From positions 2,728,001 through 2,792,000 of the forward strand of contig NZ_BNEL01000003.1 of NCBI RefSeq assembly GCF_018327685.1: a stretch of DNA of 64,000 nt. The letters run 5' to 3'. Below are positions 1-64,000 of this stretch, piece after piece. Position numbers and translations under genes: made by a program. The notes under the pieces were generated by a model, which was given only the letters and a program-made list of their open reading frames with translations, did no database searches and was not told where the DNA came from. Positions within the stretch are counted from its first letter, which is position 1. The number at the start of each line of letters is the position of its first letter. The DNA is from Streptomyces sp. TS71-3 (lineage in GTDB: Bacteria; Actinomycetota; Actinomycetes; Streptomycetales; Streptomycetaceae).

Positions 1-1923
1 GGCACCGGCTACACCCCCACCTGGGACATCACGGACCGCTGGACGTACCGATGGTTCGTGGTGGCGGTGGGCGGTTCCGGGCAGCGCACCACCTCGGACA
101 TCCGGGCGTTCAGCGTCTACCTGCCGGACATCGAGCAGGTCGACGACGGCGTCACCCTCGTCGACGGCGCACGGGACCTGGACAGGAACGGGGGCATCGA
201 GCCCTACGAGAACTGGAGGCTGCCCGTCGCCACCCGCGTCGACGACCTCCTCGGCAGGATGACGCCCGAGGAGAAGGCCTACCAGATGTTCTACAACGTC
301 CAGTCGTACCCGATGTCCGGCTGGCACTTCGGCCCCGCGCAACCCGCCGACCTGCACGATGTGCTGCTCTCCACGGCCGCCACCCGGCTGGGCATCCCGC
401 CGGTCTCGGCGGGCGACACCACCGCGGGTTACCAGACCACGTATCCGCTGCAGAGCACGCTGGCCGCAGGGAAGGACTACCCGCTCGACTACCAACTCGG
501 TGATATGCAGCGCAAGGAGGAGCTGGAAGTCGGTGCGCGCGGCACCCTCTCGCCGCTCGCGGAGGTCGGCACGAAGGTCCTCTACCCGAGGATCCAGGAG
601 GGCGGTGGCGAGAACGCGGACGTGGCCGCGGCCCAACTGCGGGCCCTGGTCGCGGGGCTCCAGGGCGGGCCCGAGCTCAACCCGCACTCCGTGCTGGCCA
701 CCGTCAAGCACTGGCCCGGCGAGGGCGCGGGCGGCGAGGCCGGCATCGTCTACGACGGCGTCACCATCAAGTACCACATGATCCCGTTCAGGGCGGCGAT
801 GGAGGCCGGGGCCGTGAACATCATGCCCGGCTACGCGGGCAGTTCCTACCTGGACCCGGGCGGCCCCGGCGCCGGCGACAGCGCCAAGATCCTGGCCTAC
901 CTGCGCGGCAACCTCGGCTACACCGGCCTGATCACCACCGACTGGCTGCCCTCCACCTCCTGGATCAACGCGGCCAACGCGGGTTCGGACGTCATGGGCG
1001 GCGCGGACCCCGGCGCAGCCGACTTCAGCATGGCCGACTTCCTCGGGCGGGTGCCGGCGGCCAGGATCGACGACGCGGTGCGCAGGATCCTCACCCTCAA
1101 GTTCGAGCTGGGCATCTTCGAACACCCCTACGGCGACCCGGTCAACGGCCCCTACCGGTTCCACCAGCCGAGCTACGTGGCGCTGGCGGACAAGGCGGCG
1201 CGCGAGTCCGACACGCTGCTGAAGAACGACGGCGCGCTGCCCGTGCGGCTGGGCTCCGGCGACAGCATCGTGGTGACGGGTGACAGGGCCACCGACGGGG
1301 CCGCATGCTGCATCTGGTCCAGCTACTTCCATCCGAACTACGGCTCGCTCGACATGCTGGACGCCATCAAGGCCAGGGCCGCCGAGGACGGTGTCAACGT
1401 CTACCAGGACACCGGGCCCTCGCCGAAGCTGGCCGTCGTCGCCGTCGGCGAGCCCTCCTACACCCACGCCACCGCCTGGCCGGACACCCAGCCCTACCTG
1501 CCCGCCGACCAGGTCGCCCTGATCAAGAAGTTCAAGGACCAGGGGATCCCCGTGGTGGTCGTGCTGACACTGCCCAGACCCATGGTGATCAGCGACTGGG
1601 ACGGCATCGCCGACGCCGTCGTGGTGACCTACCGCGGCGGTGAGGAGGTGGGCCCCGCCACGGCGAGCCTCCTCTTCGGCGACTACACACCCCGCGGCCA
1701 CCTGCCCTGGCAGCTGCCCGCCGGCGTCGACCAGGTCCTGAAGCCGGGCGGCGGCGACAACCAAACCGACGCCAACGAGAACTGGGACCTGCCGTACGAC
1801 CTCGGAGCCACCGACGCCGAGCGCGCCGAGATCCGCGCCAGGATCGACGCGGGCCGGCCGGTGCCGACGACATACGGCAAGCCGCTCTATCCGTACGGGG
1901 CCGGGCTCACGAGCTGGGGTTAG
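1..1923 (+). CDS. GH3 family glycoside hydrolase, 3' part (5' end outside window)
   Basis: The frame is open from the first base, so the gene starts upstream of the window; about 640 codons are present. The N-terminal part (about residues 1-45) looks like the end of a small beta-sandwich domain. A GH3 catalytic TIM-barrel follows: the substrate-binding Lys-His motif appears as KHWPGEG (usual form KHFPGDG), and the nucleophile Asp lies in GLITTDWL at about fragment residue 314. The alpha/beta C-terminal GH3 domain (DTLLKNDGALPV and following) ends at the TAG. GH3 enzymes release glucose or xylose from oligosaccharides, so a beta-glucosidase-like role next to the cellulases is plausible, but the substrate is inferred. 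Family call confident. Confidence 0.88.
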   Translation, partial: GTGYTPTWDITDRWTYRWFVVAVGGSGQRTTSDIRAFSVYLPDIEQVDDGVTLVDGARDLDRNGGIEPYENWRLPVATRVDDLLGRMTPEEKAYQMFYNVQSYPMSGWHFGPAQPADLHDVLLSTAATRLGIPPVSAGDTTAGYQTTYPLQSTLAAGKDYPLDYQLGDMQRKEELEVGARGTLSPLAEVGTKVLYPRIQEGGGENADVAAAQLRALVAGLQGGPELNPHSVLATVKHWPGEGAGGEAGIVYDGVTIKYHMIPFRAAMEAGAVNIMPGYAGSSYLDPGGPGAGDSAKILAYLRGNLGYTGLITTDWLPSTSWINAANAGSDVMGGADPGAADFSMADFLGRVPAARIDDAVRRILTLKFELGIFEHPYGDPVNGPYRFHQPSYVALADKAARESDTLLKNDGALPVRLGSGDSIVVTGDRATDGAACCIWSSYFHPNYGSLDMLDAIKARAAEDGVNVYQDTGPSPKLAVVAVGEPSYTHATAWPDTQPYLPADQVALIKKFKDQGIPVVVVLTLPRPMVISDWDGIADAVVVTYRGGEEVGPATASLLFGDYTPRGHLPWQLPAGVDQVLKPGGGDNQTDANENWDLPYDLGATDAERAEIRARIDAGRPVPTTYGKPLYPYGAGLTSWG

Positions 1924-2118
1924 CCGTCAGCCAGGTCCGGGCGCGGGCGTGGGCGCGGGGCGTGGCCGACGGTGCCACAGTCCCGTGCCCGCGCCATGGG
2001 CTCGGGGGCCCACCGGGGGCGGGGGCAGGCCAGGACTGTGTCCCGCGCTCGCGGGATCGGCGACGGCGGATGGCTCACCTCGTGAATCCACCCGTCCACC
2101 CTGAGCGGCAAGGCGTGT

Positions 2119-2292
2119 TCATTCGTTGCCGTCCGGCCGGCTGGGGGATGGGCCGGAGGATGCGTCCGACGGGGTGTTCTCCTTGGGAGGCGAGGGGCGC
2201 CGGTAGGCGGGACCCCCCATCATGAACAGCAGGGCTGCGGCCACGAAGGCGATGACGCCCAGCGAGTAGCCGACGGTTTCCAGTGCGGTCAC
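2119..2292 (-). CDS. small single-span membrane protein (57 aa), unknown
   Basis: A GTG at 2292 is preceded by GGAG with 6-nt spacing, which decides this start; the frame also extends further upstream but as Arg-rich shadow sequence. The product has one hydrophobic segment (about residues 6-30, YSLGVIAFVAAALLFMMGG) and a charged, Pro/Ser-rich tail ending SRPDGNE. This topology suits a small inner-membrane protein. No family is recognised and no function is proposed. It lies alone between the GH3 gene and the HxlR regulator. Confidence 0.5.
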   Translation of the reverse strand: MTALETVGYSLGVIAFVAAALLFMMGGPAYRRPSPPKENTPSDASSGPSPSRPDGNE

Positions 2293-2387
2293 AACGGTCT
2301 CCGAGACGGGCAGCCGGATCGACGCTTTCTGCCCATTCTGGACCGGCGGCGTACGGCGCGCTCGGCGAGCAGCGCCGCCCCCGCCTC

Positions 2388-2816
2388 TCAGGGCCGCTCG
2401 GTCCCGCCCTTCGCGACGTCGTACCGCTGCCGGGCCTGCTGCACGTCGGTCATCCGCCCCTCGGTCCACCCCGCCAGCGCGTGGACGAGTCCGGCGGCCT
2501 CGCGGCCCAGGTCCGTCAGGGAGTAGTCGACGCGGGGCGGGATCAGCGGCTTCGCGTCCCGGTGGACCAGGCCGTCGCGCTCCAGGGTCTGCAGGGTCTG
2601 GGCGAGCATCTTCTCGCTGACGCGGCCGATGCTGCGGCGCAGCTCGTTGAAGCGGTACGAGCGCTCCAGCAGGCGGAGCAGGACCAGCACGCCCCAGCGG
2701 CTGGTGACGTGCTCAAGAACGAGACGGTACGGGCACATGCCCTCGTCGCCGACGACGTACTCACCGGTCGTGGCGCCCGCCGGGGTACTTACCGCTGTGC
2801 TGGTACTCACTGCCAT
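2388..2816 (-). CDS. HxlR-family transcriptional regulator
   Basis: 142 aa, the usual size for HxlR/YodB-type winged-helix regulators. The N-terminal Cys motif (DEGMCPYRLVLEHV) and the helix-turn-helix (RFNELRRSIGRVSEKMLAQTLQTLERDGLV) with its wing (RVDYSLTDLG) match the family closely. Members often respond to electrophiles or aldehydes and control a divergent oxidoreductase. That arrangement is seen here, with the NAD(P)-binding protein at 2907 read from the opposite strand across a 90-bp spacer. The inducer is unknown. Confidence 0.9.
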   Translation of the reverse strand: MAVSTSTAVSTPAGATTGEYVVGDEGMCPYRLVLEHVTSRWGVLVLLRLLERSYRFNELRRSIGRVSEKMLAQTLQTLERDGLVHRDAKPLIPPRVDYSLTDLGREAAGLVHALAGWTEGRMTDVQQARQRYDVAKGGTERP

Positions 2817-2906
2817 GGAAGTACATTACTTCAAGGTGGCTACTTACGTTGAGTAAGCACAGCGCCTAGGGTCGGTCTCCGACCCGTCCACAAGGAGATC
2901 ACCACC
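2817..2906. promoter_or_regulatory. divergent promoter region, HxlR / NmrA-type pair
   Basis: This 90-bp spacer is AT-rich by local standards. It holds the inverted repeat CTTAC-5-GTAAG at 2843-2857 and a related TTACTT element at 2826-2831, a plausible HxlR operator controlling both genes. AAGGAG at 2893-2898 serves the + strand gene. Confidence 0.5.
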
Positions 2907-3761
2907 ATGCGCATCGTCGTCACCGGAGCCACCGGGCACCTCGGCCGCCTCGTCGTCGAGGGCCTGCTGGACAAGGTCCCGGCCGACCGCATCGTCGCCG
3001 TCGTCCGCGACCGGCAGAAGGCCGCCCTGCTCGCCGCCAGGGGCGTCGGGCTGCACATCGCCGACTACAACGCACCCGAGACCTTCGACGGCCTCTTCGC
3101 CGCGGGCGACCGGGTGCTGCTCATCTCCGGCAGCGAGGCCGACAAGGACCGCGTCGCCCAGCACCGGGTCGTCATCGACGCCGCCTCGGCCGCGGGTGCG
3201 GCGCTCCTCGCCTACACCAGCGCACCCGGCAGCCTGACGGCCGCGCTCGCCGACGACCACCGCGGCACCGAGCAGGTGCTCCTGGCCTCCGGCCTGCCGT
3301 ACGTGCTGCTGCGGAACAACTGGTACCACGAGGTCTACACGGCCCAGCTCGCGCCGGTCCTGGAGCACGGCGCCGTCGTCCAGGCCGCCGGAGCGGGCCG
3401 GGTCGCCACCGCCTCGCGGGCGGACTACGCGGCCGCCGCGGTCGCGGTGCTGACCGGCGAGGGGCACGAGAGGCGGACGTACGAGCTGGGCGGCGACACC
3501 GCCTGGAGCTTCGCCGAGTACGCCGCCGAGCTGAGCCGGCAGACCGGCAAGGAGATCGTCTACCGGCCGGTGAGCACGGAGGAGTACACCGCCGTCCTCG
3601 TCGGCGCGGGACTGCCGGAGTTCATCGCCGCCATCTTCGCCGGTGTGGACGTGTCCATCGAGAAGGGCGAACTGGCGGGCACCGAGGGGGACCTGGCCCG
3701 CCTGATCGGCCGCCCGACGACGCCGATCGCCGACGCGATCAGGGCGGCACTCGAAGGCTGA
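2907..3761 (+). CDS. NmrA/QorB-like NAD(P)-binding oxidoreductase
   Basis: 284 aa, an atypical short-chain dehydrogenase. The N-terminal dinucleotide-binding motif GATGHLG (residues 7-13) opens a Rossmann fold; LLRNNWYHE and the later SFAEYAAELSRQTGKEI match quinone oxidoreductase 2 (QorB) and NmrA-like proteins. Family members reduce quinones or act as redox sensors. The start has a good ribosome site (AAGGAG, 8 nt upstream). It is divergent from the HxlR regulator, which probably controls it. Substrate not determinable. Confidence 0.88.
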   Translation: MRIVVTGATGHLGRLVVEGLLDKVPADRIVAVVRDRQKAALLAARGVGLHIADYNAPETFDGLFAAGDRVLLISGSEADKDRVAQHRVVIDAASAAGAALLAYTSAPGSLTAALADDHRGTEQVLLASGLPYVLLRNNWYHEVYTAQLAPVLEHGAVVQAAGAGRVATASRADYAAAAVAVLTGEGHERRTYELGGDTAWSFAEYAAELSRQTGKEIVYRPVSTEEYTAVLVGAGLPEFIAAIFAGVDVSIEKGELAGTEGDLARLIGRPTTPIADAIRAALEG

Positions 3762-3780
3762 CGTCCGGGTCGTCCAGGTC

Positions 3781-3820
3781 CCCGCGGATGGGCTGCGCGC
3801 TCGCACGGCCCATCCGCGGG
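3781..3820. terminator. bidirectional hairpin terminator
   Basis: A perfect 13-bp stem (3781-3793 with 3808-3820, CCCGCGGATGGGC / GCCCATCCGCGGG) and a 14-nt loop lie between convergent genes ending at 3761 and 3836. Confidence 0.8.
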
Positions 3821-3835
3821 GCGCCACGACGCGGG

Positions 3836-5359
3836 CTAGGTGGTCGTCTCCGTCGGCTTGCCCGCGGCCGTGCCGGCCCCCGGGTCCCCTTCCGGGCGCT
3901 CGGCCACCGCTTCCAGGCCCCGGCCGGTGGTGCGCGGGCCGAGCAGGGCGATGTCGAGGCAGAGCAGGACGATCAGCACCGCCGAGCCGGTGAACACGGC
4001 GGTCGCGCCCGCGGAGTCCAGCACGCGTACGGCCACGAACGGCAGCACGGCCGAGGTGAGCCGGGACAGCGAGTAGGCGATGCCGACCGCCGAGCTCCGC
4101 ATCCCGGTGGGGAAGACCTCCGTCTGGTAGGTGTGGAAGGCGTTGGAGAACACGTTGCTGCACACCGTCAGCAGGAACCCGGCGGTGACGATGAGCCAGG
4201 GCAGGCGCGCCGCGGCGAACACGATGCCGAAGACCCCGATGCCGGCGGCCGAGCCGATGATCAGCAGCTTGCGCTCGATCCGGTCGATCAGCGGCACCGC
4301 GAGCGCCGAGCCGATCGGGTAGCCGAGGAAGCTCAGCGCCGCGAACGTCAGCGACTCGGTCACCTCGTAGCCCTTGGCGACCAGCACCACGGGCGCCAGC
4401 GAGCCGAAGCCGTAGTACGCCACCGTCTGGAGCACCTGGAAGATCCACAGCATCACGGTGCGGCGCCGGTAGGCCGGGCCGAACATCTCGCTCAGCGGGA
4501 CGTTCCGCCGTACCGGCGGCGCCGGCTCCTCGTCCGGCACCGGCGGCAGGGCGGCCGCGGAGCCGGCCGTGACCCGCTCCTCGATCCCGGCGACCACCTG
4601 GGCCGCTTCCGCGCCGCGGCCCCGGGACACCAGCCAGCGCGGGGACTCGGGCAGCCGGCTGCGCGCCGCCCAGATGACGAACGCGCCGACGGCGCCGAAG
4701 ATCAGCAGCCACCGCCAGCCGGCCAGCCCCAGCAGCTCCCGCGAGGCCACCAGACGCGCTCCGAGCAGCGCGGCGATCGGCACGCCGACGAAACCGACGG
4801 TGTACGCCCAGGAGATGTACCGTCCCCGCACCCGGCGCGGCAGGAACTCCGCCAGGTAGGTGTCGACCAGCACGAGTTCCGCGCCCAGGCCGAGCCCCGC
4901 GAGGAAGCGCAGCGCGAGCAGCACGCCCAGGTTGGGCGCGAACGCGGCGGCGAGCGAGAAGAACGAGTACAGCGCCAGGTTGACCAGGAACATCCGGCGC
5001 CGGCCCAGCCGGTCGGCGGCCACCGACAGGATGTTGGCGCCGGCGAACATGCCGAGGAAGGCGGCGGCGATCACCATCGACTTCTGCGTCCCGCTCAGCG
5101 ACCAGGCGTCGGTGAGCACCGCCCCGAGCACCCCGCCGAGGAACACCTCGTAGAGGTCGAAGAACGCGCCGAGGCCGACGATCACGATCAGCCGGCGGTG
5201 CCAGCCGGAGAGCGGCAGCCGGTCGAGCCGGGCCGCGACGGAGGGGGTTCCCGACGGCGGGGACGGCGCGGGGGAGGGGGATGACGCGGCGGATGCACCG
5301 GAGGCGTCGGATGCGGCGGACACGGCGGCCTTCCTGCTCGGCTGGGCGCGCGGCACCAC
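3836..5359 (-). CDS. MFS transporter, sugar/aromatic-acid porter type
   Basis: 507 aa with about 12 membrane segments. The MFS signature appears after TM2 (ADRLGRRR, about residues 120-127), again as DRIERK in the second half, and the motif RLPESPRWL marks the sugar-porter superfamily. TM1 contains GLGAFFDLYEVFLGG, a pattern typical of niacin, metabolite and aromatic-acid transporters. The first 45 residues are low-complexity Ser/Pro/Ala, so the real start may be downstream of the GTG used here. Substrate unknown. A same-strand methyltransferase lies about 100 bp upstream. Confidence 0.85.
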   Translation of the reverse strand: MVPRAQPSRKAAVSAASDASGASAASSPSPAPSPPSGTPSVAARLDRLPLSGWHRRLIVIVGLGAFFDLYEVFLGGVLGAVLTDAWSLSGTQKSMVIAAAFLGMFAGANILSVAADRLGRRRMFLVNLALYSFFSLAAAFAPNLGVLLALRFLAGLGLGAELVLVDTYLAEFLPRRVRGRYISWAYTVGFVGVPIAALLGARLVASRELLGLAGWRWLLIFGAVGAFVIWAARSRLPESPRWLVSRGRGAEAAQVVAGIEERVTAGSAAALPPVPDEEPAPPVRRNVPLSEMFGPAYRRRTVMLWIFQVLQTVAYYGFGSLAPVVLVAKGYEVTESLTFAALSFLGYPIGSALAVPLIDRIERKLLIIGSAAGIGVFGIVFAAARLPWLIVTAGFLLTVCSNVFSNAFHTYQTEVFPTGMRSSAVGIAYSLSRLTSAVLPFVAVRVLDSAGATAVFTGSAVLIVLLCLDIALLGPRTTGRGLEAVAERPEGDPGAGTAAGKPTETTT

Positions 5360-5467
5360 CCCGGCCGGTGGACCGGGGGCGTACGGCAGTTGCGCGCCGT
5401 GCCGGAGCAGGGTGCCGTCGCGGACACGGTTCCAACAGCGGTGCAGGGCACGGTACTCCGTGCCCGG

Positions 5468-6319
5468 TCAGCCCGGGGAGGGCCCTGCCGGCACGGACGG
5501 CACGCTCGCGCTCGCCCGGCGTCCTCTGCCGTGCGGACCCTGCTGCAGCGCCTCGCCGTCCGGTGCCGCAGGGCGGGCGCGGAGCATCGTCCAGGGCGGG
5601 TTTGAGAGCAGGTCGTCCCAGAAGCCCGCCGGGAACTCCCCGTCGGTGCCGCCCTCGGCCCGCACCGGAACCCACTGAAGGGCGCCGAACCCGGCCGCCG
5701 CTGCCGCCGCCTCGTACACCCGCCGGGCCGGCACGAACCCGCGCAGGGTCATCGGCGGATCGAAGTCGGCCGTGGCGCTGGCCTGGACGCCGTCCGGCAG
5801 GCGCCGCTCGACCGCGATCTCCAGGCCGTACTTGGCGGGCCACGGCCTCTCGAACGCGAAGTCCGGGTTCATGACGTAGGCCAGGAACACCCCGTCCGCG
5901 GCGAGGTGCCGGCGCGCGCTGCGGAAGAACGCGGTCATCTGCTCCTGATCGGCCGCGTAGTTGAGCAGGAACACCGCGGTGACGACGTCGAACGCCCCGA
6001 GCGAGGCCGGCAGCGCGGCGGCGTCCGCGGCCAGGTACTCGATGCCCGCGGCCTGGCGGGCCTCCACGTTCCGGGCGTAGCCGAGCATCGCCTCCGACAC
6101 GTCGACGCCCAGCACCCTGGAAGCGCCCAGCGCACGTGCGTGGCGCGCGTAGAAGCCGGTGCCGCAGGCCAGGTCGAGCACGCTGCGGCCGTGCAGGTCC
6201 CCGAACAGCCCGAGGATGCTGGGCTGCTCCACGCATCTGCTCACCGGGAGCGACTTGAAGCGCTCGTACGCTCCGCCGATCTCCTCGTACTGCCCGGCCA
6301 CCCGGGCGTCGTCGTTCAT
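5468..6319 (-). CDS. class I SAM-dependent methyltransferase
   Basis: 283 aa. The SAM-binding motif I is VLDLACGTGFYARHA (about residues 47-61); motif II, GVDVSEAMLGYAR, and the DAAALP and FDVVTAVFLLNYA stretches complete a standard Rossmann methyltransferase. The overall look (EIGGAYERFK at the start, FPAGFWDDLLSNPPW near the end) resembles ToxA-like small-molecule methyltransferases. The last 35 residues are Gly/Arg/Ser-rich and may be a run-on. No substrate can be assigned; it shares strand with the MFS gene and could be cotranscribed with it. Confidence 0.87.
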   Translation of the reverse strand: MNDDARVAGQYEEIGGAYERFKSLPVSRCVEQPSILGLFGDLHGRSVLDLACGTGFYARHARALGASRVLGVDVSEAMLGYARNVEARQAAGIEYLAADAAALPASLGAFDVVTAVFLLNYAADQEQMTAFFRSARRHLAADGVFLAYVMNPDFAFERPWPAKYGLEIAVERRLPDGVQASATADFDPPMTLRGFVPARRVYEAAAAAAGFGALQWVPVRAEGGTDGEFPAGFWDDLLSNPPWTMLRARPAAPDGEALQQGPHGRGRRASASVPSVPAGPSPG

Positions 6320-6332
6320 CCGTCCTCCGCGA

Positions 6333-6360
6333 GCCGAAAGCCGAAAGCCGAAAGCCGAAA
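6333..6360. repeat. 7-bp tandem repeat (GCCGAAA x4)
   Basis: Four exact head-to-tail copies of GCCGAAA sit 14 bp upstream of the methyltransferase start codon, inside its likely 5' untranslated region or promoter. Copy number could vary by slippage. Confidence 0.9.
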
Positions 6361-6400
6361 CACAGCCCCTGCCGGTCGTCGCGGGGGCCGTATGGGGTGC

Positions 6401-6500
6401 TGTGGTGCGGGTGGTGCGGGTGGTGCGGAATGCCGATTGGTGCGGCGGTGCGGGCGTGCGGGTTGTGCGGATGGTGCCGGTGGTGCGAGTCGTGCGGGGG
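6401..6500. repeat. imperfect 9-bp repeats (GTGCGGGTG-like)
   Basis: Three near-perfect copies of a GTGCGGGTG unit at about 6403-6429 are followed by diverged copies to about 6500. The stretch separates the methyltransferase gene from crcB and contains no credible gene. Confidence 0.6.
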
Positions 6501-6570
6501 GCCAGTGGCGCGAGCGGTGCCGGTGCCCGGGGAGGTGACCGTACCGCGGGTGCCGGTCAGCCGGGCCGCC

Positions 6571-6945
6571 TCACCCCCACAGGGCCCCGGCAAGTGCCGT
6601 ACCCGCGAACGCGGCGCCCAGACCCGCGAGCACGCTGCCGACGGCGTTGGCCACCGCGTACAGGCGCGCGCCGCCCTCCGCCAGGCGCAGCGTCTCGTAC
6701 GAGAACGTCGAGTAGGTGGTGAGCGCGCCGCACAGCCCGGTGCCGAGGAGCAGCTGTACCTGGGACGAGGCCGCGCCCGCGGTGACCGCGCCGGTGACCA
6801 GGCCGAGCACCAGGGACCCGGCGACGTTCACGGTGAACGTGCCCCACGGGAAGACCGACTCGTGCCGGGCCTGCACGGCGCGGTCGGTGAGGTACCTCAG
6901 CGGGGCGCCGACCACGGCCCCGGCCAGCACCAGCAGCCAGTTCAC
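6571..6945 (-). CDS. crcB: CrcB/Fluc fluoride channel subunit (second of pair)
   Basis: 124 aa with four membrane helices, normal for Fluc. Conserved elements are the first-helix [11 protein letters not shown] (Arg of the family's G-x-x-x-R-Y), [17 protein letters not shown] (the central Asn) and [15 protein letters not shown] (the TTYSTF phenylalanine-box). Fluc channels export fluoride as dimers. The ATG overlaps the stop of the upstream crcB copy by 4 bp (ATGA), so translation is coupled and a hetero-dimer is likely. Confidence 0.93.
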
Positions 6946-7550
6946 GGACGCCTCCCCTCGCCACCGGACCCACCGGACTCGCCCGGCCTGCCCGATCCAT
7001 CCGAGCCGCCTGATCCGCCCGGCCCACCCGGTTCATCGGACCCACCCGCCCCGCGAGCCCCACCGGCCCCGCCCGGCACCCCGAGCGCCCGCCGTGTCAC
7101 GGCGGCGGCGGCCCACACCGCGGCCATCGCCGCCAGTAGCGTCAGCGCCAGGTAGGCCAGTCCCGCGGCCGGGCGGCCGTCGTCCGTCAGGTGCACGGTG
7201 TCCACGGTGTACGTGGAGAACGTGGTGAAGCCGCCGAGCACGCCGGTGCCCAGGAACGGGCGGACCAGCCGGTGGACGTTCGGCACGTCGGAGACCACCA
7301 CCATGAGGACGCCGATCAGCGCGCACCCGAGGACGTTGACGAGCAGGGTCGTCCAGGGGAAGGCGCCGGAGGCCGTGGGCCACAGCAGGCCCGCTCCGTA
7401 GCGCGCCGCCGCGCCCATGGCGCCGCCGAGCGCGACCACGGCCACCACGGCGCCACGGCCGCGCCGCAGCTCGCCGCGTTGAGCGGGAACATGCAGGTCG
7501 ACATCCGAATCGATCGGCTCGCCCGCAACGGGGCGGCGGGCCTTCGCCAT
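6942..7550 (-). CDS. crcB: CrcB/Fluc fluoride channel subunit (first of pair)
   Basis: 202 aa. The central region carries [30 protein letters not shown] and [15 protein letters not shown], which match Fluc. Unlike the partner it has an N-terminal extension of about 40 residues and a Gly/Ser/Pro-rich tail after residue 155 ([10 protein letters not shown] type), which may be disordered. I saw no convincing fluoride riboswitch upstream. The gene overlaps its partner by 4 bp. Function follows from the family. Confidence 0.92.
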
Positions 7551-7892
7551 GGTCGTCTCCTACTCGCCGGCACGGGAACGCATCGGGTGCGCGTCGCAAG
7601 CAGGGACTGTTGGCGGCGCCCTCGCCGCGGTTCGGGTACGGCGAGCCCCACCGCCGTGCGGCGTCGGCCGCCACCCGGTCGATGCTACCCGCTGCCGGTG
7701 CCGGGCCTCTGCCCGAAGCCCCCGGTGCCGGATCTCCGCCCGAAGGCCCAGGTGGGCACCTCCCGCCCGGGTGGGCGACATGATCCTCCCGCGGCCATGG
7801 CGGCCCCCGTGCCGCCCGTGTCCGCCCGGTTACCACCCGCGGCGCACCTCTGTCCACGCCTGCCCGGCCAACTCCAAGCTGGAGTACGCTCC
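7551..7892. other. divergent intergenic region, crcB / kinase
   Basis: 342 bp between divergent starts. No conserved small gene or riboswitch is visible. GGAG at 7881-7884 lies 8 nt before the preferred kinase start at 7893. Confidence 0.5.
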
Positions 7893-9848
7893 GTGCCGAC
7901 GCGGAGTCCGAGAGCGACGGGGTGGCGTGTGGCAAGGGCAAGGGGCGAGCGGCTGGCCGACCGCTATCGCTTGGAGGAGCCGCTGGGCAGAGGCGGCATG
8001 GGAGAGGTCTGGCGCGCCCACGACGAGCTGCTCGAACGGCCCGTGGCCGTCAAGTTCGCGCACCTGGCGAACCTCACGGACACCGGCAAGCTCAGAACGG
8101 AAGCCGTCAACGCCGCCCGCCTGCACCACCCCAACATCGTCGCCGTCTTCGACTTCGTCGAGGAGGGGGACACGTGCATGATCGTGCTGGAGTACGTGGC
8201 CGCGCCCAGCCTCGCGCGGATCGTGGCCGAACGCGGGCCGCTGAGCCCCGAAGAGGCGGGCGCCATCGGATGCCAGATCGCCGACGCGCTGGCGGCCTCG
8301 CACGCCCAGAGCGTGGTGCACGGCGACGTCACCCCGGAGAACATCCTCGTCAGGCCCGACGGCGTGGCGAAGCTGACCGACTTCGGCATCTCCCGCGCCC
8401 TGTGGTCCGAGCCCACCTACGACGGCACCCGCGCCGTCGGCGTGCACGGCAAGCCCAGCTACCTCCCGCCGGAGGTGGCGCAAGGCCGGCCCCTCGTCAA
8501 GGCGTCCGACGTCTTCGCGCTGGGGGCCACCCTGTACGCCGCCGTGGAGGGGCACTCCCCCTACGGGAAGGGCCGGACGCCGCAGAAGTACGTGGAGCTG
8601 GCAGCCGGCGCCGTCATCGAGGAGCCGCGGCGGGCCGGCCGGCTCAGGGAGCCGCTGCTCGCGCTGACCTCGGCGGACCCCGACGAGCGCCCCGACGCGG
8701 CGGGCGCCAGGCGGCTGCTGGGCAACGCCGCGCCGCTGCCCGCACAGGTCCAGGAGCGGCTGCACGAGGAGCGCACCCTGATCGACGCCACCCTCACCAT
8801 GCGGCTGCGTCCCGCGCCGGAGCAGCGCCGGTCGCCGCGCGGCTTCCCGTCCCTCGGCGGGGCCCGGCGGCCCTGGGCACTGGCCGCGGGCTCCGCCGCG
8901 GTGGTGGCGGCGCTGCTGGCGGGCCTCTTCGCGGCCAGGCCGTGGGACGGTTCGCCCGGGGACTCGGGGAAGGACGCGAAGGGCGCGCCCGCCGCCGCGA
9001 AGGACGCGGGCCGGATGGGCGAGGTCACGTCCGCCGACCCCTGCGGGCTGCTCAGCGCGACGACCTTCCGGAAGTACGGCGACGCGCACGTCGATCCGGA
9101 CTACGGCGAGCTGGACCGCTGCGACGTCCTGATCACCAAGGGCGACGACGACGCCGGCGACATCACCCTCGACTTCGCCTCCCACCCCGCGGAGCCGGAC
9201 TCCCAGACGCGCGTGCGGAAGGCCGGCGCGGTCAAGGTGGTCGAAGGGCCCAGCGAGGACGGGGAGTGCGACCGGGACATCCTGCTCCCGGACGGCAACG
9301 AGGTCCTGATCACCGGCGAGGTGCTCAAGGACCCGATGCCCGACCCCTGCACCCTCGCCTCGCTCGCCGCCGACCACGCGGCGGACATCCTCAACCACGG
9401 CCCCGTGCCCAGGCGCCCCGGCCCCTTCCCCGCCGACTCGCTGGCCCGCCTGAACGCCTGCGACCTGCTGGACGCCGCCGACCTCAAGGCGTTCCCGGCG
9501 ATCGACCCGGACACCATGGACCCCGAGTTCGCCGACTGGGCGTGCACCTGGTCGAGCGACACCTCCGGCAAGGCCGAGGTGTACCTGCTCTTCAACCGCG
9601 ACGACGACCTCACGGACAACGGCACCAGGGCGACGCTGGGCGGCAAGCCGGCCTACGTGGATCCGGGGGGCGAGGGTGACCACACCTGCGTGGTGTCGTC
9701 GGTCCACCGCACCTACACCGACACCGCCGGCGAGGAGACCATCGAGCACCTGTACCTGAAGACCACAGGTCAGGAGTCCGACGAGAAGCTCTGCGACACG
9801 GCCAAGGCGCTGACGACCGCGGTGGTCAGGAAGATCCAGAAGCCCTGA
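7893..9848 (+). CDS. membrane Ser/Thr protein kinase (PknB type) with degenerate catalytic loop
   Basis: 651 aa from the GTG at 7893 (GGAG 8 nt upstream); a second in-frame GTG at 7929 is an alternative. The kinase domain spans about residues 24-285: glycine loop GRGGMGEVW, Lys53 in VAVKFAH, DFG at 163-165. The catalytic loop reads VVHGDVTPENIL (Asp145) where the family norm is HRDxKPxN, so both the Arg and the phosphate-contacting Lys are replaced. One membrane segment follows at about 328-348. The extracellular part holds two Cys-containing repeats resembling DUF3558 lipoprotein domains (DPCGLLSATTFRKYG and NACDLLDAADLKAFP). It is probably a signalling kinase or pseudokinase sensing outside the cell. 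No obvious partner gene. Confidence 0.88.
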   Translation: MPTRSPRATGWRVARARGERLADRYRLEEPLGRGGMGEVWRAHDELLERPVAVKFAHLANLTDTGKLRTEAVNAARLHHPNIVAVFDFVEEGDTCMIVLEYVAAPSLARIVAERGPLSPEEAGAIGCQIADALAASHAQSVVHGDVTPENILVRPDGVAKLTDFGISRALWSEPTYDGTRAVGVHGKPSYLPPEVAQGRPLVKASDVFALGATLYAAVEGHSPYGKGRTPQKYVELAAGAVIEEPRRAGRLREPLLALTSADPDERPDAAGARRLLGNAAPLPAQVQERLHEERTLIDATLTMRLRPAPEQRRSPRGFPSLGGARRPWALAAGSAAVVAALLAGLFAARPWDGSPGDSGKDAKGAPAAAKDAGRMGEVTSADPCGLLSATTFRKYGDAHVDPDYGELDRCDVLITKGDDDAGDITLDFASHPAEPDSQTRVRKAGAVKVVEGPSEDGECDRDILLPDGNEVLITGEVLKDPMPDPCTLASLAADHAADILNHGPVPRRPGPFPADSLARLNACDLLDAADLKAFPAIDPDTMDPEFADWACTWSSDTSGKAEVYLLFNRDDDLTDNGTRATLGGKPAYVDPGGEGDHTCVVSSVHRTYTDTAGEETIEHLYLKTTGQESDEKLCDTAKALTTAVVRKIQKP

Positions 9849-10032
9849 GGGACGCGGGCCGTGTCCGGGCCGCGCGGGGCCGGCCGTGCGCCCGCGACGG
9901 CACGCGCCCCGGCTGAATCAGGGGCGCCCCGCGCGGCCTGCGCACGTCGATGGCCTGTTGACCCTCGTGGAAAGCGCGTTCTACGGTTGCGGCTGATTCC
10001 GTCGCAGGCGAGAGGGCAAGGGCCCAGGCAGC

Positions 10033-11871
10033 ATGAGCAGCAGCAACGGCACGCACGGTTCAGGCACTTCCGCGATCGACGGCACGCAGGGCGAGGGCAC
10101 ACCGGGCCCCCGCGCGGGCGCGCCCCGCGCCGACCGCCGCAGCCAGGCGTGGTTCGGCGCGTCGGGCCGGGCCGGCATGATCCACCGCTCCTGGATGCGC
10201 AACCAGGGCTACGGCGACGAGGTCTTCGACGGCCGCCCGGTGATCGGCATCGCCACCACCTGGTCGCAGCTCGCGCCCTGCAACGCCCACCTGGACGAGG
10301 TCGCGGAGGCCGTCAAGCGCGGCGTGTGGCAGGCCGGCGGCTTCCCGCTGGTGTTCCCGGTGCTCTCCACCGGGGAGACCATCATCCGCCCCACCGCCAT
10401 GCTCTTCCGCAACCTGATGGCGATGGACGCGGAGGAGCTCATCCGGAACAACCCGCTGGACGGCGTGGTGCTGCTGTCCGGCTGCGACAAGACCACGCCG
10501 GGCCTGCTGATGGGCGCGGCCAGCGTGGACATCCCCACGATCATGGTCACCGGCGGGCCCATGCTCAACGGCAAGTTCCGCGGCCAGGACGTCGGCTCCG
10601 GCACCCACGTCTGGAAGTTCGAGGCCGAGATGGCGGCCGGGCGGATGAGCGAGTGCCAGGCACGCGCCGCCGAGGGCTGCATGGCCCGCTCCAAGGGCCA
10701 CTGCATGACCATGGGCACCGCCTCCACGATGGCGTGCATGGCCGAGGCGCTCGGCATGCAGCTTCCCGGCGGCGGCGCCTACCCCGCGGTGGACGCGCGC
10801 CGCATGGAGCTGGCCCAGGAGTCGGGCCGCAGGATCGTCGACCTGGTCGACAAGGACATCAGGCCCAGCGACATCCTCACCCGCGAGGCCTTCGAGAACG
10901 CCATCCGCGCCAACGCCGCGATCGGCGGGTCCACCAACGCGTTCATCCACCTGATGGCCCTCGCCGGCCGCCTGGAGGGCGTCGAACTCGACTGGGACCT
11001 CTTCGACGCGCTCGGCCGCGAGGTGCCCACCCTCGTCAACCTGATGCCGTCCGGGCAGTACCTCATGGAGGACTTCTGCTATGCCGGGGGCCTGCCCGTC
11101 GTCCTGCGGCGGCTGGCCGAGGCCGGGGTGATGCACGCGGACTGCCTGACCGTCACGGGCCGCAGCACCGGCGAGAACGTCTCCGGCGCCGAGTGCTTCA
11201 ACGACGACGTGATCCGCACCTGGGCCGACCCCTACCAGCCGGCCGGCACCGGCACCGCCGTGCTGCACGGCAACCTCTGCCCGGACGGCGCGGTGCTCAA
11301 GCAGTCCGCGGCCAGCCCCGAACTGCTCGTCCACGAGGGCAGGGCGCGGGTCTTCGACTCGCCGGAGGCCTACCACGCCGTCAGCGACGACCCCGACCTG
11401 GACATCACCGCCGACGACGTCATCGTGGTCAGGGGCGCGGGACCGAAGGGCTACCCGGGCATGCCGGAGGTCGCCAACGTCGCCCTGCCCACCAAGCTCC
11501 TCAAGCAGGGCGTCAGCGACATGGTCCGCATCAGCGACGGCCGGATGAGCGGCACCGGCTACGGCACCGTGGTGCTCCACGTCAGCCCGGAGGCCGCGGT
11601 GGGCGGCCCGCTCTCCCTGGTCCGCGACGGCGACCGGATCCGGCTCGACGTGCCCGCGCGCGAACTGTCCCTGCTCGTCGACGACGCAGAGCTCGGGCGC
11701 CGCCGTACGGAGGCGGGCGCGGCCCCGGCCGCCGAGGAGAGCCCCGACCCGGCGGGGCCCGGCGGCTACGCCTGGCTCTACCGCCAGCACGTCCAGCAGG
11801 CCCACAAAGGCGCCGACTTCGACTTCCTCACCGGCACCCGGGGCCACGCGGTGCCCCGGGACTCCCACTGA
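10033..11871 (+). CDS. IlvD/Edd family dehydratase, sugar-acid (pentonate) type
   Basis: 612 aa. Three cysteines expected to hold the Fe-S cluster are present: Cys83 (APCNAH), Cys151 (SGCDKTTPG) and Cys224 (GHCMTMGTASTM). The N-terminal RSWMRNQGYG and WSQLAPCN resemble L-arabinonate and related sugar-acid dehydratases more than branched-chain IlvD. Those enzymes convert an aldonate to a 2-keto-3-deoxy acid, which would suit pentose released from plant walls. The substrate is inferred. The first 40 residues are Gly/Ser/Thr/Ala-rich and variable. No other pentonate-pathway gene is adjacent. Confidence 0.85.
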   Translation: MSSSNGTHGSGTSAIDGTQGEGTPGPRAGAPRADRRSQAWFGASGRAGMIHRSWMRNQGYGDEVFDGRPVIGIATTWSQLAPCNAHLDEVAEAVKRGVWQAGGFPLVFPVLSTGETIIRPTAMLFRNLMAMDAEELIRNNPLDGVVLLSGCDKTTPGLLMGAASVDIPTIMVTGGPMLNGKFRGQDVGSGTHVWKFEAEMAAGRMSECQARAAEGCMARSKGHCMTMGTASTMACMAEALGMQLPGGGAYPAVDARRMELAQESGRRIVDLVDKDIRPSDILTREAFENAIRANAAIGGSTNAFIHLMALAGRLEGVELDWDLFDALGREVPTLVNLMPSGQYLMEDFCYAGGLPVVLRRLAEAGVMHADCLTVTGRSTGENVSGAECFNDDVIRTWADPYQPAGTGTAVLHGNLCPDGAVLKQSAASPELLVHEGRARVFDSPEAYHAVSDDPDLDITADDVIVVRGAGPKGYPGMPEVANVALPTKLLKQGVSDMVRISDGRMSGTGYGTVVLHVSPEAAVGGPLSLVRDGDRIRLDVPARELSLLVDDAELGRRRTEAGAAPAAEESPDPAGPGGYAWLYRQHVQQAHKGADFDFLTGTRGHAVPRDSH

Positions 11872-11902
11872 CACCGGCCCGCCACCGCGTCCTTGCATGA
11901 GG

Positions 11903-11953
11903 GAACGGGACCGGGCCGGCGGCCGTTCCGGTGACCGCGGCCCGATCCCGTTC
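11903..11953. terminator. bidirectional hairpin terminator
   Basis: GAACGGGA-C-CGGGCC pairs with GGCCCG-A-TCCCGTTC (14 bp, one internal mismatch) between the convergent dehydratase and GH5 genes. Confidence 0.65.
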
Positions 11954-11975
11954 GCATGGGGTGCCCGGTGGGCCG

Positions 11976-13124
11976 TCAGCCGCCGAGGGCGTGGGCGGCG
12001 GCGTGCTGGGTGGCGAGGTGGGTGTGCAGGCCCTCGCCGTACGCGGTGGGCGTGCCGTTGTAGTCGCTGATCAGGGACGGACCCGAGGAGCAGTCCCAGG
12101 TGTTCCAGGTCCAGCCCAGATAGCCGGCGCCGTGCTGGTCGGCCCAGTTCATGACCTGGTCGACGAAGCCGTGCGCGCAGTCGTTCTCACCGATCTCGGA
12201 GAGCGTCAGCGGCACCTGCCGGGCGACGGGCGCGAGCTGGCTGTCGAAGCAGGACGTGCTGGAGCAGGTGTTGAAGTTGTACAGGTGCGCGAAGGCGGCC
12301 AGGTTGCCGGCCGGGTCCTTCGGCGCGTAGGCGAGCCACTGCGTCAGGTCGTTGGAGTAGGCGAGGCCGCCCAGCAGGATGACGTCGGTGTTCCCGGTCT
12401 TGCGCACCGCGTCCACCAGGCTCTGGAATCCGGCCACCTGGTAGCCGATGCCCGGGCAGCTGCCGCCGTCGCGCCAGCAGGTCCAGCCGGTGGTCTCGTT
12501 GCCCGTGGCACGCTCCGGGTAGGGCTCGTTGAACAGGTCGAGGACCACGCGCCGGTCCTGGAAGGCACTGGCCACGCCCGACCAGAAGGCCGGCGCGTAC
12601 TGGGCGTCGGGCATGGGTTTCTGGCAGGTGGCCGCGGTGTCGGCGCAGCCCGCGGACGGGCCCGAGTAGGCGCCGTGGCTCCAGTGCATCTCCAGGATCG
12701 GCGTGATGCCGGCCGCCAGCAGCATCTTCACATAGGCGGCCACGGCGCTCTGGTAGGCCGCGCCGCCGTAGGCCGCGGGGACGTTCGCGGTGCCCAGCCA
12801 GCACTCCTCGTTGAGGGGCACGCGCACCGCGGTGACGTGCCAGGACCGGATGGCGTCGACGGACGCGCGGTCCATCGGCCCGTCCCAGAACCCGTTGCCC
12901 TGGATGCAGGCGAACTCGCCACCCGAGCGGTTCACGCCGAGCAGCCGGTACGGGGTGCCGGAGGCGGTCACCAGCCGGTTGCCGGACACCTTGAGCTCGG
13001 GCGCCGCCGCGGCGGCCGGGGCCGCCGGCGCGGCACCCGCCTCGGCCGCGGGGACGGCGATCGAGAACGCGGCGGCGGCGAACAGGGCCAGCGCGGACGC
13101 AAGGAGCGAGACATGACGTCTCAT
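11976..13124 (-). CDS. secreted GH5 cellulase-like glycoside hydrolase
   Basis: 382 aa. The ATG at 13124 gives a standard signal peptide (MRRHVSLLAS..., cleavage near residue 29-32) and an Ala/Pro-rich mature start. The GH5 barrel begins GTPYRLLGVNRSGGEF; Glu200 in LFNEPYP is the acid/base and Glu310 in LSEIGEND the nucleophile. Several cysteine pairs suggest disulfides. There is no CBM. The operator at 13226-13239 implies cellobiose-type control. Endo-beta-1,4-glucanase is most likely; a mannanase or other beta-glucanase cannot be excluded because the subfamily is not recognised. Confidence 0.87.
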   Translation of the reverse strand: MRRHVSLLASALALFAAAAFSIAVPAAEAGAAPAAPAAAAAPELKVSGNRLVTASGTPYRLLGVNRSGGEFACIQGNGFWDGPMDRASVDAIRSWHVTAVRVPLNEECWLGTANVPAAYGGAAYQSAVAAYVKMLLAAGITPILEMHWSHGAYSGPSAGCADTAATCQKPMPDAQYAPAFWSGVASAFQDRRVVLDLFNEPYPERATGNETTGWTCWRDGGSCPGIGYQVAGFQSLVDAVRKTGNTDVILLGGLAYSNDLTQWLAYAPKDPAGNLAAFAHLYNFNTCSSTSCFDSQLAPVARQVPLTLSEIGENDCAHGFVDQVMNWADQHGAGYLGWTWNTWDCSSGPSLISDYNGTPTAYGEGLHTHLATQHAAAHALGG

Positions 13125-13225
13125 GGGGGGATCCCTTCGTTCTCGCGACAGTTGCTGGAGAAGCGCTCCTGGGTGAGAAGCACCGCATGGGTGGTGCACG
13201 AAGAGCTGCGGGAGGCTTCGATGGA

Positions 13226-13278
13226 TGGAAGCGCTTCCACGACTGGCTCACAGTAGCGGCACGGTATGCCTTTGGGAA
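13226..13278 (-). promoter_or_regulatory. GH5 promoter with CebR-type operator
   Basis: A perfect palindrome TGGAAGCGCTTCCA lies at 13226-13239. Upstream on the minus strand are a -10-like TACTGT (13255-13250) and a -35-like TTCCCA (13278-13273) with a 17-bp spacer. The operator covers the expected start of transcription, about 100 bp before the GH5 start codon. A partial half-site (GGAGAAGCGCTCC) lies nearer the gene at about 13157-13169. Confidence 0.8.
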
Positions 13279-13627
13279 GGTCGCCGGAGCCGTGGCCGGG
13301 CAGCGGGGCGGTAGGGCCGAATTTCGCCGGGAAATGCAGGGTTCGCGCCTGTGAGCACGGCCGGTGTTTCCCCAAGTGGCTCCCGCGGGCGCTCCCTGGA
13401 CCGTACAGTCGCGCCCGGCGACGTTTCTGGAAGCGCACCCAGACCCAGGTCCTGTCGCCGTCCTCAGGCAACGGCACGACGGTTCCGGGCGGCGGCCCGG
13501 GACCAGACGGGTGGTCAGGGCGCTTGTGCGGGCCGGGCGGTGGCACGGCCGGTCGCCGCGCGCCGGCCCGCGGCGCCGCCGCGGAGGTGGCCGCCTCCTG
13601 TCCCGCGAGACGGAAGGGAACGCTCGG
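13279..13627. other. intergenic region before lipoprotein gene
   Basis: About 350 bp. No credible gene, repeat or operator beyond the GH5 promoter was seen. A GGAAGGGAA ribosome site lies just before 13628. Confidence 0.5.
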
Positions 13628-14674
13628 ATGCAACGCGCGAGGCTCGCCGCGGCTGCGGCCATGGTTCTGGCGGTGCTGGCCGCCACCGGGTGCTCGGACG
13701 GCGGGGGCGGCGGTGCCGGCGCGGAGCGGGCCGCCCCCGTGGGGCCGGGCAGCACCCCGCTGGTCAGGGAGCTCGACCAGGTCCGCAGCACCGACGCCTC
13801 CAGGGCCTGGACCACCTACGGCGACCTGGCGGCGCAGCGCGCCCTCGGCGGTGGTCAGCCGGCTGCCGCCCTGGCGGCGATGTGGTCCTACGGCTGGGCC
13901 ACCACCCAGGCCCGCGACGCGCAGGCCAAGGCGGGCCTCTCCCTGGACGGCAGCACGGCCGGCCAGGTGCTGGAGGTCGGCGACTCGCACGGCAGCGGCC
14001 GCTTCGAGGGCGGCATGGACACGGCGGCGGTGGTGTCCGCGGCGAAGGCGATGGGCGCCCGGAAGGACGGCAGCGCCGGCCCGCTGGCACTGTGGCGGCT
14101 GGCGGACGACGGCAAGGCGCAGCGCAGCGGAAAGCTCGCGGAACTCTCCCGGGGCACCGCCGACTTCAACGTCCTGGCCGTCGGCGGGCACACCCTCGTG
14201 CGCGCCGGCAGCCGGGCGGACGCGGAGATGCTCAGCGCGGACGGCAAGGGCGACACCCTGGCCCGGGACCCGGAGTTCCGGGCGGTCGCCGACTGCCTGG
14301 GCAGGCCGCTCGCCGCCACCCTCACCGACCAGCACATGGCCATGGGCGCGGCGTCCCCGGAGCCCGCCGGCTTCGTCAGCGGCGCCGGCGTCGTCGGCGG
14401 CAGCCCCACCGCGCTCACGCAGGTCGCCTGCCGTACCGCGCCGTCCGAGGACGAGGCCGAGAAGGCGGCCCGCGCGATCCGGGACAGGCTCGCGCACGGC
14501 AGGACGCGGCTGAGCGGGCTCCGCTGGAGCGACCTGCTCTCCGGAGCCAGGGCCACGGTGACCGGCGGCGGGCGCGTCGTCCGGGTCACCGCCACGTCCG
14601 AGAAGAGCCCCGAGCTGATGCTGGAGATGCTCCTCTCCGGGGACCTCTCCGACCTGCTGGACACCTCGGGCTGA
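13628..14674 (+). CDS. putative secreted lipoprotein, unknown function
   Basis: 348 aa. The ATG at 13628 follows GGAAGGGAA; the signal peptide ends in the lipobox LAATGC (Cys at residue 21), followed by a Gly-rich tether. The mature part (LVRELDQVRSTDASRAWTTYGDLAAQRALGG...) contains two cysteines and no domain I can name. It resembles the many uncharacterised lipoproteins of actinomycetes. Its position between two cellulase genes does not by itself imply a role in cellulose use, and no CebR-type box precedes it. Confidence 0.8.
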   Translation: MQRARLAAAAAMVLAVLAATGCSDGGGGGAGAERAAPVGPGSTPLVRELDQVRSTDASRAWTTYGDLAAQRALGGGQPAAALAAMWSYGWATTQARDAQAKAGLSLDGSTAGQVLEVGDSHGSGRFEGGMDTAAVVSAAKAMGARKDGSAGPLALWRLADDGKAQRSGKLAELSRGTADFNVLAVGGHTLVRAGSRADAEMLSADGKGDTLARDPEFRAVADCLGRPLAATLTDQHMAMGAASPEPAGFVSGAGVVGGSPTALTQVACRTAPSEDEAEKAARAIRDRLAHGRTRLSGLRWSDLLSGARATVTGGGRVVRVTATSEKSPELMLEMLLSGDLSDLLDTSG

Positions 14675-14859
14675 CGGGGCATCGCCGGGGTGGGGCCGGG
14701 GGAGTCAGGGGCCTCCACCCCGGGTGTACTCCCGGCCCGACTCGCCTGCCGGTGGTCCGAGATGCCCGTCGCACGGCAGTGTTCCCGCGTAGTCATGCGG
14801 AAATCTCGTGAAAATGCCGAGGGCATCTGGTGGAGCATCAAGGAGTCCCTGCAACGGCA
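14675..14859. other. intergenic region upstream of LPMO promoter
   Basis: 185 bp after the lipoprotein gene with no recognisable gene; it leads into the LPMO promoter and its 155-nt leader. Confidence 0.5.
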
Positions 14860-14903
14860 TTTACGCGTCATCCGGCCCGCGCTAGGTTATGGGAGCGCTC
14901 CCA
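14860..14903 (+). promoter_or_regulatory. LPMO promoter with perfect CebR-type operator
   Basis: -35-like TTTACG (14860-14865), 17-bp spacer, -10-like TAGGTT (14883-14888), then TGGGAGCGCTCCCA at 14890-14903, identical to the known CebR consensus. The operator sits on the predicted transcription start. Confidence 0.85.
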
Positions 14904-15058
14904 TTTGGCGTGGGCTCGTTCCCCTGTGTCGTGGGCCGCTGTGGGAAGCGCGCACCTGCACGGTCACCCGTACGCGCGGCCCGCCGCGAACCGTGGTCCG
15001 TCCGGCCCCTGGGCCGGCACGTACCGCGGTGGCAATCACCCCCCAAGGAGACTCCTTC

Positions 15059-15787
15059 ATGGTCATCCGACTTCTCGAAAGAGCGAAGGTCCCGGTCCGC
15101 CTCCAGCGCCTGCTCGGCGTCTTAGGGGCGGCGCTGCTGGCTCTGGCCTTCGTGTCCGTGTCGACGCCGGCGTCTGCCCACGGCGTCGCCATGATGCCCG
15201 GTTCCCGCACGTACCTGTGTTACAAGAACGGCCAGACGTCGACCGGCGCCCTCAACCCGACCAACGCGGCCTGCAAGGCGGCGTTCGCGCAGTCGGGCGG
15301 CACGCCGCTGTACAACTGGTTCGCCGTGCTCGACTCCAACGCGGGCGGCAAGGGCCAGGGCTACGTCCCGGACGGGAAGATCTGCAGCGCGGGCGACAAG
15401 TCGCCCTACAACTTCTCGGCCTACAACGCGGCCCGCAACGACTGGCCCAAGACCCACCTGACGTCCGGTTCGACCATCCAGGTCCAGTACAGCAACTGGG
15501 CGGCGCACCCGGGTGACTTCCGGGTCTACCTCACCAAGCAGGGCTGGTCGCCGACCACTCCGCTGGCCTGGGGCGACATGACGCAGATCCAGACCGTCAC
15601 CAACCCGCCGGCGCAGGGCGGTGCGGGCCAGGACGGCGGCCACTACTACTGGAACCTCAACCTGCCCTCCGGCCGCAGCGGTAACGCCCTGCTGTTCATC
15701 CAGTGGGTCCGCTCGGACAGCCAGGAGAACTTCTTCTCCTGCTCCGACATCGTCTTCGACGGCGGCAGCGGCCAGGTCACCTTCTGA
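15059..15787 (+). CDS. AA10 lytic polysaccharide monooxygenase, secreted
   Basis: 242 aa. The signal peptide ends STPASA and cleavage exposes His41 as the mature N-terminus (HGVAMMPGSRTYLCYKNG), the first ligand of the copper histidine brace; the second is His150 in SNWAAHPGDF, with the axial aromatic in ENFFSCSD. The size is that of a single catalytic domain without CBM. AA10 enzymes cleave crystalline cellulose or chitin oxidatively; the CebR-type operator and the cellulase neighbours favour cellulose. Codon 22 is TTA, implying bldA-dependent translation. AAGGAG lies 8 nt before the ATG inside the small palindrome AAGGAGACTCCTT, which could partly mask it. Confidence 0.93.
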   Translation: MVIRLLERAKVPVRLQRLLGVLGAALLALAFVSVSTPASAHGVAMMPGSRTYLCYKNGQTSTGALNPTNAACKAAFAQSGGTPLYNWFAVLDSNAGGKGQGYVPDGKICSAGDKSPYNFSAYNAARNDWPKTHLTSGSTIQVQYSNWAAHPGDFRVYLTKQGWSPTTPLAWGDMTQIQTVTNPPAQGGAGQDGGHYYWNLNLPSGRSGNALLFIQWVRSDSQENFFSCSDIVFDGGSGQVTF

Positions 15788-15833
15788 GACACCCGCGGTG
15801 CCCGCGCCGGGCGCCCGACCCGCCTGGCACCAC

Positions 15834-15862
15834 CCGCTCCCGCGGCACGTCCGCGGGAGCGG
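15834..15862 (+). terminator. LPMO terminator
   Basis: Perfect 12-bp stem CCGCTCCCGCGG / CCGCGGGAGCGG with 5-nt loop, 47 bp after the LPMO stop. Confidence 0.85.
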
Positions 15863-15986
15863 ACGGCGGCACCGGGGCCCCGTGCCACAGGGGCGCGGGG
15901 CCCTTCCGCGTTCCGGGCCGGCTCCAAGGCCCGGACGCGTTTTCCCGCTCAGGGCCCGCTCCGGCGCCCTCTGCTACCCTGCCCGT

Positions 15987-16040
15987 ATGCAGCAGCGCGC
16001 CTTGATGACGACGACGCCGGAGAGTCTCCCGGCGCGCTGA
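15987..16040 (+). CDS. threonine leader peptide (17 aa)
   Basis: ATG to TGA encodes MQQRALMTTTPESLPAR. Three ACG Thr codons in a row at positions 8-10 make it a sensor of charged tRNA-Thr, and it is followed by a strong hairpin and a threonyl-tRNA synthetase gene. Probably leaderless, as the -10 box ends 6 nt before the ATG. Confidence 0.75.
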   Translation: MQQRALMTTTPESLPAR

Positions 16041-16056
16041 CCGATGTCTTGAGTCC

Positions 16057-16085
16057 GAAGCCCCGGGGCGACGCCCCGGGGCTTC
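16057..16085 (+). terminator. attenuator terminator hairpin
   Basis: GAAGCCCCGGGGC / GCCCCGGGGCTTC, 13 perfect base pairs with a 3-nt GAC loop, no U-tract, as is common in Streptomyces. It lies 48 bp before the ThrRS start. Confidence 0.85.
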
Positions 16086-16132
16086 GCCGTGTGCCCGGAC
16101 GCGTGCCCCGCACAGACCGTGAGGAGAACGCC

Positions 16133-17359
16133 GTGCACGACCACAAGAGACTCGGCCGGGAACTCGGCCTGTTCGACACCGATCCGCTGATCGGCGCGGG
16201 ACTGCCGTACTGGCTGCCCGACGGTGCCGTCGTACGGCACACCGTGGAGGAGTACATCCGCGACGCCGAGCGGCGCGCCGGCTACCGGCACGTGTGCTCG
16301 CCCGTGCTCGGCAAGCGCGAGCTGTACGAGATCTCCGGGCACTGGTCGCACTACGGCGACGACATGTTCCCGCCGATGGACGTGGGCGGCGAGCAGATCG
16401 TGCTCCGGCCGAGCCTGTGCCCGCACCACGCGGTGATCTACCGCTCCCGCGCCCACAGCTACCGCGAACTTCCGCTGCGCATGGCCGAGCTGGGCGGCAT
16501 GTACCGCTCGGAGCTGTCGGGGGTGCTCGGCGGGCTGACCCGCGTGCGCGCCATCCAGCTCAACGACGCGCACATCTTCTGCTCCGTCGACCAGGTCGCC
16601 GGCGAGGCGAGCGGCGCCCTGGAGATGATCCGCGGGGCCTACCGGGCCCTCGGCATCGCCCCGGCCCGCTACCGCCTCTCCCTGCCAGGGCCCGGCGGCA
16701 AGTACGTGGCCGCCCCCGAACTGTGGCGGCGCGCCACCGCCCTGCTCACCGATGTCCTCGACAGCTCGGGCCTGCCCTACGAGGCGGTCCCGGGCGAGGC
16801 CGCCTTCTACGGGCCCAAGATCGATGTGCAGGTCGCGGACGGCGCCGGCCGGGAGACCACCCTGTCCACCGTCCAGGTCGACTTCCACCAGCCCGAGCGG
16901 TTCGACCTCCAGTACGTCGGCGCGGACGGCGCGAGGCACCGCCCCGTCATGGTGCACCGCAGCATCGTCGGCAGCGTGGAGCGGGCGGTCGCCCATCTGA
17001 TCGAGCAGCACGGCGGTGCCTTCCCGGCCTGGCTCGCCCCCACCCAGCTCGTCGTTCTGCCCGTCTCCGAGGCCGAGGCGGACTGCGCCGAGGCGCTGGC
17101 GCGGCGCTGCCGCGACCTCGGGCTGCGCGCCGAAGCGGTCGGACCGGAGGTGGGCAGCCTGGCGGCGCGCGTCCGCCAGTCCCGGCTGGTGCCGTACCAG
17201 GGCGTTCTCGGGTCCAGGGAGGCCGCCGACGGCACCCTCGCCCTGCGCCTGCGGGACGGCCGCCGCCTCGCGCCCGCCGCCGTCGCGGACGTCCTCGCCC
17301 GCGTCCTCGAACTCGTCGCCGCCCGCTCCGTCGAGCTGTGGGAGGAGGAGGCGGTGTGA
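16133..17359 (+). CDS. threonyl-tRNA synthetase, short form without TGS/editing domains
   Basis: 408 aa from GTG at 16133 (GAGGAG, 6-nt spacing). It begins directly with the class II catalytic core (GLFDTDPLIGAGLPYWLPDG); motif 2 region ELSGVLGGLTRVRAIQLNDAHIFC and the Zn ligands Cys (SLCPHH), His (DAHIF) and His (VMVHRS) are all present. The C-terminal anticodon-binding domain (APTQLVVLPVSEAEADC...) is complete. A usual bacterial ThrRS is about 650 aa with TGS and editing domains, both missing here, so this is probably a second, inducible synthetase (S. coelicolor also has a second ThrRS gene). Expression is likely attenuator-controlled. Such paralogues can confer resistance to ThrRS inhibitors; that role is inference. 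Confidence 0.92.
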   Translation: MHDHKRLGRELGLFDTDPLIGAGLPYWLPDGAVVRHTVEEYIRDAERRAGYRHVCSPVLGKRELYEISGHWSHYGDDMFPPMDVGGEQIVLRPSLCPHHAVIYRSRAHSYRELPLRMAELGGMYRSELSGVLGGLTRVRAIQLNDAHIFCSVDQVAGEASGALEMIRGAYRALGIAPARYRLSLPGPGGKYVAAPELWRRATALLTDVLDSSGLPYEAVPGEAAFYGPKIDVQVADGAGRETTLSTVQVDFHQPERFDLQYVGADGARHRPVMVHRSIVGSVERAVAHLIEQHGGAFPAWLAPTQLVVLPVSEAEADCAEALARRCRDLGLRAEAVGPEVGSLAARVRQSRLVPYQGVLGSREAADGTLALRLRDGRRLAPAAVADVLARVLELVAARSVELWEEEAV

Positions 17360-17377
17360 CGGCGCCGGGCAGCGGGA

Positions 17378-17411
17378 GGCCGCCGGCGGGACCCTCAACC
17401 CGCCGGCGGCC
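17378..17411. terminator. bidirectional hairpin terminator
   Basis: Perfect 13-bp stem GGCCGCCGGCGGG / CCCGCCGGCGGCC, 8-nt loop, between the convergent ThrRS and DoxX genes. Confidence 0.85.
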
Positions 17412-17438
17412 GGTCTACTCAGGCGCTCCGGTCGCCCG

Positions 17439-17876
17439 TCACCCCCGCACGGCCGGTGCGGGCACCGCCGCCTGGCCGCGGAGGCGTTCGACGGCCGAGC
17501 TGAGCGCGAAGCTGCCGGGGCCGAGGCACATGATGAGCAGGAAGGCCCAGCAGAACATCACCGCGGGCTCCCCGCCGTTCTGGATCGGCAGCAGCTCGTG
17601 CGGCTGGTGCTCGGTGAAGTAGGCGAAGGCCATGGAGCCGGAGCAGACCATGGCGGCCGTGCGGGTGCCGAAGCCGGCCAGGACGAGGATGCCGCCCACC
17701 AACTGGATGAGCGCGGCCCACCAGCCGGGCCACTGTCCGAAGGCGGGTGCGCCGCCGCCGTGCGGTGCGGCCAGTACACCGAAGAGCGTCGAGATGCCGT
17801 GGCAGACGAAGAGCAGTGCCACGACGATGCGGAAGAGACCGAGAACGTGCGGTGTGTGCTTGTCCAACTGATCCAT
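17439..17876 (-). CDS. DoxX family membrane protein
   Basis: 145 aa from the ATG at 17876 (AAAGGG about 9 nt upstream). Four hydrophobic segments are seen, with the family's GLFRIVVALLFVCHG start, GGILVLAGFGTRTAAMV in the middle and AYFTEH before the third loop. DoxX proteins are small quinone-linked or redox-associated membrane proteins of varied, poorly defined role. It stands alone, transcribed in the same direction as the GH6 gene upstream. Confidence 0.88.
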   Translation of the reverse strand: MDQLDKHTPHVLGLFRIVVALLFVCHGISTLFGVLAAPHGGGAPAFGQWPGWWAALIQLVGGILVLAGFGTRTAAMVCSGSMAFAYFTEHQPHELLPIQNGGEPAVMFCWAFLLIMCLGPGSFALSSAVERLRGQAAVPAPAVRG

Positions 17877-18142
17877 CGAGAGGCCCTTTCTCGCGTGCGC
17901 GATGATCAGGAAGCACCACGGAGGCGACCGCTGGTGTCTCCGTGGGGGTGCGGAGCGCGCATCCCCCGTCCTGCGGGAGGACGGGACCGCGTGCGCCCCC
18001 CGGCCCGTCCCGCGTCCGCCGTGGTCGGGCGTGTGCGGCACGGGGCCGGGCCGGTGGTCGTCGGTGGGGGCTGCCGCGCAGCCGGGGCACGTCGGGCGGG
18101 GCCGGTTCGGCGGAGGTCCGTTGGCGTGCGTGAACTGTCCGT

Positions 18143-19656
<1,514 letters not shown>

Positions 19657-19657
<1 letters not shown>

Positions 19658-21510
19658 TAGCCGTGGTGTGCCGTGGAGGTGTCCCGCGGCAGCGTGCTGC
19701 CGGTGACGGTGTGCACGCCCCGGGTGGACACCGGCCGGGCGGGCGGCACGGCTTGGTCCGCCCCGGCCGAACGCGCGTCGTGCACCGGTGCGGTGGACGC
19801 CTGCTGCCCGTTCGCGTCGCGGTGGTGGCCGGTGTGCACCTGGCCGGCGGCCGGCACGACCAGCTCGGTGACGGAGTAGCCGGGCAGCGTCAGCGACGCC
19901 TTGCCGCCGCTCACGACCTGGTCGGGGAGCCGGGTGATGGCGGACGTGTTCGCGCCGCTGTACTGGAACACCTGGGCCCGTGTCCTGCTCGCCAGCCCCG
20001 TGACGTTCAGCGGTGTGGTCAGCCCGTCGGTAAACTTGTTGATCACCATCAGCGTCAGCGCGCCGTCCGAGGAGCGCCGCGAGGCGAAGACGGAGACCTT
20101 GTCGGGGTCGGCGCTCGCCGCCGTCAGGGAGGTGTCGCCGAACGCCGATCCCCTGCCGTCGTAGTCGAGGTACATCCGGAACGCGAACGCACCCGGGTCG
20201 GTGGGGGCCGGCGGCGACCAGAGCGTGGCCAGGTCGAGGCCCTCGCGCCCGTAGATGCCGAGCACGTCCGCCTCGGCCAGGGCGCCGTCGATGTGGTCCA
20301 GCGCGCCCCAGTTGTACTCGCTGACGGCGAGCTTGGTGCCGGGGTAGTTCTGGTCCACGAGCTGGCGCATCCGCGGGATGAGGTCCACCGGCTGGTTGAT
20401 CCAGCTCTCGTCGGTGTAGCCGGGGTCCCAGAGCTGCCGGGTGGAGCGCAGCCGCAGGGCCTGGGTGGCAGCGTCCTCACCGCCGCTGGTGATGCCCGAG
20501 CCCTGCGGGTACCAGTGGTTGTCGTAGTAGTCGAGGATCCGGGTGCGGTGCTGCCGCTGGTAGGCGGCCATCTGCCGCAGGTACCAGGTGGCGTAGGGGA
20601 CGCCGCCGTGTGCGGCCTGGTCGGGCGGGTTGGACCAGCAGTCGCCGCCCGTCTCGTTGCACGTCTTCTGGTCGAGCCCGGAGAGCAGGATGGAGTTCCA
20701 GCCCCAGCCGACCGGGCCGAGCGTCCGGGCGCCGGGGTCGGCGGCCTTGACCGCACCCGCGATGGTGTACGTGCTGTCCCTGATCTCGTCGTAGCCGGCG
20801 CCCTCGGGATGCACGTCGCGGTGGGTGGCGTGCCAGATGTCGGCCTCGTTGTCGAGGTCGTAGTACTTCACACCGCCCTTCGCGGCCGTGCCGTACTTCC
20901 CGGTGAGGTGGCGCAGCCAGTCCGTGACGTACGCGGCGCCGGCCCTGACGCTGGTGTCCGCCGGGTCGTTGCCCGTGACGTTCTTGCCGTCCGTGGCCAC
21001 GCCGTTGCCGCAGTCGGGCATCCACTGGTCGGTGCTCTGCTGGGGACCGTACTTCGCCACGCCGAACCCGCAGGCCTTCTCGCGGTCCTTGGGCACCCAG
21101 CCGATCAGCGGCACCGTCAGGATGGTGTCCGCGCCGGCGGTCTCGTCCTTCTCGACGAACTGGTCGGTGCTGGAGCCGTCCGGCAGCCGGGCCGGGTCGG
21201 CGACGTCGTCCGGGATGTTCTCGAAGTACCAGTCGCTGGCCCGGTTGCTGGTGCTGGTGAGGTAGTTGTAGCGGGTGGTGGCGTTGCCTCCCCACCGGTC
21301 CACGGGCAGCTTCAGCTCCTTGGCGAGGCCCGCGTCGGCGAAGTTCATGCCGTAGATGTCCGGGCTGATCGGATGGCCGGCCGCCTTGGCGTCCACGGTG
21401 AGCGCGGGGCCGCCGGCCGCATGGGCCAGCGGGGATCCGGCCACCATGGTCGCCGCGGTGACCACCGCCGCGGCCAGCAGCGGCAGGACCGTCGACCGCT
21501 TGGGGTGCAT
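19657..21510 (-). CDS. secreted GH44 endoglucanase/xyloglucanase, C-terminus possibly cut by MITE
   Basis: 617 aa from ATG 21510 (GGAGGAG, 6-nt spacing). The signal peptide ends SPLAHA near 31. The catalytic domain (TVDAKAAGHPISPDIYGMNF onward) matches GH44; acid/base Glu222 in DLDNEADIWHATH and nucleophile Glu398 in AVSEYNWGALDH are in place. A beta-sandwich domain ends about residue 555 (PGYSVTELVVPAAG). The last 62 residues are a Ser/Thr/Pro/His linker that stops exactly at the end of the MITE-like element, suggesting loss of a further C-terminal domain. GH44 enzymes cut cellulose and xyloglucan internally. Two CebR-type boxes lie upstream. Confidence 0.92.
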
Positions 21511-21689
21511 GAGGGGCTCCTCCCTGAAAGAGCACGAGAACGGCGTGGACCGCGACCATCGAGGCCGGCGGACACACGGGTCCGGCGGGCCGCGGGGGCG
21601 GTGACGGGGAGAACTGGTGGTGCGCGATCTCGTACGTCCTGACCGGGGCATGTCACGCCGCAGGAGGGGAGGCTCAAGACGCAAGGATC

Positions 21690-21732
21690 TGGGAGCGCTT
21701 CCAGAGAACATCCCCCAACCCGACCGCGTCAA
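21690..21732 (-). promoter_or_regulatory. GH44 promoter region with CebR-type operator
   Basis: TGGGAGCGCTTCCA at 21690-21703, 180 bp before the GH44 start. A TTGACG -35-like element lies at 21732-21727; the -10 is not clear. Confidence 0.7.
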
Positions 21733-21826
21733 GGGGATGTTCAACTCTTGTTTCGACGCGGTCTCAGGCGGCTGTTCCCGTGTCGTGATCCTTCAAGTCT
21801 TTGCGCCATACCACTTCCGCAGCGGT

Positions 21827-21867
21827 TTGCCACTCGATACAGTCAGATTTTATGGGAGCGCTTCCAT
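21827..21867 (+). promoter_or_regulatory. CebR-type operator before RsbW-like gene
   Basis: TGGGAGCGCTTCCA at 21854-21867, 92 bp before the ATG at 21959. TTGCCA (21827-21832) and TTATGG (21851-21856) with an 18-bp spacer are a weak promoter candidate overlapping the operator. Confidence 0.65.
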
Positions 21868-21958
21868 AGGGTGCTTCCGTGAACCTCCAAGCCCCACCGC
21901 GCCACCCAGGGAACGCCGAGACACACGACGCAGAGGCACACGACATGAGGAAGTTCCG

Positions 21959-22447
21959 ATGACCCCAGTTGACGCGCCTTTGCAGGTGGGAGAAGAGATG
22001 GACCTGCGGATGGGCGATCCGGAGGAGGGACTCGTCCTGTCGTGCGACTTCTCCCTGCCCACCGACCCCGTCTCCGTGCCCGCCTCGCGCGCCATCGCCG
22101 GCCAGACCCTGGACGCCTGGGGCTTCGCCCGCGGCGACGAGCTCCGTGAGAAGGCGCTGCTGGTACTGAGCGAGCTGGTCACCAACAGCGTGCGGCACGC
22201 CGCCTCCCTCTCTCCCCATGTCGAGGTCGGCCTCAGCCTGACGGGCAGCGAGCTGACCGTCGCCGTCCACGACCGGCACCCGTTCCGCCCGTTCCCCCTT
22301 CCGGGGCCCCGCGCCGACGGCAGCGGAGGGTGGGGGCTGCGCCTGGTGAGGGACCTCGCCGCGGAGACGGGCGGTGCGATGGCCGTCCGCGCCGACCGGG
22401 ACGGTTCCGGCAAGACGGTGGCGGCGCGCCTTCCCCTGAGTGTCTAG
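21959..22447 (+). CDS. RsbW-like ATP-binding (anti-sigma type) regulator
   Basis: 162 aa from ATG 21959, preceded by GAGGAAG; a Met at residue 14 is an alternative start. The HATPase_c fold shows the N box (VLSELVTNSVRHAA, about residues 63-76) and a G2 loop (GGWGLRLVRDLA). The G1 box is altered (VAVHDRHPF, where DxG is usual). Streptomyces encodes dozens of such proteins, mostly anti-sigma or anti-anti-sigma partners. Its unusual feature is the CebR-type operator in its promoter, shared in layout with divergent GH44, which suggests it responds to cellulose breakdown products. No sigma gene is adjacent. Confidence 0.85.
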   Translation: MTPVDAPLQVGEEMDLRMGDPEEGLVLSCDFSLPTDPVSVPASRAIAGQTLDAWGFARGDELREKALLVLSELVTNSVRHAASLSPHVEVGLSLTGSELTVAVHDRHPFRPFPLPGPRADGSGGWGLRLVRDLAAETGGAMAVRADRDGSGKTVAARLPLSV

Positions 22448-23342
22448 CCGTCGCTGACGGCACCCTGTGCGCGGGGTGTGCGGCACGGCGGCCGTGTGCT
22501 GCGCCGCGGTGCCCGCGGTGTGCGTGCCGCGGTGCCCGCGGTGTGCGCCCCTTTGTGGCTCGTGGCCGATGGCCTCAGGCGCTTTGCCGTGCGTGCGGTT
22601 TGCCGGTCCGCACCGCCCTGGCGCCGTCCGTCGTGCCGTCCCACCCTTCCTCTGTACGGCTTCGGTCCCGGCCCGTGTCGACGGGATGGCCGCGTCCGGC
22701 TTGCGTGCAGATCCTCAACGCATCTGCGTGCGGCGGCGTCAGGGGGCCGCGTCCACCGCGCTCACTGCGTCCATCGGTGTCGGATTCGGCGGCCGGTGCG
22801 CGAAGCGGCGGGTTCGACGCGCCGGCACACACCGCCTGACGGTGCCGCGCGGTGGTGGGCGGACGCGGTCGCGGGCGGGCCCACCGACGGTGCGTTCTCC
22901 ACGCATGCGAAGACACACTGTCGCGGGACACGAGTGGGCTCCGGCCCGTTGGGGTCGGTCATCGCTCGGCCACCGCGTCGTGGTGGTCGTTCGCGCGGTT
23001 CCCCGCGCCCCTTTGGGTCCAGTCCCTTGCAGTTGTCGTTTGGCGGTTGGTTGGTCGTGGTTGATTGCGCAGTTCCCCGCGCCCCTTTTGGGGTCCAGTC
23101 CCTTGCGGTCGTTGTTTGGCAGTCGCCTGGTCGTGGTTGTTCGCGCGGTTCCCCGCGCCCCTTGTGGGGTGGGCTGGGGGAGCGGCCGGCCATGGCCTGA
23201 CCCTCGGATGGCCACCGGGCCCGCACGGGCACCTCCCGTCGTGGGCACGGTGCCGGAGCGCCGGGCCGGGTGCATGGCGAAGGACCCCGTGCGGTCCTGG
23301 GGATCGCACGGGGTCACCAAGTGCGCTGTGCTGTGTGGCCGC
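22448..23342. other. 895-bp gene-free region with repeats
   Basis: No frame here looks coding. A 22-bp unit starting GCCGCGGTGCCCGCGGTG is repeated at 22503-22524 and 22526-22547, and a 75-bp tandem repeat lies near 22977-23170. The rest has no recognisable gene, operator or terminator. Confidence 0.6.
22977..23170. repeat. three tandem copies of a ~75-bp unit with GTTCCCCGCGCCCC core
   Basis: Cores GCGC(G/A)GTTCCCCGCGCCCC occur at 22993-23011, 23067-23085 and 23143-23161, spaced 74 and 76 bp. Each is preceded by a variant of TGGTCGT and followed in copies 1 and 2 by a GTCCAGTCCCTTGC segment. Motifs of this kind are, to my knowledge, dispersed through Streptomyces chromosomes. Confidence 0.75.
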
Positions 23343-24713
23343 TTACCTGACCGGCGGGTAGGCGTTCTTCAGCAGTTCCTGGAACTGCGCGGAGAACCAG
23401 TCGCCGGAGAGCGGGGCGTTGGCCAGGGCGCCGGACATGTTGTTGTTGTTGCGCGGGTTGCCGGTGTACGTCGGGTCGCACATCCGGTCGAAGCCCTTGC
23501 CCTCGTCGTTCGGGATCTCCTGGCTGGCGCCGTCGGACTCGCCCGGGGGCTTCATCCAGACGTACGCGTCGATGCCCGTGGCGGGAGAGGCCTTCGGACG
23601 CTCGCCGAGACCGGCGCCGGACTGGTTGCACCAGTTGCCGAGCTGGATGCGGCGATCGATGCGGCCGCCGTTGACGTATGCGTCGGCGCTGGTCTTCGGG
23701 CCGGGCCCGGTGGGACGGGCGGATCCGCCCCAGCCGTTGCGGGAGGTGTCGATGAGCGCGCCGATGTCGCTCCTGAAGCCGTCCTTCTTCATCTCGGCCA
23801 CGAAGGCCTGGGCGAACGACAGCTCGTCGACGTAGTCGTTCCAGTCGATCCACTTGGCCTGCGAGCGCACCGGCTGGCCGTTGATCGTGTCGCCGACCTT
23901 GAAGTACGGCTCCTGGGTCGCCGAGTAGTTGGCGGTGTTGGTGATGATGCCCGCCACGTCGTCGACCGAGGCACCGGCCGTGGTGGCCGCCTGGTGGAGC
24001 AGCTGGGCGGTGGCGCCGAAGTTGTCCGCCCACCCGATCCAGCCGTGGTGGCCCGCGTCGATGTAGTTGTACACGTTCTGGGCGGCACCGAGCTTGCCCA
24101 GCGCGTAGCCGACACCGGTCACGTAGTTGCCGTTGGCCTTCATGGTGTCGCACTGCGGCGTTGCGGTCGCCCGGCTGCCCGTGTTCGTCACCAGGTTCGG
24201 CAGCGAGTCGATCTCGATCGTGTTCACGATCCGGAGGTCGGCGTAGGCCGGGTCCGACTCGATCGCCGCGATCGGGTCGATGTAGTCGCTCTCGTACTTG
24301 CCGATCTCGTCCGGGCCCAGCTCGCCGTTGGAGGCGAGGGCCGCACAGTCCCGGCCGGGCAGGTCGTAGATCACGATCTGGATCAGGTTGGCGCCCTGCG
24401 ACTTCGCCTTGTCGAGGTGCGCCTTGAGGCCCATGGCCCCGCTGGTGCCCTGGATGGCGGCGATACGGTCCATCCAGACACCGGTGGGCTGGTTGGAGAT
24501 GGCCGCACCACCGGATTCGGCGGCGGCCTTCGCGGACCAGTCCGGGTTGACGTACACCTTGGCGCCCGCGTACGGGTTGTCAACGCGCGCGGCGGCGGCG
24601 CCGTTGGCGGAGCCACCGCTCATCACCATCAGCCCGGAGGCGAGTGCCATGGCGGCCAGGGCGGCGAGGCTGCCGCGACGGTAGCGCGAGATACGTGGGG
24701 GGCCTGATCTCAT
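23343..24713 (-). CDS. secreted GH6 cellobiohydrolase (exocellulase)
   Basis: 456 aa from ATG 24713 (AAGGAG, 6-nt spacing). The signal peptide runs to about residue 38 (GGSANGAAA). The GH6 catalytic core has YDLPGRDC, NTIEIDSLPNLV (catalytic acid Asp), IDAGHHGWIGW and WMKPPGESDG. The extra loop sequence relative to the endoglucanase at 18143 (for example DEIGKYESDYIDPIAAIESDPAYADL) is typical of tunnel-forming exocellulases that release cellobiose from non-reducing ends. No CBM on either side. Two abutting CebR-type operators lie in its promoter, the tightest-looking control in the window. Confidence 0.93.
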   Translation of the reverse strand: MRSGPPRISRYRRGSLAALAAMALASGLMVMSGGSANGAAAARVDNPYAGAKVYVNPDWSAKAAAESGGAAISNQPTGVWMDRIAAIQGTSGAMGLKAHLDKAKSQGANLIQIVIYDLPGRDCAALASNGELGPDEIGKYESDYIDPIAAIESDPAYADLRIVNTIEIDSLPNLVTNTGSRATATPQCDTMKANGNYVTGVGYALGKLGAAQNVYNYIDAGHHGWIGWADNFGATAQLLHQAATTAGASVDDVAGIITNTANYSATQEPYFKVGDTINGQPVRSQAKWIDWNDYVDELSFAQAFVAEMKKDGFRSDIGALIDTSRNGWGGSARPTGPGPKTSADAYVNGGRIDRRIQLGNWCNQSGAGLGERPKASPATGIDAYVWMKPPGESDGASQEIPNDEGKGFDRMCDPTYTGNPRNNNNMSGALANAPLSGDWFSAQFQELLKNAYPPVR

Positions 24714-24799
24714 GCTGAGCTCCTTCGTTGTGACCGCGACGGAGTTGTCGTGATCATGACATGACGTCAGAAACATGGCTCCATAACGGGCGGGGGGAT

Positions 24800-24865
24800 T
24801 GGGAGCGCTCCCATGGAAGCGCTTCCAGTTCGCCCGACCGTACCAGCGCCGTAACACTCTGAAAA
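24800..24865 (-). promoter_or_regulatory. GH6 promoter with two abutting CebR-type operators
   Basis: TGGGAGCGCTCCCA (24800-24813) is directly followed by TGGAAGCGCTTCCA (24814-24827), with no bases between. On the minus strand a TTTTCA -35-like (24865-24860), 17-bp spacer and TACGGT -10-like (24842-24837) lie just upstream, so the double operator covers the start of transcription. Confidence 0.85.
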
Positions 24866-25139
24866 GAGCCCGCAACAATCTGGTGTCTCTTCGGGTGGCG
24901 CGCGGCAGGTCAAGGGGGTGGTGCCGGTGCGGGATGTGTGCGCCAGGCCGTGTCCGGGGCGGGGTCAACGCCCGTGGACGGCCTGGGTGCGCCCGGCGGG
25001 ACGTCCCTTCCCGGCCAGGCTTCTGGACGACTCTTCCAGACGTATGGACGGCCGTCCATACCCCGGTCAGCGGAGTGCTGGGGGGGTGCGGCGTCCTGTG
25101 CGGTGACCGCATCGGTCACCGCACAGGACACGGTGTCGG
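24866..25139. other. intergenic region with palindromes
   Basis: No gene seen. Contains the 18-bp perfect palindrome TATGGACGGCCGTCCATA at about 25041-25058 and the terminator at 25093-25129. Confidence 0.5.
25093..25129 (-). terminator. terminator of NIPSNAP gene
   Basis: Perfect 17-bp stem (GTCCTGTGCGGTGACCG at 25093-25109 with 25113-25129) and 3-nt loop, 10 bp after the gene's stop. Confidence 0.85.
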
Positions 25140-25454
25140 TCAGGGGCGGTCCGGCAGCAGCGGGCGCATGAAGGTGCGCTCGTAGCGCAGGACGCAGCCG
25201 CTCTCGTCCCTGATGCGGTCCGCCTCGATGAACTCGGGGTCCCGGCCGAACAGGGCCCGGTACTCCTCGTAGGCGGCGAGGCTGGGGAAGCTGAACAGCG
25301 CGAGCGCTCTGTCGCTGGCGCCCTCGGACGGCAGGAAGTACCCGTGGTGCGTGCCGCCGTGCCGGTCGACCAGCTCCATCCAGCGGTGCCCGAAGCGCTC
25401 GAATGACTCGATCTTCGCCGGGTCGATCACATACTGGACCACGCAGGTAATCAT
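25140..25454 (-). CDS. NIPSNAP family protein
   Basis: 104 aa from ATG 25454; a GTG two codons earlier is possible. The sequence MITCVVQYVIDPAKIESFERFGHRWMELVDRHGG, the YFLPSEGASDRALALFSFPSLAAYEEYRALF middle and the final YERTFMRPL match the small dimeric alpha/beta-barrel NIPSNAP fold. Biochemical roles are not established for most bacterial members. It is monocistronic with its own terminator and lies near an SDR gene on the same strand. Confidence 0.87.
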   Translation of the reverse strand: MITCVVQYVIDPAKIESFERFGHRWMELVDRHGGTHHGYFLPSEGASDRALALFSFPSLAAYEEYRALFGRDPEFIEADRIRDESGCVLRYERTFMRPLLPDRP

Positions 25455-25607
25455 CCGCACGAGGCTAGTGCCGTCCTCCGGACGACGCCGAGACCCGAAC
25501 GCGATCCGCGGTGGCCTGGACCCGCGGCGGCGTCCGTGAGTCCGGTCCCGGCGGGGTCGCCGGCGGTGCGGCCGTGGTGCGGTGTGCCCCGACGGTGTGC
25601 TCGTGTC

Positions 25608-26492
25608 TCATGCGCTCCGGTCGCCGGAGAGCGTGCCGAGCCACCGCGAGCCGTCGCCGTCGGTGTGGTCGTGGTCGGTGGAGACGCTGAGGTGCTGCCA
25701 CTTCTCGTCCTCGTCGAGGCGCCGGGCCCAGGCGGCGCGTCCGTAGGCGTAGGCGTCCGAGCCGAGCAGCAGGCGCATCGGGGGCTCGTCGAGATCGGCG
25801 ACGGCGAGGACGGCGAGAGCCACCCTGGCCGGGTCGCCGACGGCCTCCTGGGCGAACGTGGCCATCGACTCCGCCGCGGCGCCGACGGTGGCCCGGTAGG
25901 GCTCGCTGACCGGTGGGGTGTGCATGGACGCCCCGGCCCAGTCGGTGCGCATGCCGCCGGGTTCCAGGACGGTGACCTTGATGCCCAGCGGGGCGACCTC
26001 GGTGGCCAGGACCTCGGAGAAGCCGCCGAGGGCCCACTTGGCCGACTGGTAGGCGGTCATGCCGGGGCTGGCGATCCGGCCGCCCAGGGAGGAGACCTGG
26101 ATGATGTGGCCGCCGCCCTGCTGCCGCATCACCGGCAGGGCGGCCCGGCTGAGGTGGACCGGGCCGTGGAAGTTGGTGTCGACCTGGCGGCGGAAGGCCT
26201 CCATGGTGGTGTCCTCCAGGGCCGCGCGGTCGCCCTGGCCGGCGTTGTTCACCGCGACGTCCAGGCGTCCGAACGCCTCGATGGTCTCGCGCACGACGCG
26301 TTCCGCGGCGCCGGCGTCGGTCACGTCGAACTGCGATGTGCGCATCCGGTCGCCGTGCGCGGCGGCCATGCCGGCGAGCGCGCGCGGGTCACGGGCGGTG
26401 GCCATCACCCGGTGCCCGGCGGCCAGCGCCGCGCTGACGATCTCGCGGCCGAGGCCGCGGGAGGAACCGGTGACCAGGAATGTCTTCGGCAT
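25608..26492 (-). CDS. SDR family NAD(P)-dependent oxidoreductase
   Basis: 294 aa. Classical SDR features: TGSSRGLG cofactor loop (residues 8-15), NNAGQ, and the catalytic Ser in QVSSLGG followed by Tyr-x-x-x-Lys in YQSAKWALGG. It belongs to the broad family of single-subunit SDRs annotated as short-chain dehydrogenases. It is divergent from the TetR gene at 26627 across a spacer with two operators, so TetR likely represses it until a ligand (perhaps its substrate) appears. Substrate unknown. Confidence 0.9.
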   Translation of the reverse strand: MPKTFLVTGSSRGLGREIVSAALAAGHRVMATARDPRALAGMAAAHGDRMRTSQFDVTDAGAAERVVRETIEAFGRLDVAVNNAGQGDRAALEDTTMEAFRRQVDTNFHGPVHLSRAALPVMRQQGGGHIIQVSSLGGRIASPGMTAYQSAKWALGGFSEVLATEVAPLGIKVTVLEPGGMRTDWAGASMHTPPVSEPYRATVGAAAESMATFAQEAVGDPARVALAVLAVADLDEPPMRLLLGSDAYAYGRAAWARRLDEDEKWQHLSVSTDHDHTDGDGSRWLGTLSGDRSA

Positions 26493-26548
26493 GCAATGAC
26501 TCCGTACGGGGTGGGTCTGCGGGCGGGTCTGCTTACGCCCCGGTATTC

Positions 26549-26567
26549 AACGCAATCTGATTGCGTT
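26549..26567. promoter_or_regulatory. TetR operator 1
   Basis: AACGCAATCTGATTGCGTT, an almost perfect 19-bp palindrome of form AACGCA-N7-TGCGTT, nearer the SDR gene. Confidence 0.8.
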
Positions 26568-26596
26568 ATCTCGACGCTAGCACGGCCGCATGGATT

Positions 26597-26620
26597 AACG
26601 CATCAGTCGTGCGTTATTCT
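26597..26620 (+). promoter_or_regulatory. TetR operator 2 overlapping a leaderless-type promoter
   Basis: AACGCA-N7-TGCGTT again at 26597-26615, 48 bp from the first copy. It overlaps a -10-like TATTCT (26615-26620) that ends 6 nt before the TetR ATG, so the transcript probably starts at or next to the start codon and is autorepressed. Confidence 0.8.
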
Positions 26621-26626
26621 GGGACG

Positions 26627-27283
26627 ATGCATCGCCGCGCCCGTTCCCCCGAGGCCAAGCTCCGCCGTGCGGAGGACCTGCTCGACGCGGCCCGCACCCT
26701 GGCCGCCGACCGGGGCGGAGTCCGCCACATCACGCTCGCGGCCGTCACCGAGGCCGCCGGCCTGCACCCCTCCGCCGTCCGGCGCTACTTCGCCAGCAAG
26801 GAGGAGCTCCTGCTCGAACTGGCCGAGCGCGGCTGGCGGCAGTGGCGGGACCTCCTCACCGCGCACCTCGACGGCGTCCGGGACCTCACCCCGGTGGGAA
26901 CCGCCACCGCCGTGGCTGCCACGCTCGCGGCGCAGCCGCTCTTCTGCGACCTGCTCACCCACGTGCCGCTCAGCCTGGAGGGCGAGGTGGACATCGAGCG
27001 CGCCCGGCGCTACAAGACCAACTCGTTCGAGGCGTACGACACCATCGTCGAGACCCTCACCACCACGGGCACCATGGCCACCGCGCAGGTGCACGACCTC
27101 ATCGCCGCGGCGCTGGGGATGACGGCCAACTTCTGGCAGCTGTCGCACCCCACCCCCAGCCTCGCCGAGCTCTACGCCCAGAACCCCAGATGGGGCCACG
27201 CCGCGCTCGACTTCGAGCCCCGCCTGACCCGCCTGCTCCAGGCCACCGCCACCGGCCTCGTCGCCGCCGGCACTCCCGCGTAA
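26627..27283 (+). CDS. TetR family transcriptional regulator
   Basis: 218 aa from the ATG at 26627. The N-terminal HTH is typical: LLDAARTLAADRGGVRHITLAAVTEAAGLHPSAVRRYFASKEELL. The ligand domain (TANFWQLSHPTPSLAELYAQNPRWGHAALDF) resembles a common Streptomyces subgroup found next to oxidoreductases. Two matching operators in the shared promoter argue that it controls itself and the divergent SDR. Ligand unknown. Confidence 0.92.
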   Translation: MHRRARSPEAKLRRAEDLLDAARTLAADRGGVRHITLAAVTEAAGLHPSAVRRYFASKEELLLELAERGWRQWRDLLTAHLDGVRDLTPVGTATAVAATLAAQPLFCDLLTHVPLSLEGEVDIERARRYKTNSFEAYDTIVETLTTTGTMATAQVHDLIAAALGMTANFWQLSHPTPSLAELYAQNPRWGHAALDFEPRLTRLLQATATGLVAAGTPA

Positions 27284-27303
27284 GGGTGCGCCCGGGCCTC
27301 AGT

Positions 27304-27851
27304 GACCGGAGCCGGGGCCGTGGCTCCCGCCCCAGCAGGGTGGTGCCGAACGCGGCCGGGTCCGCGGACCCCGTGAGGTCGCCCGAGCCGAGGAAGCTGG
27401 TGTCCGTGGTGAACGGATCGTTGGTCAGCGGACCCGTCGCCTCGGGCACGTAGACGCTGACCAGCAGGGTGGACGGGGCCGCCACCCGCAACGGCACGGG
27501 ATCGCTGAACAGCTCGCGCCCGGCGGGAACGGTGACCGACGTCCTTCCGCCGAAGGTGACCGGCACCGTGCGGCCGGCCACCGGCACCGGGCCGCTGTCC
27601 CGCACCGCGACGGAGGCACGGCCCACCCGCAGCGGTGCCGCGCCGAACGCGTTCGTGAGGCGGACGCGGACCGAGCTGCCGCCGGCCCCGGCGAACACGG
27701 TGTTGCGTACGGTCTGGTCCGCCAGGCCCCGGCCGGCCGGGCAGGTGTTGCCCGGGATGTCGGCCCCGACCACCGGTGCACCTTGCCAGGCGGCCGCCCA
27801 TGGCGGGCTCACCGGACGCGGCCCGGCCGCGGCCGGCGCCTGACCGGCCAC
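27304..27851 (-). pseudogene. SGNH/GDSL-type hydrolase, N-terminal remnant
   Basis: The frame encodes AWQGAPVVGADIPGNTCPAG and a beta-sandwich stretch (QTVRNTVFAGAGGSSVRVRLTNAFG ... DTSFLGSGDL) seen at the start of secreted SGNH hydrolases. After about FGTTLLG the sequence turns into unrelated Arg-rich codons that run into the convergent TetR gene. The catalytic GDS block and the rest of the enzyme, some 200 residues, are missing. Signal-peptide-like codons continue upstream of 27851 without a clear start. Best read as a decayed gene. Confidence 0.55.
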
Positions 27852-28420
27852 GAGCGGAGTGGCCGTGGCGGCCGGCGCGAGCGCGCCTGTTCGCGGAGCG
27901 CGCCGCCCCCCACCGGGGCGGCCGGGCCCGCGCCGCCGTCCCTCCCCGCGCTCGGGGTGCGGTGCGGGTGTGGTCCCTGCGTGCCGCCGTCACTTCTCAT
28001 CTCCGCCTCCGGAGCCACCGGTGTGGACAGGGCACCGGCATAGGGCGGGGGTGCGGCCGGTACCGCCGGCCCGGCCACCGACAGGGCCGGGCGCAGGCGG
28101 GGACGGTCACCCGTGGACGCAGGCGGGGCATGCGGCTCCGGAGCGGTTCCGGGGACGCCGTGGCGCCCGTCCGGGGTGACGTCGGTCCCAGGCGGCCGGT
28201 GGGTCTCCGCTCTGGGAGCGCTCTTAGAGTCCGGGGGCGGCTGGGCGGAGTCAAGAGTGGGAGCGGGGCGAGAGGCGGGCCGGCCAGTCCGCGCGGCCAA
28301 CTCTTCGGCACCCCCGAGCCGTTCACCGAATCGCCGATCTCCGCTGCTCACGGCGGGTGCGAACGTCCGGGCGGGGTGTCGCGCCCGGGTGGACGCGAGG
28401 AGCGGATTGCTACAGCGGGG
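27852..28420. other. gene-free region upstream of GH48 promoter
   Basis: No convincing gene; long frames here lack family resemblance. A degenerate CebR-type site TGGGAGCGCTCTTA lies at 28213-28226, about 240 bp before the main GH48 operator. Confidence 0.5.
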
Positions 28421-28469
28421 TTTCCAGCTTGTCATGGCCCCGCTACAGTCCCCACTGGGAGCGCTTCCA
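28421..28469 (+). promoter_or_regulatory. GH48-GH5 operon promoter with CebR-type operator
   Basis: -35-like TTTCCA (28421-28426), 17-bp spacer, -10-like TACAGT (28444-28449), then TGGGAGCGCTTCCA at 28456-28469 on the predicted start site. Confidence 0.82.
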
Positions 28470-28912
28470 TAAGGCGCCCAGCCAAGCACGTTCTCCGCCC
28501 CACAGGAGGAACGCCGTGCGAGACCGAGTGGCACACCTGCCGAGTGCGGCGCCACCCCCTGGCACCGCGAACGGGCCGGTGCCCCCGTGCCCGTGCCGGT
28601 GTTCCCCCGATGCCCGGCCGGCCGGCGACCTCGGGCGGCGGCGCGGTACCGCCCGCCGGGTCGGCGGGGAACCGGCCGGGCACCGTTCCACAGGCTCACC
28701 CGAGGTGCTGTTCCGGGCTCACGCCCACCCCTGATCTCCGGCTCCCGAGTGGCCGCTCACGAGCCCATTCCGGAGCCGGCTCTCACGTGCGACGCCCCGG
28801 CGGCGGCCCCGCCCCGGGTGCGTTCGCCGCGTGTCCCGTTCGCTCGGGACGCCCTGCGAGCGGTTCCCCCGGGGGACCGTCCACCCCCACAGAAGAGAGG
28901 CATCATCTCGCG
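28470..28912 (+). other. ~440-nt leader of the GH48 operon, possible upstream ORF
   Basis: If the promoter at 28421 is right, the transcript has an unusually long untranslated leader. It holds GGAGGA followed by GTG at 28516, opening a 72-codon frame to 28734 (VRDRVAHLPSAAPPPG...), low-complexity and without family resemblance. It may be a leader peptide or a chance frame. Confidence 0.4.
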
Positions 28913-31534
28913 ATGAGACCACACAGGAAACGCCGGCTGCGGCCCGGCCCCGTCACCGGCGCGGTCGCGCTGGCCGCCCTGGTGGCGGGTGCGTTACCCG
29001 CCGTCTCGGTGGCCTCGCCTGCCGGCGCCTCGGCGACGCACGCGAGCCCCCTGTCCACGGGGACGATCAGCTCGCTGAAGCCGAGCGACAACTACTTCCT
29101 CGGCAAGCACGCGACCGTTCCCCTGGCGACCAGGACCAAGGGCGACGTCACCAAGGTCGAGTACTTCGCCGACGACACCCTGCTGGCCAGGGACACCACC
29201 GCGCCCTTCACGGGCAACTGGAAGGACGTCCCGGCGGGCCACTACTCGATCACCGCCAAGGTGTTCAACGAGGACGGCAAACCGACGACCACGGAGCCGG
29301 CCGACGTCACCGTCCTCGCGGGACCGACCATCCTGGCCTCGCCCGTCACCGAGCAGGTGCGGCAGGGCGGCTCGACGTCCTTCGGGGTGCACCTGGCCAC
29401 CAGGCCGGCGCACGACGTCACGGTGTCGGTGTCCCGCGCCGACGGCACCGCGAACCTGGCGGCAGGTCGGAAGAAGCTGACCTTCACTCCGGAGAACTGG
29501 AACACGCCCCAGCAGGTCGAGGTCACCTCGGCCGGGAGGGGCGGCGACCTCAAGAACGCCACGTTCCGGGCGAGCGCCGACGGCTACAAGTCGGGTCTGG
29601 CCAAGGTGCAGGAGCTGAAGGCCGACGCGTCGGACTACGAGCAGGCCTTCCTCGACCAGTACAACAAGATCAAGGACCCGGCGAACGGCTACTTCCGGGA
29701 CTTCGGCGGCATCCTGGTGCCCTACCACTCCGTCGAGACCCTGATGGTCGAGGCTCCCGACCAGGGGCACGAGACCACCTCGGAGGCGTTCAGCTACTAC
29801 CTGTGGCTGGAGGCCGAGTACGGCAAGATCACCGAGGACTGGGGCCCGCTGAACGACGCGTGGAAGTCCATCGAGACCTACGCGGTCCCGCCGCACGCCG
29901 ACCAGCCGACCAACGACAAGTACGACGCGAGCAAGCCCGCGACGTACGCGCCCGAGTCGCCGAAGATGTCGGACTACCCGGCCAGGCTGGACTCCGGCGT
30001 CGCGGTGGGCCAGGACCCGATCGCGGCCGAGCTGAAGTCGGCATACGGCACCAGTGACGTCTACGGCATGCACTGGCTGCTCGACGTCGACGACGTCTAC
30101 GGCTACTCCAGCTGCAGTGACGGCAACGGCCCCTCCTACATCAACAGCTACCAGCGCGGCTCGTCCGAGTCGGTGTGGGAGACGGTCACCCAGCCGTCCT
30201 GCGACGACTTCAAGTACGGCGGCAAGAACGGCTACCTGGACCTGTTCACCGGCGACTCGTCGTACGCCAAGCAGTGGAAGTACACCGACGCCCCGGACGC
30301 CGACGCGCGTGCGGTGCAGGTCGTCTACCAGGCGAAGAAGGTAGCGGCGCAGCAGGGCAAGAGCTCCGCCGTCGCCGACGTCGTCGCCAAGGCCACCAAG
30401 ATGGGCGACTACCTGCGGTACTCGATGTTCGACAAGTACTTCAAGAAGATCGGGAACTGCACCAGCCCGAGCTGCGCGGCCGGCTCCGGCAAGAACAGCG
30501 ACCACTACCTGATCTCCTGGTACTACGCCTGGGGCGGTGCGCTCGACACCAACGCGGGCTGGGCCTGGCGGATCGGCGACGGCGCCGCGCACCAGGGCTA
30601 CCAGGACCCGCTGACCGCCTACGCCCTGTCCACCGACTCCGACATGAAGCCCAAGTCGGCGACCGGTGCCCAGGACTGGGCGACCAGCCTCACCAGGCAG
30701 CTGGAGTTCCTGAAGTGGCTCCAGACGCCGCAGGGCGGCATCGCGGGTGGCGCCACCAACAGTTGGGACGGCCGGTACGCCACCCCGCCGAGCGGCAGTC
30801 CCACCTTCTACGGGATGTACTACGACCCGCAGCCGGTCTGGCACGACCCGCCGTCCAACCGCTGGTTCGGCTTCCAGACCTGGGGCATGGAGCGCGTCGC
30901 CGAGTACTACCAGGTGACGAAGGACAGCCGGGCCAAGGCCATCCTCGACAAGTGGGTGGCATGGGCGCTGGCCAACACCACGGTGGGCAGCAACGGGAGC
31001 TTCACCATCCCGGACAGCCTGGAGTGGAGCGGCAAGCCGGACACCTGGAACGCCAGCAGGCCGGGCAGCAACAGCGGCCTGAGCGTGAAGGTCGTCTCCA
31101 CCGGCCATGACGTCGGTGTCGCGGCCTCGCTGGCCAAGACCCTCATGTACTACGCCTCCGGTTCCGGGAACACCCAGGCCCGGACCACGGCGGAGGGCCT
31201 GCTGGACGCGCTCAACGCGAACCAGGACAGCCTCGGCATCGCCCTTCCGGAGACCCGGGCGGACTACAACCGGTTCGACGACAAGTACAACGCGTCCACC
31301 GGTGAGGGCACGTACGTGCCGCAGGGCTGGACCGGCACCATGCCGAACGGCGACACGATCGACTCCAACGCGACCTTCGAGTCGATCCGCTCCTTCTACG
31401 AGGACGACCCCGACTGGCCGAAGGTGCAGTCCTACCTGAACGGCGGCCAGGCGCCCACCTTCACGTACCACCGCTTCTGGGCGCAGTCCGAGATAGCCAC
31501 GGCGTTCGCGATCCACGTGGACCTGTTCGGCTGA
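28913..31534 (+). CDS. secreted GH48 reducing-end cellobiohydrolase
   Basis: 873 aa from ATG 28913. After the signal peptide (about 1-43) come two Ig-like domains (about 48-140, SDNYFLGKHATVPLATRTKGDVTKVEYF; about 141-240, a Calx-beta/Ig-like sandwich). The GH48 catalytic domain fills the rest, from DYEQAFLDQYNKIKDPANGYF. Glu287 in APDQGHETTSEAFSYY is the expected catalytic acid. GH48 enzymes work processively from reducing ends and synergise with GH6 and LPMO. No CBM is attached; the Ig-like domains take its place. Codon 28 is TTA, so bldA dependence is expected. The GH5 gene follows 31 bp downstream in the same operon. The ribosome site (GAGAGG) is weak and rather far. Confidence 0.95.
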   Translation: MRPHRKRRLRPGPVTGAVALAALVAGALPAVSVASPAGASATHASPLSTGTISSLKPSDNYFLGKHATVPLATRTKGDVTKVEYFADDTLLARDTTAPFTGNWKDVPAGHYSITAKVFNEDGKPTTTEPADVTVLAGPTILASPVTEQVRQGGSTSFGVHLATRPAHDVTVSVSRADGTANLAAGRKKLTFTPENWNTPQQVEVTSAGRGGDLKNATFRASADGYKSGLAKVQELKADASDYEQAFLDQYNKIKDPANGYFRDFGGILVPYHSVETLMVEAPDQGHETTSEAFSYYLWLEAEYGKITEDWGPLNDAWKSIETYAVPPHADQPTNDKYDASKPATYAPESPKMSDYPARLDSGVAVGQDPIAAELKSAYGTSDVYGMHWLLDVDDVYGYSSCSDGNGPSYINSYQRGSSESVWETVTQPSCDDFKYGGKNGYLDLFTGDSSYAKQWKYTDAPDADARAVQVVYQAKKVAAQQGKSSAVADVVAKATKMGDYLRYSMFDKYFKKIGNCTSPSCAAGSGKNSDHYLISWYYAWGGALDTNAGWAWRIGDGAAHQGYQDPLTAYALSTDSDMKPKSATGAQDWATSLTRQLEFLKWLQTPQGGIAGGATNSWDGRYATPPSGSPTFYGMYYDPQPVWHDPPSNRWFGFQTWGMERVAEYYQVTKDSRAKAILDKWVAWALANTTVGSNGSFTIPDSLEWSGKPDTWNASRPGSNSGLSVKVVSTGHDVGVAASLAKTLMYYASGSGNTQARTTAEGLLDALNANQDSLGIALPETRADYNRFDDKYNASTGEGTYVPQGWTGTMPNGDTIDSNATFESIRSFYEDDPDWPKVQSYLNGGQAPTFTYHRFWAQSEIATAFAIHVDLFG

Positions 31535-31565
31535 GCCGGCCAGGCCAGCCTCGGAAGGAACGGCA

Positions 31566-32819
31566 ATGAAGCGACTGCGTATCGTCGGATACGCGATCGC
31601 CGCGGTGTGCGGGCTCGTCGTCACGACGGCGGCGAGCCCGTCCCTCGCGGCTCCGGCCGGACGGGCACACCCGGCCGCGGCCCGGCCCGCGGCGGCCGCC
31701 GGCACCGGCACCGGCTACTGGCACACCGACGGCGCCCAGCTCGTGGACGCCACCGGGGCGCCGGTGCGGATGACGGGCATCAACTGGTTCGGCGCGGAGA
31801 CCGGCAACTACCTCCCGCACGGCCTGTGGGCGCGCAACTACCGGGACATGGTGGACCAGATGGCGGGCCTCGGCTACAACACCCTGCGCCTGCCCTACTC
31901 CAACGAGATGCTCAAGGCCGGCTCCACGCCCAACGGCATCGACTACAACAAGAACCCCGACCTGGCCGGCCTCACCGGCCTCCAGATCCTGGACAAGGTC
32001 ATCGGCTACGCGGGCTCCAAGGGCATGCGGGTGATCCTGGACCGGCACCGCCCCGACTCCGCCCAGCAGTCCCCGCTCTGGTACACCCCGGCCTACCCGG
32101 AGAGCGTCTGGATCGACGACTGGAAGACGCTCGCCCGGCACTACGCGGGCAACACCACGGTGATCGGCGCCGATCTGCACAACGAACCGCACGCCGTGCA
32201 GGGCGGCACCGGCTCCTGCTGGGGGTGCGGCAGCACGGCCACCGACTGGCGGCTGGCCGCCGAGCGGGCCGGCAACGCCATCCTCTCCGCCAACCCCGAC
32301 CTGCTGATCATCGTCGAGGGCATCGACTGCGTGCCGGACACCGGCGATCCCCAGTGCGGCTGGTGGGGCGGCAACCTCTCCGGCGCCCGCCAGTACCCGG
32401 TCCGCCTCGACGTGCCGGACAGGCTGGTCTACTCGGCGCACGAGTACGCCACCTCGGTCTCCCGGCAGCCCTGGTTCGACGACCCGTCCTTCCCGGACAA
32501 CCTGCCCGCCCTGTGGGACCACTTCTTCGGCTACCTGGAGGAGGAGGACATCGCCCCCGTGCTGGTGGGGGAGTTCGGCAGCACCCTCCAGGACCCCCGC
32601 GACGGCCAGTGGCTGGCGGCCCTCATGCGGTACATGGGCACCGGCACCGGCGGCATGGACTTCACGTACTGGTCCCTGAACCCCAACTCCGGTGACACCG
32701 GCGGCATCCTCCAGGGCGACTGGACCAGCGTGGACACGAAGAAGCAGGCCTACCTGGACCCGTACCTGATCCCGCCCGTGCCGCCCACCGGTGCCGCGGG
32801 AGCCCACCCGGGCGGCTGA
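31566..32819 (+). CDS. secreted GH5 subfamily 1 endoglucanase
   Basis: 417 aa; AAGGAACGGC precedes the ATG. The signal peptide ends near SPSLAAP, followed by an Ala/Pro linker. The domain closely resembles Acidothermus E1-type endoglucanases: GINWFGAETGN, LGYNTLRLPYSNEML, VILDRHRPD, Glu207 in DLHNEPH as acid/base and Glu336 in LVGEFGS as nucleophile. Such enzymes cut amorphous cellulose internally and usually carry a CBM; here the protein ends after a short PPVPPTGAAGAHPGG tail. It is the second gene of the GH48 operon and shares its operator. Confidence 0.95.
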   Translation: MKRLRIVGYAIAAVCGLVVTTAASPSLAAPAGRAHPAAARPAAAAGTGTGYWHTDGAQLVDATGAPVRMTGINWFGAETGNYLPHGLWARNYRDMVDQMAGLGYNTLRLPYSNEMLKAGSTPNGIDYNKNPDLAGLTGLQILDKVIGYAGSKGMRVILDRHRPDSAQQSPLWYTPAYPESVWIDDWKTLARHYAGNTTVIGADLHNEPHAVQGGTGSCWGCGSTATDWRLAAERAGNAILSANPDLLIIVEGIDCVPDTGDPQCGWWGGNLSGARQYPVRLDVPDRLVYSAHEYATSVSRQPWFDDPSFPDNLPALWDHFFGYLEEEDIAPVLVGEFGSTLQDPRDGQWLAALMRYMGTGTGGMDFTYWSLNPNSGDTGGILQGDWTSVDTKKQAYLDPYLIPPVPPTGAAGAHPGG

Positions 32820-32916
32820 CGCCCGGCATCCGAAGACCACCGAGCGCGTCCGCGCCGTGGCGGCGGATTCCTCGCTCACGCCGCCGCTCGTGAGGAACGG
32901 CGGGACGCGCGTCCCC

Positions 32917-33012
32917 CGGTGGTGGTTCCGCGACCACCACCGAACGCGGTGGAGGGCTCGGTGGGAGCCCTCCACCGCGTGCTCCCGCCCGTGGGAGGAC
33001 CGTGCCTCCCAC
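32917..33012 (+). terminator. three consecutive hairpins between GH5 and Cip1-like genes
   Basis: Perfect stems of 10 bp (32917-32926 with 32933-32942), 16 bp (32944-32959 with 32965-32980) and 8 bp (32991-32998 with 33005-33012). They end the GH48-GH5 transcript or set a reduced level for the downstream gene; no promoter or operator is visible between them and 33100. Confidence 0.75.
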
Positions 33013-33099
33013 GACGGGCCGCGCGCCCCCGCCGCGGGCGCCCCTCGGCACCCCGGCGTCGTTCGGCACCCCGCCCCGCCCCTGCCCCCGGAGGAACCC

Positions 33100-33912
33100 A
33101 TGGCTTCAACACCCGCACGCACGGGCCGCCGGCGCCTACCCGCGCCCGCCCTGACCGCGCTGGCCCTCACCGCCGTCGCCGCGGCCGGGCAACTCGCCCT
33201 CCAGCCCGTGGCCGCTGCGGCACCGGCAAGCCCCGCCGCCACCGTGTTCACCGACGGCTTCGAGAACCAGACGGGCACGACACCCTCCGGCCGGTGGAAC
33301 ACGACGGTCCGGGACTGCTCCGGAACCGGCACCGCCACCGTCGACTCCACCAAGGCGCACACCGGCACCAAGTCGGTGCGCGTGAACGGCAAGACGGGGT
33401 ACTGCAACCACGCGTTCGTGGGCACCGACCTGAGCGGTGTCTCCGGCGGCTCGCTCTACGTGCGGTTCTGGATCAACCACAGCACGCCGCTGCCGACCAT
33501 GCACGTGGCGTTCGCGGCCATGCAGGACGCCAACGACGGCGGCCGGGACCTGCGCATGGGCGGCCAGAACCAGGCACTGCAGTGGAACCGCGAGTCCGAC
33601 GACGCCACCCTGCCCGCGCAGAGCCCCGTCGGCGTCAGCAAGAGCATCCCGCTGCCCACGAACACCTGGTCCTGCATCGAGTACGGCATCACCGGCGGCA
33701 ACCTGACGACCTGGGTCAACGGCAGGACCGTCGAGGGCCTGATCGCCGACGGCAGCCCCACGCAGGACGTCGACCAGCAGTGGCGGTCCAAGGGCAACTG
33801 GAGCCCCAACCTGAAGAACCTCCGGCTCGGCTGGGAGAGCTACGCCGACGGCGACGACACCCTCTGGTTCGACGACGTCGCGGTGGGCACCTCCCAGATC
33901 GGCTGCTCCTGA
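33100..33912 (+). CDS. Cip1-like secreted polysaccharide-active protein
   Basis: 270 aa from ATG 33100 (GAGGA, 5-nt spacing). The signal peptide ends around AAAAPASPA. The mature protein is a beta-jelly-roll: TDGFENQTGTTPSGRWN, GYCNHAFVGTDLSG, LYVRFWINHSTPLPTMH, GGQNQALQWNRESDD and WFDDVAVGTSQIGC. This pattern matches Cip1, a protein coexpressed with cellulases in Trichoderma and present in Streptomyces cellulolytic secretomes, with a fold like glucuronan lyases. Its exact activity is unsettled. It follows the GH48-GH5 operon after three hairpins. Confidence 0.85.
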   Translation: MASTPARTGRRRLPAPALTALALTAVAAAGQLALQPVAAAAPASPAATVFTDGFENQTGTTPSGRWNTTVRDCSGTGTATVDSTKAHTGTKSVRVNGKTGYCNHAFVGTDLSGVSGGSLYVRFWINHSTPLPTMHVAFAAMQDANDGGRDLRMGGQNQALQWNRESDDATLPAQSPVGVSKSIPLPTNTWSCIEYGITGGNLTTWVNGRTVEGLIADGSPTQDVDQQWRSKGNWSPNLKNLRLGWESYADGDDTLWFDDVAVGTSQIGCS

Positions 33913-33918
33913 CGGGCC

Positions 33919-33964
33919 GTGGGCAGGACCGCGCCCGCCCCGACCACGGCGCGGTCCTGCCCAC
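33919..33964 (+). terminator. Cip1-like gene terminator
   Basis: Perfect 16-bp stem GTGGGCAGGACCGCGC / GCGCGGTCCTGCCCAC, 14-nt loop, 7 bp after the stop codon. Confidence 0.9.
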
Positions 33965-34010
33965 TCCGCACCGGTGCGCCGGCCGCCTCCGGCGGTGACG
34001 GGCACGAGAA

Positions 34011-34039
34011 GGCCCCGGAGCGCGTTCGCGCCCGGGGCC
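34011..34039 (-). terminator. CBM2 gene terminator
   Basis: GGCCCCGG / CCGGGGCC stem with a self-complementary GCGCG inner segment, 49 bp past the CBM2 stop. Confidence 0.75.
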
Positions 34040-34087
34040 TCGGCGGCGTTCAGCGGGTCCGTTCAGTGGCTCGTGCAGCCCATCGGG

Positions 34088-34663
34088 TCAGGGGCTCGTG
34101 CACCCCATCGAGCCGATCGGGAAGTTGTTGCCGGTCGAGTCCGCGGTGAAGCCGAAGACGACCTCGTCGTCCGGCGGGACGGTGGCGTTGGACGCGACGT
34201 TCCTGACCGTCACCGTGCCGTCGCCGTTGCGGGTCAGGGTGCCGTCCTGCACCGCCGTGACCGTGGTGTCGAGACCCGGCTGCCAGGTCACCGTCCAGCC
34301 CTCCATGGGCTCGGTGCCGTGGTTCATCACCTCGACCTGGCCCGTGAAGCCACCGGTGTGCTCCTCGGTGACGTTGTACAGCGCCATGCAGGCCATCGGC
34401 TCGCCGGGGTCGGTGGGCGGGTCCGTCGGATCCGTGGGCGGCTTCGGGTGGTGGCCGTGGTGGTGATGGTGGTGGTGCGGACGGTCCCCGTGGCCGTGGT
34501 GGCCGTGGTGGCCGTGCTCTGCGTGGTGCCGGTGGGCGGCGACCGCGGCACCGTCGGCCGCGTTCTGCGCCTGGGCGGCACCCGGGCCCCACAGGACCAG
34601 GCCCGCCGCGGTGAGCAGGGCGGCGCCGGCCGCGGGTAACGTGAATCTGCCTCGTCTTCGCAC
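34088..34663 (-). CDS. secreted CBM2 protein with His-rich linker, no catalytic domain
   Basis: 191 aa from GTG 34663 (GAAGGG, about 7 nt upstream). The signal peptide ends GPGAAQA near 32. Residues 44-72 contain 18 histidines (including seven in a row at 63-69), then a TDPTDPPTDPGEP linker and a C-terminal CBM2 (residues 91-191) bracketed by Cys92 and Cys188, with the conserved GWTVTWQPG and VTVRNVASNATVPPDDEVVFGF. CBM2 modules bind crystalline cellulose or xylan. The His segment could bind copper or other metals and so serve the LPMO; this is inference. Codon 9 is TTA. A CebR-type operator lies upstream. Confidence 0.9.
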   Translation of the reverse strand: MRRRGRFTLPAAGAALLTAAGLVLWGPGAAQAQNAADGAAVAAHRHHAEHGHHGHHGHGDRPHHHHHHHGHHPKPPTDPTDPPTDPGEPMACMALYNVTEEHTGGFTGQVEVMNHGTEPMEGWTVTWQPGLDTTVTAVQDGTLTRNGDGTVTVRNVASNATVPPDDEVVFGFTADSTGNNFPIGSMGCTSP

Positions 34664-34805
34664 GTGTGCACCCTTCGGTGGGGCCCGGCGGGCACGGTCC
34701 GCCACCGCCGGAGTGCGGCGGACCGCTTCGGGCACGGGGGAGAGGGGCCCTCCGGGCAGGCACACCGCCATGAGCCGCAGGCAGGGCAGAGGCGGTGAGC
34801 ACCGC

Positions 34806-34853
34806 TGGGAGCGCTTCCAGAAGCACGATACCGGTGCCCCCATGACGTGTAAA
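34806..34853 (-). promoter_or_regulatory. CBM2 promoter with CebR-type operator
   Basis: -35-like TTTACA (34853-34848), 17-bp spacer, -10-like TATCGT (34830-34825), then TGGGAGCGCTTCCA at 34806-34819. Confidence 0.85.
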
Positions 34854-34940
34854 CGCCTCCGACGGCGCGGAGGGGAGAGGTGATGGAAGCGGTCTCAGAA
34901 TGGTCCGGAGGCAACGCCGGACGGTCGGTTTCCGCCCGTG

Positions 34941-34976
34941 GCCCGGAGCCCGGAGCCCGGAGCCCGGAACCCGGAG
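34941..34976. repeat. 7-bp tandem repeat (GCCCGGA, about 5 copies)
   Basis: Head-to-tail GCCCGGA units with minor variation between the LacI stop codon and the CBM2 promoter. Confidence 0.8.
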
Positions 34977-34995
34977 TGCGAGCCCGGGGCCCGGC

Positions 34996-36027
34996 TCAGG
35001 TGGTCGCGCGCCGCACGAACTCGGTGGGCAGCAGGATCGAGGGAGGCAGGTCGGGGTCGCCCGCGAGCTGGGCGAGCAGCCGCCACGCCATCGTCCGGCC
35101 CAGCTCCTCCACGGGCTGCCGGATGGTCGTCAGCGGCGGCGCCGCGGTCGCGGCGACGTCCGAGTCGTCGAAGCCGACCACCGCGACGTCCTCGGGCACC
35201 CGCTTGCCGATCGCCTGGAGGAACCGCATGGCACCCACCGCCATCAGGTCGGATGCCACGAACACCGCGTCCAGGTCGGGGTACGACTCCAGCAGCCGGC
35301 GCATCGCGGCCTCGCCGCTCGCCATCGTGAAGTCGCCGTGCTCCACGGCGTCCGTGGGCTGCCCCGCCGAGGCGAGCCCCCGGCGGAAGCCGCTGAGCCG
35401 GTCGATGCCCACGGCCATGTCCCGCGGCCCGGCGATGGTGGCCACCCGGTGCCGCCCCACGTCGATCAGGTGACGTGCCGCCATACTCGCGCCGTTGAAG
35501 TTGTCCGCGTCGACATAGGGCACGTCCGCCCTGGTCAGCGGCCGGCCGCAGACCACGAGCGGCAGCCCGGACTCCAGGAGCTGCCCGGCCACCGTGTCCC
35601 CGCCGTGCACGCTGACCAGCAGCACCCCGTCGACGTGCCCCTCCCGCAGGGAGCGCAGCGAACCGTCGTCGCCGTGCTGCTCCTTGGCCATGATCAGCGA
35701 GAGCTGGAGGCCGCTCTCCCCGAGGCTGCCCGAGATGCCCCGCATGATCCGGGCGAAGAAGGGGTCGCTGACCACGAACTTCTCCGACTCGGACACCACC
35801 AGTGCGATGGAACCGGTCCGCTTGGTCGCCAGCGACCTGGCCACCTGGTTCGTCCGGTACCCGAGGCTCTCCACGGCGCGCTCCACCGCGGCACGGGCGG
35901 AGGAGCTGACGTAGGGCAGGCCGTTGATCGCCCTGGAGGCCGTGGCACGGGAGACGCCCGCCGCCTTCGCCACCTCGTCGAGCGTGGGCGGCCGCCCTGC
36001 CGTGGGGGCCTTCGCAGGATCATTCAC
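34996..36027 (-). CDS. LacI family regulator, candidate local regulator of the cellulase genes
   Basis: 343 aa from GTG 36027 (GGAG, 5-nt spacing); in-frame ATGs at 36069 and 36138 are alternatives. The HTH is PTLDEVAKAAGVSRATASRAINGLPYVSSSARAAVERAVESLGY, followed by the periplasmic-binding-like sugar domain (GSIALVVSESEKFVVSDPFFARIMRGI ... TTIRQPVEELGR). It sits at the end of the cellulase block. It may be CebR or a second LacI-type regulator: LacI proteins bind GAGCGCTC-centred palindromes such as those found here, and a variant site (TGGAAGCCGTTCCA) lies in its own promoter. True CebR is usually beside cebEFG-bglC, which are not in this window, so the symbol is left blank. Confidence 0.88.
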   Translation of the reverse strand: MNDPAKAPTAGRPPTLDEVAKAAGVSRATASRAINGLPYVSSSARAAVERAVESLGYRTNQVARSLATKRTGSIALVVSESEKFVVSDPFFARIMRGISGSLGESGLQLSLIMAKEQHGDDGSLRSLREGHVDGVLLVSVHGGDTVAGQLLESGLPLVVCGRPLTRADVPYVDADNFNGASMAARHLIDVGRHRVATIAGPRDMAVGIDRLSGFRRGLASAGQPTDAVEHGDFTMASGEAAMRRLLESYPDLDAVFVASDLMAVGAMRFLQAIGKRVPEDVAVVGFDDSDVAATAAPPLTTIRQPVEELGRTMAWRLLAQLAGDPDLPPSILLPTEFVRRATT

Positions 36028-36569
36028 CGGTTCTCCACTAGTGACAGGGGCAACTGCCGTCGTACGCATGCCGCGCGGGGCCGCGTCGGATGACCCGGGT
36101 CCGCTCGGCATTCTCTGGCTCTTCCCACGCCCGACCATGGTATTCACCTGCGAACACGCTTCCTTCCTCCACCACTTCCCCCGGGGCGCGGGAGGTGCCC
36201 TCTCCCACCGCCTCGGGGGCATGGGACCCCCTTGAGGCAGGGGAGGACATCTCACCCCACCACCCCGAGGGCCATGGGACGCTGCCCGACCCACCGCCTG
36301 GAAGGCATGGGAAGTACCCCAGGTGGCGATGCGTGGGCCGTTCCGCCCGAGAGCGAGTGCCCGCACGATCGATCCGGCGGTCCCGGCCGTCCTCCCCCGA
36401 CAGCGGGATCGGCCTCCAGACCCAGTGGTGTGTCGCGCCTGCCTACAGACTCTGGAAGCCGTTCCAGATTACCTGCCGGTCTGGTCCGACCACCATATTG
36501 GACCGAACGCGGAACGAGGTGATTGCGATCACGAACAGCCCCGGAGCCGCCGCCGGTCGGGCGGGTGCG
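36028..36569. other. intergenic region upstream of LacI gene
   Basis: 540 bp without a clear gene. Contains the LacI promoter/operator at 36453-36471 and the palindrome GTGAT-TGCG-ATCAC at 36519-36532 of unknown meaning. Confidence 0.5.
36453..36471 (-). promoter_or_regulatory. variant operator in LacI promoter
   Basis: TGGAAGCCGTTCCA (36453-36466) keeps both outer half-sites of the CebR-type box but differs at the centre. It abuts a -10-like TAATCT (36471-36466) on the LacI strand, suggesting autoregulation. Confidence 0.6.
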
Positions 36570-39500
36570 TCACTGCATCTGGCGTCGCACCAGCTCAGTG
36601 AGCCGGCCCTGGGGATTGGCGAGGAGCTGTGCCGGTGGCCCGACCTCCGTGACGCGGCCGTCGGTCATCACGATCACGCGGTCGGCGTCCATCACCGTGG
36701 AGAGCCGGTGGGCGATCACCACCCGGCTGGCCTTGAGTGCGCGGGTGCTGTCGATGACGGTGCGCTGGGTCTCGTTGTCGAGGGCGCTCGTCGCCTCGTC
36801 GAAGAAGAGGATCCGCGGCCGGCGTATCAGCGCCTGGGCGATCATCAGCCGCTGCCGCTGGCCGCCGGAGACCGCCCCGCTGCCCGCGACGATGGTGTGC
36901 ATGCCCATCGGCATCCGCCGGATGTCCTCGGCGAGGCCGGCCATCTCCGCGGCCTCCCAGGCCTCTTCCTGCGTGAACGGCTCCGCGCCGCATATGCAGT
37001 CCAGGATGGAGCCGGTGAACGGCTGCGCGTGCTGGAGCACCACGCCGCACTGCCGGCGCACCGCCGCCTGGTCGAGCGCGGACAGGTCCTGGCCGTCGTA
37101 CAGCACGCTGCCCGACACGGGCCGGTCGAAGCCGATCAGCAGCCTCAGCAGCGTCGACTTGCCGCAGCCGCTCGGGCCCACGACCGCCACGAACTCGCCG
37201 GGCCGCACCTCGAAGGAGACGTCGTCCAGCACCAGCGGGCCGTCGTCGCTGTACCGGAAGGAGAGCCTGCGGGCCTCAATGGCGCCGCTCAGCTCGCCGG
37301 GCCTGGTGCTCGCCGCGCCCACCTCGGGGGTCTCGTCGAGCACCGGCCTGATCTCCTCGAACATCGGCAGCACCGCCACCACCGAGACCAGCGCGCCGGT
37401 GAGCTGGGTGGCCGAGGTGAGCATCATCGTCATCGCGGTGTTGAAGGTGAGGAACGCGCCCGCCGACATGCTGCCCTTCGCCGGACCCGCCAGCAGCATG
37501 AACATCAGCAGCGAGCACACCGGGAGGTAGAGCGAGCCCGCGACCGTGGTGATGTTCTTGATCCGGCCGACCCGCTGCTGCATCTCACGGCTGCGCGCGA
37601 ACTCCCGGGCCCAAGCCGCGTACGCGTAGTTCTCGGCCGCCGCGATGCGCAGCTTCGGCAGGCCGCGCAGCGTCTGGAACGCGCGGTTGTTGAGCTTGTT
37701 GGTGAGCACCACGAGACGGCGCTGCCAGCGCACCTGCCAGAGCCCGAGGGCCAGGAAGACCGCCGCGATCAGTATCAGCATCCCGATCGCCGCCAGCGCC
37801 ATCGGGACGCTGTAGCAGAGCAGCAGGACGAAGTTCATCGCGCCGATGGTGGTGGACTGCACCGCGACCGGCGCGACGCCCGCCAGCATCCGCCGGATGG
37901 CGCTGATGCCCATCGCCGCGCTGGCCAGCTCGCCCGTCGAGCGCTGGGTGAAGAACCGGGTGGGCAGCCTGAGCAGCCGGTCCCACACGGCCGGCTGGAG
38001 CGTGCCCTCGATCCGGCCCTCGACCCTGAGCAGGGTGAGGCTCTGCAACAGCGTGAACGCCGCCGAGACCAGGCTGCTGACGATCACCGCCAGGCAGACC
38101 TGGACGATCAGCCCGCGTTCGGCGTTCGGCACGAAGTCCCCGAGCACCTTGCCCGTGGCGATCGGTACCAGCGCGCCGAGCCCCACCGTCACCAGACCGC
38201 TCAGGATCAGGTTCCGGATGTCGAACGCCGTGCCCTGGAGGCTGAAGCGCATCAGCCGCGCGAGGCTCAGGCGCCGCTCGGGCAGCGGCCGGTAGAGCAT
38301 CATGCCCTGCGGCTCGAACTCCTCCACGTTGTCCGCGCCGATCCTGGTGCCGCGGCCGGAGCCCGCGCTGACGGCGGTGTAGCCGCCGCGCCGCCACAGC
38401 AGCGCCACCGGCGTGCCGCTGCCGACCCGGTGGCCCACCAGCGGGCCCATGTCCTCCTTCCACCAGCGGCCCACGAGGCGCACCTCCCGGGTGCGCACCC
38501 GGGACGCCTGGGCGATCCGCTCCACGGGGTCGATGCGCTCGCTCACCGCGCCGCTGCGGGAGGGTTCCACCAGCTTCACGCCGGCCGCCTGGGCCACCAG
38601 CCGGCACACGGCGTAGGTGACGTCGTCGCCGGCGGCCTGCCCGCGCCCGCCGGTGGAGCGGCTGCTGCCGATCGACGCCAGCAGTGCCCGGTCGGCCTGC
38701 TCGCGGACCGCCTCGCCGGCCCTGATGCCGGCCGCCGTGCGGTCCTCGTGGGTGCGTTCGAGCTGCTCGATCCAGCGGTCCAGGGCGGACAGCAGGCGCT
38801 CCTGCTGGTCCACCATGCCCTGCCACAGCGTGGGGTCGATCAGCAGGTCGCCCGCCGCGTCGTGGCTGTAGGCGGCCCCGTACTGCACGCTGCCGGGCGG
38901 CACCTGCATCCACAGCACGTCCTCGGTGCCGGACTCGGCGGGACGCTGGCTCAGCGGCGCCTCGAAGAGGATGCCGAGACCGCGCCCGACGCCCAGCGCG
39001 AACGCGTACTCAAGCGCGCTCATCTGCGCTCCGGCGCCCTGGTCCGCGGTCGGGTAGGAGCCGGTGTCCTGGCCAGCGGCCGGATAGGAGCCCGTGTCGT
39101 GGCCCACGGCGGGGTACGCGCCGGTGTCGTACGTTCCGGCCGGGTAGCTGCCGGTGTCGTACGCGGGATAGGAGCCGGTGTCGTACGAGCCGGCCGGGAA
39201 GGAGCCCGTGTCGTACCCGTCGCCGTACCCGCCCTGGTAGCCCACCGGTTGCCGGGCGAGTTCGCGCAGCTGAATGCGGCGCAGCACGCAGCCGCGCACC
39301 GGCCTGCCCACCAGCGTGTGCTGCGGACCCTGCACCGGGCCGAGCAGCAGCGAACCGGGCTCCAGGCGGCCGAGGTGGTGCCAGTGGCCCTGCTCCGCCG
39401 CGTCCACCGCGAACAGGTCGAGGGCGCCCGCGGCCACCAGCCACAGCACCACGGGGCCCTCCAGCGGCACGCTGGACAGGCCGGCGCAGTCCACCTGCTC

Positions 39501-39578
39501 ACCCAGTGTGCCCAGCGCGGCGAGGACCGCGTCCTGTTCGGCGTGATGGGCCGCGGCCGGGTCGTGCACGGAGGTCAC
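36570..39578 (-). CDS. NHLP-type peptide export ABC transporter, second permease/ATPase
   Basis: 1002 aa from GTG 39578, 1 bp after the stop of the C39 transporter, so the genes are coupled. A long cytoplasmic N-terminal part (residues 1-about 430) is followed by six membrane segments (about 440-710) and an ATPase: Walker A GPSGCGKSTLL, signature SGGQRQRL, Walker B RILFFDEATS. The architecture matches the NHLM/NHLP bacteriocin ABC2 family. Residues about 120-180 contain six DTG(S/A)(Y/F)P repeats not expected in the family. It probably forms the export machine with the next two genes. Confidence 0.9.
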   Translation of the reverse strand: MTSVHDPAAAHHAEQDAVLAALGTLGEQVDCAGLSSVPLEGPVVLWLVAAGALDLFAVDAAEQGHWHHLGRLEPGSLLLGPVQGPQHTLVGRPVRGCVLRRIQLRELARQPVGYQGGYGDGYDTGSFPAGSYDTGSYPAYDTGSYPAGTYDTGAYPAVGHDTGSYPAAGQDTGSYPTADQGAGAQMSALEYAFALGVGRGLGILFEAPLSQRPAESGTEDVLWMQVPPGSVQYGAAYSHDAAGDLLIDPTLWQGMVDQQERLLSALDRWIEQLERTHEDRTAAGIRAGEAVREQADRALLASIGSSRSTGGRGQAAGDDVTYAVCRLVAQAAGVKLVEPSRSGAVSERIDPVERIAQASRVRTREVRLVGRWWKEDMGPLVGHRVGSGTPVALLWRRGGYTAVSAGSGRGTRIGADNVEEFEPQGMMLYRPLPERRLSLARLMRFSLQGTAFDIRNLILSGLVTVGLGALVPIATGKVLGDFVPNAERGLIVQVCLAVIVSSLVSAAFTLLQSLTLLRVEGRIEGTLQPAVWDRLLRLPTRFFTQRSTGELASAAMGISAIRRMLAGVAPVAVQSTTIGAMNFVLLLCYSVPMALAAIGMLILIAAVFLALGLWQVRWQRRLVVLTNKLNNRAFQTLRGLPKLRIAAAENYAYAAWAREFARSREMQQRVGRIKNITTVAGSLYLPVCSLLMFMLLAGPAKGSMSAGAFLTFNTAMTMMLTSATQLTGALVSVVAVLPMFEEIRPVLDETPEVGAASTRPGELSGAIEARRLSFRYSDDGPLVLDDVSFEVRPGEFVAVVGPSGCGKSTLLRLLIGFDRPVSGSVLYDGQDLSALDQAAVRRQCGVVLQHAQPFTGSILDCICGAEPFTQEEAWEAAEMAGLAEDIRRMPMGMHTIVAGSGAVSGGQRQRLMIAQALIRRPRILFFDEATSALDNETQRTVIDSTRALKASRVVIAHRLSTVMDADRVIVMTDGRVTEVGPPAQLLANPQGRLTELVRRQMQ
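39051..39212. repeat. coding tandem repeat (DTGSYP x6)
   Basis: Six copies of a GACACCGGCTCCTAC-type unit (minus strand) separated by 2-6 codons encode DTG(S/A)(Y/F)P motifs within the transporter's N-terminal region. Confidence 0.85.
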
Positions 39579-39579
39579 C

Positions 39580-41862
39580 TCAGCTCTCCTTGACGAGTTC
39601 GGCGTACGGGCCGCGAGCCGCGACCAGGTCGGCATGGCGACCGCGCTCCACGACCGTGCCGTGGCTGAGCACCACGATCTCGTCGCTGTCGCGGACCGTG
39701 CTCAGCCGGTGCGCGATCACCACGCAGGCGCAGCCGCGGCGGCGGAGGTTGTCGATGATGACCTGCTCGGTCTCCGCGTCGAGCGCGCTCGTCACCTCGT
39801 CGAGCACCAGCACGCTCGGCCCGCGCACCAGCGCGCGGGCGATCTCCAGGCGCTGCCGCTGCCCGCCCGAGAAGTTCTGGCCGTCCTGCTCCACCCGGCT
39901 GTGGATGCCGCCCGGGCGGCGCGTCACCACCTCGTACAGCGCGGCGTCCTTGAGCGCGGCGATCACCGCCTCGTCGGGGATCGAGGGGTCCCACAGGGCC
40001 ACGTTGTCCCTGACGGTCCCCTCGAAGAGGAAGATGTCCTGGTCGACGAAGGAGACCGAGGCGGCGAGCGCGCCGCGCGGGATGTCCTCCAGGCGCTGGC
40101 CGTCGATGCGTATCTCGCCCTCCCAGGGCGCGTACAGGCCCGATATGAGCCGCGAGACCGTCGACTTGCCGCTGCCCGAGCCGCCCACCAGGGCCACCTG
40201 CTGGCCCGGGCCCACCGACACCGAGAACCCGGTGAGCAGCGGCTTGTCGAGCGGGCTGTAGCCGAAGGTGATGTTCTCCAGCGTGACATGCCCCCGCAGC
40301 CTGCGGGTGCCGCCGCCGGTGCCGGGGCGGGCGTAGAGCGAGTCGGCCGGGAAGTTCTCCACGTCCTTGAGCCGGGCCACGTCCGCCGCGAAGTCCTGGA
40401 TGCGGCCCGCGACGCCGTTCAGCCGGGTGATGGGCGCGGTGAAGCGGGTCACCAGGGACTGGAAGGCGACCAGGAGGCCGATGGATATGTGCCCGTCCAC
40501 CGCGCGCATCCCGCCGATCCACAGGATCAGGGCGCTGTTGAGCGTGGCGAGCGTCGGTGCCACCATGCCCAGCCAGGCGCTCGGCACGCCGAGCCGCTGC
40601 TGCTCCTCCAGCGTGGTGGCGTGCTGTCCCGCCCAGCGGCGGAAGTAGCCGTCCTCGCCGCCGGTGGCCTTCATCGTCTCGATGAGCTGCAACCCGGTGT
40701 ACGAGGTGTTGGTCAGCCGCGCGGTGTCCGCGCGCAGCTTCTGCGTCCGGGTGGCCCGCAACTGCACGACCACCCGCATCGCGACCACGTTCAGCAGCGC
40801 CACGAGGATGCCGACGACGGTGAGCTGCGAGTCGTAGGTGTACAGGAGCACCGCGTAGAGCACCACCACCACCGCGTCCACGGCGGAGGCCGAGAGGTCG
40901 CGGGCGAGGGTCTCGGCGACGGTGTCGTTGGACTGCAGGCGCTGTACCAGGTCGGCCGGGCTGCGCTGCGCGAAGAAGGTGACGGGCAGGCGCAGCAGGT
41001 GCCGCAGGAAGCGGGCGCTGGCGAGGGTCGACGAGATCAGCCGGCCGCGCAGCAGGTTCGCCTGCTGGAGCACCGTCAGCACCCCGGTGAGCACCACCAT
41101 CGCGCCCATCGACGCGAACAGCGCGCCCAGCAGCGAGGTCTGCCCGCCGATCAGGAAGGTGTCGATGTAGGTACGGCTGAGCGCGGGCACCGCCGCGCCG
41201 ACCGCGACCAGGAGCAGGCTGGCGAGGACCGCGGCGGGCATGGTGCCGAAGGTGCCCCGCAGCCGCGCCGGCATCGCCCCGAGGACGCCCGGCTTGCGGC
41301 CGCCCTTCTCGAATCCGCTGCCGGGCTCGAAGACCAGCACGATCCCGGTGAAGGACGTGTCGAAGTCCTCCAGGGGCACGAACCTGCGCCCCTTGGCGGG
41401 GTCGTTGATGATCACGCCGCGCTTGCCGAACCGGCGGGCCGTGCCGTCGTAGACGACGTAGTGGTTGAACTCCCAGAAGAGGATGGCCGGGCCCTGCACG
41501 TCGGCGAGCGCGGAGACGTCCATCTGCATGCCCTTGGCCGTCAGGCCGTAGCTGCGGGCCGCCTTCAGGAGGTTGCTGGCGCGCGAGCCGTCCCGGGAGA
41601 CACCGCAGGCGATGCGGAGCTCCTCCAGCGGCACGTACTTTCCGTAGAAGCCGAGCACCATCGCCAGGGAGGCGGCGCCGCACTCGACGGCCTCCATCTG
41701 GAGCGTGGTGGGGCTGCGCACGGTCTTGGGCTTGCGGCCCTTGGGAGCCGGCGCGGGCGCGGGCGCCCTGCGGCGGCCGCCGCGCTCCTCGGCGCCTGGG
41801 CGGTGCCTGCCGCGGCCGGCCGGGGGCAGTGTCTGGGGCGAGGTCTGTTCGGGCGTGCTCAT
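39580..41862 (-). CDS. NHLP-type bacteriocin transporter with C39 leader peptidase
   Basis: 760 aa. The N-terminal C39 peptidase (about 50-180) has the catalytic Cys61 (VECGAASLAMVLGFYG), His134 (FNHYVVYDG) and Asp154 (NDPAKG), which cut after double-glycine leaders. Six membrane segments and an ATPase follow (GGSGSGKST, SGGQRQRLEIARAL, VLVLDEVTSALD). It should recognise the leader of the precursor at 42799-43017, which ends in GG. It overlaps the HlyD-like gene by 4 bp (ATGA). Confidence 0.94.
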   Translation of the reverse strand: MSTPEQTSPQTLPPAGRGRHRPGAEERGGRRRAPAPAPAPKGRKPKTVRSPTTLQMEAVECGAASLAMVLGFYGKYVPLEELRIACGVSRDGSRASNLLKAARSYGLTAKGMQMDVSALADVQGPAILFWEFNHYVVYDGTARRFGKRGVIINDPAKGRRFVPLEDFDTSFTGIVLVFEPGSGFEKGGRKPGVLGAMPARLRGTFGTMPAAVLASLLLVAVGAAVPALSRTYIDTFLIGGQTSLLGALFASMGAMVVLTGVLTVLQQANLLRGRLISSTLASARFLRHLLRLPVTFFAQRSPADLVQRLQSNDTVAETLARDLSASAVDAVVVVLYAVLLYTYDSQLTVVGILVALLNVVAMRVVVQLRATRTQKLRADTARLTNTSYTGLQLIETMKATGGEDGYFRRWAGQHATTLEEQQRLGVPSAWLGMVAPTLATLNSALILWIGGMRAVDGHISIGLLVAFQSLVTRFTAPITRLNGVAGRIQDFAADVARLKDVENFPADSLYARPGTGGGTRRLRGHVTLENITFGYSPLDKPLLTGFSVSVGPGQQVALVGGSGSGKSTVSRLISGLYAPWEGEIRIDGQRLEDIPRGALAASVSFVDQDIFLFEGTVRDNVALWDPSIPDEAVIAALKDAALYEVVTRRPGGIHSRVEQDGQNFSGGQRQRLEIARALVRGPSVLVLDEVTSALDAETEQVIIDNLRRRGCACVVIAHRLSTVRDSDEIVVLSHGTVVERGRHADLVAARGPYAELVKES

Positions 41863-42665
41863 GGCAGCAGCCAGTCGGCGGGGCGCTGGTCGTCGAGGTG
41901 GACGCGGGCGGTGGCGCCTGTCATGGACGTGGGGGTGAAGGGTGGTCCCTTCGGTTTGGACCAGCGGTAGCCGGACTTGGTCTTCCGGGACGCGTCGAGC
42001 TTGACGACCACCGGCACGGAGCCGCCGTCCTTGGTGAAGGCCTTGGCCAGCTCGGCGTCCCCGAGGAACGCGGTGATCTGCTGGCGGCTCTGCTGGGCCT
42101 GGCCGACGTTCGCCACGTGGCCGCGGAGCGTTCCGTACTTGTCGGTGGGCACCGACGGCAGCTTGAGGTCGACCGTGGCGTCATGGGGGATGCTCGGCGC
42201 CCGGTCGGCGGGTACGTAGAGGACGGCGACGAGCGGGTCGTCCGGGTGCTGCACGCGCTCCAGGGTCGCCACGTCGGTGCCGGCGCTCACCACGGCGCCG
42301 ATGGTGATCGGGACGTTGGTCACGCGGCCCGCGGCGATGGTGCGCACGACGGTGTCGCCGTGCGAGGTGTGGACCTTCAGGAGCGGGGTGTCGGCCGGGA
42401 GGTCCTTGCCCGGGCCCGCGAGCACGCCGGTCACCTGGCCCGCGACGGGGCTCTGCAGGACGTAGCTGCCCTGCCCGTGAGTGAGGACGCCGGTGGCGTC
42501 AAGTGTCGAGGAGACGTGCCCTGTCACGGCCCAGAAGGCGCTCCCCGCCATCACGAGGACCGTGACGATCAGTACGAGCCAGCCCTGCGGCCGGGCGAAG
42601 CGCACGGGGAGGTCGAGCTCCTCCGGCGACTGCAGCTTGGAAAGGGCCTGCTTGCGGAACTCCAC
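41859..42665 (-). CDS. NHLP-type HlyD-like membrane fusion/secretion protein
   Basis: 268 aa. Starts MEFRKQALSKLQSPEELDLPVRFARPQGWLVLI, a family-typical opening leading to one membrane helix (about 28-48). A biotinyl-lipoyl-like hairpin domain (LQSPVAGQVTGVLAGPGKDLPADTPLLKVHTSHGDTVVRTIAAGRVTNVPITIG) and a C-terminal beta domain follow. It links the ABC transporters into an export complex. First gene of the three-gene transporter operon, 133 bp downstream of the precursor. Confidence 0.92.
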   Translation of the reverse strand: MEFRKQALSKLQSPEELDLPVRFARPQGWLVLIVTVLVMAGSAFWAVTGHVSSTLDATGVLTHGQGSYVLQSPVAGQVTGVLAGPGKDLPADTPLLKVHTSHGDTVVRTIAAGRVTNVPITIGAVVSAGTDVATLERVQHPDDPLVAVLYVPADRAPSIPHDATVDLKLPSVPTDKYGTLRGHVANVGQAQQSRQQITAFLGDAELAKAFTKDGGSVPVVVKLDASRKTKSGYRWSKPKGPPFTPTSMTGATARVHLDDQRPADWLLP

Positions 42666-42737
42666 GGAACTCTTCCCTCAACTGCTTGCGCCTGCGTCCA
42701 ACTGTCGGCGTCCAGCTTTGCACGTCATGACAGCCGG

Positions 42738-42767
42738 GAGTCCCGGAGCCGGCAGGCCCCGGGACTC
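42738..42767 (-). terminator. hairpin between precursor and transporter genes
   Basis: GAGTCCCGG / CCGGGACTC, 9-bp perfect stem with further partial pairing. It probably limits read-through so that precursor mRNA exceeds transporter mRNA. Confidence 0.7.
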
Positions 42768-42798
42768 GCAGCGTTATCGCGTCTCAGAGAACGGAGTC

Positions 42799-43017
42799 TC
42801 AGAGACCGGAGACAATGCCGGAGACCGTGCCGGCAGCGTCGATGCCGGTGGTGCCCTGCACGAGGCCGGACACGGTGCCGACGACGGAGGAGACCGGGGC
42901 AACCGAGTCGGCCGTGGCCACAACGGTGCTGACCAGGTCGCCAACCAGACCGCCGGAGACGCCGTCCAGCTCGCTGTCGGAGATCTCGAGGGTCTCGACC
43001 TGGGGGGTGCGGTTCAT
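42799..43017 (-). CDS. double-glycine-leader precursor peptide (72 aa), cysteine-free core
   Basis: ATG 43017 follows AAGGGA with 9-nt spacing. The leader MNRTPQVETLEISDSELDGVSGG ends in the GG cut site of C39 peptidases. The core of 49 residues (LVGDLVSTVVATADSV...) is rich in Val, Ser, Thr and Gly, with a GTVSG(L/I)V motif twice, and has no Cys. Similar Streptomyces peptides are often labelled 'type A2 lantipeptide', but without cysteine no lanthionine can form and no modification enzyme is nearby. It is probably exported by the adjacent NHLP system, unmodified or altered by an enzyme outside the window. Activity unknown. Confidence 0.85.
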   Translation of the reverse strand: MNRTPQVETLEISDSELDGVSGGLVGDLVSTVVATADSVAPVSSVVGTVSGLVQGTTGIDAAGTVSGIVSGL

Positions 43018-43646
43018 GATGGGAGTTCCCTTCATCTGGATATTTCTCAACAACGGCCGGTCGAGCCGGCGGAGCGGGACCGCCGACCGTTCCCGCAGTC
43101 GCCCTGCTGTCCCGATGATGGGTGCACCGGGGGGCGGCGTCCGCAGTGGTGAGGATCCAAGCATGCCGCCACGTCAGGCGGCCAATCCCCCGCACCGTCA
43201 TCCCGTCGGTATAGATGCCGGGCCTTTCCATCAGGTGCAGGAGTGTGCACGGTTCGGTGGCAATTCCTTCACGTCCGTCACCGGCTCGGTGTCCACTCGG
43301 GTGGTGGTCCGCCGTGAATTACGGACACTCCGGGCGCAACGTAGCTGCCGTCACCAACGCATCTCGAATGTCTGTGGGCATCCGTGCCACCCATGCGCAA
43401 TCAGTGTGCAGATTTACTGAAGGTCTGCCCGGATCAGGCGCCAGTGGACGCTTGGTTACCGTGCGATTGCAAAGAGCGTTCGCCGCATGCCTGTGTGGCA
43501 TGCCTTGCCGGATATTGCGGAGCATGGTGGAACAAAAGGGCCGTGCTCCGCCGGAAACGGTGCGTGTTCACGGCGGGGAGGCATGTGACTCCCGGTCAGC
43601 CTTCGACCCTCAGTCCTCGGGTCCTCGGGACCTCGGTCCTCGCCCC
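43018..43646. other. gene-free, less GC-rich promoter region of the export cluster
   Basis: 630 bp, visibly lower in GC than the surroundings between about 43250 and 43560. Contains GCATGCC-5-GGCATGC (43487-43505) and short direct repeats of GGTCCTCGGGACC type near 43618-43650. No coding frame looks real. Confidence 0.5.
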
Positions 43647-43922
43647 TCAGTCGTCGGCCGTGCCGACCGCGGGGCACCACGCGCGCACCATGGCGAAGAA
43701 CTCTCTCTCGTTCCCGGCGAGTCCGGCGGCGGTGAGGGCGCGGTCGGCGTCGGCCAGTAACGAGGGTGCGACCACGGGTGGGTGTGCCGTGCCCCCGGAG
43801 CCCCTGTCGTCGGAGGTCCGGGTGGGCCCGGTCAGGTCGAGGGAGGCGCGCACCGTCTGGAGCAGGCGCAGGTACGCCTGGACGGCGGCGCGTTCGTGGT
43901 CGGTCACCAGGGCCGTGGACAT
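43647..43922 (-). CDS. hypothetical protein (91 aa) beside export cluster
   Basis: ATG 43922 with GGGGAG 5 nt upstream. Mostly helical-looking: TDHERAAVQAYLRLLQTVRASLDL, a disordered Gly/Thr/Ser stretch in the middle, then LLADADRALTAAGLAGNEREFFAMVRAW. Not recognised. Strand and position suggest it belongs to the NHLP cluster, possibly as an immunity or accessory protein; that is a guess. Confidence 0.65.
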   Translation of the reverse strand: MSTALVTDHERAAVQAYLRLLQTVRASLDLTGPTRTSDDRGSGGTAHPPVVAPSLLADADRALTAAGLAGNEREFFAMVRAWCPAVGTADD

Positions 43923-44313
43923 GGCTGCTCCCCACCGGGCTGCTCTGTGACGGCCCGCCGCCCGGTGGGCGGGGCGTCATCGGTCGGCTGCGCACGGTTG
44001 CCGCGCGCTGCCCAGCATGACGCCCGCCACTGACAACGGGTCAGGTCCCGATCTCCGCGGAGCGGCCGGGGCGGGCCCGAGGGCCGTGAAAGGGGACGAA
44101 GGGGGGCGTGGGAGCGGTGTCCGGTGGAGGAGTGCGATCAGCGGGACCGCAATGTGGCGTGATTCTGTCCTCAACAGACCGTAAATGGCATGATAATTGA
44201 CACACCCAGCGCGGTGGCAGCAGGATCGCGGGGCTGGTGTAAAGATCGGTTTCGCCACCGCAACCGCAGGGCAGTCGCGGAACAAGAGCTGCAGTTGGGG
44301 GGTCGGTGAACCG
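43923..44313. other. divergent intergenic region, 91-aa gene / MmyB-like gene
   Basis: No gene. A short AT-rich patch (44180-44203) holds a GATAAT -10-like box (44192-44197) for the + strand gene, preceded by a weak -35. Confidence 0.45.
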
Positions 44314-44985
44314 ATGGCACACCGCTCGGACGGGTGGCGGTCGGGCCGCGGACACGCCCCCGAGGGCCCGGAGGCCCGCGCCTACCTCACGGACTACGCC
44401 GCACTTCTGAGCACGCTTCCCTACCCCTCGGTCGTCTTCGACCACCGCTGGGACGTCGTTCTCGCCAACCCGGCCTTCGACGACCTCTTCAAGACGGTCT
44501 CGCACCACCCGACGGCGATGCCTCACCAGAACCTGATGCGCTTCGTCCTCTTCCACCCGGACGCGGGAGCGGTCCTGGAGGACCACGAGTCGAGCTGGTG
44601 CCTGCCGATGCTGGCGCACCTGGCGGAGGGCCTGGAGGACCACGGGCAGGACGCCGAACTGCTCGCGATCCGCCAGGAGGTCGAGGACGACCCCATCATG
44701 GGGGCCGCCTACCGCCAGGGCCTGCCGCACTGGCTGCGCACGGTCGGCCCGGACGCCGCCGAGCACGACGGCTCCGTGCGCCCCCTGTGCCACCCGGACC
44801 CCCGCTGGGGCCGCACCCACTGCCGGGTCGTCGCCGACGCGCCCCGGATGCTCGAATCCCTGGGCTACCGCCATATGACCCTGGTGCTCCGCGACCCCCG
44901 CGGCGGCGGCCGTACCGCGCGCCACGCCCCCGGCCGACGGCGCACCGTGGGGCATCTGCGGGCGGTGCCGGCCGCGGAGGCCTGA
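44314..44985 (+). CDS. MmyB-type ligand-binding (PAS-like) protein without HTH
   Basis: 223 aa from ATG 44314. The sequence YAALLSTLPYPSVVFDHRWDVVLANPAFDDLF, the middle NLMRFVLFHPDAG and the C-terminal RMLESLGYRHMTLVLRDP correspond to the MmyB-like transcription-regulator ligand-binding domain. Normal members have an N-terminal Xre-type HTH of about 80 residues, absent here; the first 25 residues are Gly/Arg-rich. It may sense a small ligand and act through protein contacts, perhaps for the adjacent export cluster. It is divergent from the 91-aa gene. Confidence 0.75.
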   Translation: MAHRSDGWRSGRGHAPEGPEARAYLTDYAALLSTLPYPSVVFDHRWDVVLANPAFDDLFKTVSHHPTAMPHQNLMRFVLFHPDAGAVLEDHESSWCLPMLAHLAEGLEDHGQDAELLAIRQEVEDDPIMGAAYRQGLPHWLRTVGPDAAEHDGSVRPLCHPDPRWGRTHCRVVADAPRMLESLGYRHMTLVLRDPRGGGRTARHAPGRRRTVGHLRAVPAAEA

Positions 44986-45015
44986 GCCGGCCGGACCAGC
45001 CCGCGCAAGCTGTTT

Positions 45016-45035
45016 GCAAGCGCTTGCGCTATTCT
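45016..45035 (+). promoter_or_regulatory. LacI-type operator and leaderless-type promoter
   Basis: The palindrome GCAAGCGCTTGC (45016-45027) lies directly before a -10-like TATTCT (45030-45035), which ends 7 nt before the regulator's ATG. This suggests autorepression and a leaderless or near-leaderless mRNA. The sequence differs from the CebR-type boxes (GCAAGC instead of GGGAGC). Confidence 0.75.
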
Positions 45036-45042
45036 TGCGTGT

Positions 45043-46050
45043 ATGACGCGACGACTTGCTCAGGTGGCCAAGAAGGTAGGAGTCAGCGAGGCAACGGTCA
45101 GCCGGGTGCTCAACGGCAAGCCGGGGGTCTCCGAGGCGACCCGGCAGGCCGTGCTCTCCGCACTCGACGTCCTCGGCTACGAGCGCCCCACCCAGCTGCG
45201 CGGCGAGCGCGCCCGCCTGGTCGGCCTGGTGCTGCCCGAGTTGCAGAACCCGATCTTCCCCGCGTTCGCCGAGGTGATCGGCGGGGCGCTCGCACAGCTC
45301 GGGCTCACGCCCGTGCTGTGCACCCAGACCAAGGGCGGCGTCTCCGAGGCGGACTACGTCGACCTGCTGCTGCAACAGCAGGTCTCCGGCGTGGTGTTCG
45401 CGGGCGGCCTGTTCGCGCAGGCCGACGCGCCGCACGACCACTACCGGCAGCTCGCCGACCGCAGGATCCCGGTGGTGCTCATCAACGCGGCCATAGAGCG
45501 GCTCGGCTTCCCCGGTGTCTCCTGCGACGACGCCGTCGCCGTCGAGCAGGCCTGGCGGCACCTCGCCTCGCTCGGCCACGACCGCATCGGCCTGGTGCTC
45601 GGTCCCACGGACCACATGCCCTCGCGGCGCAAGCTCGCCGCGGCCAGGGCCATCTGCGCGTCCGCCGGCGACAGGCTCCCCGACGAGCACGTCGCACGTG
45701 CCATGTTCTCCATCGAGGGCGGCCAGGCCGCCTCCGCCAGGCTGCTGGACGCGGGTGTCACCGGTTTCATCTGCGCCAGTGACCCGATCGCGCTGGGCGT
45801 GGTGCGCGCCGCGCGGCGCAGGGGCCTCACGGTGCCCGGCGACGTCTCCGTGGTCGGCTACGACGACTCGGCACTGATGAACTGCACGGAACCCCCGCTC
45901 ACCACCGTCCGCCAGCCCATCGAGTCCATGGGCCGGGCCGCGGTCGAGATGCTGTACGCGCAGATCGGCGGCGGCACCGTGGCGGCCGAGGAACTGCTGT
46001 TCGAACCCGAGCTGGTGGTGCGCGGCTCCACCGGCCAGGCGCCCCGCTGA
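45043..46050 (+). CDS. LacI family regulator of alpha-glucan operon (MalR-like)
   Basis: 335 aa. HTH LAQVAKKVGVSEATVSRVLNGKPGVSEATRQAVLSALDVLGYERP and effector domain (VGLVLPELQNPIFPAFAEVIGGAL...) closely resemble Streptomyces MalR/Reg1. It precedes, in the same direction, a sugar-binding protein, two permeases, a GH13 and a GH87-like gene. It therefore probably represses them until a maltose-like or nigerose-like sugar binds. The operator at 45016-45027 suggests autoregulation. Confidence 0.93.
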   Translation: MTRRLAQVAKKVGVSEATVSRVLNGKPGVSEATRQAVLSALDVLGYERPTQLRGERARLVGLVLPELQNPIFPAFAEVIGGALAQLGLTPVLCTQTKGGVSEADYVDLLLQQQVSGVVFAGGLFAQADAPHDHYRQLADRRIPVVLINAAIERLGFPGVSCDDAVAVEQAWRHLASLGHDRIGLVLGPTDHMPSRRKLAAARAICASAGDRLPDEHVARAMFSIEGGQAASARLLDAGVTGFICASDPIALGVVRAARRRGLTVPGDVSVVGYDDSALMNCTEPPLTTVRQPIESMGRAAVEMLYAQIGGGTVAAEELLFEPELVVRGSTGQAPR

Positions 46051-46353
46051 CCGTCCCCGCGGGCGCGGCCCCGAGCCGCACGGTCAAAGGCCCTGTGGCA
46101 CCTGCCTGAGCGCGGCCGTGAGCACCCCTGCGCAAAGGGGGAATCGCCCCGGACGCGCATCCACCCCGCACCGGGAACGGCAGTGGTGCGGTACGGACCA
46201 ACATCACGCTGTTCAATATTTACGAGATGAGCGCGACATCTTGCGTCTCACTATCGGTGGTGGTTGAGTGGCGTGCGCCACGCAGCCGGTGCGTTGTCCT
46301 CGGCGTTCCGTGCGGCGCGGCCTCCCACGCGCCTGCCCAAGAGGGGTCCACCG
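46051..46353. other. intergenic region before binding-protein gene
   Basis: 300 bp. An AT-rich patch near 46210-46225 may be the promoter of the transport operon. No exact copy of GCAAGCGCTTGC is present; ATCTTGCGTC at 46236-46245 is a possible half-site. Confidence 0.45.
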
Positions 46354-47724
46354 ATGAGAAGTTCCGCGTTCCGTCGCACCCTGCCCCGCAGGGGCGCCCC
46401 CATCGCCGCCGTGGCCTCGGTGCTCGCCCTCGCCGCGGTGTCGGCCTGCGGCTCGTCGGGCGGCGAGGCGAGCGACGGCAAGACCCACATCACGGTCAAC
46501 TGCGAGCCGCCGAAGAGCGCCAAGGTCGACCGGAGCTTCTTCGACCAGGACGTGGCGTCGTTCGAGAAGCAGAACCCGAAGATCGACGTCACCCCGCACG
46601 ACGCGTTCCCCTGCCAGGACCCCAAGACGTTCGACGCCAAGCTCGCGGGCGGGCAGATGGAGGACGTCTTCTACACCTACTTCACCGACGTCAAGCACGT
46701 CGTCGACATCAACCAGGCCGCGGACCTCACCCCGTACGTCAAGGACCTGAAGAGCTACCCCACCATCCAGAAGCAGCTGCGCGACATCTTCACCGTCGAC
46801 GGGAAGGTCTACGGCATCCCGCGCACCGGCTACTCGATGGGCCTCATCTACAACAAGAAGCTCTTCCAGAAGGCCGGCCTCGACCCCGAGCAGCCCCCGG
46901 CCACCTGGGACGAGGTGCGCGCCGACGCCAGGAAGATAGCCGCGCTGGGCGGCGGCACCGTCGGCTACGCCGACTACAGCGCCCAGAACCAGGGCGGCTG
47001 GCACTTCACCGCCGAGGTCTACTCGCAGGGCGGCGACGTCGTCAGCCCCGACGGCAAGAAGGCCACCGTCGACACCCCCGAGGGGCACGCGGTCCTGAAG
47101 AACCTCAAGGACATGCGCTGGAAGGACGACTCCATGGGCAGCAAGCAGCTGCTCGTGCTGAACGACGTCCAACTCATGATGGGCTCCGGGAAGCTCGGCA
47201 TGTACCTCTCGGCGCCCGACAACATCCCGATCCTGGTGAAGGAGAAGGGCGGCAACTACAAGGACCTCGCCCTCGCACCGATGCCCGGCGGCAAGGGCAC
47301 CCTGATCGGCGGCGACGGCTACATGTTCAACAAGAAGGACACGCCGGAGCAGATCAGGGCCGGCCTGAAATGGCTCGACCACATGTTCCTCACGCCCGGC
47401 AAGGGCTTCCTCGGCGACTACGCCCGCGCCAAGCAGCACGACGCCCCGGTCGGCCTGCCCGAGCCACGGCTCTTCAGCGGCGCCGCCGACGCCGAGGACC
47501 AGCGGATCAAGCAGGCCAACGCCAACGTGCCGGTGGACAACTACCAGCGCTTCCTGGACGGCAACAAGCAGCTCCAGCTGAAGATCGAGCCGCCGCAGGC
47601 ACAGCAGATCTACTCCGTGCTCGACGGCGCCGTCTCGGCGGTGCTGACCAAGAAGGACGCCGACATCGACCAGCTCCTCAAGGACGCCTCGGGCAAGATC
47701 GACGGCATCCTCGCCCGGGGCTGA
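46354..47724 (+). CDS. ABC sugar-binding lipoprotein (MalE-like)
   Basis: 456 aa from ATG 46354 (GAGGGG, 8-nt spacing). Signal peptide with lipobox LAAVSAC (Cys32). Family 1 solute-binding protein features: DVFYTYFTDVKHVVDINQAADLTPYV, a GIPRTGYSMGLIYNKKLFQKAGLD hinge region and PPATWDEV. It captures an oligosaccharide outside the membrane for the two permeases that follow. Specificity is inferred from the alpha-glucan-acting neighbours. Confidence 0.93.
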   Translation: MRSSAFRRTLPRRGAPIAAVASVLALAAVSACGSSGGEASDGKTHITVNCEPPKSAKVDRSFFDQDVASFEKQNPKIDVTPHDAFPCQDPKTFDAKLAGGQMEDVFYTYFTDVKHVVDINQAADLTPYVKDLKSYPTIQKQLRDIFTVDGKVYGIPRTGYSMGLIYNKKLFQKAGLDPEQPPATWDEVRADARKIAALGGGTVGYADYSAQNQGGWHFTAEVYSQGGDVVSPDGKKATVDTPEGHAVLKNLKDMRWKDDSMGSKQLLVLNDVQLMMGSGKLGMYLSAPDNIPILVKEKGGNYKDLALAPMPGGKGTLIGGDGYMFNKKDTPEQIRAGLKWLDHMFLTPGKGFLGDYARAKQHDAPVGLPEPRLFSGAADAEDQRIKQANANVPVDNYQRFLDGNKQLQLKIEPPQAQQIYSVLDGAVSAVLTKKDADIDQLLKDASGKIDGILARG

Positions 47725-47734
47725 CGGGAGCGCC

Positions 47735-48715
47735 ATGAAGACCGCACCGAAGGTGGGCGCCACCGCCCCCGCGCAGCCGGTCGCGGCGCCGCCCGCCTCA
47801 CGGGGCGGCGCCACCGCGGCCCCCGGGCCCGGCGGCCGGCCGCTGAGCCGGCGGCTCGCCGAGCAGGGCCGCGCCTACGCCTTCCTGCTCGGCGGTCTGA
47901 TCTGCTTCGCGCTGTTCTCCTGGTACCCGGCGGTGCGCGCCGTCGTCATCGCCTTCCAGAAGTACACGCCGGGCTCGGACCCCCAGTGGGTGGGCACCGC
48001 CAACTTCACCCGCGTCCTCCACGACCCCGAGTTCGGCGCGGCCTGGCGCAACACCTTCACGTTCACGCTCTTCGCCCTGCTCCTCGGCTTCGCCGTGCCG
48101 TTCGTCACGGCGCTCGTCCTCAACGAGCTGCGGCACTTCAAGGCGTTCTTCCGGGTCGTCGTCTACCTGCCCGTGATGATCCCGCCCGTGGTCAGCGCGC
48201 TGCTGTGGAAGTGGTTCTACGACCCCGGCGCCGGCCTCGCCAACGAGGTGCTGCGCTTCGTGCACCTGCCCACCTCCAACTGGTCGAACGGCGCCGACAC
48301 CGCCCTCATATCACTGGTCGCCGTCGCCACCTGGGCGAACATGGGCGGCACCGTGCTGATCTACCTGGCGGCCCTCCAGGGCATCCCGGGCGAGCTGTAC
48401 GAGGCCGCGGAGATCGACGGGGCGAACCTGCTCCAGCGGATCCGGCACGTGACGGTCCCGCAGACCCGCTTCGTCATCCTCATGCTGATGCTGCTTCAGA
48501 TCATCGCCACCATGCAGGTCTTCACGGAGCCGTTCGTGATCACCGGCGGCGGTCCGGAGAGCGCCACCGTCACCGTGCTCTACCTGATCTACAAGTACGC
48601 CTTCCTCTACAACGACTTCGGCGGCGCGTGCGCCCTCAGCGTGATGCTGCTCGTCCTGCTCAGCGTGTTCTCCGCCTTCTACCTGCGGCTGACCCGCTCG
48701 GGGGAGGACGCATGA
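47735..48715 (+). CDS. ABC sugar permease (MalF-like)
   Basis: 326 aa. About six membrane segments after a Pro/Ala-rich cytoplasmic N-terminus. The EAA loop for ATPase docking reads EAAEIDGANLLQRIRHVTVP. Starts 10 bp after the binding-protein stop, so cotranscribed. No ATPase gene is in the operon; Streptomyces sugar importers commonly share the MsiK ATPase (established for cellobiose and maltose systems), which is presumably used here. Confidence 0.94.
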   Translation: MKTAPKVGATAPAQPVAAPPASRGGATAAPGPGGRPLSRRLAEQGRAYAFLLGGLICFALFSWYPAVRAVVIAFQKYTPGSDPQWVGTANFTRVLHDPEFGAAWRNTFTFTLFALLLGFAVPFVTALVLNELRHFKAFFRVVVYLPVMIPPVVSALLWKWFYDPGAGLANEVLRFVHLPTSNWSNGADTALISLVAVATWANMGGTVLIYLAALQGIPGELYEAAEIDGANLLQRIRHVTVPQTRFVILMLMLLQIIATMQVFTEPFVITGGGPESATVTVLYLIYKYAFLYNDFGGACALSVMLLVLLSVFSAFYLRLTRSGEDA

Positions 48716-48731
48716 CCCCGGGGGAGTACTC

Positions 48732-49625
48732 ATGACCACCGACAGTTCCCGTACCGTGCGCACCCTGGTCTCCGCGCACGCCCTCGGCCGCCCGCGGGGC
48801 AGGGCCGTGTACTGGACCGTGTTCTGCGCCGTGCTGCTGCTCTTCGCGTTCGCCTTCCTCTTCCCGGTGTACTGGATGGTGTCCGGCGCGATGAAGTCCC
48901 CGGACGAGGTGACCCGCACCCCGCCCACGCTGGTCCCCGAGTCCTGGCACCTCACCGGCTACACGGACGCCTGGGACCTGATGCAGCTCCCCACGCACCT
49001 GTGGAACACCGTGGTGCAGGCCGCCGGAGCCTGGCTGCTGCAGATCGTCTTCTGCACCGCCGCCGCCTACGCCCTGTCCAAGCTGCGGCCCGCCTTCGGC
49101 AGGGTGGTCCTCGGCGGCATCCTGGCCACCCTGATGGTCCCGGCCCAGGCGCTGGTGGTGCCCAAGTACCTGACGGTGGCCGACCTGCCGTTCGTGCACA
49201 CCAGCCTGCTCAACGACCCGCTGGCGATCTGGCTGCCCGCCGTCGCCAACGCGTTCAACCTCTACCTCCTCAAGCGGTTCTTCGACCAGATACCGCGTGA
49301 CGTCCTGGAGGCCGCCGAGATCGACGGCGCCGGGAAGCTGCGCAGCCTCGTCTCGATCGTCCTTCCGATGTCGCGGCCGGTGCTCGGCGTGGTGTCGATC
49401 TTCGCGCTCGTCGCCGTCTGGCAGGACTTCCTCTGGCCGCTGATGGTCTTCTCCGACACCGGCAAGCAGCCGATCAGCGTGGCGCTCGTACAGCTCTCCC
49501 AGAACATCCCGCTGACCGTGCTGATCGCGTCCATGGTGATCGCCAGCATCCCGATGGTCGCGACGTTCCTGGTGTTCCAGCGGCACATCATCGCCGGTAT
49601 CAGCGCCGGCAGCACCAAGGGCTGA
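48732..49625 (+). CDS. ABC sugar permease (MalG-like)
   Basis: 297 aa with six membrane segments and the EAA loop EAAEIDGAGKLRSLVSIVLP. Opens with FCAVLLLFAFAFLFPVYWMVSGAMKSPDEV, typical of MalG-type permeases, and ends FLVFQRHIIAGISAGSTKG. Partner of the preceding permease, 16 bp downstream. Confidence 0.94.
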   Translation: MTTDSSRTVRTLVSAHALGRPRGRAVYWTVFCAVLLLFAFAFLFPVYWMVSGAMKSPDEVTRTPPTLVPESWHLTGYTDAWDLMQLPTHLWNTVVQAAGAWLLQIVFCTAAAYALSKLRPAFGRVVLGGILATLMVPAQALVVPKYLTVADLPFVHTSLLNDPLAIWLPAVANAFNLYLLKRFFDQIPRDVLEAAEIDGAGKLRSLVSIVLPMSRPVLGVVSIFALVAVWQDFLWPLMVFSDTGKQPISVALVQLSQNIPLTVLIASMVIASIPMVATFLVFQRHIIAGISAGSTKG

Positions 49626-49682
49626 GCGTCCACCAGCCCGCCTGCCCCTGCCCCTGACCAGCACCTTCGAAAGGCACGCACC

Positions 49683-51311
49683 GTGGGACAGCCCTCCCCT
49701 GCCCAGAAACGGACCACGCACAGCCGGCCTGACGACCAGTGGTGGCGCTCCGCCGTCATCTACCAGGTGTACGTGCGGAGTTTCGCGGACGGCGACGGCG
49801 ACGGCACCGGGGACCTCGCCGGCGTCCGCGCCAGGCTCCCGTACCTGGCACGGCTCGGCGTGGACGCCCTCTGGTTCACCCCCTGGTACCTCTCGCCGCT
49901 CGCGGACGGCGGCTACGACGTCGCCGACTACCGCACCATCGACCCCGCCTTCGGCACCCTCGCCGAGGCCGAGAAGCTCATCTCCGAGGCCCGCGAGCTG
50001 GGCATCCGCACCATCGTCGACATCGTGCCCAACCACGTCTCCGACCGGCATCCGTGGTTCCGCGCCGCCCTGGAGGCGGGGCCCGGCAGCCCCGAGCGGG
50101 AGCTCTTCCACTTCAGAGCCGGGCGCGGCGAGCACGGCGAGCTGCCGCCGAACGACTGGCCGTCGGAGTTCGCCGGGAACACCTGGACCCGGGTGCCGGA
50201 CGGCGAGTGGTACCTGCACCTCTTCGCGCCCGAGCAGCCCGACCTCAACTGGGCCCACCCGGCGGTCCGCCAGGAGCACGAGGACATCCTGCGCTTCTGG
50301 TTCGAACGCGGCGTGGCCGGCGTGCGCATCGACTCCGCCGCCCTGCTCGCCAAGGACCCCGAGCTGCCCGACTTCGTCGAGGGCCGCGACCCGCACCCCT
50401 TCGTCGACCGCGACGAGCTGCACGACATCTACCGCTCATGGCGCCGCGTCGCCGACGCCTACGGAGGCGTCTTCGTCGGCGAGGTGTGGCTGCCCGACTC
50501 GGAGCGCTTCGCCCGCTACCTGCGCCCCGACGAGCTGCACACCGCCTTCAACTTCACGTTCCTCTCCTGCCCCTGGGACGCCACCCGGCTGAGATCCGCC
50601 ATCGACGAGACGCTGGCCGAGCACGCCCCCGTCGGCGCCCCGGCCACCTGGGTGCTCTGCAACCACGACGTGACCCGCACCGTCACCCGCTACGGCCGCG
50701 AGGACACCGGCTTCGCCTTCGCCACCAAGGCCTTCGGCACCCCCACCGACCTGGCGCTCGGCACCCGCCGGGCGCGTGCCGCCGCGCTGCTCTCGCTGGC
50801 CCTGCCCGGCGCCGTCTACGTCTACCAGGGCGAGGAGCTCGGCCTGCCCGAGGCGGACATCCCGCGGGAGCGGATCCAGGACCCGATGCACCACAGGTCC
50901 GGCGGCCGGGACCCGGGCCGCGACGGCTGCCGGGTCCCCATGCCCTGGCAGGCCGGGGCGCCCTACGCGGGCTTCGGCTCGCGGGAGGAGCCCTGGCTGC
51001 CGCAGCCGGCCGGCTGGGACTCCTACGCGGCCGACCGGCAGGAGGCCGACGCCGCCTCGATGCTCTCCCTGTACCAGGCCGCTCTCGCGATCCGGCGCAC
51101 CCGACCCGGCTTCGGGGACGGCCCGCTGCGCTGGCTGCCCGCCGACCCCAAGGTGCTCAGCTTCACCCGCACCGACGGCCTGATCTGCGTCGTCAACCTC
51201 GCCGAGGAGCCCGCCGAGCTGCCCGGCCACACGGACGTCCTGCTGGCGAGCGGCTCCCTGGACGAGACGGGCCGCCTGCCGAAGGACACGGCGGTCTGGC
51301 TGCGGGCCTGA
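49683..51311 (+). CDS. GH13 alpha-glucosidase
   Basis: 542 aa from GTG 49683. GH13 catalytic residues are in place: nucleophile Asp217 (VRIDSA), acid/base Glu267 (FVGEVW) and stabilising Asp329 (CNHDVTR). The start WWRSAVIYQVYVRSFADGDGDGTGDL is the standard oligo-alpha-glucosidase opening. No signal peptide, so it acts in the cytoplasm on imported oligosaccharides. It lies in the operon with the importer and the secreted GH87-like enzyme, consistent with splitting the imported fragments to glucose. Linkage specificity cannot be read directly. Confidence 0.94.
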   Translation: MGQPSPAQKRTTHSRPDDQWWRSAVIYQVYVRSFADGDGDGTGDLAGVRARLPYLARLGVDALWFTPWYLSPLADGGYDVADYRTIDPAFGTLAEAEKLISEARELGIRTIVDIVPNHVSDRHPWFRAALEAGPGSPERELFHFRAGRGEHGELPPNDWPSEFAGNTWTRVPDGEWYLHLFAPEQPDLNWAHPAVRQEHEDILRFWFERGVAGVRIDSAALLAKDPELPDFVEGRDPHPFVDRDELHDIYRSWRRVADAYGGVFVGEVWLPDSERFARYLRPDELHTAFNFTFLSCPWDATRLRSAIDETLAEHAPVGAPATWVLCNHDVTRTVTRYGREDTGFAFATKAFGTPTDLALGTRRARAAALLSLALPGAVYVYQGEELGLPEADIPRERIQDPMHHRSGGRDPGRDGCRVPMPWQAGAPYAGFGSREEPWLPQPAGWDSYAADRQEADAASMLSLYQAALAIRRTRPGFGDGPLRWLPADPKVLSFTRTDGLICVVNLAEEPAELPGHTDVLLASGSLDETGRLPKDTAVWLRA

Positions 51312-51401
51312 CACCGCGGCCGGCCGCCGGCGAGAGCGCCTGTTCCGAATGAGTACGTTCCCCCGCATTCCCCCCACGCTCCCCCCACGAGAGGAACAGC
51401 C

Positions 51402-53135
51402 ATGCAGAAGACAGCCAGGCGTCCGTCACCCCGCTGGGTGGCGGCCGCCGCGACCGTCGCCCTGGCCGGCGGGACGCTCACGGCCCTCGCGCCCACCGCG
51501 GATGCCGCGCAGACCGCGGGCGCCGACCTGCCCGTGCACTCGGTGGAGGCCGAGGCGGCGACCACCGACGGCTCGAAGGTGGGCCCCGACTACACCCAGG
51601 GCACCGTCCCCTCCGAGGCCTCCGGACGGCAGGCCGTGAAGCTGGGCGCCGGCCAGCGCGTCGAGTTCACGCTGCCCGCCGGCGCGAACGCGGTGAACGT
51701 CTCGTACAACGTGCCCGACGGCCGGACCGGCTCGCTGGCCGTGTACGTCAACGGCCAGAAGACGGACGCCTCGCTGGCGCTCACCGCCAAGTACTCCTAC
51801 GTCGACACGGGCTGGATCGCCGGCTCCAGGACGCACCACTTCTTCGACGACACCAGGGCGCTGCTCGGGCGGGACCTGAAGGCCGGCGACAAGGTGGCCC
51901 TGGAGGCCTCCGGCGAGGTCACCGTCGACGTGGCCGACTTCGAACAAGTCGCACCCGCCGCCGGCGCCCCCTCCGGCGCCGTCTCGGTCGTCGACAAGGG
52001 CGCCGACCCGACCGGGCAGGGCGACTCCACCCAGGCGTTCAACGCGGCGATCGCCGCGGCCAAGGGCGGCACCGTCTGGATCCCGCCGGGCGACTACAAG
52101 GTCACCTCCGCGCTCCAGGGCGTCGAGAACGTCACCCTCCAGGGCGCCGGGAGCTGGTACTCGGTCGTACACTCCTCGCACTTCATCGACCAGTCCGGCT
52201 CCGCGGGCAACGTCCACATCAAGGACTTCGCCGTGATCGGCGAGGTCACCGAGCGCGTCGACTCCACCCCGGACAACTTCGTCAACGGCTCCCTGGGCCC
52301 CGGCTCGTCGGTCTCCGGCATGTGGATCCAGCACGTCAAGGTCGGCCTGTGGCTGATGGGGAACAACGACAACCTCGTCGTCGAGGACAACCGCATCCTC
52401 GACACCACCGCCGACGGCCTCAACCTCAACGGCAACGCCCATGGTGTCACCGTCCGCGACAACTTCCTGCGCAACCAGGGCGACGACTCGCTCGCCATGT
52501 GGTCGCTGAACGGCGCCGACTCCGACTCCCGCTTCGAGAACAACACCATCTCCCAGCCGAACCTCGCCAACGGCATCGCCATCTACGGCGGCCGGGACAT
52601 CACCGTAAAGGGCAACCTGATCTCCGACACCAACGCCCTCGGCAGTGGCATCGCGATCTCCAACCAGAAGTTCGCCGATCCCTTCTCGCCGCTGGCCGGC
52701 ACCATCACGGTCGACGGCAACACCCTTGTCCGCACCGGTGCCGTCAACCCCAACTGGGGACACCCGATGGGCGCCCTGCGCGTCGACTCCTACGACAGCG
52801 CCATCGAGGCCCAGGTGGAGATCACCAACACCACCGCCACGGACAGCCCGTACAGCGTCTACGAGTTCGTCTCGGGCGGCGGCACCGGCCTCGCGGCGAA
52901 GAATGTCACGATCGACGGCGGCACCGTCGACGGGGCAGGCACCGTCGTCGTGCAGGCCGAGACGCAGGGTGCGGCGACGATCAGCAACGTCAAGGCCGGC
53001 GGCGTCGGCGCGGCAGGCGTCTACAACTGCCCCTTCCCGGAGGGCTCCGGCACCTTCACCCTCACCGACGGCGGCGGCAACACCGGCCTCGACGGCACCT
53101 GGGACGACTGCTCGAGCTGGCCGCAACCCAGGTAG
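51402..53135 (+). CDS. secreted GH87-like beta-helix enzyme (alpha-1,3-glucanase/mycodextranase type)
   Basis: 577 aa. The signal peptide (ATVALAGGTLTALAPTADAA) is followed by a carbohydrate-binding-like beta-sandwich (about 45-185: VHSVEAEAATTDGS ... VTVDVADFEQV) and a right-handed beta-helix domain. The helix starts VVDKGADPTGQGDSTQAFNAAIAAAKGGTVWIPPGDY and contains the motif NQGDDSLAMWS at about residue 358, with paired Asp. This combination resembles mycodextranase and alpha-1,3-glucanase (GH87) proteins of Streptomyces. Placed after an alpha-glucosidase and sugar importer, it likely cuts nigeran or alpha-1,3-glucan outside the cell. Other pectate-lyase-fold enzymes are an alternative. 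Confidence 0.8.
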   Translation: MQKTARRPSPRWVAAAATVALAGGTLTALAPTADAAQTAGADLPVHSVEAEAATTDGSKVGPDYTQGTVPSEASGRQAVKLGAGQRVEFTLPAGANAVNVSYNVPDGRTGSLAVYVNGQKTDASLALTAKYSYVDTGWIAGSRTHHFFDDTRALLGRDLKAGDKVALEASGEVTVDVADFEQVAPAAGAPSGAVSVVDKGADPTGQGDSTQAFNAAIAAAKGGTVWIPPGDYKVTSALQGVENVTLQGAGSWYSVVHSSHFIDQSGSAGNVHIKDFAVIGEVTERVDSTPDNFVNGSLGPGSSVSGMWIQHVKVGLWLMGNNDNLVVEDNRILDTTADGLNLNGNAHGVTVRDNFLRNQGDDSLAMWSLNGADSDSRFENNTISQPNLANGIAIYGGRDITVKGNLISDTNALGSGIAISNQKFADPFSPLAGTITVDGNTLVRTGAVNPNWGHPMGALRVDSYDSAIEAQVEITNTTATDSPYSVYEFVSGGGTGLAAKNVTIDGGTVDGAGTVVVQAETQGAATISNVKAGGVGAAGVYNCPFPEGSGTFTLTDGGGNTGLDGTWDDCSSWPQPR

Positions 53136-53280
53136 CGGCACTGTCCCCGCCGCGGCCGGCGCCCCGGAGCACGGAACGCCGGCCGCGGCGGACACGACCG
53201 CGGGCGTACGGGAACGGGAAGGCGGCTCCCGTCCCGTACGCCCGTGCGGGATGCGCCCCGTGTCGCCGCGCGGCGCCGTA
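53136..53280. other. intergenic region after GH87-like gene
   Basis: 145 bp with no gene. Forms part of the roughly 330-bp stretch between the GH87-like gene and the IS element. Confidence 0.4.
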
Positions 53281-53424
53281 CTACTGGTGCGCGCCCTGGT
53301 GGACCTGGTGGTGGCCGTGGTGGGAGACGGCCTTCAGGCCCGACAGGTCCCGCCGTACCACGGTGTTCCGGTCGGAGACGGCGGCGCCCAGCGCGAACTG
53401 CGGCCAGGTCCCCATGATCTCCAT
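53281..53424 (-). pseudogene. 47-codon protein-like remnant beside IS end
   Basis: Minus-strand frame MEIMGTWPQFALGAAVSDRN... ending in a His-rich HHGHHQVHQGAHQ and TAG at 53281. The wording looks protein-like, and the frame continues upstream (SVLARRWSERSR) to the IS end at about 53470. It could be the C-terminal remnant of a gene cut by the insertion, or a small gene starting at 53424. No ribosome site is obvious. Not recognised. Confidence 0.35.
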
Positions 53425-53469
53425 GCGGCTGCGCTCGCTCCACCGGCGCGCCAGGACGCTGCGACTCTT

Positions 53470-54830
53470 TTGACATCCTCGCCCACTTAGAGGAGGGCAA
53501 TCCCCGCCTGCCGTGCCGTTGCCGGGCGCGGCTTCGGATGGGTTCCTGCTTCATCGCGCTGTGCCGGGAGGAAGCCCGGTCTTACCTGCGCTCCACGGGC
53601 TGTCACGGCCAGTCCGGCCGCCTTTGCGACGTTGACCGCCGCGTTGATGTCTCGGTCCAGCACCGTCCCGCACGACCCACACGTCCACTCACGGACGTGC
53701 AGGGGCTTGGCGCCATCCTTGACGCCGCAGGCCGAGCAGACCTGAGAGGTGGGCTCGAACCGGCCGATGCGCACGAACGTCCTGCCGTACCGGCTGCTCT
53801 TGTACTCCAGCATGGCGACGAACTGGGACCATCCGGCGTCGTAAACGGACTTGGCCAGACGTGTGCGGGCGAGTCCCTTGACCGCCAGGTCTTCCACCGC
53901 GATTGCTTGGTTCTCGCGGATCAGCTTGGTGGAGAGCTGGTGGTGGAACTCCCGTCGCGCATCGGCCACCCGCGCATATACGCGGGCGACCTTTAGCCGG
54001 GCCTTGTTCCTGTTGGCGCTGCCTTTCTCCTTGCGAGACAGGGTCCGCTGCGCCTTCTTGAGCTGCTTCTCAGCCCGGCGCAGGAAACGAGGGCTGTCGA
54101 TCTTCCGGCCGTCGGACAAGACGGCGAAGTGCCCCAGTCCCAGGTCCATGCCCACCTCCGGCGCGGCGGCAAGGACTCCTTCCGGGCCGGTTTCCACGAC
54201 GAACGACGCGAAGTACCTACCGGCGCTGTCCTTGAGCACGCTCACGCTGGACGGGGCGGAGGGCAGGCAGCGGGACCACTTGACCGTCACGTCACCGATC
54301 TTGGGAAGCCGCAGCTTCCTGCCGGGGGTGATCTTCCATCCCGCGTTCGCGGTGAATCGGATCGCCTGGCGGGTGTCTCTCTTCGACTTGAAGCGGGGTG
54401 GCCCCATCTTCGGGCGCCGACCCTTCAGGGAGTCGAAGAAGTTCCGGTAGGCACTCTCCAGGTCCCGAAGGGACTGCTGGAGGATCACTGACGAGACCTC
54501 GGCCAGCCACGCCCGTTCCGGGGTCTTCTTCGCGGCCGTGAGCCGCTTGGACAGCTCGGCGGAGGTAACCAACGCCAGCCCGGCCGCCCGGGCCTCCTCA
54601 CGAGCACGCAGTGCGTCGTTGGAGACCACCCGGGCGCAGCCGACGCCCTTGCCAGCGCAGTGCGCTGGGGGCCGTTCGGATAGAGGCGGAAAGAATACCG
54701 AAGCTGCACAGCAACCACCATACATACCTGGCTTATGCCACCATGTCGGAATCCGAACCCCGTTGCACGTACGAGCCGCCACGTCATCCGCAACCTGCAT
54801 GTTCCGACCCGCACAGGAGCCGGCGAGGTT
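53470..54830 (-). mobile_element. IS200/IS605-type element (tnpB only), decayed
   Basis: The right end carries the typical ...GAGGATGTCAA sequence (minus strand, about 53480-53470). TnpB occupies most of the element; no TnpA-like Y1 transposase is present. The left end is uncertain and set where the less GC-rich tract upstream of tnpB stops. Confidence 0.65.
53487..54721 (-). pseudogene. tnpB: TnpB RNA-guided nuclease, one frameshift
   Basis: The start MVVAVQLRYSFRLYPNGPQRTALARA (ATG 54721 or GTG 54709) is in one frame, and the continuation GCARVVSNDALRAREEARAAG is in the next. A one-base deletion near 54642 (GCGTCGGC where GCGTTCGGC is expected) separates them. The rest is intact: RuvC Asp (VGMDLGLGHF), Glu (IAVEDLAVKG), the zinc finger CSACG/CGSCG and final Asp (LDRDINAAVN). 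As written it is inactive unless frameshifting occurs. TnpB uses an RNA from the element's right end to cut DNA at matching targets. Confidence 0.85.
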
Positions 54831-54921
54831 CAGCCGTTCACCTCCGCCTCGCCTTCGGTTGGTACGGGTCACTCGCCCCTCCAACCGCCACCTGTGAACT
54901 CGGACCGCGTCCGGCCGGAGG
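54831..54921. other. spacer between IS left end and MHS gene
   Basis: About 90 bp with no recognisable feature. Confidence 0.4.
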
Positions 54922-56196
54922 TCACCGCTCCAGTTCCGCGAACGCCCGCTCCGGAAGCCGCAGGTACACCACCGACGACACCAGGCAGAGCACCGCCACG
55001 TACCAGGGGAAGAGGCCCGCGTTCCCGAGCTGCTTGAAGAGGGTGCCCACATAGGGCGCGGTGCCGCCGAACAGCGCCACCGTGAGCGAGTACGGGAAGC
55101 CGATCCCGGCGGCCCGCACCCGCGCCGGGAAGACCTCCGCGTTCACCGCCGCCGATATCGAGGTGAACCCGGTCAGCAGCACCAGGCCACCGCTCTGCAC
55201 GAGCAGCAGCGTCAGGAACGAGCCGTCCAGGGCGTGCAGCAACGGCACGCTCAGCAACGCGAAGCCCACCCCGAAGAACAGCAGCAGCGGCCGCCGCCCC
55301 CACCGGTCCGACAGCGCGCCGCCCACCGGCTGCAACAGCGCGAAGAACGCCAGCGCGATGGTGCCCGCCCACAGGGCGTCGCCCTTGGCAACGCCCGCGT
55401 TCAACTCGGCGTAGGTCGGCAGGTACGAGGTCCAGGTGTAGTACGCGAGGGTGCCGCCCGCCGTGATGCCGCAGATCAGCAGGGACGCCCGCGGGTGGCT
55501 GCGCAGCGCGTCGAACAGGCCGGGCCTCGGCGCCTGCTGCCGGCGGTTGTCGAGGGTCTCCAGCGCGCCCTGCCGGATCCAGAAGCCCACCAGGCTGAGC
55601 ACCGCTCCCAGCAGGAACGGCACCCGCCATCCCCAGCCGTCCATCTGCCCGCCCGACAGCGCCGCGACCAGCGCCGCGGAGACACCGGACGCGATGAGCT
55701 GGCCCGCGGTGGTGGACACGTACTGGAAGCTGGAGAACAGCCCGCGCCTGCCCGGTCGCGCGGACTCCACGAGGAAGGTGGTGGACGCGGCGAACTCGCC
55801 GCCCACCGAAAGGCCCTGGAGCAGCCGGGCGAGCACCAGCACGACGGGGCCGAACACCCCGGCCGCCGCGTAGGTGGGCGTCAGCCCGACCAGCAGGCTG
55901 CTGCCGCCCATCAGCAGGATGGTGAGCGTCAGCGCGGCGCGCCTGCCGTGCCGGTCCGCCACCGCTCCCAGCAGGAGCCCGCCCACCGGGCGCATGAAGA
56001 ACCCCACCGCGAACACCGCGAAGGTCGACAGCAGCGGCACCAGCGAACTGCCGGACCCCTTGGGGAAGATCTGGTCGGCGATGTACGTGGCCAGGAACGT
56101 GTACGCATACCAGTCGTACCACTCCACCGCGTTGCCCACCGAGGCCGCGAGGAGCTGGCGCACCGGGCGCCGGGTGGGCGTGAGCGTTTCTGTCAT
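54922..56196 (-). CDS. MHS-family MFS transporter (metabolite:H+ symporter)
   Basis: 424 aa from ATG 56196 (GGAAGG, 8-nt spacing). The opening SVGNAVEWYDWYAYTFLATYIADQIFPKG and the motifs ADRHGRRAAL, RLLQGLSVGGEFAASTTFLVES and LSDRWGRRPLL are typical of the MHS subfamily (shikimate, dicarboxylate, osmolyte carriers). Twelve membrane segments. Substrate unknown. Confidence 0.9.
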   Translation of the reverse strand: MTETLTPTRRPVRQLLAASVGNAVEWYDWYAYTFLATYIADQIFPKGSGSSLVPLLSTFAVFAVGFFMRPVGGLLLGAVADRHGRRAALTLTILLMGGSSLLVGLTPTYAAAGVFGPVVLVLARLLQGLSVGGEFAASTTFLVESARPGRRGLFSSFQYVSTTAGQLIASGVSAALVAALSGGQMDGWGWRVPFLLGAVLSLVGFWIRQGALETLDNRRQQAPRPGLFDALRSHPRASLLICGITAGGTLAYYTWTSYLPTYAELNAGVAKGDALWAGTIALAFFALLQPVGGALSDRWGRRPLLLFFGVGFALLSVPLLHALDGSFLTLLLVQSGGLVLLTGFTSISAAVNAEVFPARVRAAGIGFPYSLTVALFGGTAPYVGTLFKQLGNAGLFPWYVAVLCLVSSVVYLRLPERAFAELER

Positions 56197-56465
56197 GACC
56201 GCGACCTTCCCCCCGTTCCGGCGTCCGCACACGCCCCAAGGGCACAGCCTGCCGCGCGGTGCCGCGGCCGGCGGCGCCCGACGGCGACATTTCATACCGT
56301 CGTCACACTCGGGCCCGGCAGGTGCGGCCCCGCGGGCAGCCGTCATGCGCCGTGTCCCCGAAGCCGTGGTGACCGGCCCCCGGGCGGCCGTCGGGCGGCC
56401 GTCAGGGGCGTGTCCGCGGAAAATCCCGCGCCCGCCCGGAGCGCCCGTGGCTACCATTCCGGGGC
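56197..56465. other. divergent intergenic region, MHS / ValRS
   Basis: 270 bp. A -10-like TACCAT at 56452-56457 ends 8 nt before the valS ATG, so the mRNA is probably leaderless; I looked for and did not find a Val attenuator or T-box. Confidence 0.5.
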
Positions 56466-59102
56466 ATGGCAGACACCCATCGCCGTCACGGCGCACCCGA
56501 GCGGCCCGTCCTCGACGGGCTGGAAGAGAAATGGTCCGGGCGATGGGACGAGCAGCGCGTACACGTATTCGACGCCACCCGTGCCACGCGGCGCGACGAG
56601 GTCTTCTCCATCGACGCCCCGCCGCTCACCGCCAGCGGTTCGCTGCACGTCGGCCACGTCTTCTCGTACACCCACACCGACACCGTCGCCCGCTTCCAGC
56701 GGATGCGGGGCAAAGAGGTGTTCTATCCGATCGGGTGGGACGACAACGGCCTGCCCAGCGAGCGGCGGGTGCAGAACCACTTCGGGGTGCGCTGTGACCC
56801 GTCCCTGCCCTACGACCCGGACGCCACCCCGCCCGAGCGGCCCGGCAAGCACCCCGTCCCGGTCTCCCGGCGCACCTTCGTCGAACTGTGCGACCAGCTC
56901 ACCGCGCAGGACGAGAAGGAGTACGAGCGGGTGTGGCGTCGCATCGGGCTGTCCGTCGACTGGGGACGCGCCTACCGGACCATCGACGCCTCGACCCGGG
57001 CCGCCTCCCAGCGGGCGTTCCTGCGGAACCTGGCGCGCGGCGAGGCCTACCGCGCTCAGGCCCCGACGCTGTGGGACACCACGTTCCGCACCGCCGTCGC
57101 ACAGGCGGAGCTGGAGGAGCGGGAGTGGCCGGGCGCGTACCACCGGCTGCTCTTCACGGGCCCGGACGGCATGCCCGTGCCCGTCGACACCACCCGGCCC
57201 GAACTGCTGCCCGCCTGCGTCGCGCTGGTCGCCCACCCGGACGACGAGCGCTACCGCTCCCTCGTCGGCACCACCGCGGGCACCCCGCTCTTCCACGTCC
57301 GGGTCCCGGTGCTCGCCCACCGCCTCGCCGACCCGGAGAAGGGCACCGGCATCGCCATGGTGTGCACCTTCGGCGACACCACCGACGTCACCTGGTGGCG
57401 GGAGCTGGACCTGCCCACCCGGCCGGTGATCGGGCGGGACGGCAGGTTCGCCGCCGAGCCGCCGCCCGGTGTCGCCGCGCCGGGTGCCCGCGAGGCCTAC
57501 GCCCGTCTCGCGGGCGCCACCGCGCACACCGCGCGCGAGCGCGTCGTCGAACTGCTGCGTGCGGACGGCGCCCTGGAAGGCGAGCCGCGCCCGATCAGGC
57601 ACCCGGTGAAGTTCTTCGAGAAGGGCGAGCGGCCGCTGGAGATCGTCACCAGCCACCAGTGGTACCTGCGCAACGGAGGCCGCGACGCCTCGCTCCGCGA
57701 GCGCCTGCTGGAGCGCGGCGCCGAACTGCGGTGGCACCCACCGCACATGAGGACCCGCTACGAGAACTGGGTCGGCGGCCTCAACGGCGACTGGCTGATC
57801 AGCAGGCAGCGCTTCTTCGGGGTGCCCATCCCGCTCTGGTACCCGCTCGGCCCCGACGGCCGCCCGGACCACGACCGGCCGATCGTTCCCGACGAGGCCG
57901 GCCTGCCCGTCGACCCGAGCGCCGAGGCGCCGCCCGGATACCGGGAGGACCAGCGCGAGCGGCCCGGCGGGTTCACCGGCGAGCAGGACGTCATGGACAC
58001 CTGGGCCACCTCGTCGCTGACCCCGCAGATCGCGGGCGGCTGGGGCACGGACCCGGAGCTGTTCGCCCGGGTCTTCCCCATGGACCTGCGGCCCCAGGCC
58101 CACGAGATCATCCGCACCTGGCTGTTCTCCACCGTGGTCCGCTCCGAGGCCGAGCACGGGACGCTGCCCTGGCGGCACGCCGCCATCTCCGGGTGGATCC
58201 TCGACCCCGACCGCAAGAAGATGTCCAAGTCCCGGGGGAGGGTGGTGACACCCGAGGAACTGCTCGACACCTACGGCTCCGACGCGGTCCGCTACTGGGC
58301 GGCCTGCGCCCGGCCTGGCGTGGACACCGCCTTCGAGACCGGGCAGATGAAGATCGGCCGGCGGCTGGCGACGAAGCTGCTGAACGCCGGCAGGTTCGTC
58401 CTGGGCCTCGCGGACACCGCGTCCGAAGGACCGGAACCCCTGGGCCCCGCCGCGGAGGACGGTGCCGCAGGCCTTCCGGACGCCGGGGCCGTCACCGAGC
58501 CGCTCGACCTGGCGCTGCTCGCCGAACTGGCCGACGTGGTCGCCGAGGCCACCGCCGCGTTCGAGGAGTTCGACCAGGCCCGCGCCCTGGCCGGGACCGA
58601 GCGGTTCTTCTGGCGGTTCTGCGACGACTACCTGGAGCTGGTCAAGGCCCGTGCCTACGGCGACCAGGACGGCGGCGCGGAGGGGGCGGCCGCCCGCTCC
58701 GCGCGGGCCGCGCTGCGGCTGGCGCTCGACACCCTGCTGCGGCTCTTCGCGCCCGTGCTGCCCTTCGTCACCGAGGAGGTGTGGTCCTGGTGGCGGGACG
58801 GCTCCGTGCACCGCGCCGCCTGGCCCGACGCAGAGCGCATCCGGCAGGCGGCCGGCGACGCCGACGCCGGGTTGCTGGCGACGGCGGCCGACGCCATCGC
58901 CGCGGTGCGCAGGGCCAAGTCCGAGGCCAGGCTGTCGCTCAGGACCGAGGTCGCGGGCGCGGTGGTGACCGCTCCGCGGGACGTGCTCGACCGTTTCGAG
59001 TCCATCGCCGAGGACGTCCGGGCGGCCGGCCGGATCGGCGTGGTGGAGCGCGCCCCGGCCCGGACACCGGACGCGGCGCTGGAGGTGAGCGTGCGGCTGT
59101 GA
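56466..59102 (+). CDS. valS: valyl-tRNA synthetase
   Basis: 878 aa. Class I motifs: SGSLHVGHV (HIGH, about residues 58-66) and KKMSKSRG (KMSKS, about 582-589). The editing domain (WPGAYHRLLF ... VDTTRPELLPACVAL) and the C-terminal anticodon-binding helices are present. The phrase IGWDDNGLPSERRVQNHFGVRCDP places it in the archaeal-like ValRS group that occurs in many actinomycetes. Whether this is the only valS in the genome cannot be told; if not, it may be a resistance paralogue. No ribosome site is evident, in line with a leaderless transcript. Confidence 0.95.
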   Translation: MADTHRRHGAPERPVLDGLEEKWSGRWDEQRVHVFDATRATRRDEVFSIDAPPLTASGSLHVGHVFSYTHTDTVARFQRMRGKEVFYPIGWDDNGLPSERRVQNHFGVRCDPSLPYDPDATPPERPGKHPVPVSRRTFVELCDQLTAQDEKEYERVWRRIGLSVDWGRAYRTIDASTRAASQRAFLRNLARGEAYRAQAPTLWDTTFRTAVAQAELEEREWPGAYHRLLFTGPDGMPVPVDTTRPELLPACVALVAHPDDERYRSLVGTTAGTPLFHVRVPVLAHRLADPEKGTGIAMVCTFGDTTDVTWWRELDLPTRPVIGRDGRFAAEPPPGVAAPGAREAYARLAGATAHTARERVVELLRADGALEGEPRPIRHPVKFFEKGERPLEIVTSHQWYLRNGGRDASLRERLLERGAELRWHPPHMRTRYENWVGGLNGDWLISRQRFFGVPIPLWYPLGPDGRPDHDRPIVPDEAGLPVDPSAEAPPGYREDQRERPGGFTGEQDVMDTWATSSLTPQIAGGWGTDPELFARVFPMDLRPQAHEIIRTWLFSTVVRSEAEHGTLPWRHAAISGWILDPDRKKMSKSRGRVVTPEELLDTYGSDAVRYWAACARPGVDTAFETGQMKIGRRLATKLLNAGRFVLGLADTASEGPEPLGPAAEDGAAGLPDAGAVTEPLDLALLAELADVVAEATAAFEEFDQARALAGTERFFWRFCDDYLELVKARAYGDQDGGAEGAAARSARAALRLALDTLLRLFAPVLPFVTEEVWSWWRDGSVHRAAWPDAERIRQAAGDADAGLLATAADAIAAVRRAKSEARLSLRTEVAGAVVTAPRDVLDRFESIAEDVRAAGRIGVVERAPARTPDAALEVSVRL

Positions 59103-59206
59103 CGTTCCGGGGCCGGCTGAAGAGGGGGACTCGGCCGGCCCCGTGGGGCGAGAGCCGCATCACAGGTGCTGGTAGCCCCGGGGCACCTGCGCGGTAGTGT
59201 GCTTCG

Positions 59207-60394
59207 GTGACGACGCAATCGAACACTCCTGCAGGCTGGTACCCGGACCCGTACGGCGCACCGCAGACACTGCGGTGGTGGGACGGATCCCGCTGGACCG
59301 AGCACACCCATGCCGGCCAGCAGGGCGCGCCGGCACAGCAGGCGGGGCAGCAGGGGCAGCAGCAGGGCCACGGTCAGCACATACCGCAGCAGGCCCCGCG
59401 CGGGAACCAGCAGGCCCCCGGGGCACAGCAGTTCGGCCAGCCGGAAGCGGCTCAGTATCCCGGCAGTGGGGGTCAGTATCCCGGCGGTGCGGGTCAGCAG
59501 CCGGGTGGTGGGGGTCAGTACCCCGGTGGCGCGGGTCAGCAGCCGGGTGGAGGGGGCCAGTACCCCGGTGGCGGGGGCCAGTACCCCGCCGGTGCCGCCC
59601 AGCAGCCCGGGTACCAGCAGCCGGGCCAGCAGTTCCAGCAGCAGCAGTTCCAACAGCAGCCCGGCCAGCAGCAGTTCCAGCAGCAGCCCGGTCAGCAGTT
59701 CCCCCCGCAGCCGGGCCAGGCGCCCCGCGAAGCGCCCCGGGTGCAGCGGCAGGTGCAGCAGCGGGCCGGGGTCGCCCCCACCGGCCAGGGCGGCGGCACG
59801 CTCTTCACCGAGCCGGTGCTGGTCGTCAACCAGAAGGCGAAGCTGATCGAGCTGACGAACGAGTACAGCGTCTTCGACCAGCACGGCAACACGCTCGGCT
59901 CGGTGGCCGAGATCGGGCAGAGCACGCTGAAGAAGGCCCTGCGCTTCGTCTCCAGCGTCGACCAGTTCATGACCCACCGGCTGGAGATCCGCGACGCCTA
60001 CGGTCAGCCGCACCTCATCCTGACCCGGCCCGCGAAGATCATGAAGTCCCGGGTGCTCGTGAACCGCCCGGACGGATCGCAGGTCGGCGAGATCGTCCAG
60101 GAGAACATGATCGGGAAGATCAACTTCGCGATGAGCGCGGCCGGCCACCAGGTCGGCGCGATCAGGGCGGAGAACTGGCGCGCCTGGAACTTCTCCATCG
60201 TGGACCACGCCGACAACGAGGTCGCCCGGATCACCAAGACCTGGGAGGGCCTGGCCAAGACGATGTTCACGACCGCGGACAACTACGTCCTGCAGATCCA
60301 CTACCAGCTGCCGGATCCCCTGCTGAGCCTGGTGGTGGCGACCGCGCTCACCGTGGACACCGCCCTCAAGCAGGACGCGCGCGGCTGGGGCTGA
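59207..60394 (+). CDS. DUF2510 + LURP-one/scramblase-like protein
   Basis: 395 aa from GTG 59207. Residues 9-35 form a DUF2510 motif (PAGWYPDPYGAPQTLRWWDGSRWTEHT). Then comes a long disordered Gln/Pro/Gly region with GQYPGG repeats (about 80-180), and a C-terminal scramblase-like (LURP-one-related) beta-barrel from about 195 (LFTEPVLVVNQKAKLIELTNEYSVFDQ ... ITKTWEGLAKTMFTTADNYVL). Such proteins are thought to associate with membranes; the function in Streptomyces is not established. Confidence 0.88.
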   Translation: MTTQSNTPAGWYPDPYGAPQTLRWWDGSRWTEHTHAGQQGAPAQQAGQQGQQQGHGQHIPQQAPRGNQQAPGAQQFGQPEAAQYPGSGGQYPGGAGQQPGGGGQYPGGAGQQPGGGGQYPGGGGQYPAGAAQQPGYQQPGQQFQQQQFQQQPGQQQFQQQPGQQFPPQPGQAPREAPRVQRQVQQRAGVAPTGQGGGTLFTEPVLVVNQKAKLIELTNEYSVFDQHGNTLGSVAEIGQSTLKKALRFVSSVDQFMTHRLEIRDAYGQPHLILTRPAKIMKSRVLVNRPDGSQVGEIVQENMIGKINFAMSAAGHQVGAIRAENWRAWNFSIVDHADNEVARITKTWEGLAKTMFTTADNYVLQIHYQLPDPLLSLVVATALTVDTALKQDARGWG

Positions 60395-60553
60395 GCGCGA
60401 GCGGAGCGGGCGGCAGGGGCCGACCCCTGCGCGGCAGGGACAGAACCCGTCCGCCGTGCCCGCTCGGTGCCGAGCGGTCCGCCGCGGCCGGCCGGGCCGG
60501 CGTGCGGCGTGGTGGTGGCACGGGCCCCCGAAGCCCCGCGCCACCGCCCCTGC

Positions 60554-61525
60554 TCACACGTTCCTGCCGTTGCCGCCGCCACCCGAGAGCGCGGCCCTCT
60601 TGATGCCCGACGTGATCTTGTCCATCGTGGCCACGCCCGGCGCGGCGGGGTTCACGTCGAATCCGAAGCGCACCACCACGAGCACGTTCTTGCTCGCGGG
60701 TGACGGGAACGCCAGCGACTCGACGTAGCCGTCGTCGCCCTTGCTCGTCACGACCTTCCAGCGCACCAGGTAGCCCTTCTCGCCCGCCACCGTCACCGCG
60801 CGTGCGGCAAGCTGCTGGTGGGACGAGATCTTGCCGTAGACCTTCCCGCCGTACGAGTCCTTGGCGTTCTGCTCGATGTCCGCCTCGGCCACCGCCTGAG
60901 CCGTCGTCTGCTTCAGCTTCAGCGCCACCGCGGGGGCCGAGCTGGCGCCGCCGCGCACGCACTGCTGCGTGCCGTCGCCAGGGCACTTGTACGGGCCGGT
61001 GGTCACCTGGGCGCCCACGGGCAGCGACTCGCCCTGCCAACCGTCAAGCACCGGCAGGCTGATGCCGCTCATCGGGTCGGTGGCGTAGCCGTCCTCGCTT
61101 CCCTGGCCCTGGCCCGGGCCCGGCGCGTCGGGTGCGCCGGGGCCATCGGGTGCGCCGGGACCGTCAGGGGCACCGGGGATGCCCGGCGCGTCGCCCCCGC
61201 CGCCCTGCCGGGACGGCGCGGACGACGGCTGCGACGATGCCGAGTCGCTGCCGCCGTCGGAGGTGAGCGCGTAGATCCCGCCGCCGATGCAGGCCAGCAC
61301 GACCAGCACGACCACCGCCCCGATCCACGCGCGCAGCCCGCGCCGCCGTCCCCCAGGCGCGGCGGGCGCACCCGGCGGATACCCGGGCGGCCCCCACCCG
61401 GCCGCGGTCTCGGCGGGCCGGACGCTCTGCGTCCAGGCACTGCCGTCCCACCAGCGCTCGGTGCGCGGTCCGTCACTTGTCTGCCCGGGGTCGGGGTACC
61501 AGCCGGGGGGAGTCACCTGGGTCAT
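60554..61525 (-). CDS. DUF2510 single-span membrane protein
   Basis: 323 aa from ATG 61525. DUF2510 at the N-terminus (PPGWYPDPGQTSDGPRTERWWDGSAWT), one membrane helix at about 69-89 (AWIGAVVVLVVLACIGGGIYAL), a Gly/Pro/Asp-rich linker (APDGPGAPDGPGAPDAPG) and an extracellular domain with two cysteines (about 155-315). The outside part resembles other actinobacterial proteins of unknown role. Convergent with the preceding DUF2510 gene. Confidence 0.87.
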   Translation of the reverse strand: MTQVTPPGWYPDPGQTSDGPRTERWWDGSAWTQSVRPAETAAGWGPPGYPPGAPAAPGGRRRGLRAWIGAVVVLVVLACIGGGIYALTSDGGSDSASSQPSSAPSRQGGGGDAPGIPGAPDGPGAPDGPGAPDAPGPGQGQGSEDGYATDPMSGISLPVLDGWQGESLPVGAQVTTGPYKCPGDGTQQCVRGGASSAPAVALKLKQTTAQAVAEADIEQNAKDSYGGKVYGKISSHQQLAARAVTVAGEKGYLVRWKVVTSKGDDGYVESLAFPSPASKNVLVVVRFGFDVNPAAPGVATMDKITSGIKRAALSGGGGNGRNV

Positions 61526-61880
61526 GAACACACAGTAGGAGCAGAGCCTGAAAACCGGATGAGAGGGGCGGCACAAAACCATCCGGACGGCCCGGCCCAC
61601 CGCCGCGCCGCCTCCCGCCCGGCCCCGGCGACGGCACCCCCGGGTGACCGCCGGGACGCGGCCGCAACCGCCGCCCGAACCGCCGCCCGCAACCGCCGCG
61701 GGCCACGGTGGCGTCCCCCCGCGGATCCTGTCGGGCATCCGCCATTACCACCCATCGGGGCACCGCGTCCGGGAATCATCGCTGTTTGCATGTCCCTTGG
61801 CGACGAGGCTTCCCATGGACAGACGTCCGGCTAGTCTCTGGGCGGTGAACGCGGGCGTCGACACCAGAGGAGGTGGCAGG
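61526..61880. other. intergenic region upstream of LAL regulator
   Basis: 355 bp; a somewhat less GC-rich patch around 61780-61800 (TTTGCATG) may be promoter DNA. GAGGAGG lies just upstream of the regulator's ATG. No small gene seen. Confidence 0.45.
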
Positions 61881-64000
61881 ATGACACAGGGCCTGCCGGA
61901 GGACACAACCCCGGCGGCGCTGTGGGAGCGCGACGGCGAACTCGCCGCCGCCGAAGCGGCCCTCGACGCGCTCTGTGCGGGTGCAACGCCCGGCAGCCTG
62001 CTCGTCTACCGCGGCGAAGCCGGCATCGGCAAGACGGCACTGCTCGCCGAGGTGGGCAGGATCGCCACGGGCCGGTGCACGGTCTGGAGCGCACGCGGCG
62101 GCGAGACCGTCACGTCCGTGCCGTTCAACGTGGTGCGCCAGTTACTGGCACCCGCGCTGCTGACGCTCGGCCCCGCCCAGGCGCGGGCGTACTTCGGCGA
62201 CCGGCTGGACGTCGCGGGACCCGCGCTCGGCATCGCCGAGCCGAGCGGCGGCCTGCGCGACCCCCAGGGAGTCTGCGACGCCCTCGTCTCCGCGGTGCGC
62301 AGGATGGCCCGGACCACCTGGCCGCTGGTCCTGCTCGTCGACGACGCGCAGTGGGCCGACCTGGAGACCCTGCACTGGCTCGCGGCATTCGCGGAGCGCC
62401 TCGACGACCTGGCCGTCCTCGTCGTGGTCGCGCACCGCCCCGCCGAGGCCACCGCTGACGCCGCGGAGCTCCTGGAGCGGATCGGCGCCGCCGCCCGGCC
62501 CAGCGCCACCCTGCGCGCCCTCACCCCCGACGCCACGGCGGGACTGACCCGCGCCTCGCTGGGCGCGCACGCCGACACCCCGTTCTGCCGCGAGGTGTGG
62601 GCGGTGACCGGCGGCAACCCGTACGAGACCGTGGAACTCCTCGCCAAGGTGCAGGACAGCGGGCTGCCGCCGGCGGAGTCGGCCGCCAAGGAACTGCGCG
62701 CGCTGAACAGCTCGGCGCGCGGCCGGGGCCTGGTCGCCCGCCTCGAAGGGCTGGGCACCGACGCCACCCGGTTCGCCTGCGCCGCCGCCGTGCTCGGTAA
62801 CGAGATCCCCCTCGACCTCGCCGCCACGCTGGCCGGCATGGGCGCCGACGAGGCCAGGCGCTGCGCGGACCGCTTGGGGGCCGCCCGCATACTGCGCCGG
62901 GCGGACGACGCACCCGACGGGGCGGAGCGGCTGGAGTTCGTCCACCCGCTGATCGCCGGCGCCGTCTACAGCTCGATCCCCGCCGCCATGCGCACCGCGA
63001 TGCACGGCCAGGCGGCCTGGGCCGTCACCGAGTCGGGGCTGGGCGCGGCGGCCGCCGCCCGCCACCTCCTCGAAGTCCACCCGGACGGCGACCCGGACCT
63101 CGTGGAGCAGATGCGCGAGGCGGCCCGAGAGCACCTGGCCGTCGGAGCGCCCGACGCGGCACGCCGCTGCCTGGAACGGGCGCTGCGCGAGCCGCCGCCA
63201 CCCGATGTGCAGGCCCGCGTGCTGTACGAGCTGGGCTGCGCCACGCTCCTCACCTCGCCCGCCACCACCATCGGTCACCTGCGCGACGCCCTCGGCATGC
63301 CGGGCCTCGACGGGGACGTCCGGGTGGACGCGGTCTGCCGGCTCTCCCAGGCGCTGGTGCACAACGGCCAGCTGGAGGAGGCGGTGGCCGCCGTGGACGC
63401 CGAGGCCGACCGGCTGGAGGCGGGACCCGCGCGGATGCGGTTGCAGGCCGTCCACTACATGTGGGAGGGCATCCACGCCGGCCAGGAGGACTCCCCGGGC
63501 CGCTCCCGCAGCCTGGCCGCCCTCGCCGCGCCGCTCGCCGGGCGTGACAACTCCGAGCGCGCCCTGCTGATCCTGCGCGCCTTCGACGCGATGACCCGCG
63601 GAGAGAACGCCGAGGAGGTCGTCGAGCTCTGCGACCGCGTCCTGGTCAACGGCCGCCTGGCGCCCGGCCTCGGCTGGACCGACACCGAGTGGGGCTTCGA
63701 GCTGCTGGTGATGCTCGGCAGCGCCTACGCCTTCACCGACCGCCTGGACCGCGCGGAGGCACTGTTCAGCGAGGCACTGCTCGCATACGAGAGTGCCGGC
63801 TGGAGCGGCGCCCACCTCGCCCTGGCCCACGCCTTCGTGGGCTACGTGCACCGGCGGCGCGGTCGGCTCGCGGACGCCGAGGCCTACCTGCGCGAGGGCC
63901 TGAGGCTCGCCGACCGCGTCGGCCACGGCCTGCCGATGCACTGGGACGCCGCCTGCATGCTCATCGACACCCTGCTCGCCCGCGGCCGTCCGCAGGCGGC
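61881..64000 (+). CDS. LAL-type (large ATP-binding LuxR family) regulator, 3' end outside window
   Basis: At least 706 codons, open to the end of the window. ATG 61881 with GAGGAGG about 7 nt upstream. The STAND-type ATPase has Walker A GEAGIGKTALL (about residues 46-56) and Walker B PLVLLVDDAQWAD. TPR-like helical repeats follow (for example RCLERALREPPPPDVQARVLYELG and RLDRAEALFSEALLAYESAG). The LuxR HTH expected at the C-terminus is beyond the window. Codon 88 is TTA (62142-62144), implying bldA dependence. LAL proteins often activate secondary-metabolite or sugar clusters; the target is unknown. Confidence 0.88.
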   Translation, partial: MTQGLPEDTTPAALWERDGELAAAEAALDALCAGATPGSLLVYRGEAGIGKTALLAEVGRIATGRCTVWSARGGETVTSVPFNVVRQLLAPALLTLGPAQARAYFGDRLDVAGPALGIAEPSGGLRDPQGVCDALVSAVRRMARTTWPLVLLVDDAQWADLETLHWLAAFAERLDDLAVLVVVAHRPAEATADAAELLERIGAAARPSATLRALTPDATAGLTRASLGAHADTPFCREVWAVTGGNPYETVELLAKVQDSGLPPAESAAKELRALNSSARGRGLVARLEGLGTDATRFACAAAVLGNEIPLDLAATLAGMGADEARRCADRLGAARILRRADDAPDGAERLEFVHPLIAGAVYSSIPAAMRTAMHGQAAWAVTESGLGAAAAARHLLEVHPDGDPDLVEQMREAAREHLAVGAPDAARRCLERALREPPPPDVQARVLYELGCATLLTSPATTIGHLRDALGMPGLDGDVRVDAVCRLSQALVHNGQLEEAVAAVDAEADRLEAGPARMRLQAVHYMWEGIHAGQEDSPGRSRSLAALAAPLAGRDNSERALLILRAFDAMTRGENAEEVVELCDRVLVNGRLAPGLGWTDTEWGFELLVMLGSAYAFTDRLDRAEALFSEALLAYESAGWSGAHLALAHAFVGYVHRRRGRLADAEAYLREGLRLADRVGHGLPMHWDAACMLIDTLLARGRPQA

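Follow-up and report, generated by a model that had tools for sequence, protein, structure and literature searches.

A threonine-codon leader that probably controls a backup threonyl-tRNA synthetase in Streptomyces and its relatives

Soil actinomycetes probably make a short, backup threonyl-tRNA synthetase (ThrRS) only when charged threonine tRNA is short, as judged from comparison of the DNA ahead of its gene. A small ORF with a run of threonine codons precedes the gene, and the reading we favour with fair confidence is a ribosome-mediated attenuator, which would sense the charging of tRNA-Thr and act chiefly on the Shine-Dalgarno sequence (SD) of the backup gene by concealing it or leaving it accessible. 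Comparison among loci brings out the leader, its Thr codons and a hairpin (3:4), together with two alternative pairings predicted in relatives, one between the hairpin apex and a downstream segment (L:5) and one between that segment and the SD (5:SD). An earlier step, the pairing 2:3, is plausible on modelling, whilst which way control runs, and whether termination plays any part, is our inference.

The leader and its gene in the window

The window is the whole stretch of DNA analysed, 64,000 nucleotides from Streptomyces sp. TS71-3, and the features of the locus are these:

15975..15980, plus strand: -10-like element TACCCT, 6 nt ahead of the leader ATG (window sequence)
15987..16040, plus strand: thrL-type leader ORF, MQQRALMTTTPESLPAR, with ATG at 15987 and the stop TGA at 16038-16040
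15993..16001, plus strand: segment 1, which pairs with 16031-16039 in a 9-bp outer stem (RNA fold)
16008..16016, plus strand: regulatory codons ACG ACG ACG (window sequence)
16015..16034, plus strand: possible inner hairpin, CGCCGG with CCGGCG (16015-16020 with 16029-16034; by eye)
16027..16032, plus strand: segment 2, TCCCGG, potential partner of segment 3 (16063-16068; by eye)
16057..16085, plus strand: hairpin 3:4, perfect 13 bp (16057-16069 with 16073-16085), loop GAC, without a T-run (sequence)
16065..16074, plus strand: apex L, alternative partner of segment 5 (pairing tests, duplex energy)
16101..16109, plus strand: segment 5, GCGTGCCCC in the window copy, duplex with L of -20.9 kcal/mol
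16121..16126, plus strand: Shine-Dalgarno GAGGAG of the ThrRS gene, with predicted sequestration by segment 5 in relatives only
16133..17359, plus strand: short ThrRS gene, 408 aa, GTG start at 16133 (profile and domain searches)

As TACCCT lies only 6 nt before the ATG, the leader mRNA is probably leaderless, and across the 180 leaders parsed the spacing from -10 element to ATG is 6 or 7 nt under a search rule that permitted 4-9 nt. The sequence-only reading of this DNA had described a 17-codon ORF with three adjacent Thr codons, which is indeed present at 15987-16040, and a stem of 15995-16001 with 16031-16037, which is also present and extends to 9 bp in the RNA fold (15993-16001 with 16031-16039), so that its observation of a Thr leader, a hairpin and a short ThrRS was real. 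The inner hairpin at 16015-16034 is partly exclusive with the outer stem and is absent from the best fold of the window, and hairpins resembling it appear in the folds of relatives. It is apparent that the window copy is an outlier, with a GAC apex, a segment 5 of different sequence and CTCCCGG in segment 2, where six 2:3 pairs were counted by eye; the leader, the hairpin and an ACG-free gene are all intact in it.

The short ThrRS

The product of the window gene scores 423.5 bits against the curated thrS family of NCBIfam, TIGR00418 (cut-off 383.65), and its only Pfam matches are PF00587 and PF03129, the catalytic and anticodon-binding domains, thus the TGS and editing domains are missing, just as had been read from the letters alone. 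A second, full-length ThrRS is encoded in the same genome (L002). The short ThrRS (16133-17356) scores 370 bits against the ThrRS of solved structure 1nyq and 319 bits against its own housekeeping ThrRS L002, a difference hinting at a separate origin, with the two scores coming from different searches. In an observation on the surroundings, the neighbouring genes at 11976-13199, 14690-15787, 18143-19219 and 19657-21744 encode what we take, from their translations, to be secreted cellulose/chitin enzymes (GH5-, AA10-, GH6- and GH44-like).

An argument from drug resistance of the active site was tried for the backup enzyme and rejected. Borrelidin resistance arises by changes at Leu489 of E. coli ThrRS (PMC4389257; this and the other papers given by PMC number are cited for the available part of their text), and Gln stands at that position in 88/88 short ThrRS copies read, yet the housekeeping ThrRS encoded in the same genome likewise has Gln there, so the residue is no distinguishing mark of the backup enzyme. 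The position of E. coli Gly463 (PMC11252418, available part) remains Gly in the short ThrRS, the E. coli numbering in both cases being carried over by counting from the FYGPK motif. An in-frame stop flagged in several relatives was likewise set aside, for no stop lies inside the best matched stretch of five TGA-flagged genes (L151-L155), the ones among the flagged genes that this reading covers, and in these the TGA appears to be the ordinary gene end. In L156 (genome G174) the ThrRS gene is really broken.

Conservation and distribution of the leader

A scan of genome contigs gave at least 560 relatives, the best 80 of which were kept, and 187 upstream regions were assembled from these 80, 60 same-genus loci, 7 from a phylum sample, 39 from a class sample and the window. 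A leaderless-type ORF with adjacent Thr codons is found upstream of the short ThrRS in 180 of the 187, the run being three codons long in 174, two in 4, four in 1 and five in 1. When the same rule was applied to 976,773 nt of flanking background it returned zero ORFs with three Thr and one with two, and the Thr leader upstream of ThrRS is far beyond chance. As for the seven regions without a parsed leader, L005 and L190 are cut by a contig end, L092 and L124 have the leader core and failed the rule for the start or for the -10, in L142 the leader is lost and the hairpin kept, and the genes at L133 and L148 are ThrRS of other types (55% and 50% identity). When the 80 loci and the window were examined, the peptide ended in TTTPESVPAR in 68 of 79 parsed leaders. 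Of the two refuting conditions proposed with the sequence-only reading, the one addressed by this comparison, a leader ORF and stems not conserved in orthologues, failed, as both are strongly conserved.

A strict leader pattern occurs at 122 places in 121 of 295 same-genus genomes, with a reversed control pattern found in 0/295; the window copy was missed by it, having CTCCCGG instead of GTCCCGG. Nearly all of these places (118/122) are followed on the same strand, after 83-254 nt, by a ThrRS match. The other four appear to be leaders outliving their gene, with remnants of ThrRS that is internally deleted in G099 (L157), truncated in G221 (L159) and fragmented beside the second copy in G022 (L160), and an orphan in G197 (L158) beside which no ThrRS was detected. 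Matches to the ThrRS itself are found in 133/295 same-genus genomes (E<=1e-100; these include one full-length ThrRS, in G223, and a few fragments), in 62/394 genomes of the class sample (E<=1e-110) and in 12/396 of the phylum sample (E<=1e-115), the named relatives among the matches listed being Streptomyces, Streptosporangium, Microbispora, Saccharopolyspora and Frankia.

The leader is also carried by distant copies of the gene. Seven of nine relatives of 50-58% identity have a Thr leader (L145, L146, L147, L149, L150, L181, L182), mostly with a different peptide, and none was found in the remaining two, L133 and L148. When 17 leaders were folded alone most had an outer stem together with a hairpin close to where the Thr run ends, the outer stem being kept with a different sequence in L180 (CAGTGC:GCACTG), L182 and L095 and not seen in the folds of L146 and L150. 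Over dinucleotide shuffles the mean z of fold stability is -2.15 for the 180 leaders; taken singly, L146, L147, L150 and L181 are no more stable than shuffles (z -0.3 to -0.7).

Codon use in leader and gene

The Thr codons of the leaders are ACG in 531 of 539 cases (ACC 6, ACT 2), and those of 80 short ThrRS genes are ACC in 968 of 1012, with ACT 42, ACG 2 and ACA 0. In 161 flanking long ORFs the share of ACG among Thr codons is 34.6%. The window gene has ACG at 0/10 Thr codons, and a further 14 short ThrRS genes have it at 7/132, five of the seven in one gene. Threonine itself makes up a median of 2.9% of residues in the short ThrRS vs 6.2% in the flanking ORFs.

The anticodon GGU reads ACC and ACU, whilst CGU and UGU read ACG, and genome G000 has tRNA-Thr with the anticodons CGT, TGT and GGT, in a survey that scanned the loci of 30 of 61 tRNA hits. 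A leader of almost only ACG would therefore watch tRNA-Thr(CGU/UGU), and a gene of almost only ACC/ACU would be made with tRNA-Thr(GGU), which would keep it translatable while the ACG-reading tRNAs are short. If this is true the sensor starves first and the output starves last. It seems that at one locus, in many genomes, a single Thr codon is used in the sensor and the same codon is removed from the output. The theory of selective charging holds that leaders use the codon that is most sensitive to limitation in translation (PMC1183508, available part).

It could be that ACG is scarce, independently of the leader, through the codon bias usual in genes of high expression, which we consider unlikely, although the housekeeping thrS is also poor in ACG (1/26 in G000, 10/64 in four cores) and TCG too is used less in the short ThrRS gene (34.4 vs 49.4%). 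The other NNG codons are near the flanking values (GCG 35.8 vs 41.2%, CCG 55.8 vs 58.0%), and among genes with at least 8 Thr codons 77/79 short ThrRS genes are free of ACG vs 0/158 flanking ORFs, which argues against a general bias.

Pairings at the ribosome binding site

The common sequences are GGTCACTCGCC for segment 5, GGCGAGTGCC for apex L and GCGAGGAGACC for the SD region, with segment 5 able to pair with either of the other two. An AAGT apex is found in 14 loci, in 11 of which segment 5 is CACTTGC and in 10 of which the SD region is GCAAGG or GCAGGG. For the first permutation sets 133 of 141 loci were kept, loci being dropped where the leader, the hairpin or the SD could not be parsed or where over 75 nt separated the hairpin from the start. 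With relatedness among loci only partly controlled, as also in the column tests, the own partners of L:5 give -23.61 vs -22.30 kcal/mol for permuted partners in 127 unique combinations, a difference reached in 0/500 permutations; in 3 of 16 minority apex types of this set their own segment 5 does no better than that of the majority, or ties with it. The full set of 172 unique combinations gives -22.92 vs -21.05 kcal/mol (0/500), and the 69 combinations with an apex other than GAGT give -22.94 vs -19.17 kcal/mol with random partners (0/500). For 5:SD the figures are -17.60 vs -15.77 kcal/mol (129 combinations, 0/500), and the SD has a pairing probability above 0.5 in 130/133 loci, a raw figure without a shuffled baseline.

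Alignment columns, counted over the 109 of 128 sequences left after thinning, have 93.6% standard pairs for L:5 (35.9-56.0% when slid) with 24 double-change cells (slid 1-9), and 83.9% for 5:SD (slid 38.1-49.3%) with 27 double-change cells (slid 13-25), the latter being near the slid controls, so that 5:SD owes its support to pairing more than to double changes. The L:5 pairing is thus well supported by comparison, 5:SD is supported in relatives, and L:5 has the predicted properties of a competing anti-sequestor able to free the SD. In the window copy sequestration by 5:SD is no better than chance (fold z -0.1).

The switch and the question of termination

In the mechanism that we propose, transcription would start at the leader ATG. 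When Thr-tRNA is plentiful the ribosome would reach the leader stop and cover segment 2, allowing hairpin 3:4 to form, segment 5 would then be available to the SD region, and their pairing would keep translation off. When the ribosome stalls on the ACG codons segment 2 would be exposed and could pair with segment 3 while arm 4 has yet to be transcribed, so that hairpin 3:4 would be blocked, and apex L would capture segment 5, leaving the SD free.

Equilibrium folds of six full-length loci give 3:4 a probability of 1.00 with the ribosome absent, stalled or at the stop, and by equilibrium folding alone no switch is visible in these six; as 3:4 wins in every state modelled, control must be kinetic. 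For a transcript that stops right behind the apex, the expected number of 2:3 pairs is four or more in 94%, 84% and 62% of 176 loci when the ribosome stands at Thr1, Thr2 and Thr3, in 14% when there is no ribosome and in 8% when it stands at the stop. Region 2 forms 8.46 pairs, compared with 5.94 when the downstream sequence is shuffled, exceeding its own shuffled mean in 152/176 loci, and since the shuffled sequence still gives 5.94, much of the predicted 2:3 pairing comes from base composition. No covariation was detected between 2:3 partners (202/500 permutations, 76 combinations).

Hairpin 3:4 had been called a perfect 13-bp terminator, and whilst the 13-bp stem at 16057-16085 is exact, the role of terminator is doubtful. 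The hairpin is found in 176 of 180 loci (missing in L181, L182, L193 and L197), a T-run of at least 4 follows it in 6 of the 176, and in the window no T-run follows it and a terminator scan was empty. One locus, L095, has a textbook U-tract after the hairpin and termination may operate in that lineage. A purely classical transcription attenuation, with 3:4 as an intrinsic terminator that in actinomycetes would need no U-tract and 2:3 as the antiterminator, would account for the strong GC hairpin, for the six loci with a T-run and for 2:3 being predicted mainly with a stalled ribosome. It would leave 170/176 loci without a T-run of at least 4, and L:5 and 5:SD, which form downstream of hairpin 3:4 and could not affect termination there, are nevertheless supported by partner permutation; termination is called unclear also in the available text of the S. 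lividans study (PMC8079986), and we regard the purely classical form as improbable. The attenuation proposed from the sequence is supported as a ribosome-read Thr leader dedicated to the short ThrRS and not supported in its terminator-based form, with control of the SD being the reading preferred here. As to a T-box, which reads tRNA directly without a leader ORF, Rfam searches returned nothing for the window at gathering score and nothing for six loci at E<=0.1.

A WblC-type promoter

The sequence GAAAWY starts 31-35 nt before the -10 element in 53 of 155 non-redundant promoters, as against a mean of 0.13 and a highest count of 2 in 500 shuffles, although this range was set after the table of positions had been seen (43 of 64 hits are at exactly 33) and the published spacing predicts 31-34. 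Promoters in relatives fit the motif, -35 and spacing given for WblC (PMC7157823, available part); the window promoter has no such box at 31-35 nt. The same paper lists thrS2, presumably the short ThrRS gene, as WblC-activated in its Table 1 and says that wblC itself has an upstream-ORF attenuator, with SCO3778 being absent from its main text as available. That the leader might, like the upstream ORF of wblC, sense slowed translation generally or an antibiotic-stalled ribosome rather than Thr-tRNA would suit the box at published spacing, the activation of thrS2 and the wblC attenuator (PMC7157823, available part), but is very unlikely, as the Thr runs are kept with ACG at 531/539 whilst neighbouring codons vary (the parsed loci, 180/187, being selected for a Thr run) and the downstream gene encodes ThrRS.

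There may also be a link at this locus between the WblC stress response and tRNA charging. It is conceivable, at a little under even chances, that the complete design is a division of tRNA-Thr isoacceptors between leader and gene, a five-segment SD switch of L:5 against 5:SD and a WblC stress promoter.

Comparison with known systems

Parts of this system are already known, namely thrL in S. lividans, thrS2 in the WblC regulon and predicted attenuators for trpS and leuS. A thrL upstream of thrS on a leaderless transcript is reported in S. lividans TK24 (PMC8079986), which is like the window system, and its peptide as given there, MKRVRPFLETTPGFVPAR, is encoded identically by L112 and L136, whose ThrRS are 75% identical to that of the window. 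The available part of that report describes two Thr and a hairpin without a U-run, calls termination unclear and, unlike the present analysis, takes up neither an SD switch nor conservation nor codon use. Leaders had also been predicted in 2005 for the synthetase genes trpS and leuS (PMC1262725, available part), and with thrL itself reported the arrangement is not new in the form that the sequence-only reading gave it. For the SD switch, the depth of its conservation and the codon split, no description was found in the literature searched, which took in a minority of subscription papers.

The trpRS1 of S. coelicolor, reportedly described by Vecchione and Sello in 2010, is the same kind of auxiliary synthetase under a ribosome-mediated attenuator, in that case antibiotic-resistant, and is said to differ in its Trp codons and in being controlled transcriptionally. 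Translational attenuators of the ermC type, in which a stalled leader ribosome frees a sequestered SD, resemble the proposed switch in the release of the SD, but their signal is a drug-bound ribosome and not the charging of a cognate tRNA. The ileS T-boxes and leuA LEU elements of actinobacteria likewise serve a synthetase or amino-acid gene with predicted control of the SD, and in the LEU element, unlike the thrL-type leader, the Leu codons themselves pair with the SD (PMC1262725, available part). The thrS2 of the WblC regulon is named as a WblC-activated synthetase, and relatives have the GAAAWY box at the reported spacing, which the window copy does not have; the available part of PMC7157823 discusses no leader for thrS2.

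The leaders alaL, trpL2 and thrL of S. lividans appear in Table 4 of PMC8079986 and alaS2, trpS and thrS2 in PMC7157823 (available parts of both); with this putative correspondence the genes behind the three leaders may all be WblC-regulon paralogues, and backup synthetases gated by attenuators may be a shared design. The thrL-type locus would itself offer a leader-driven SD switch, with helices that are amenable to compensatory changes in a laboratory Streptomyces.
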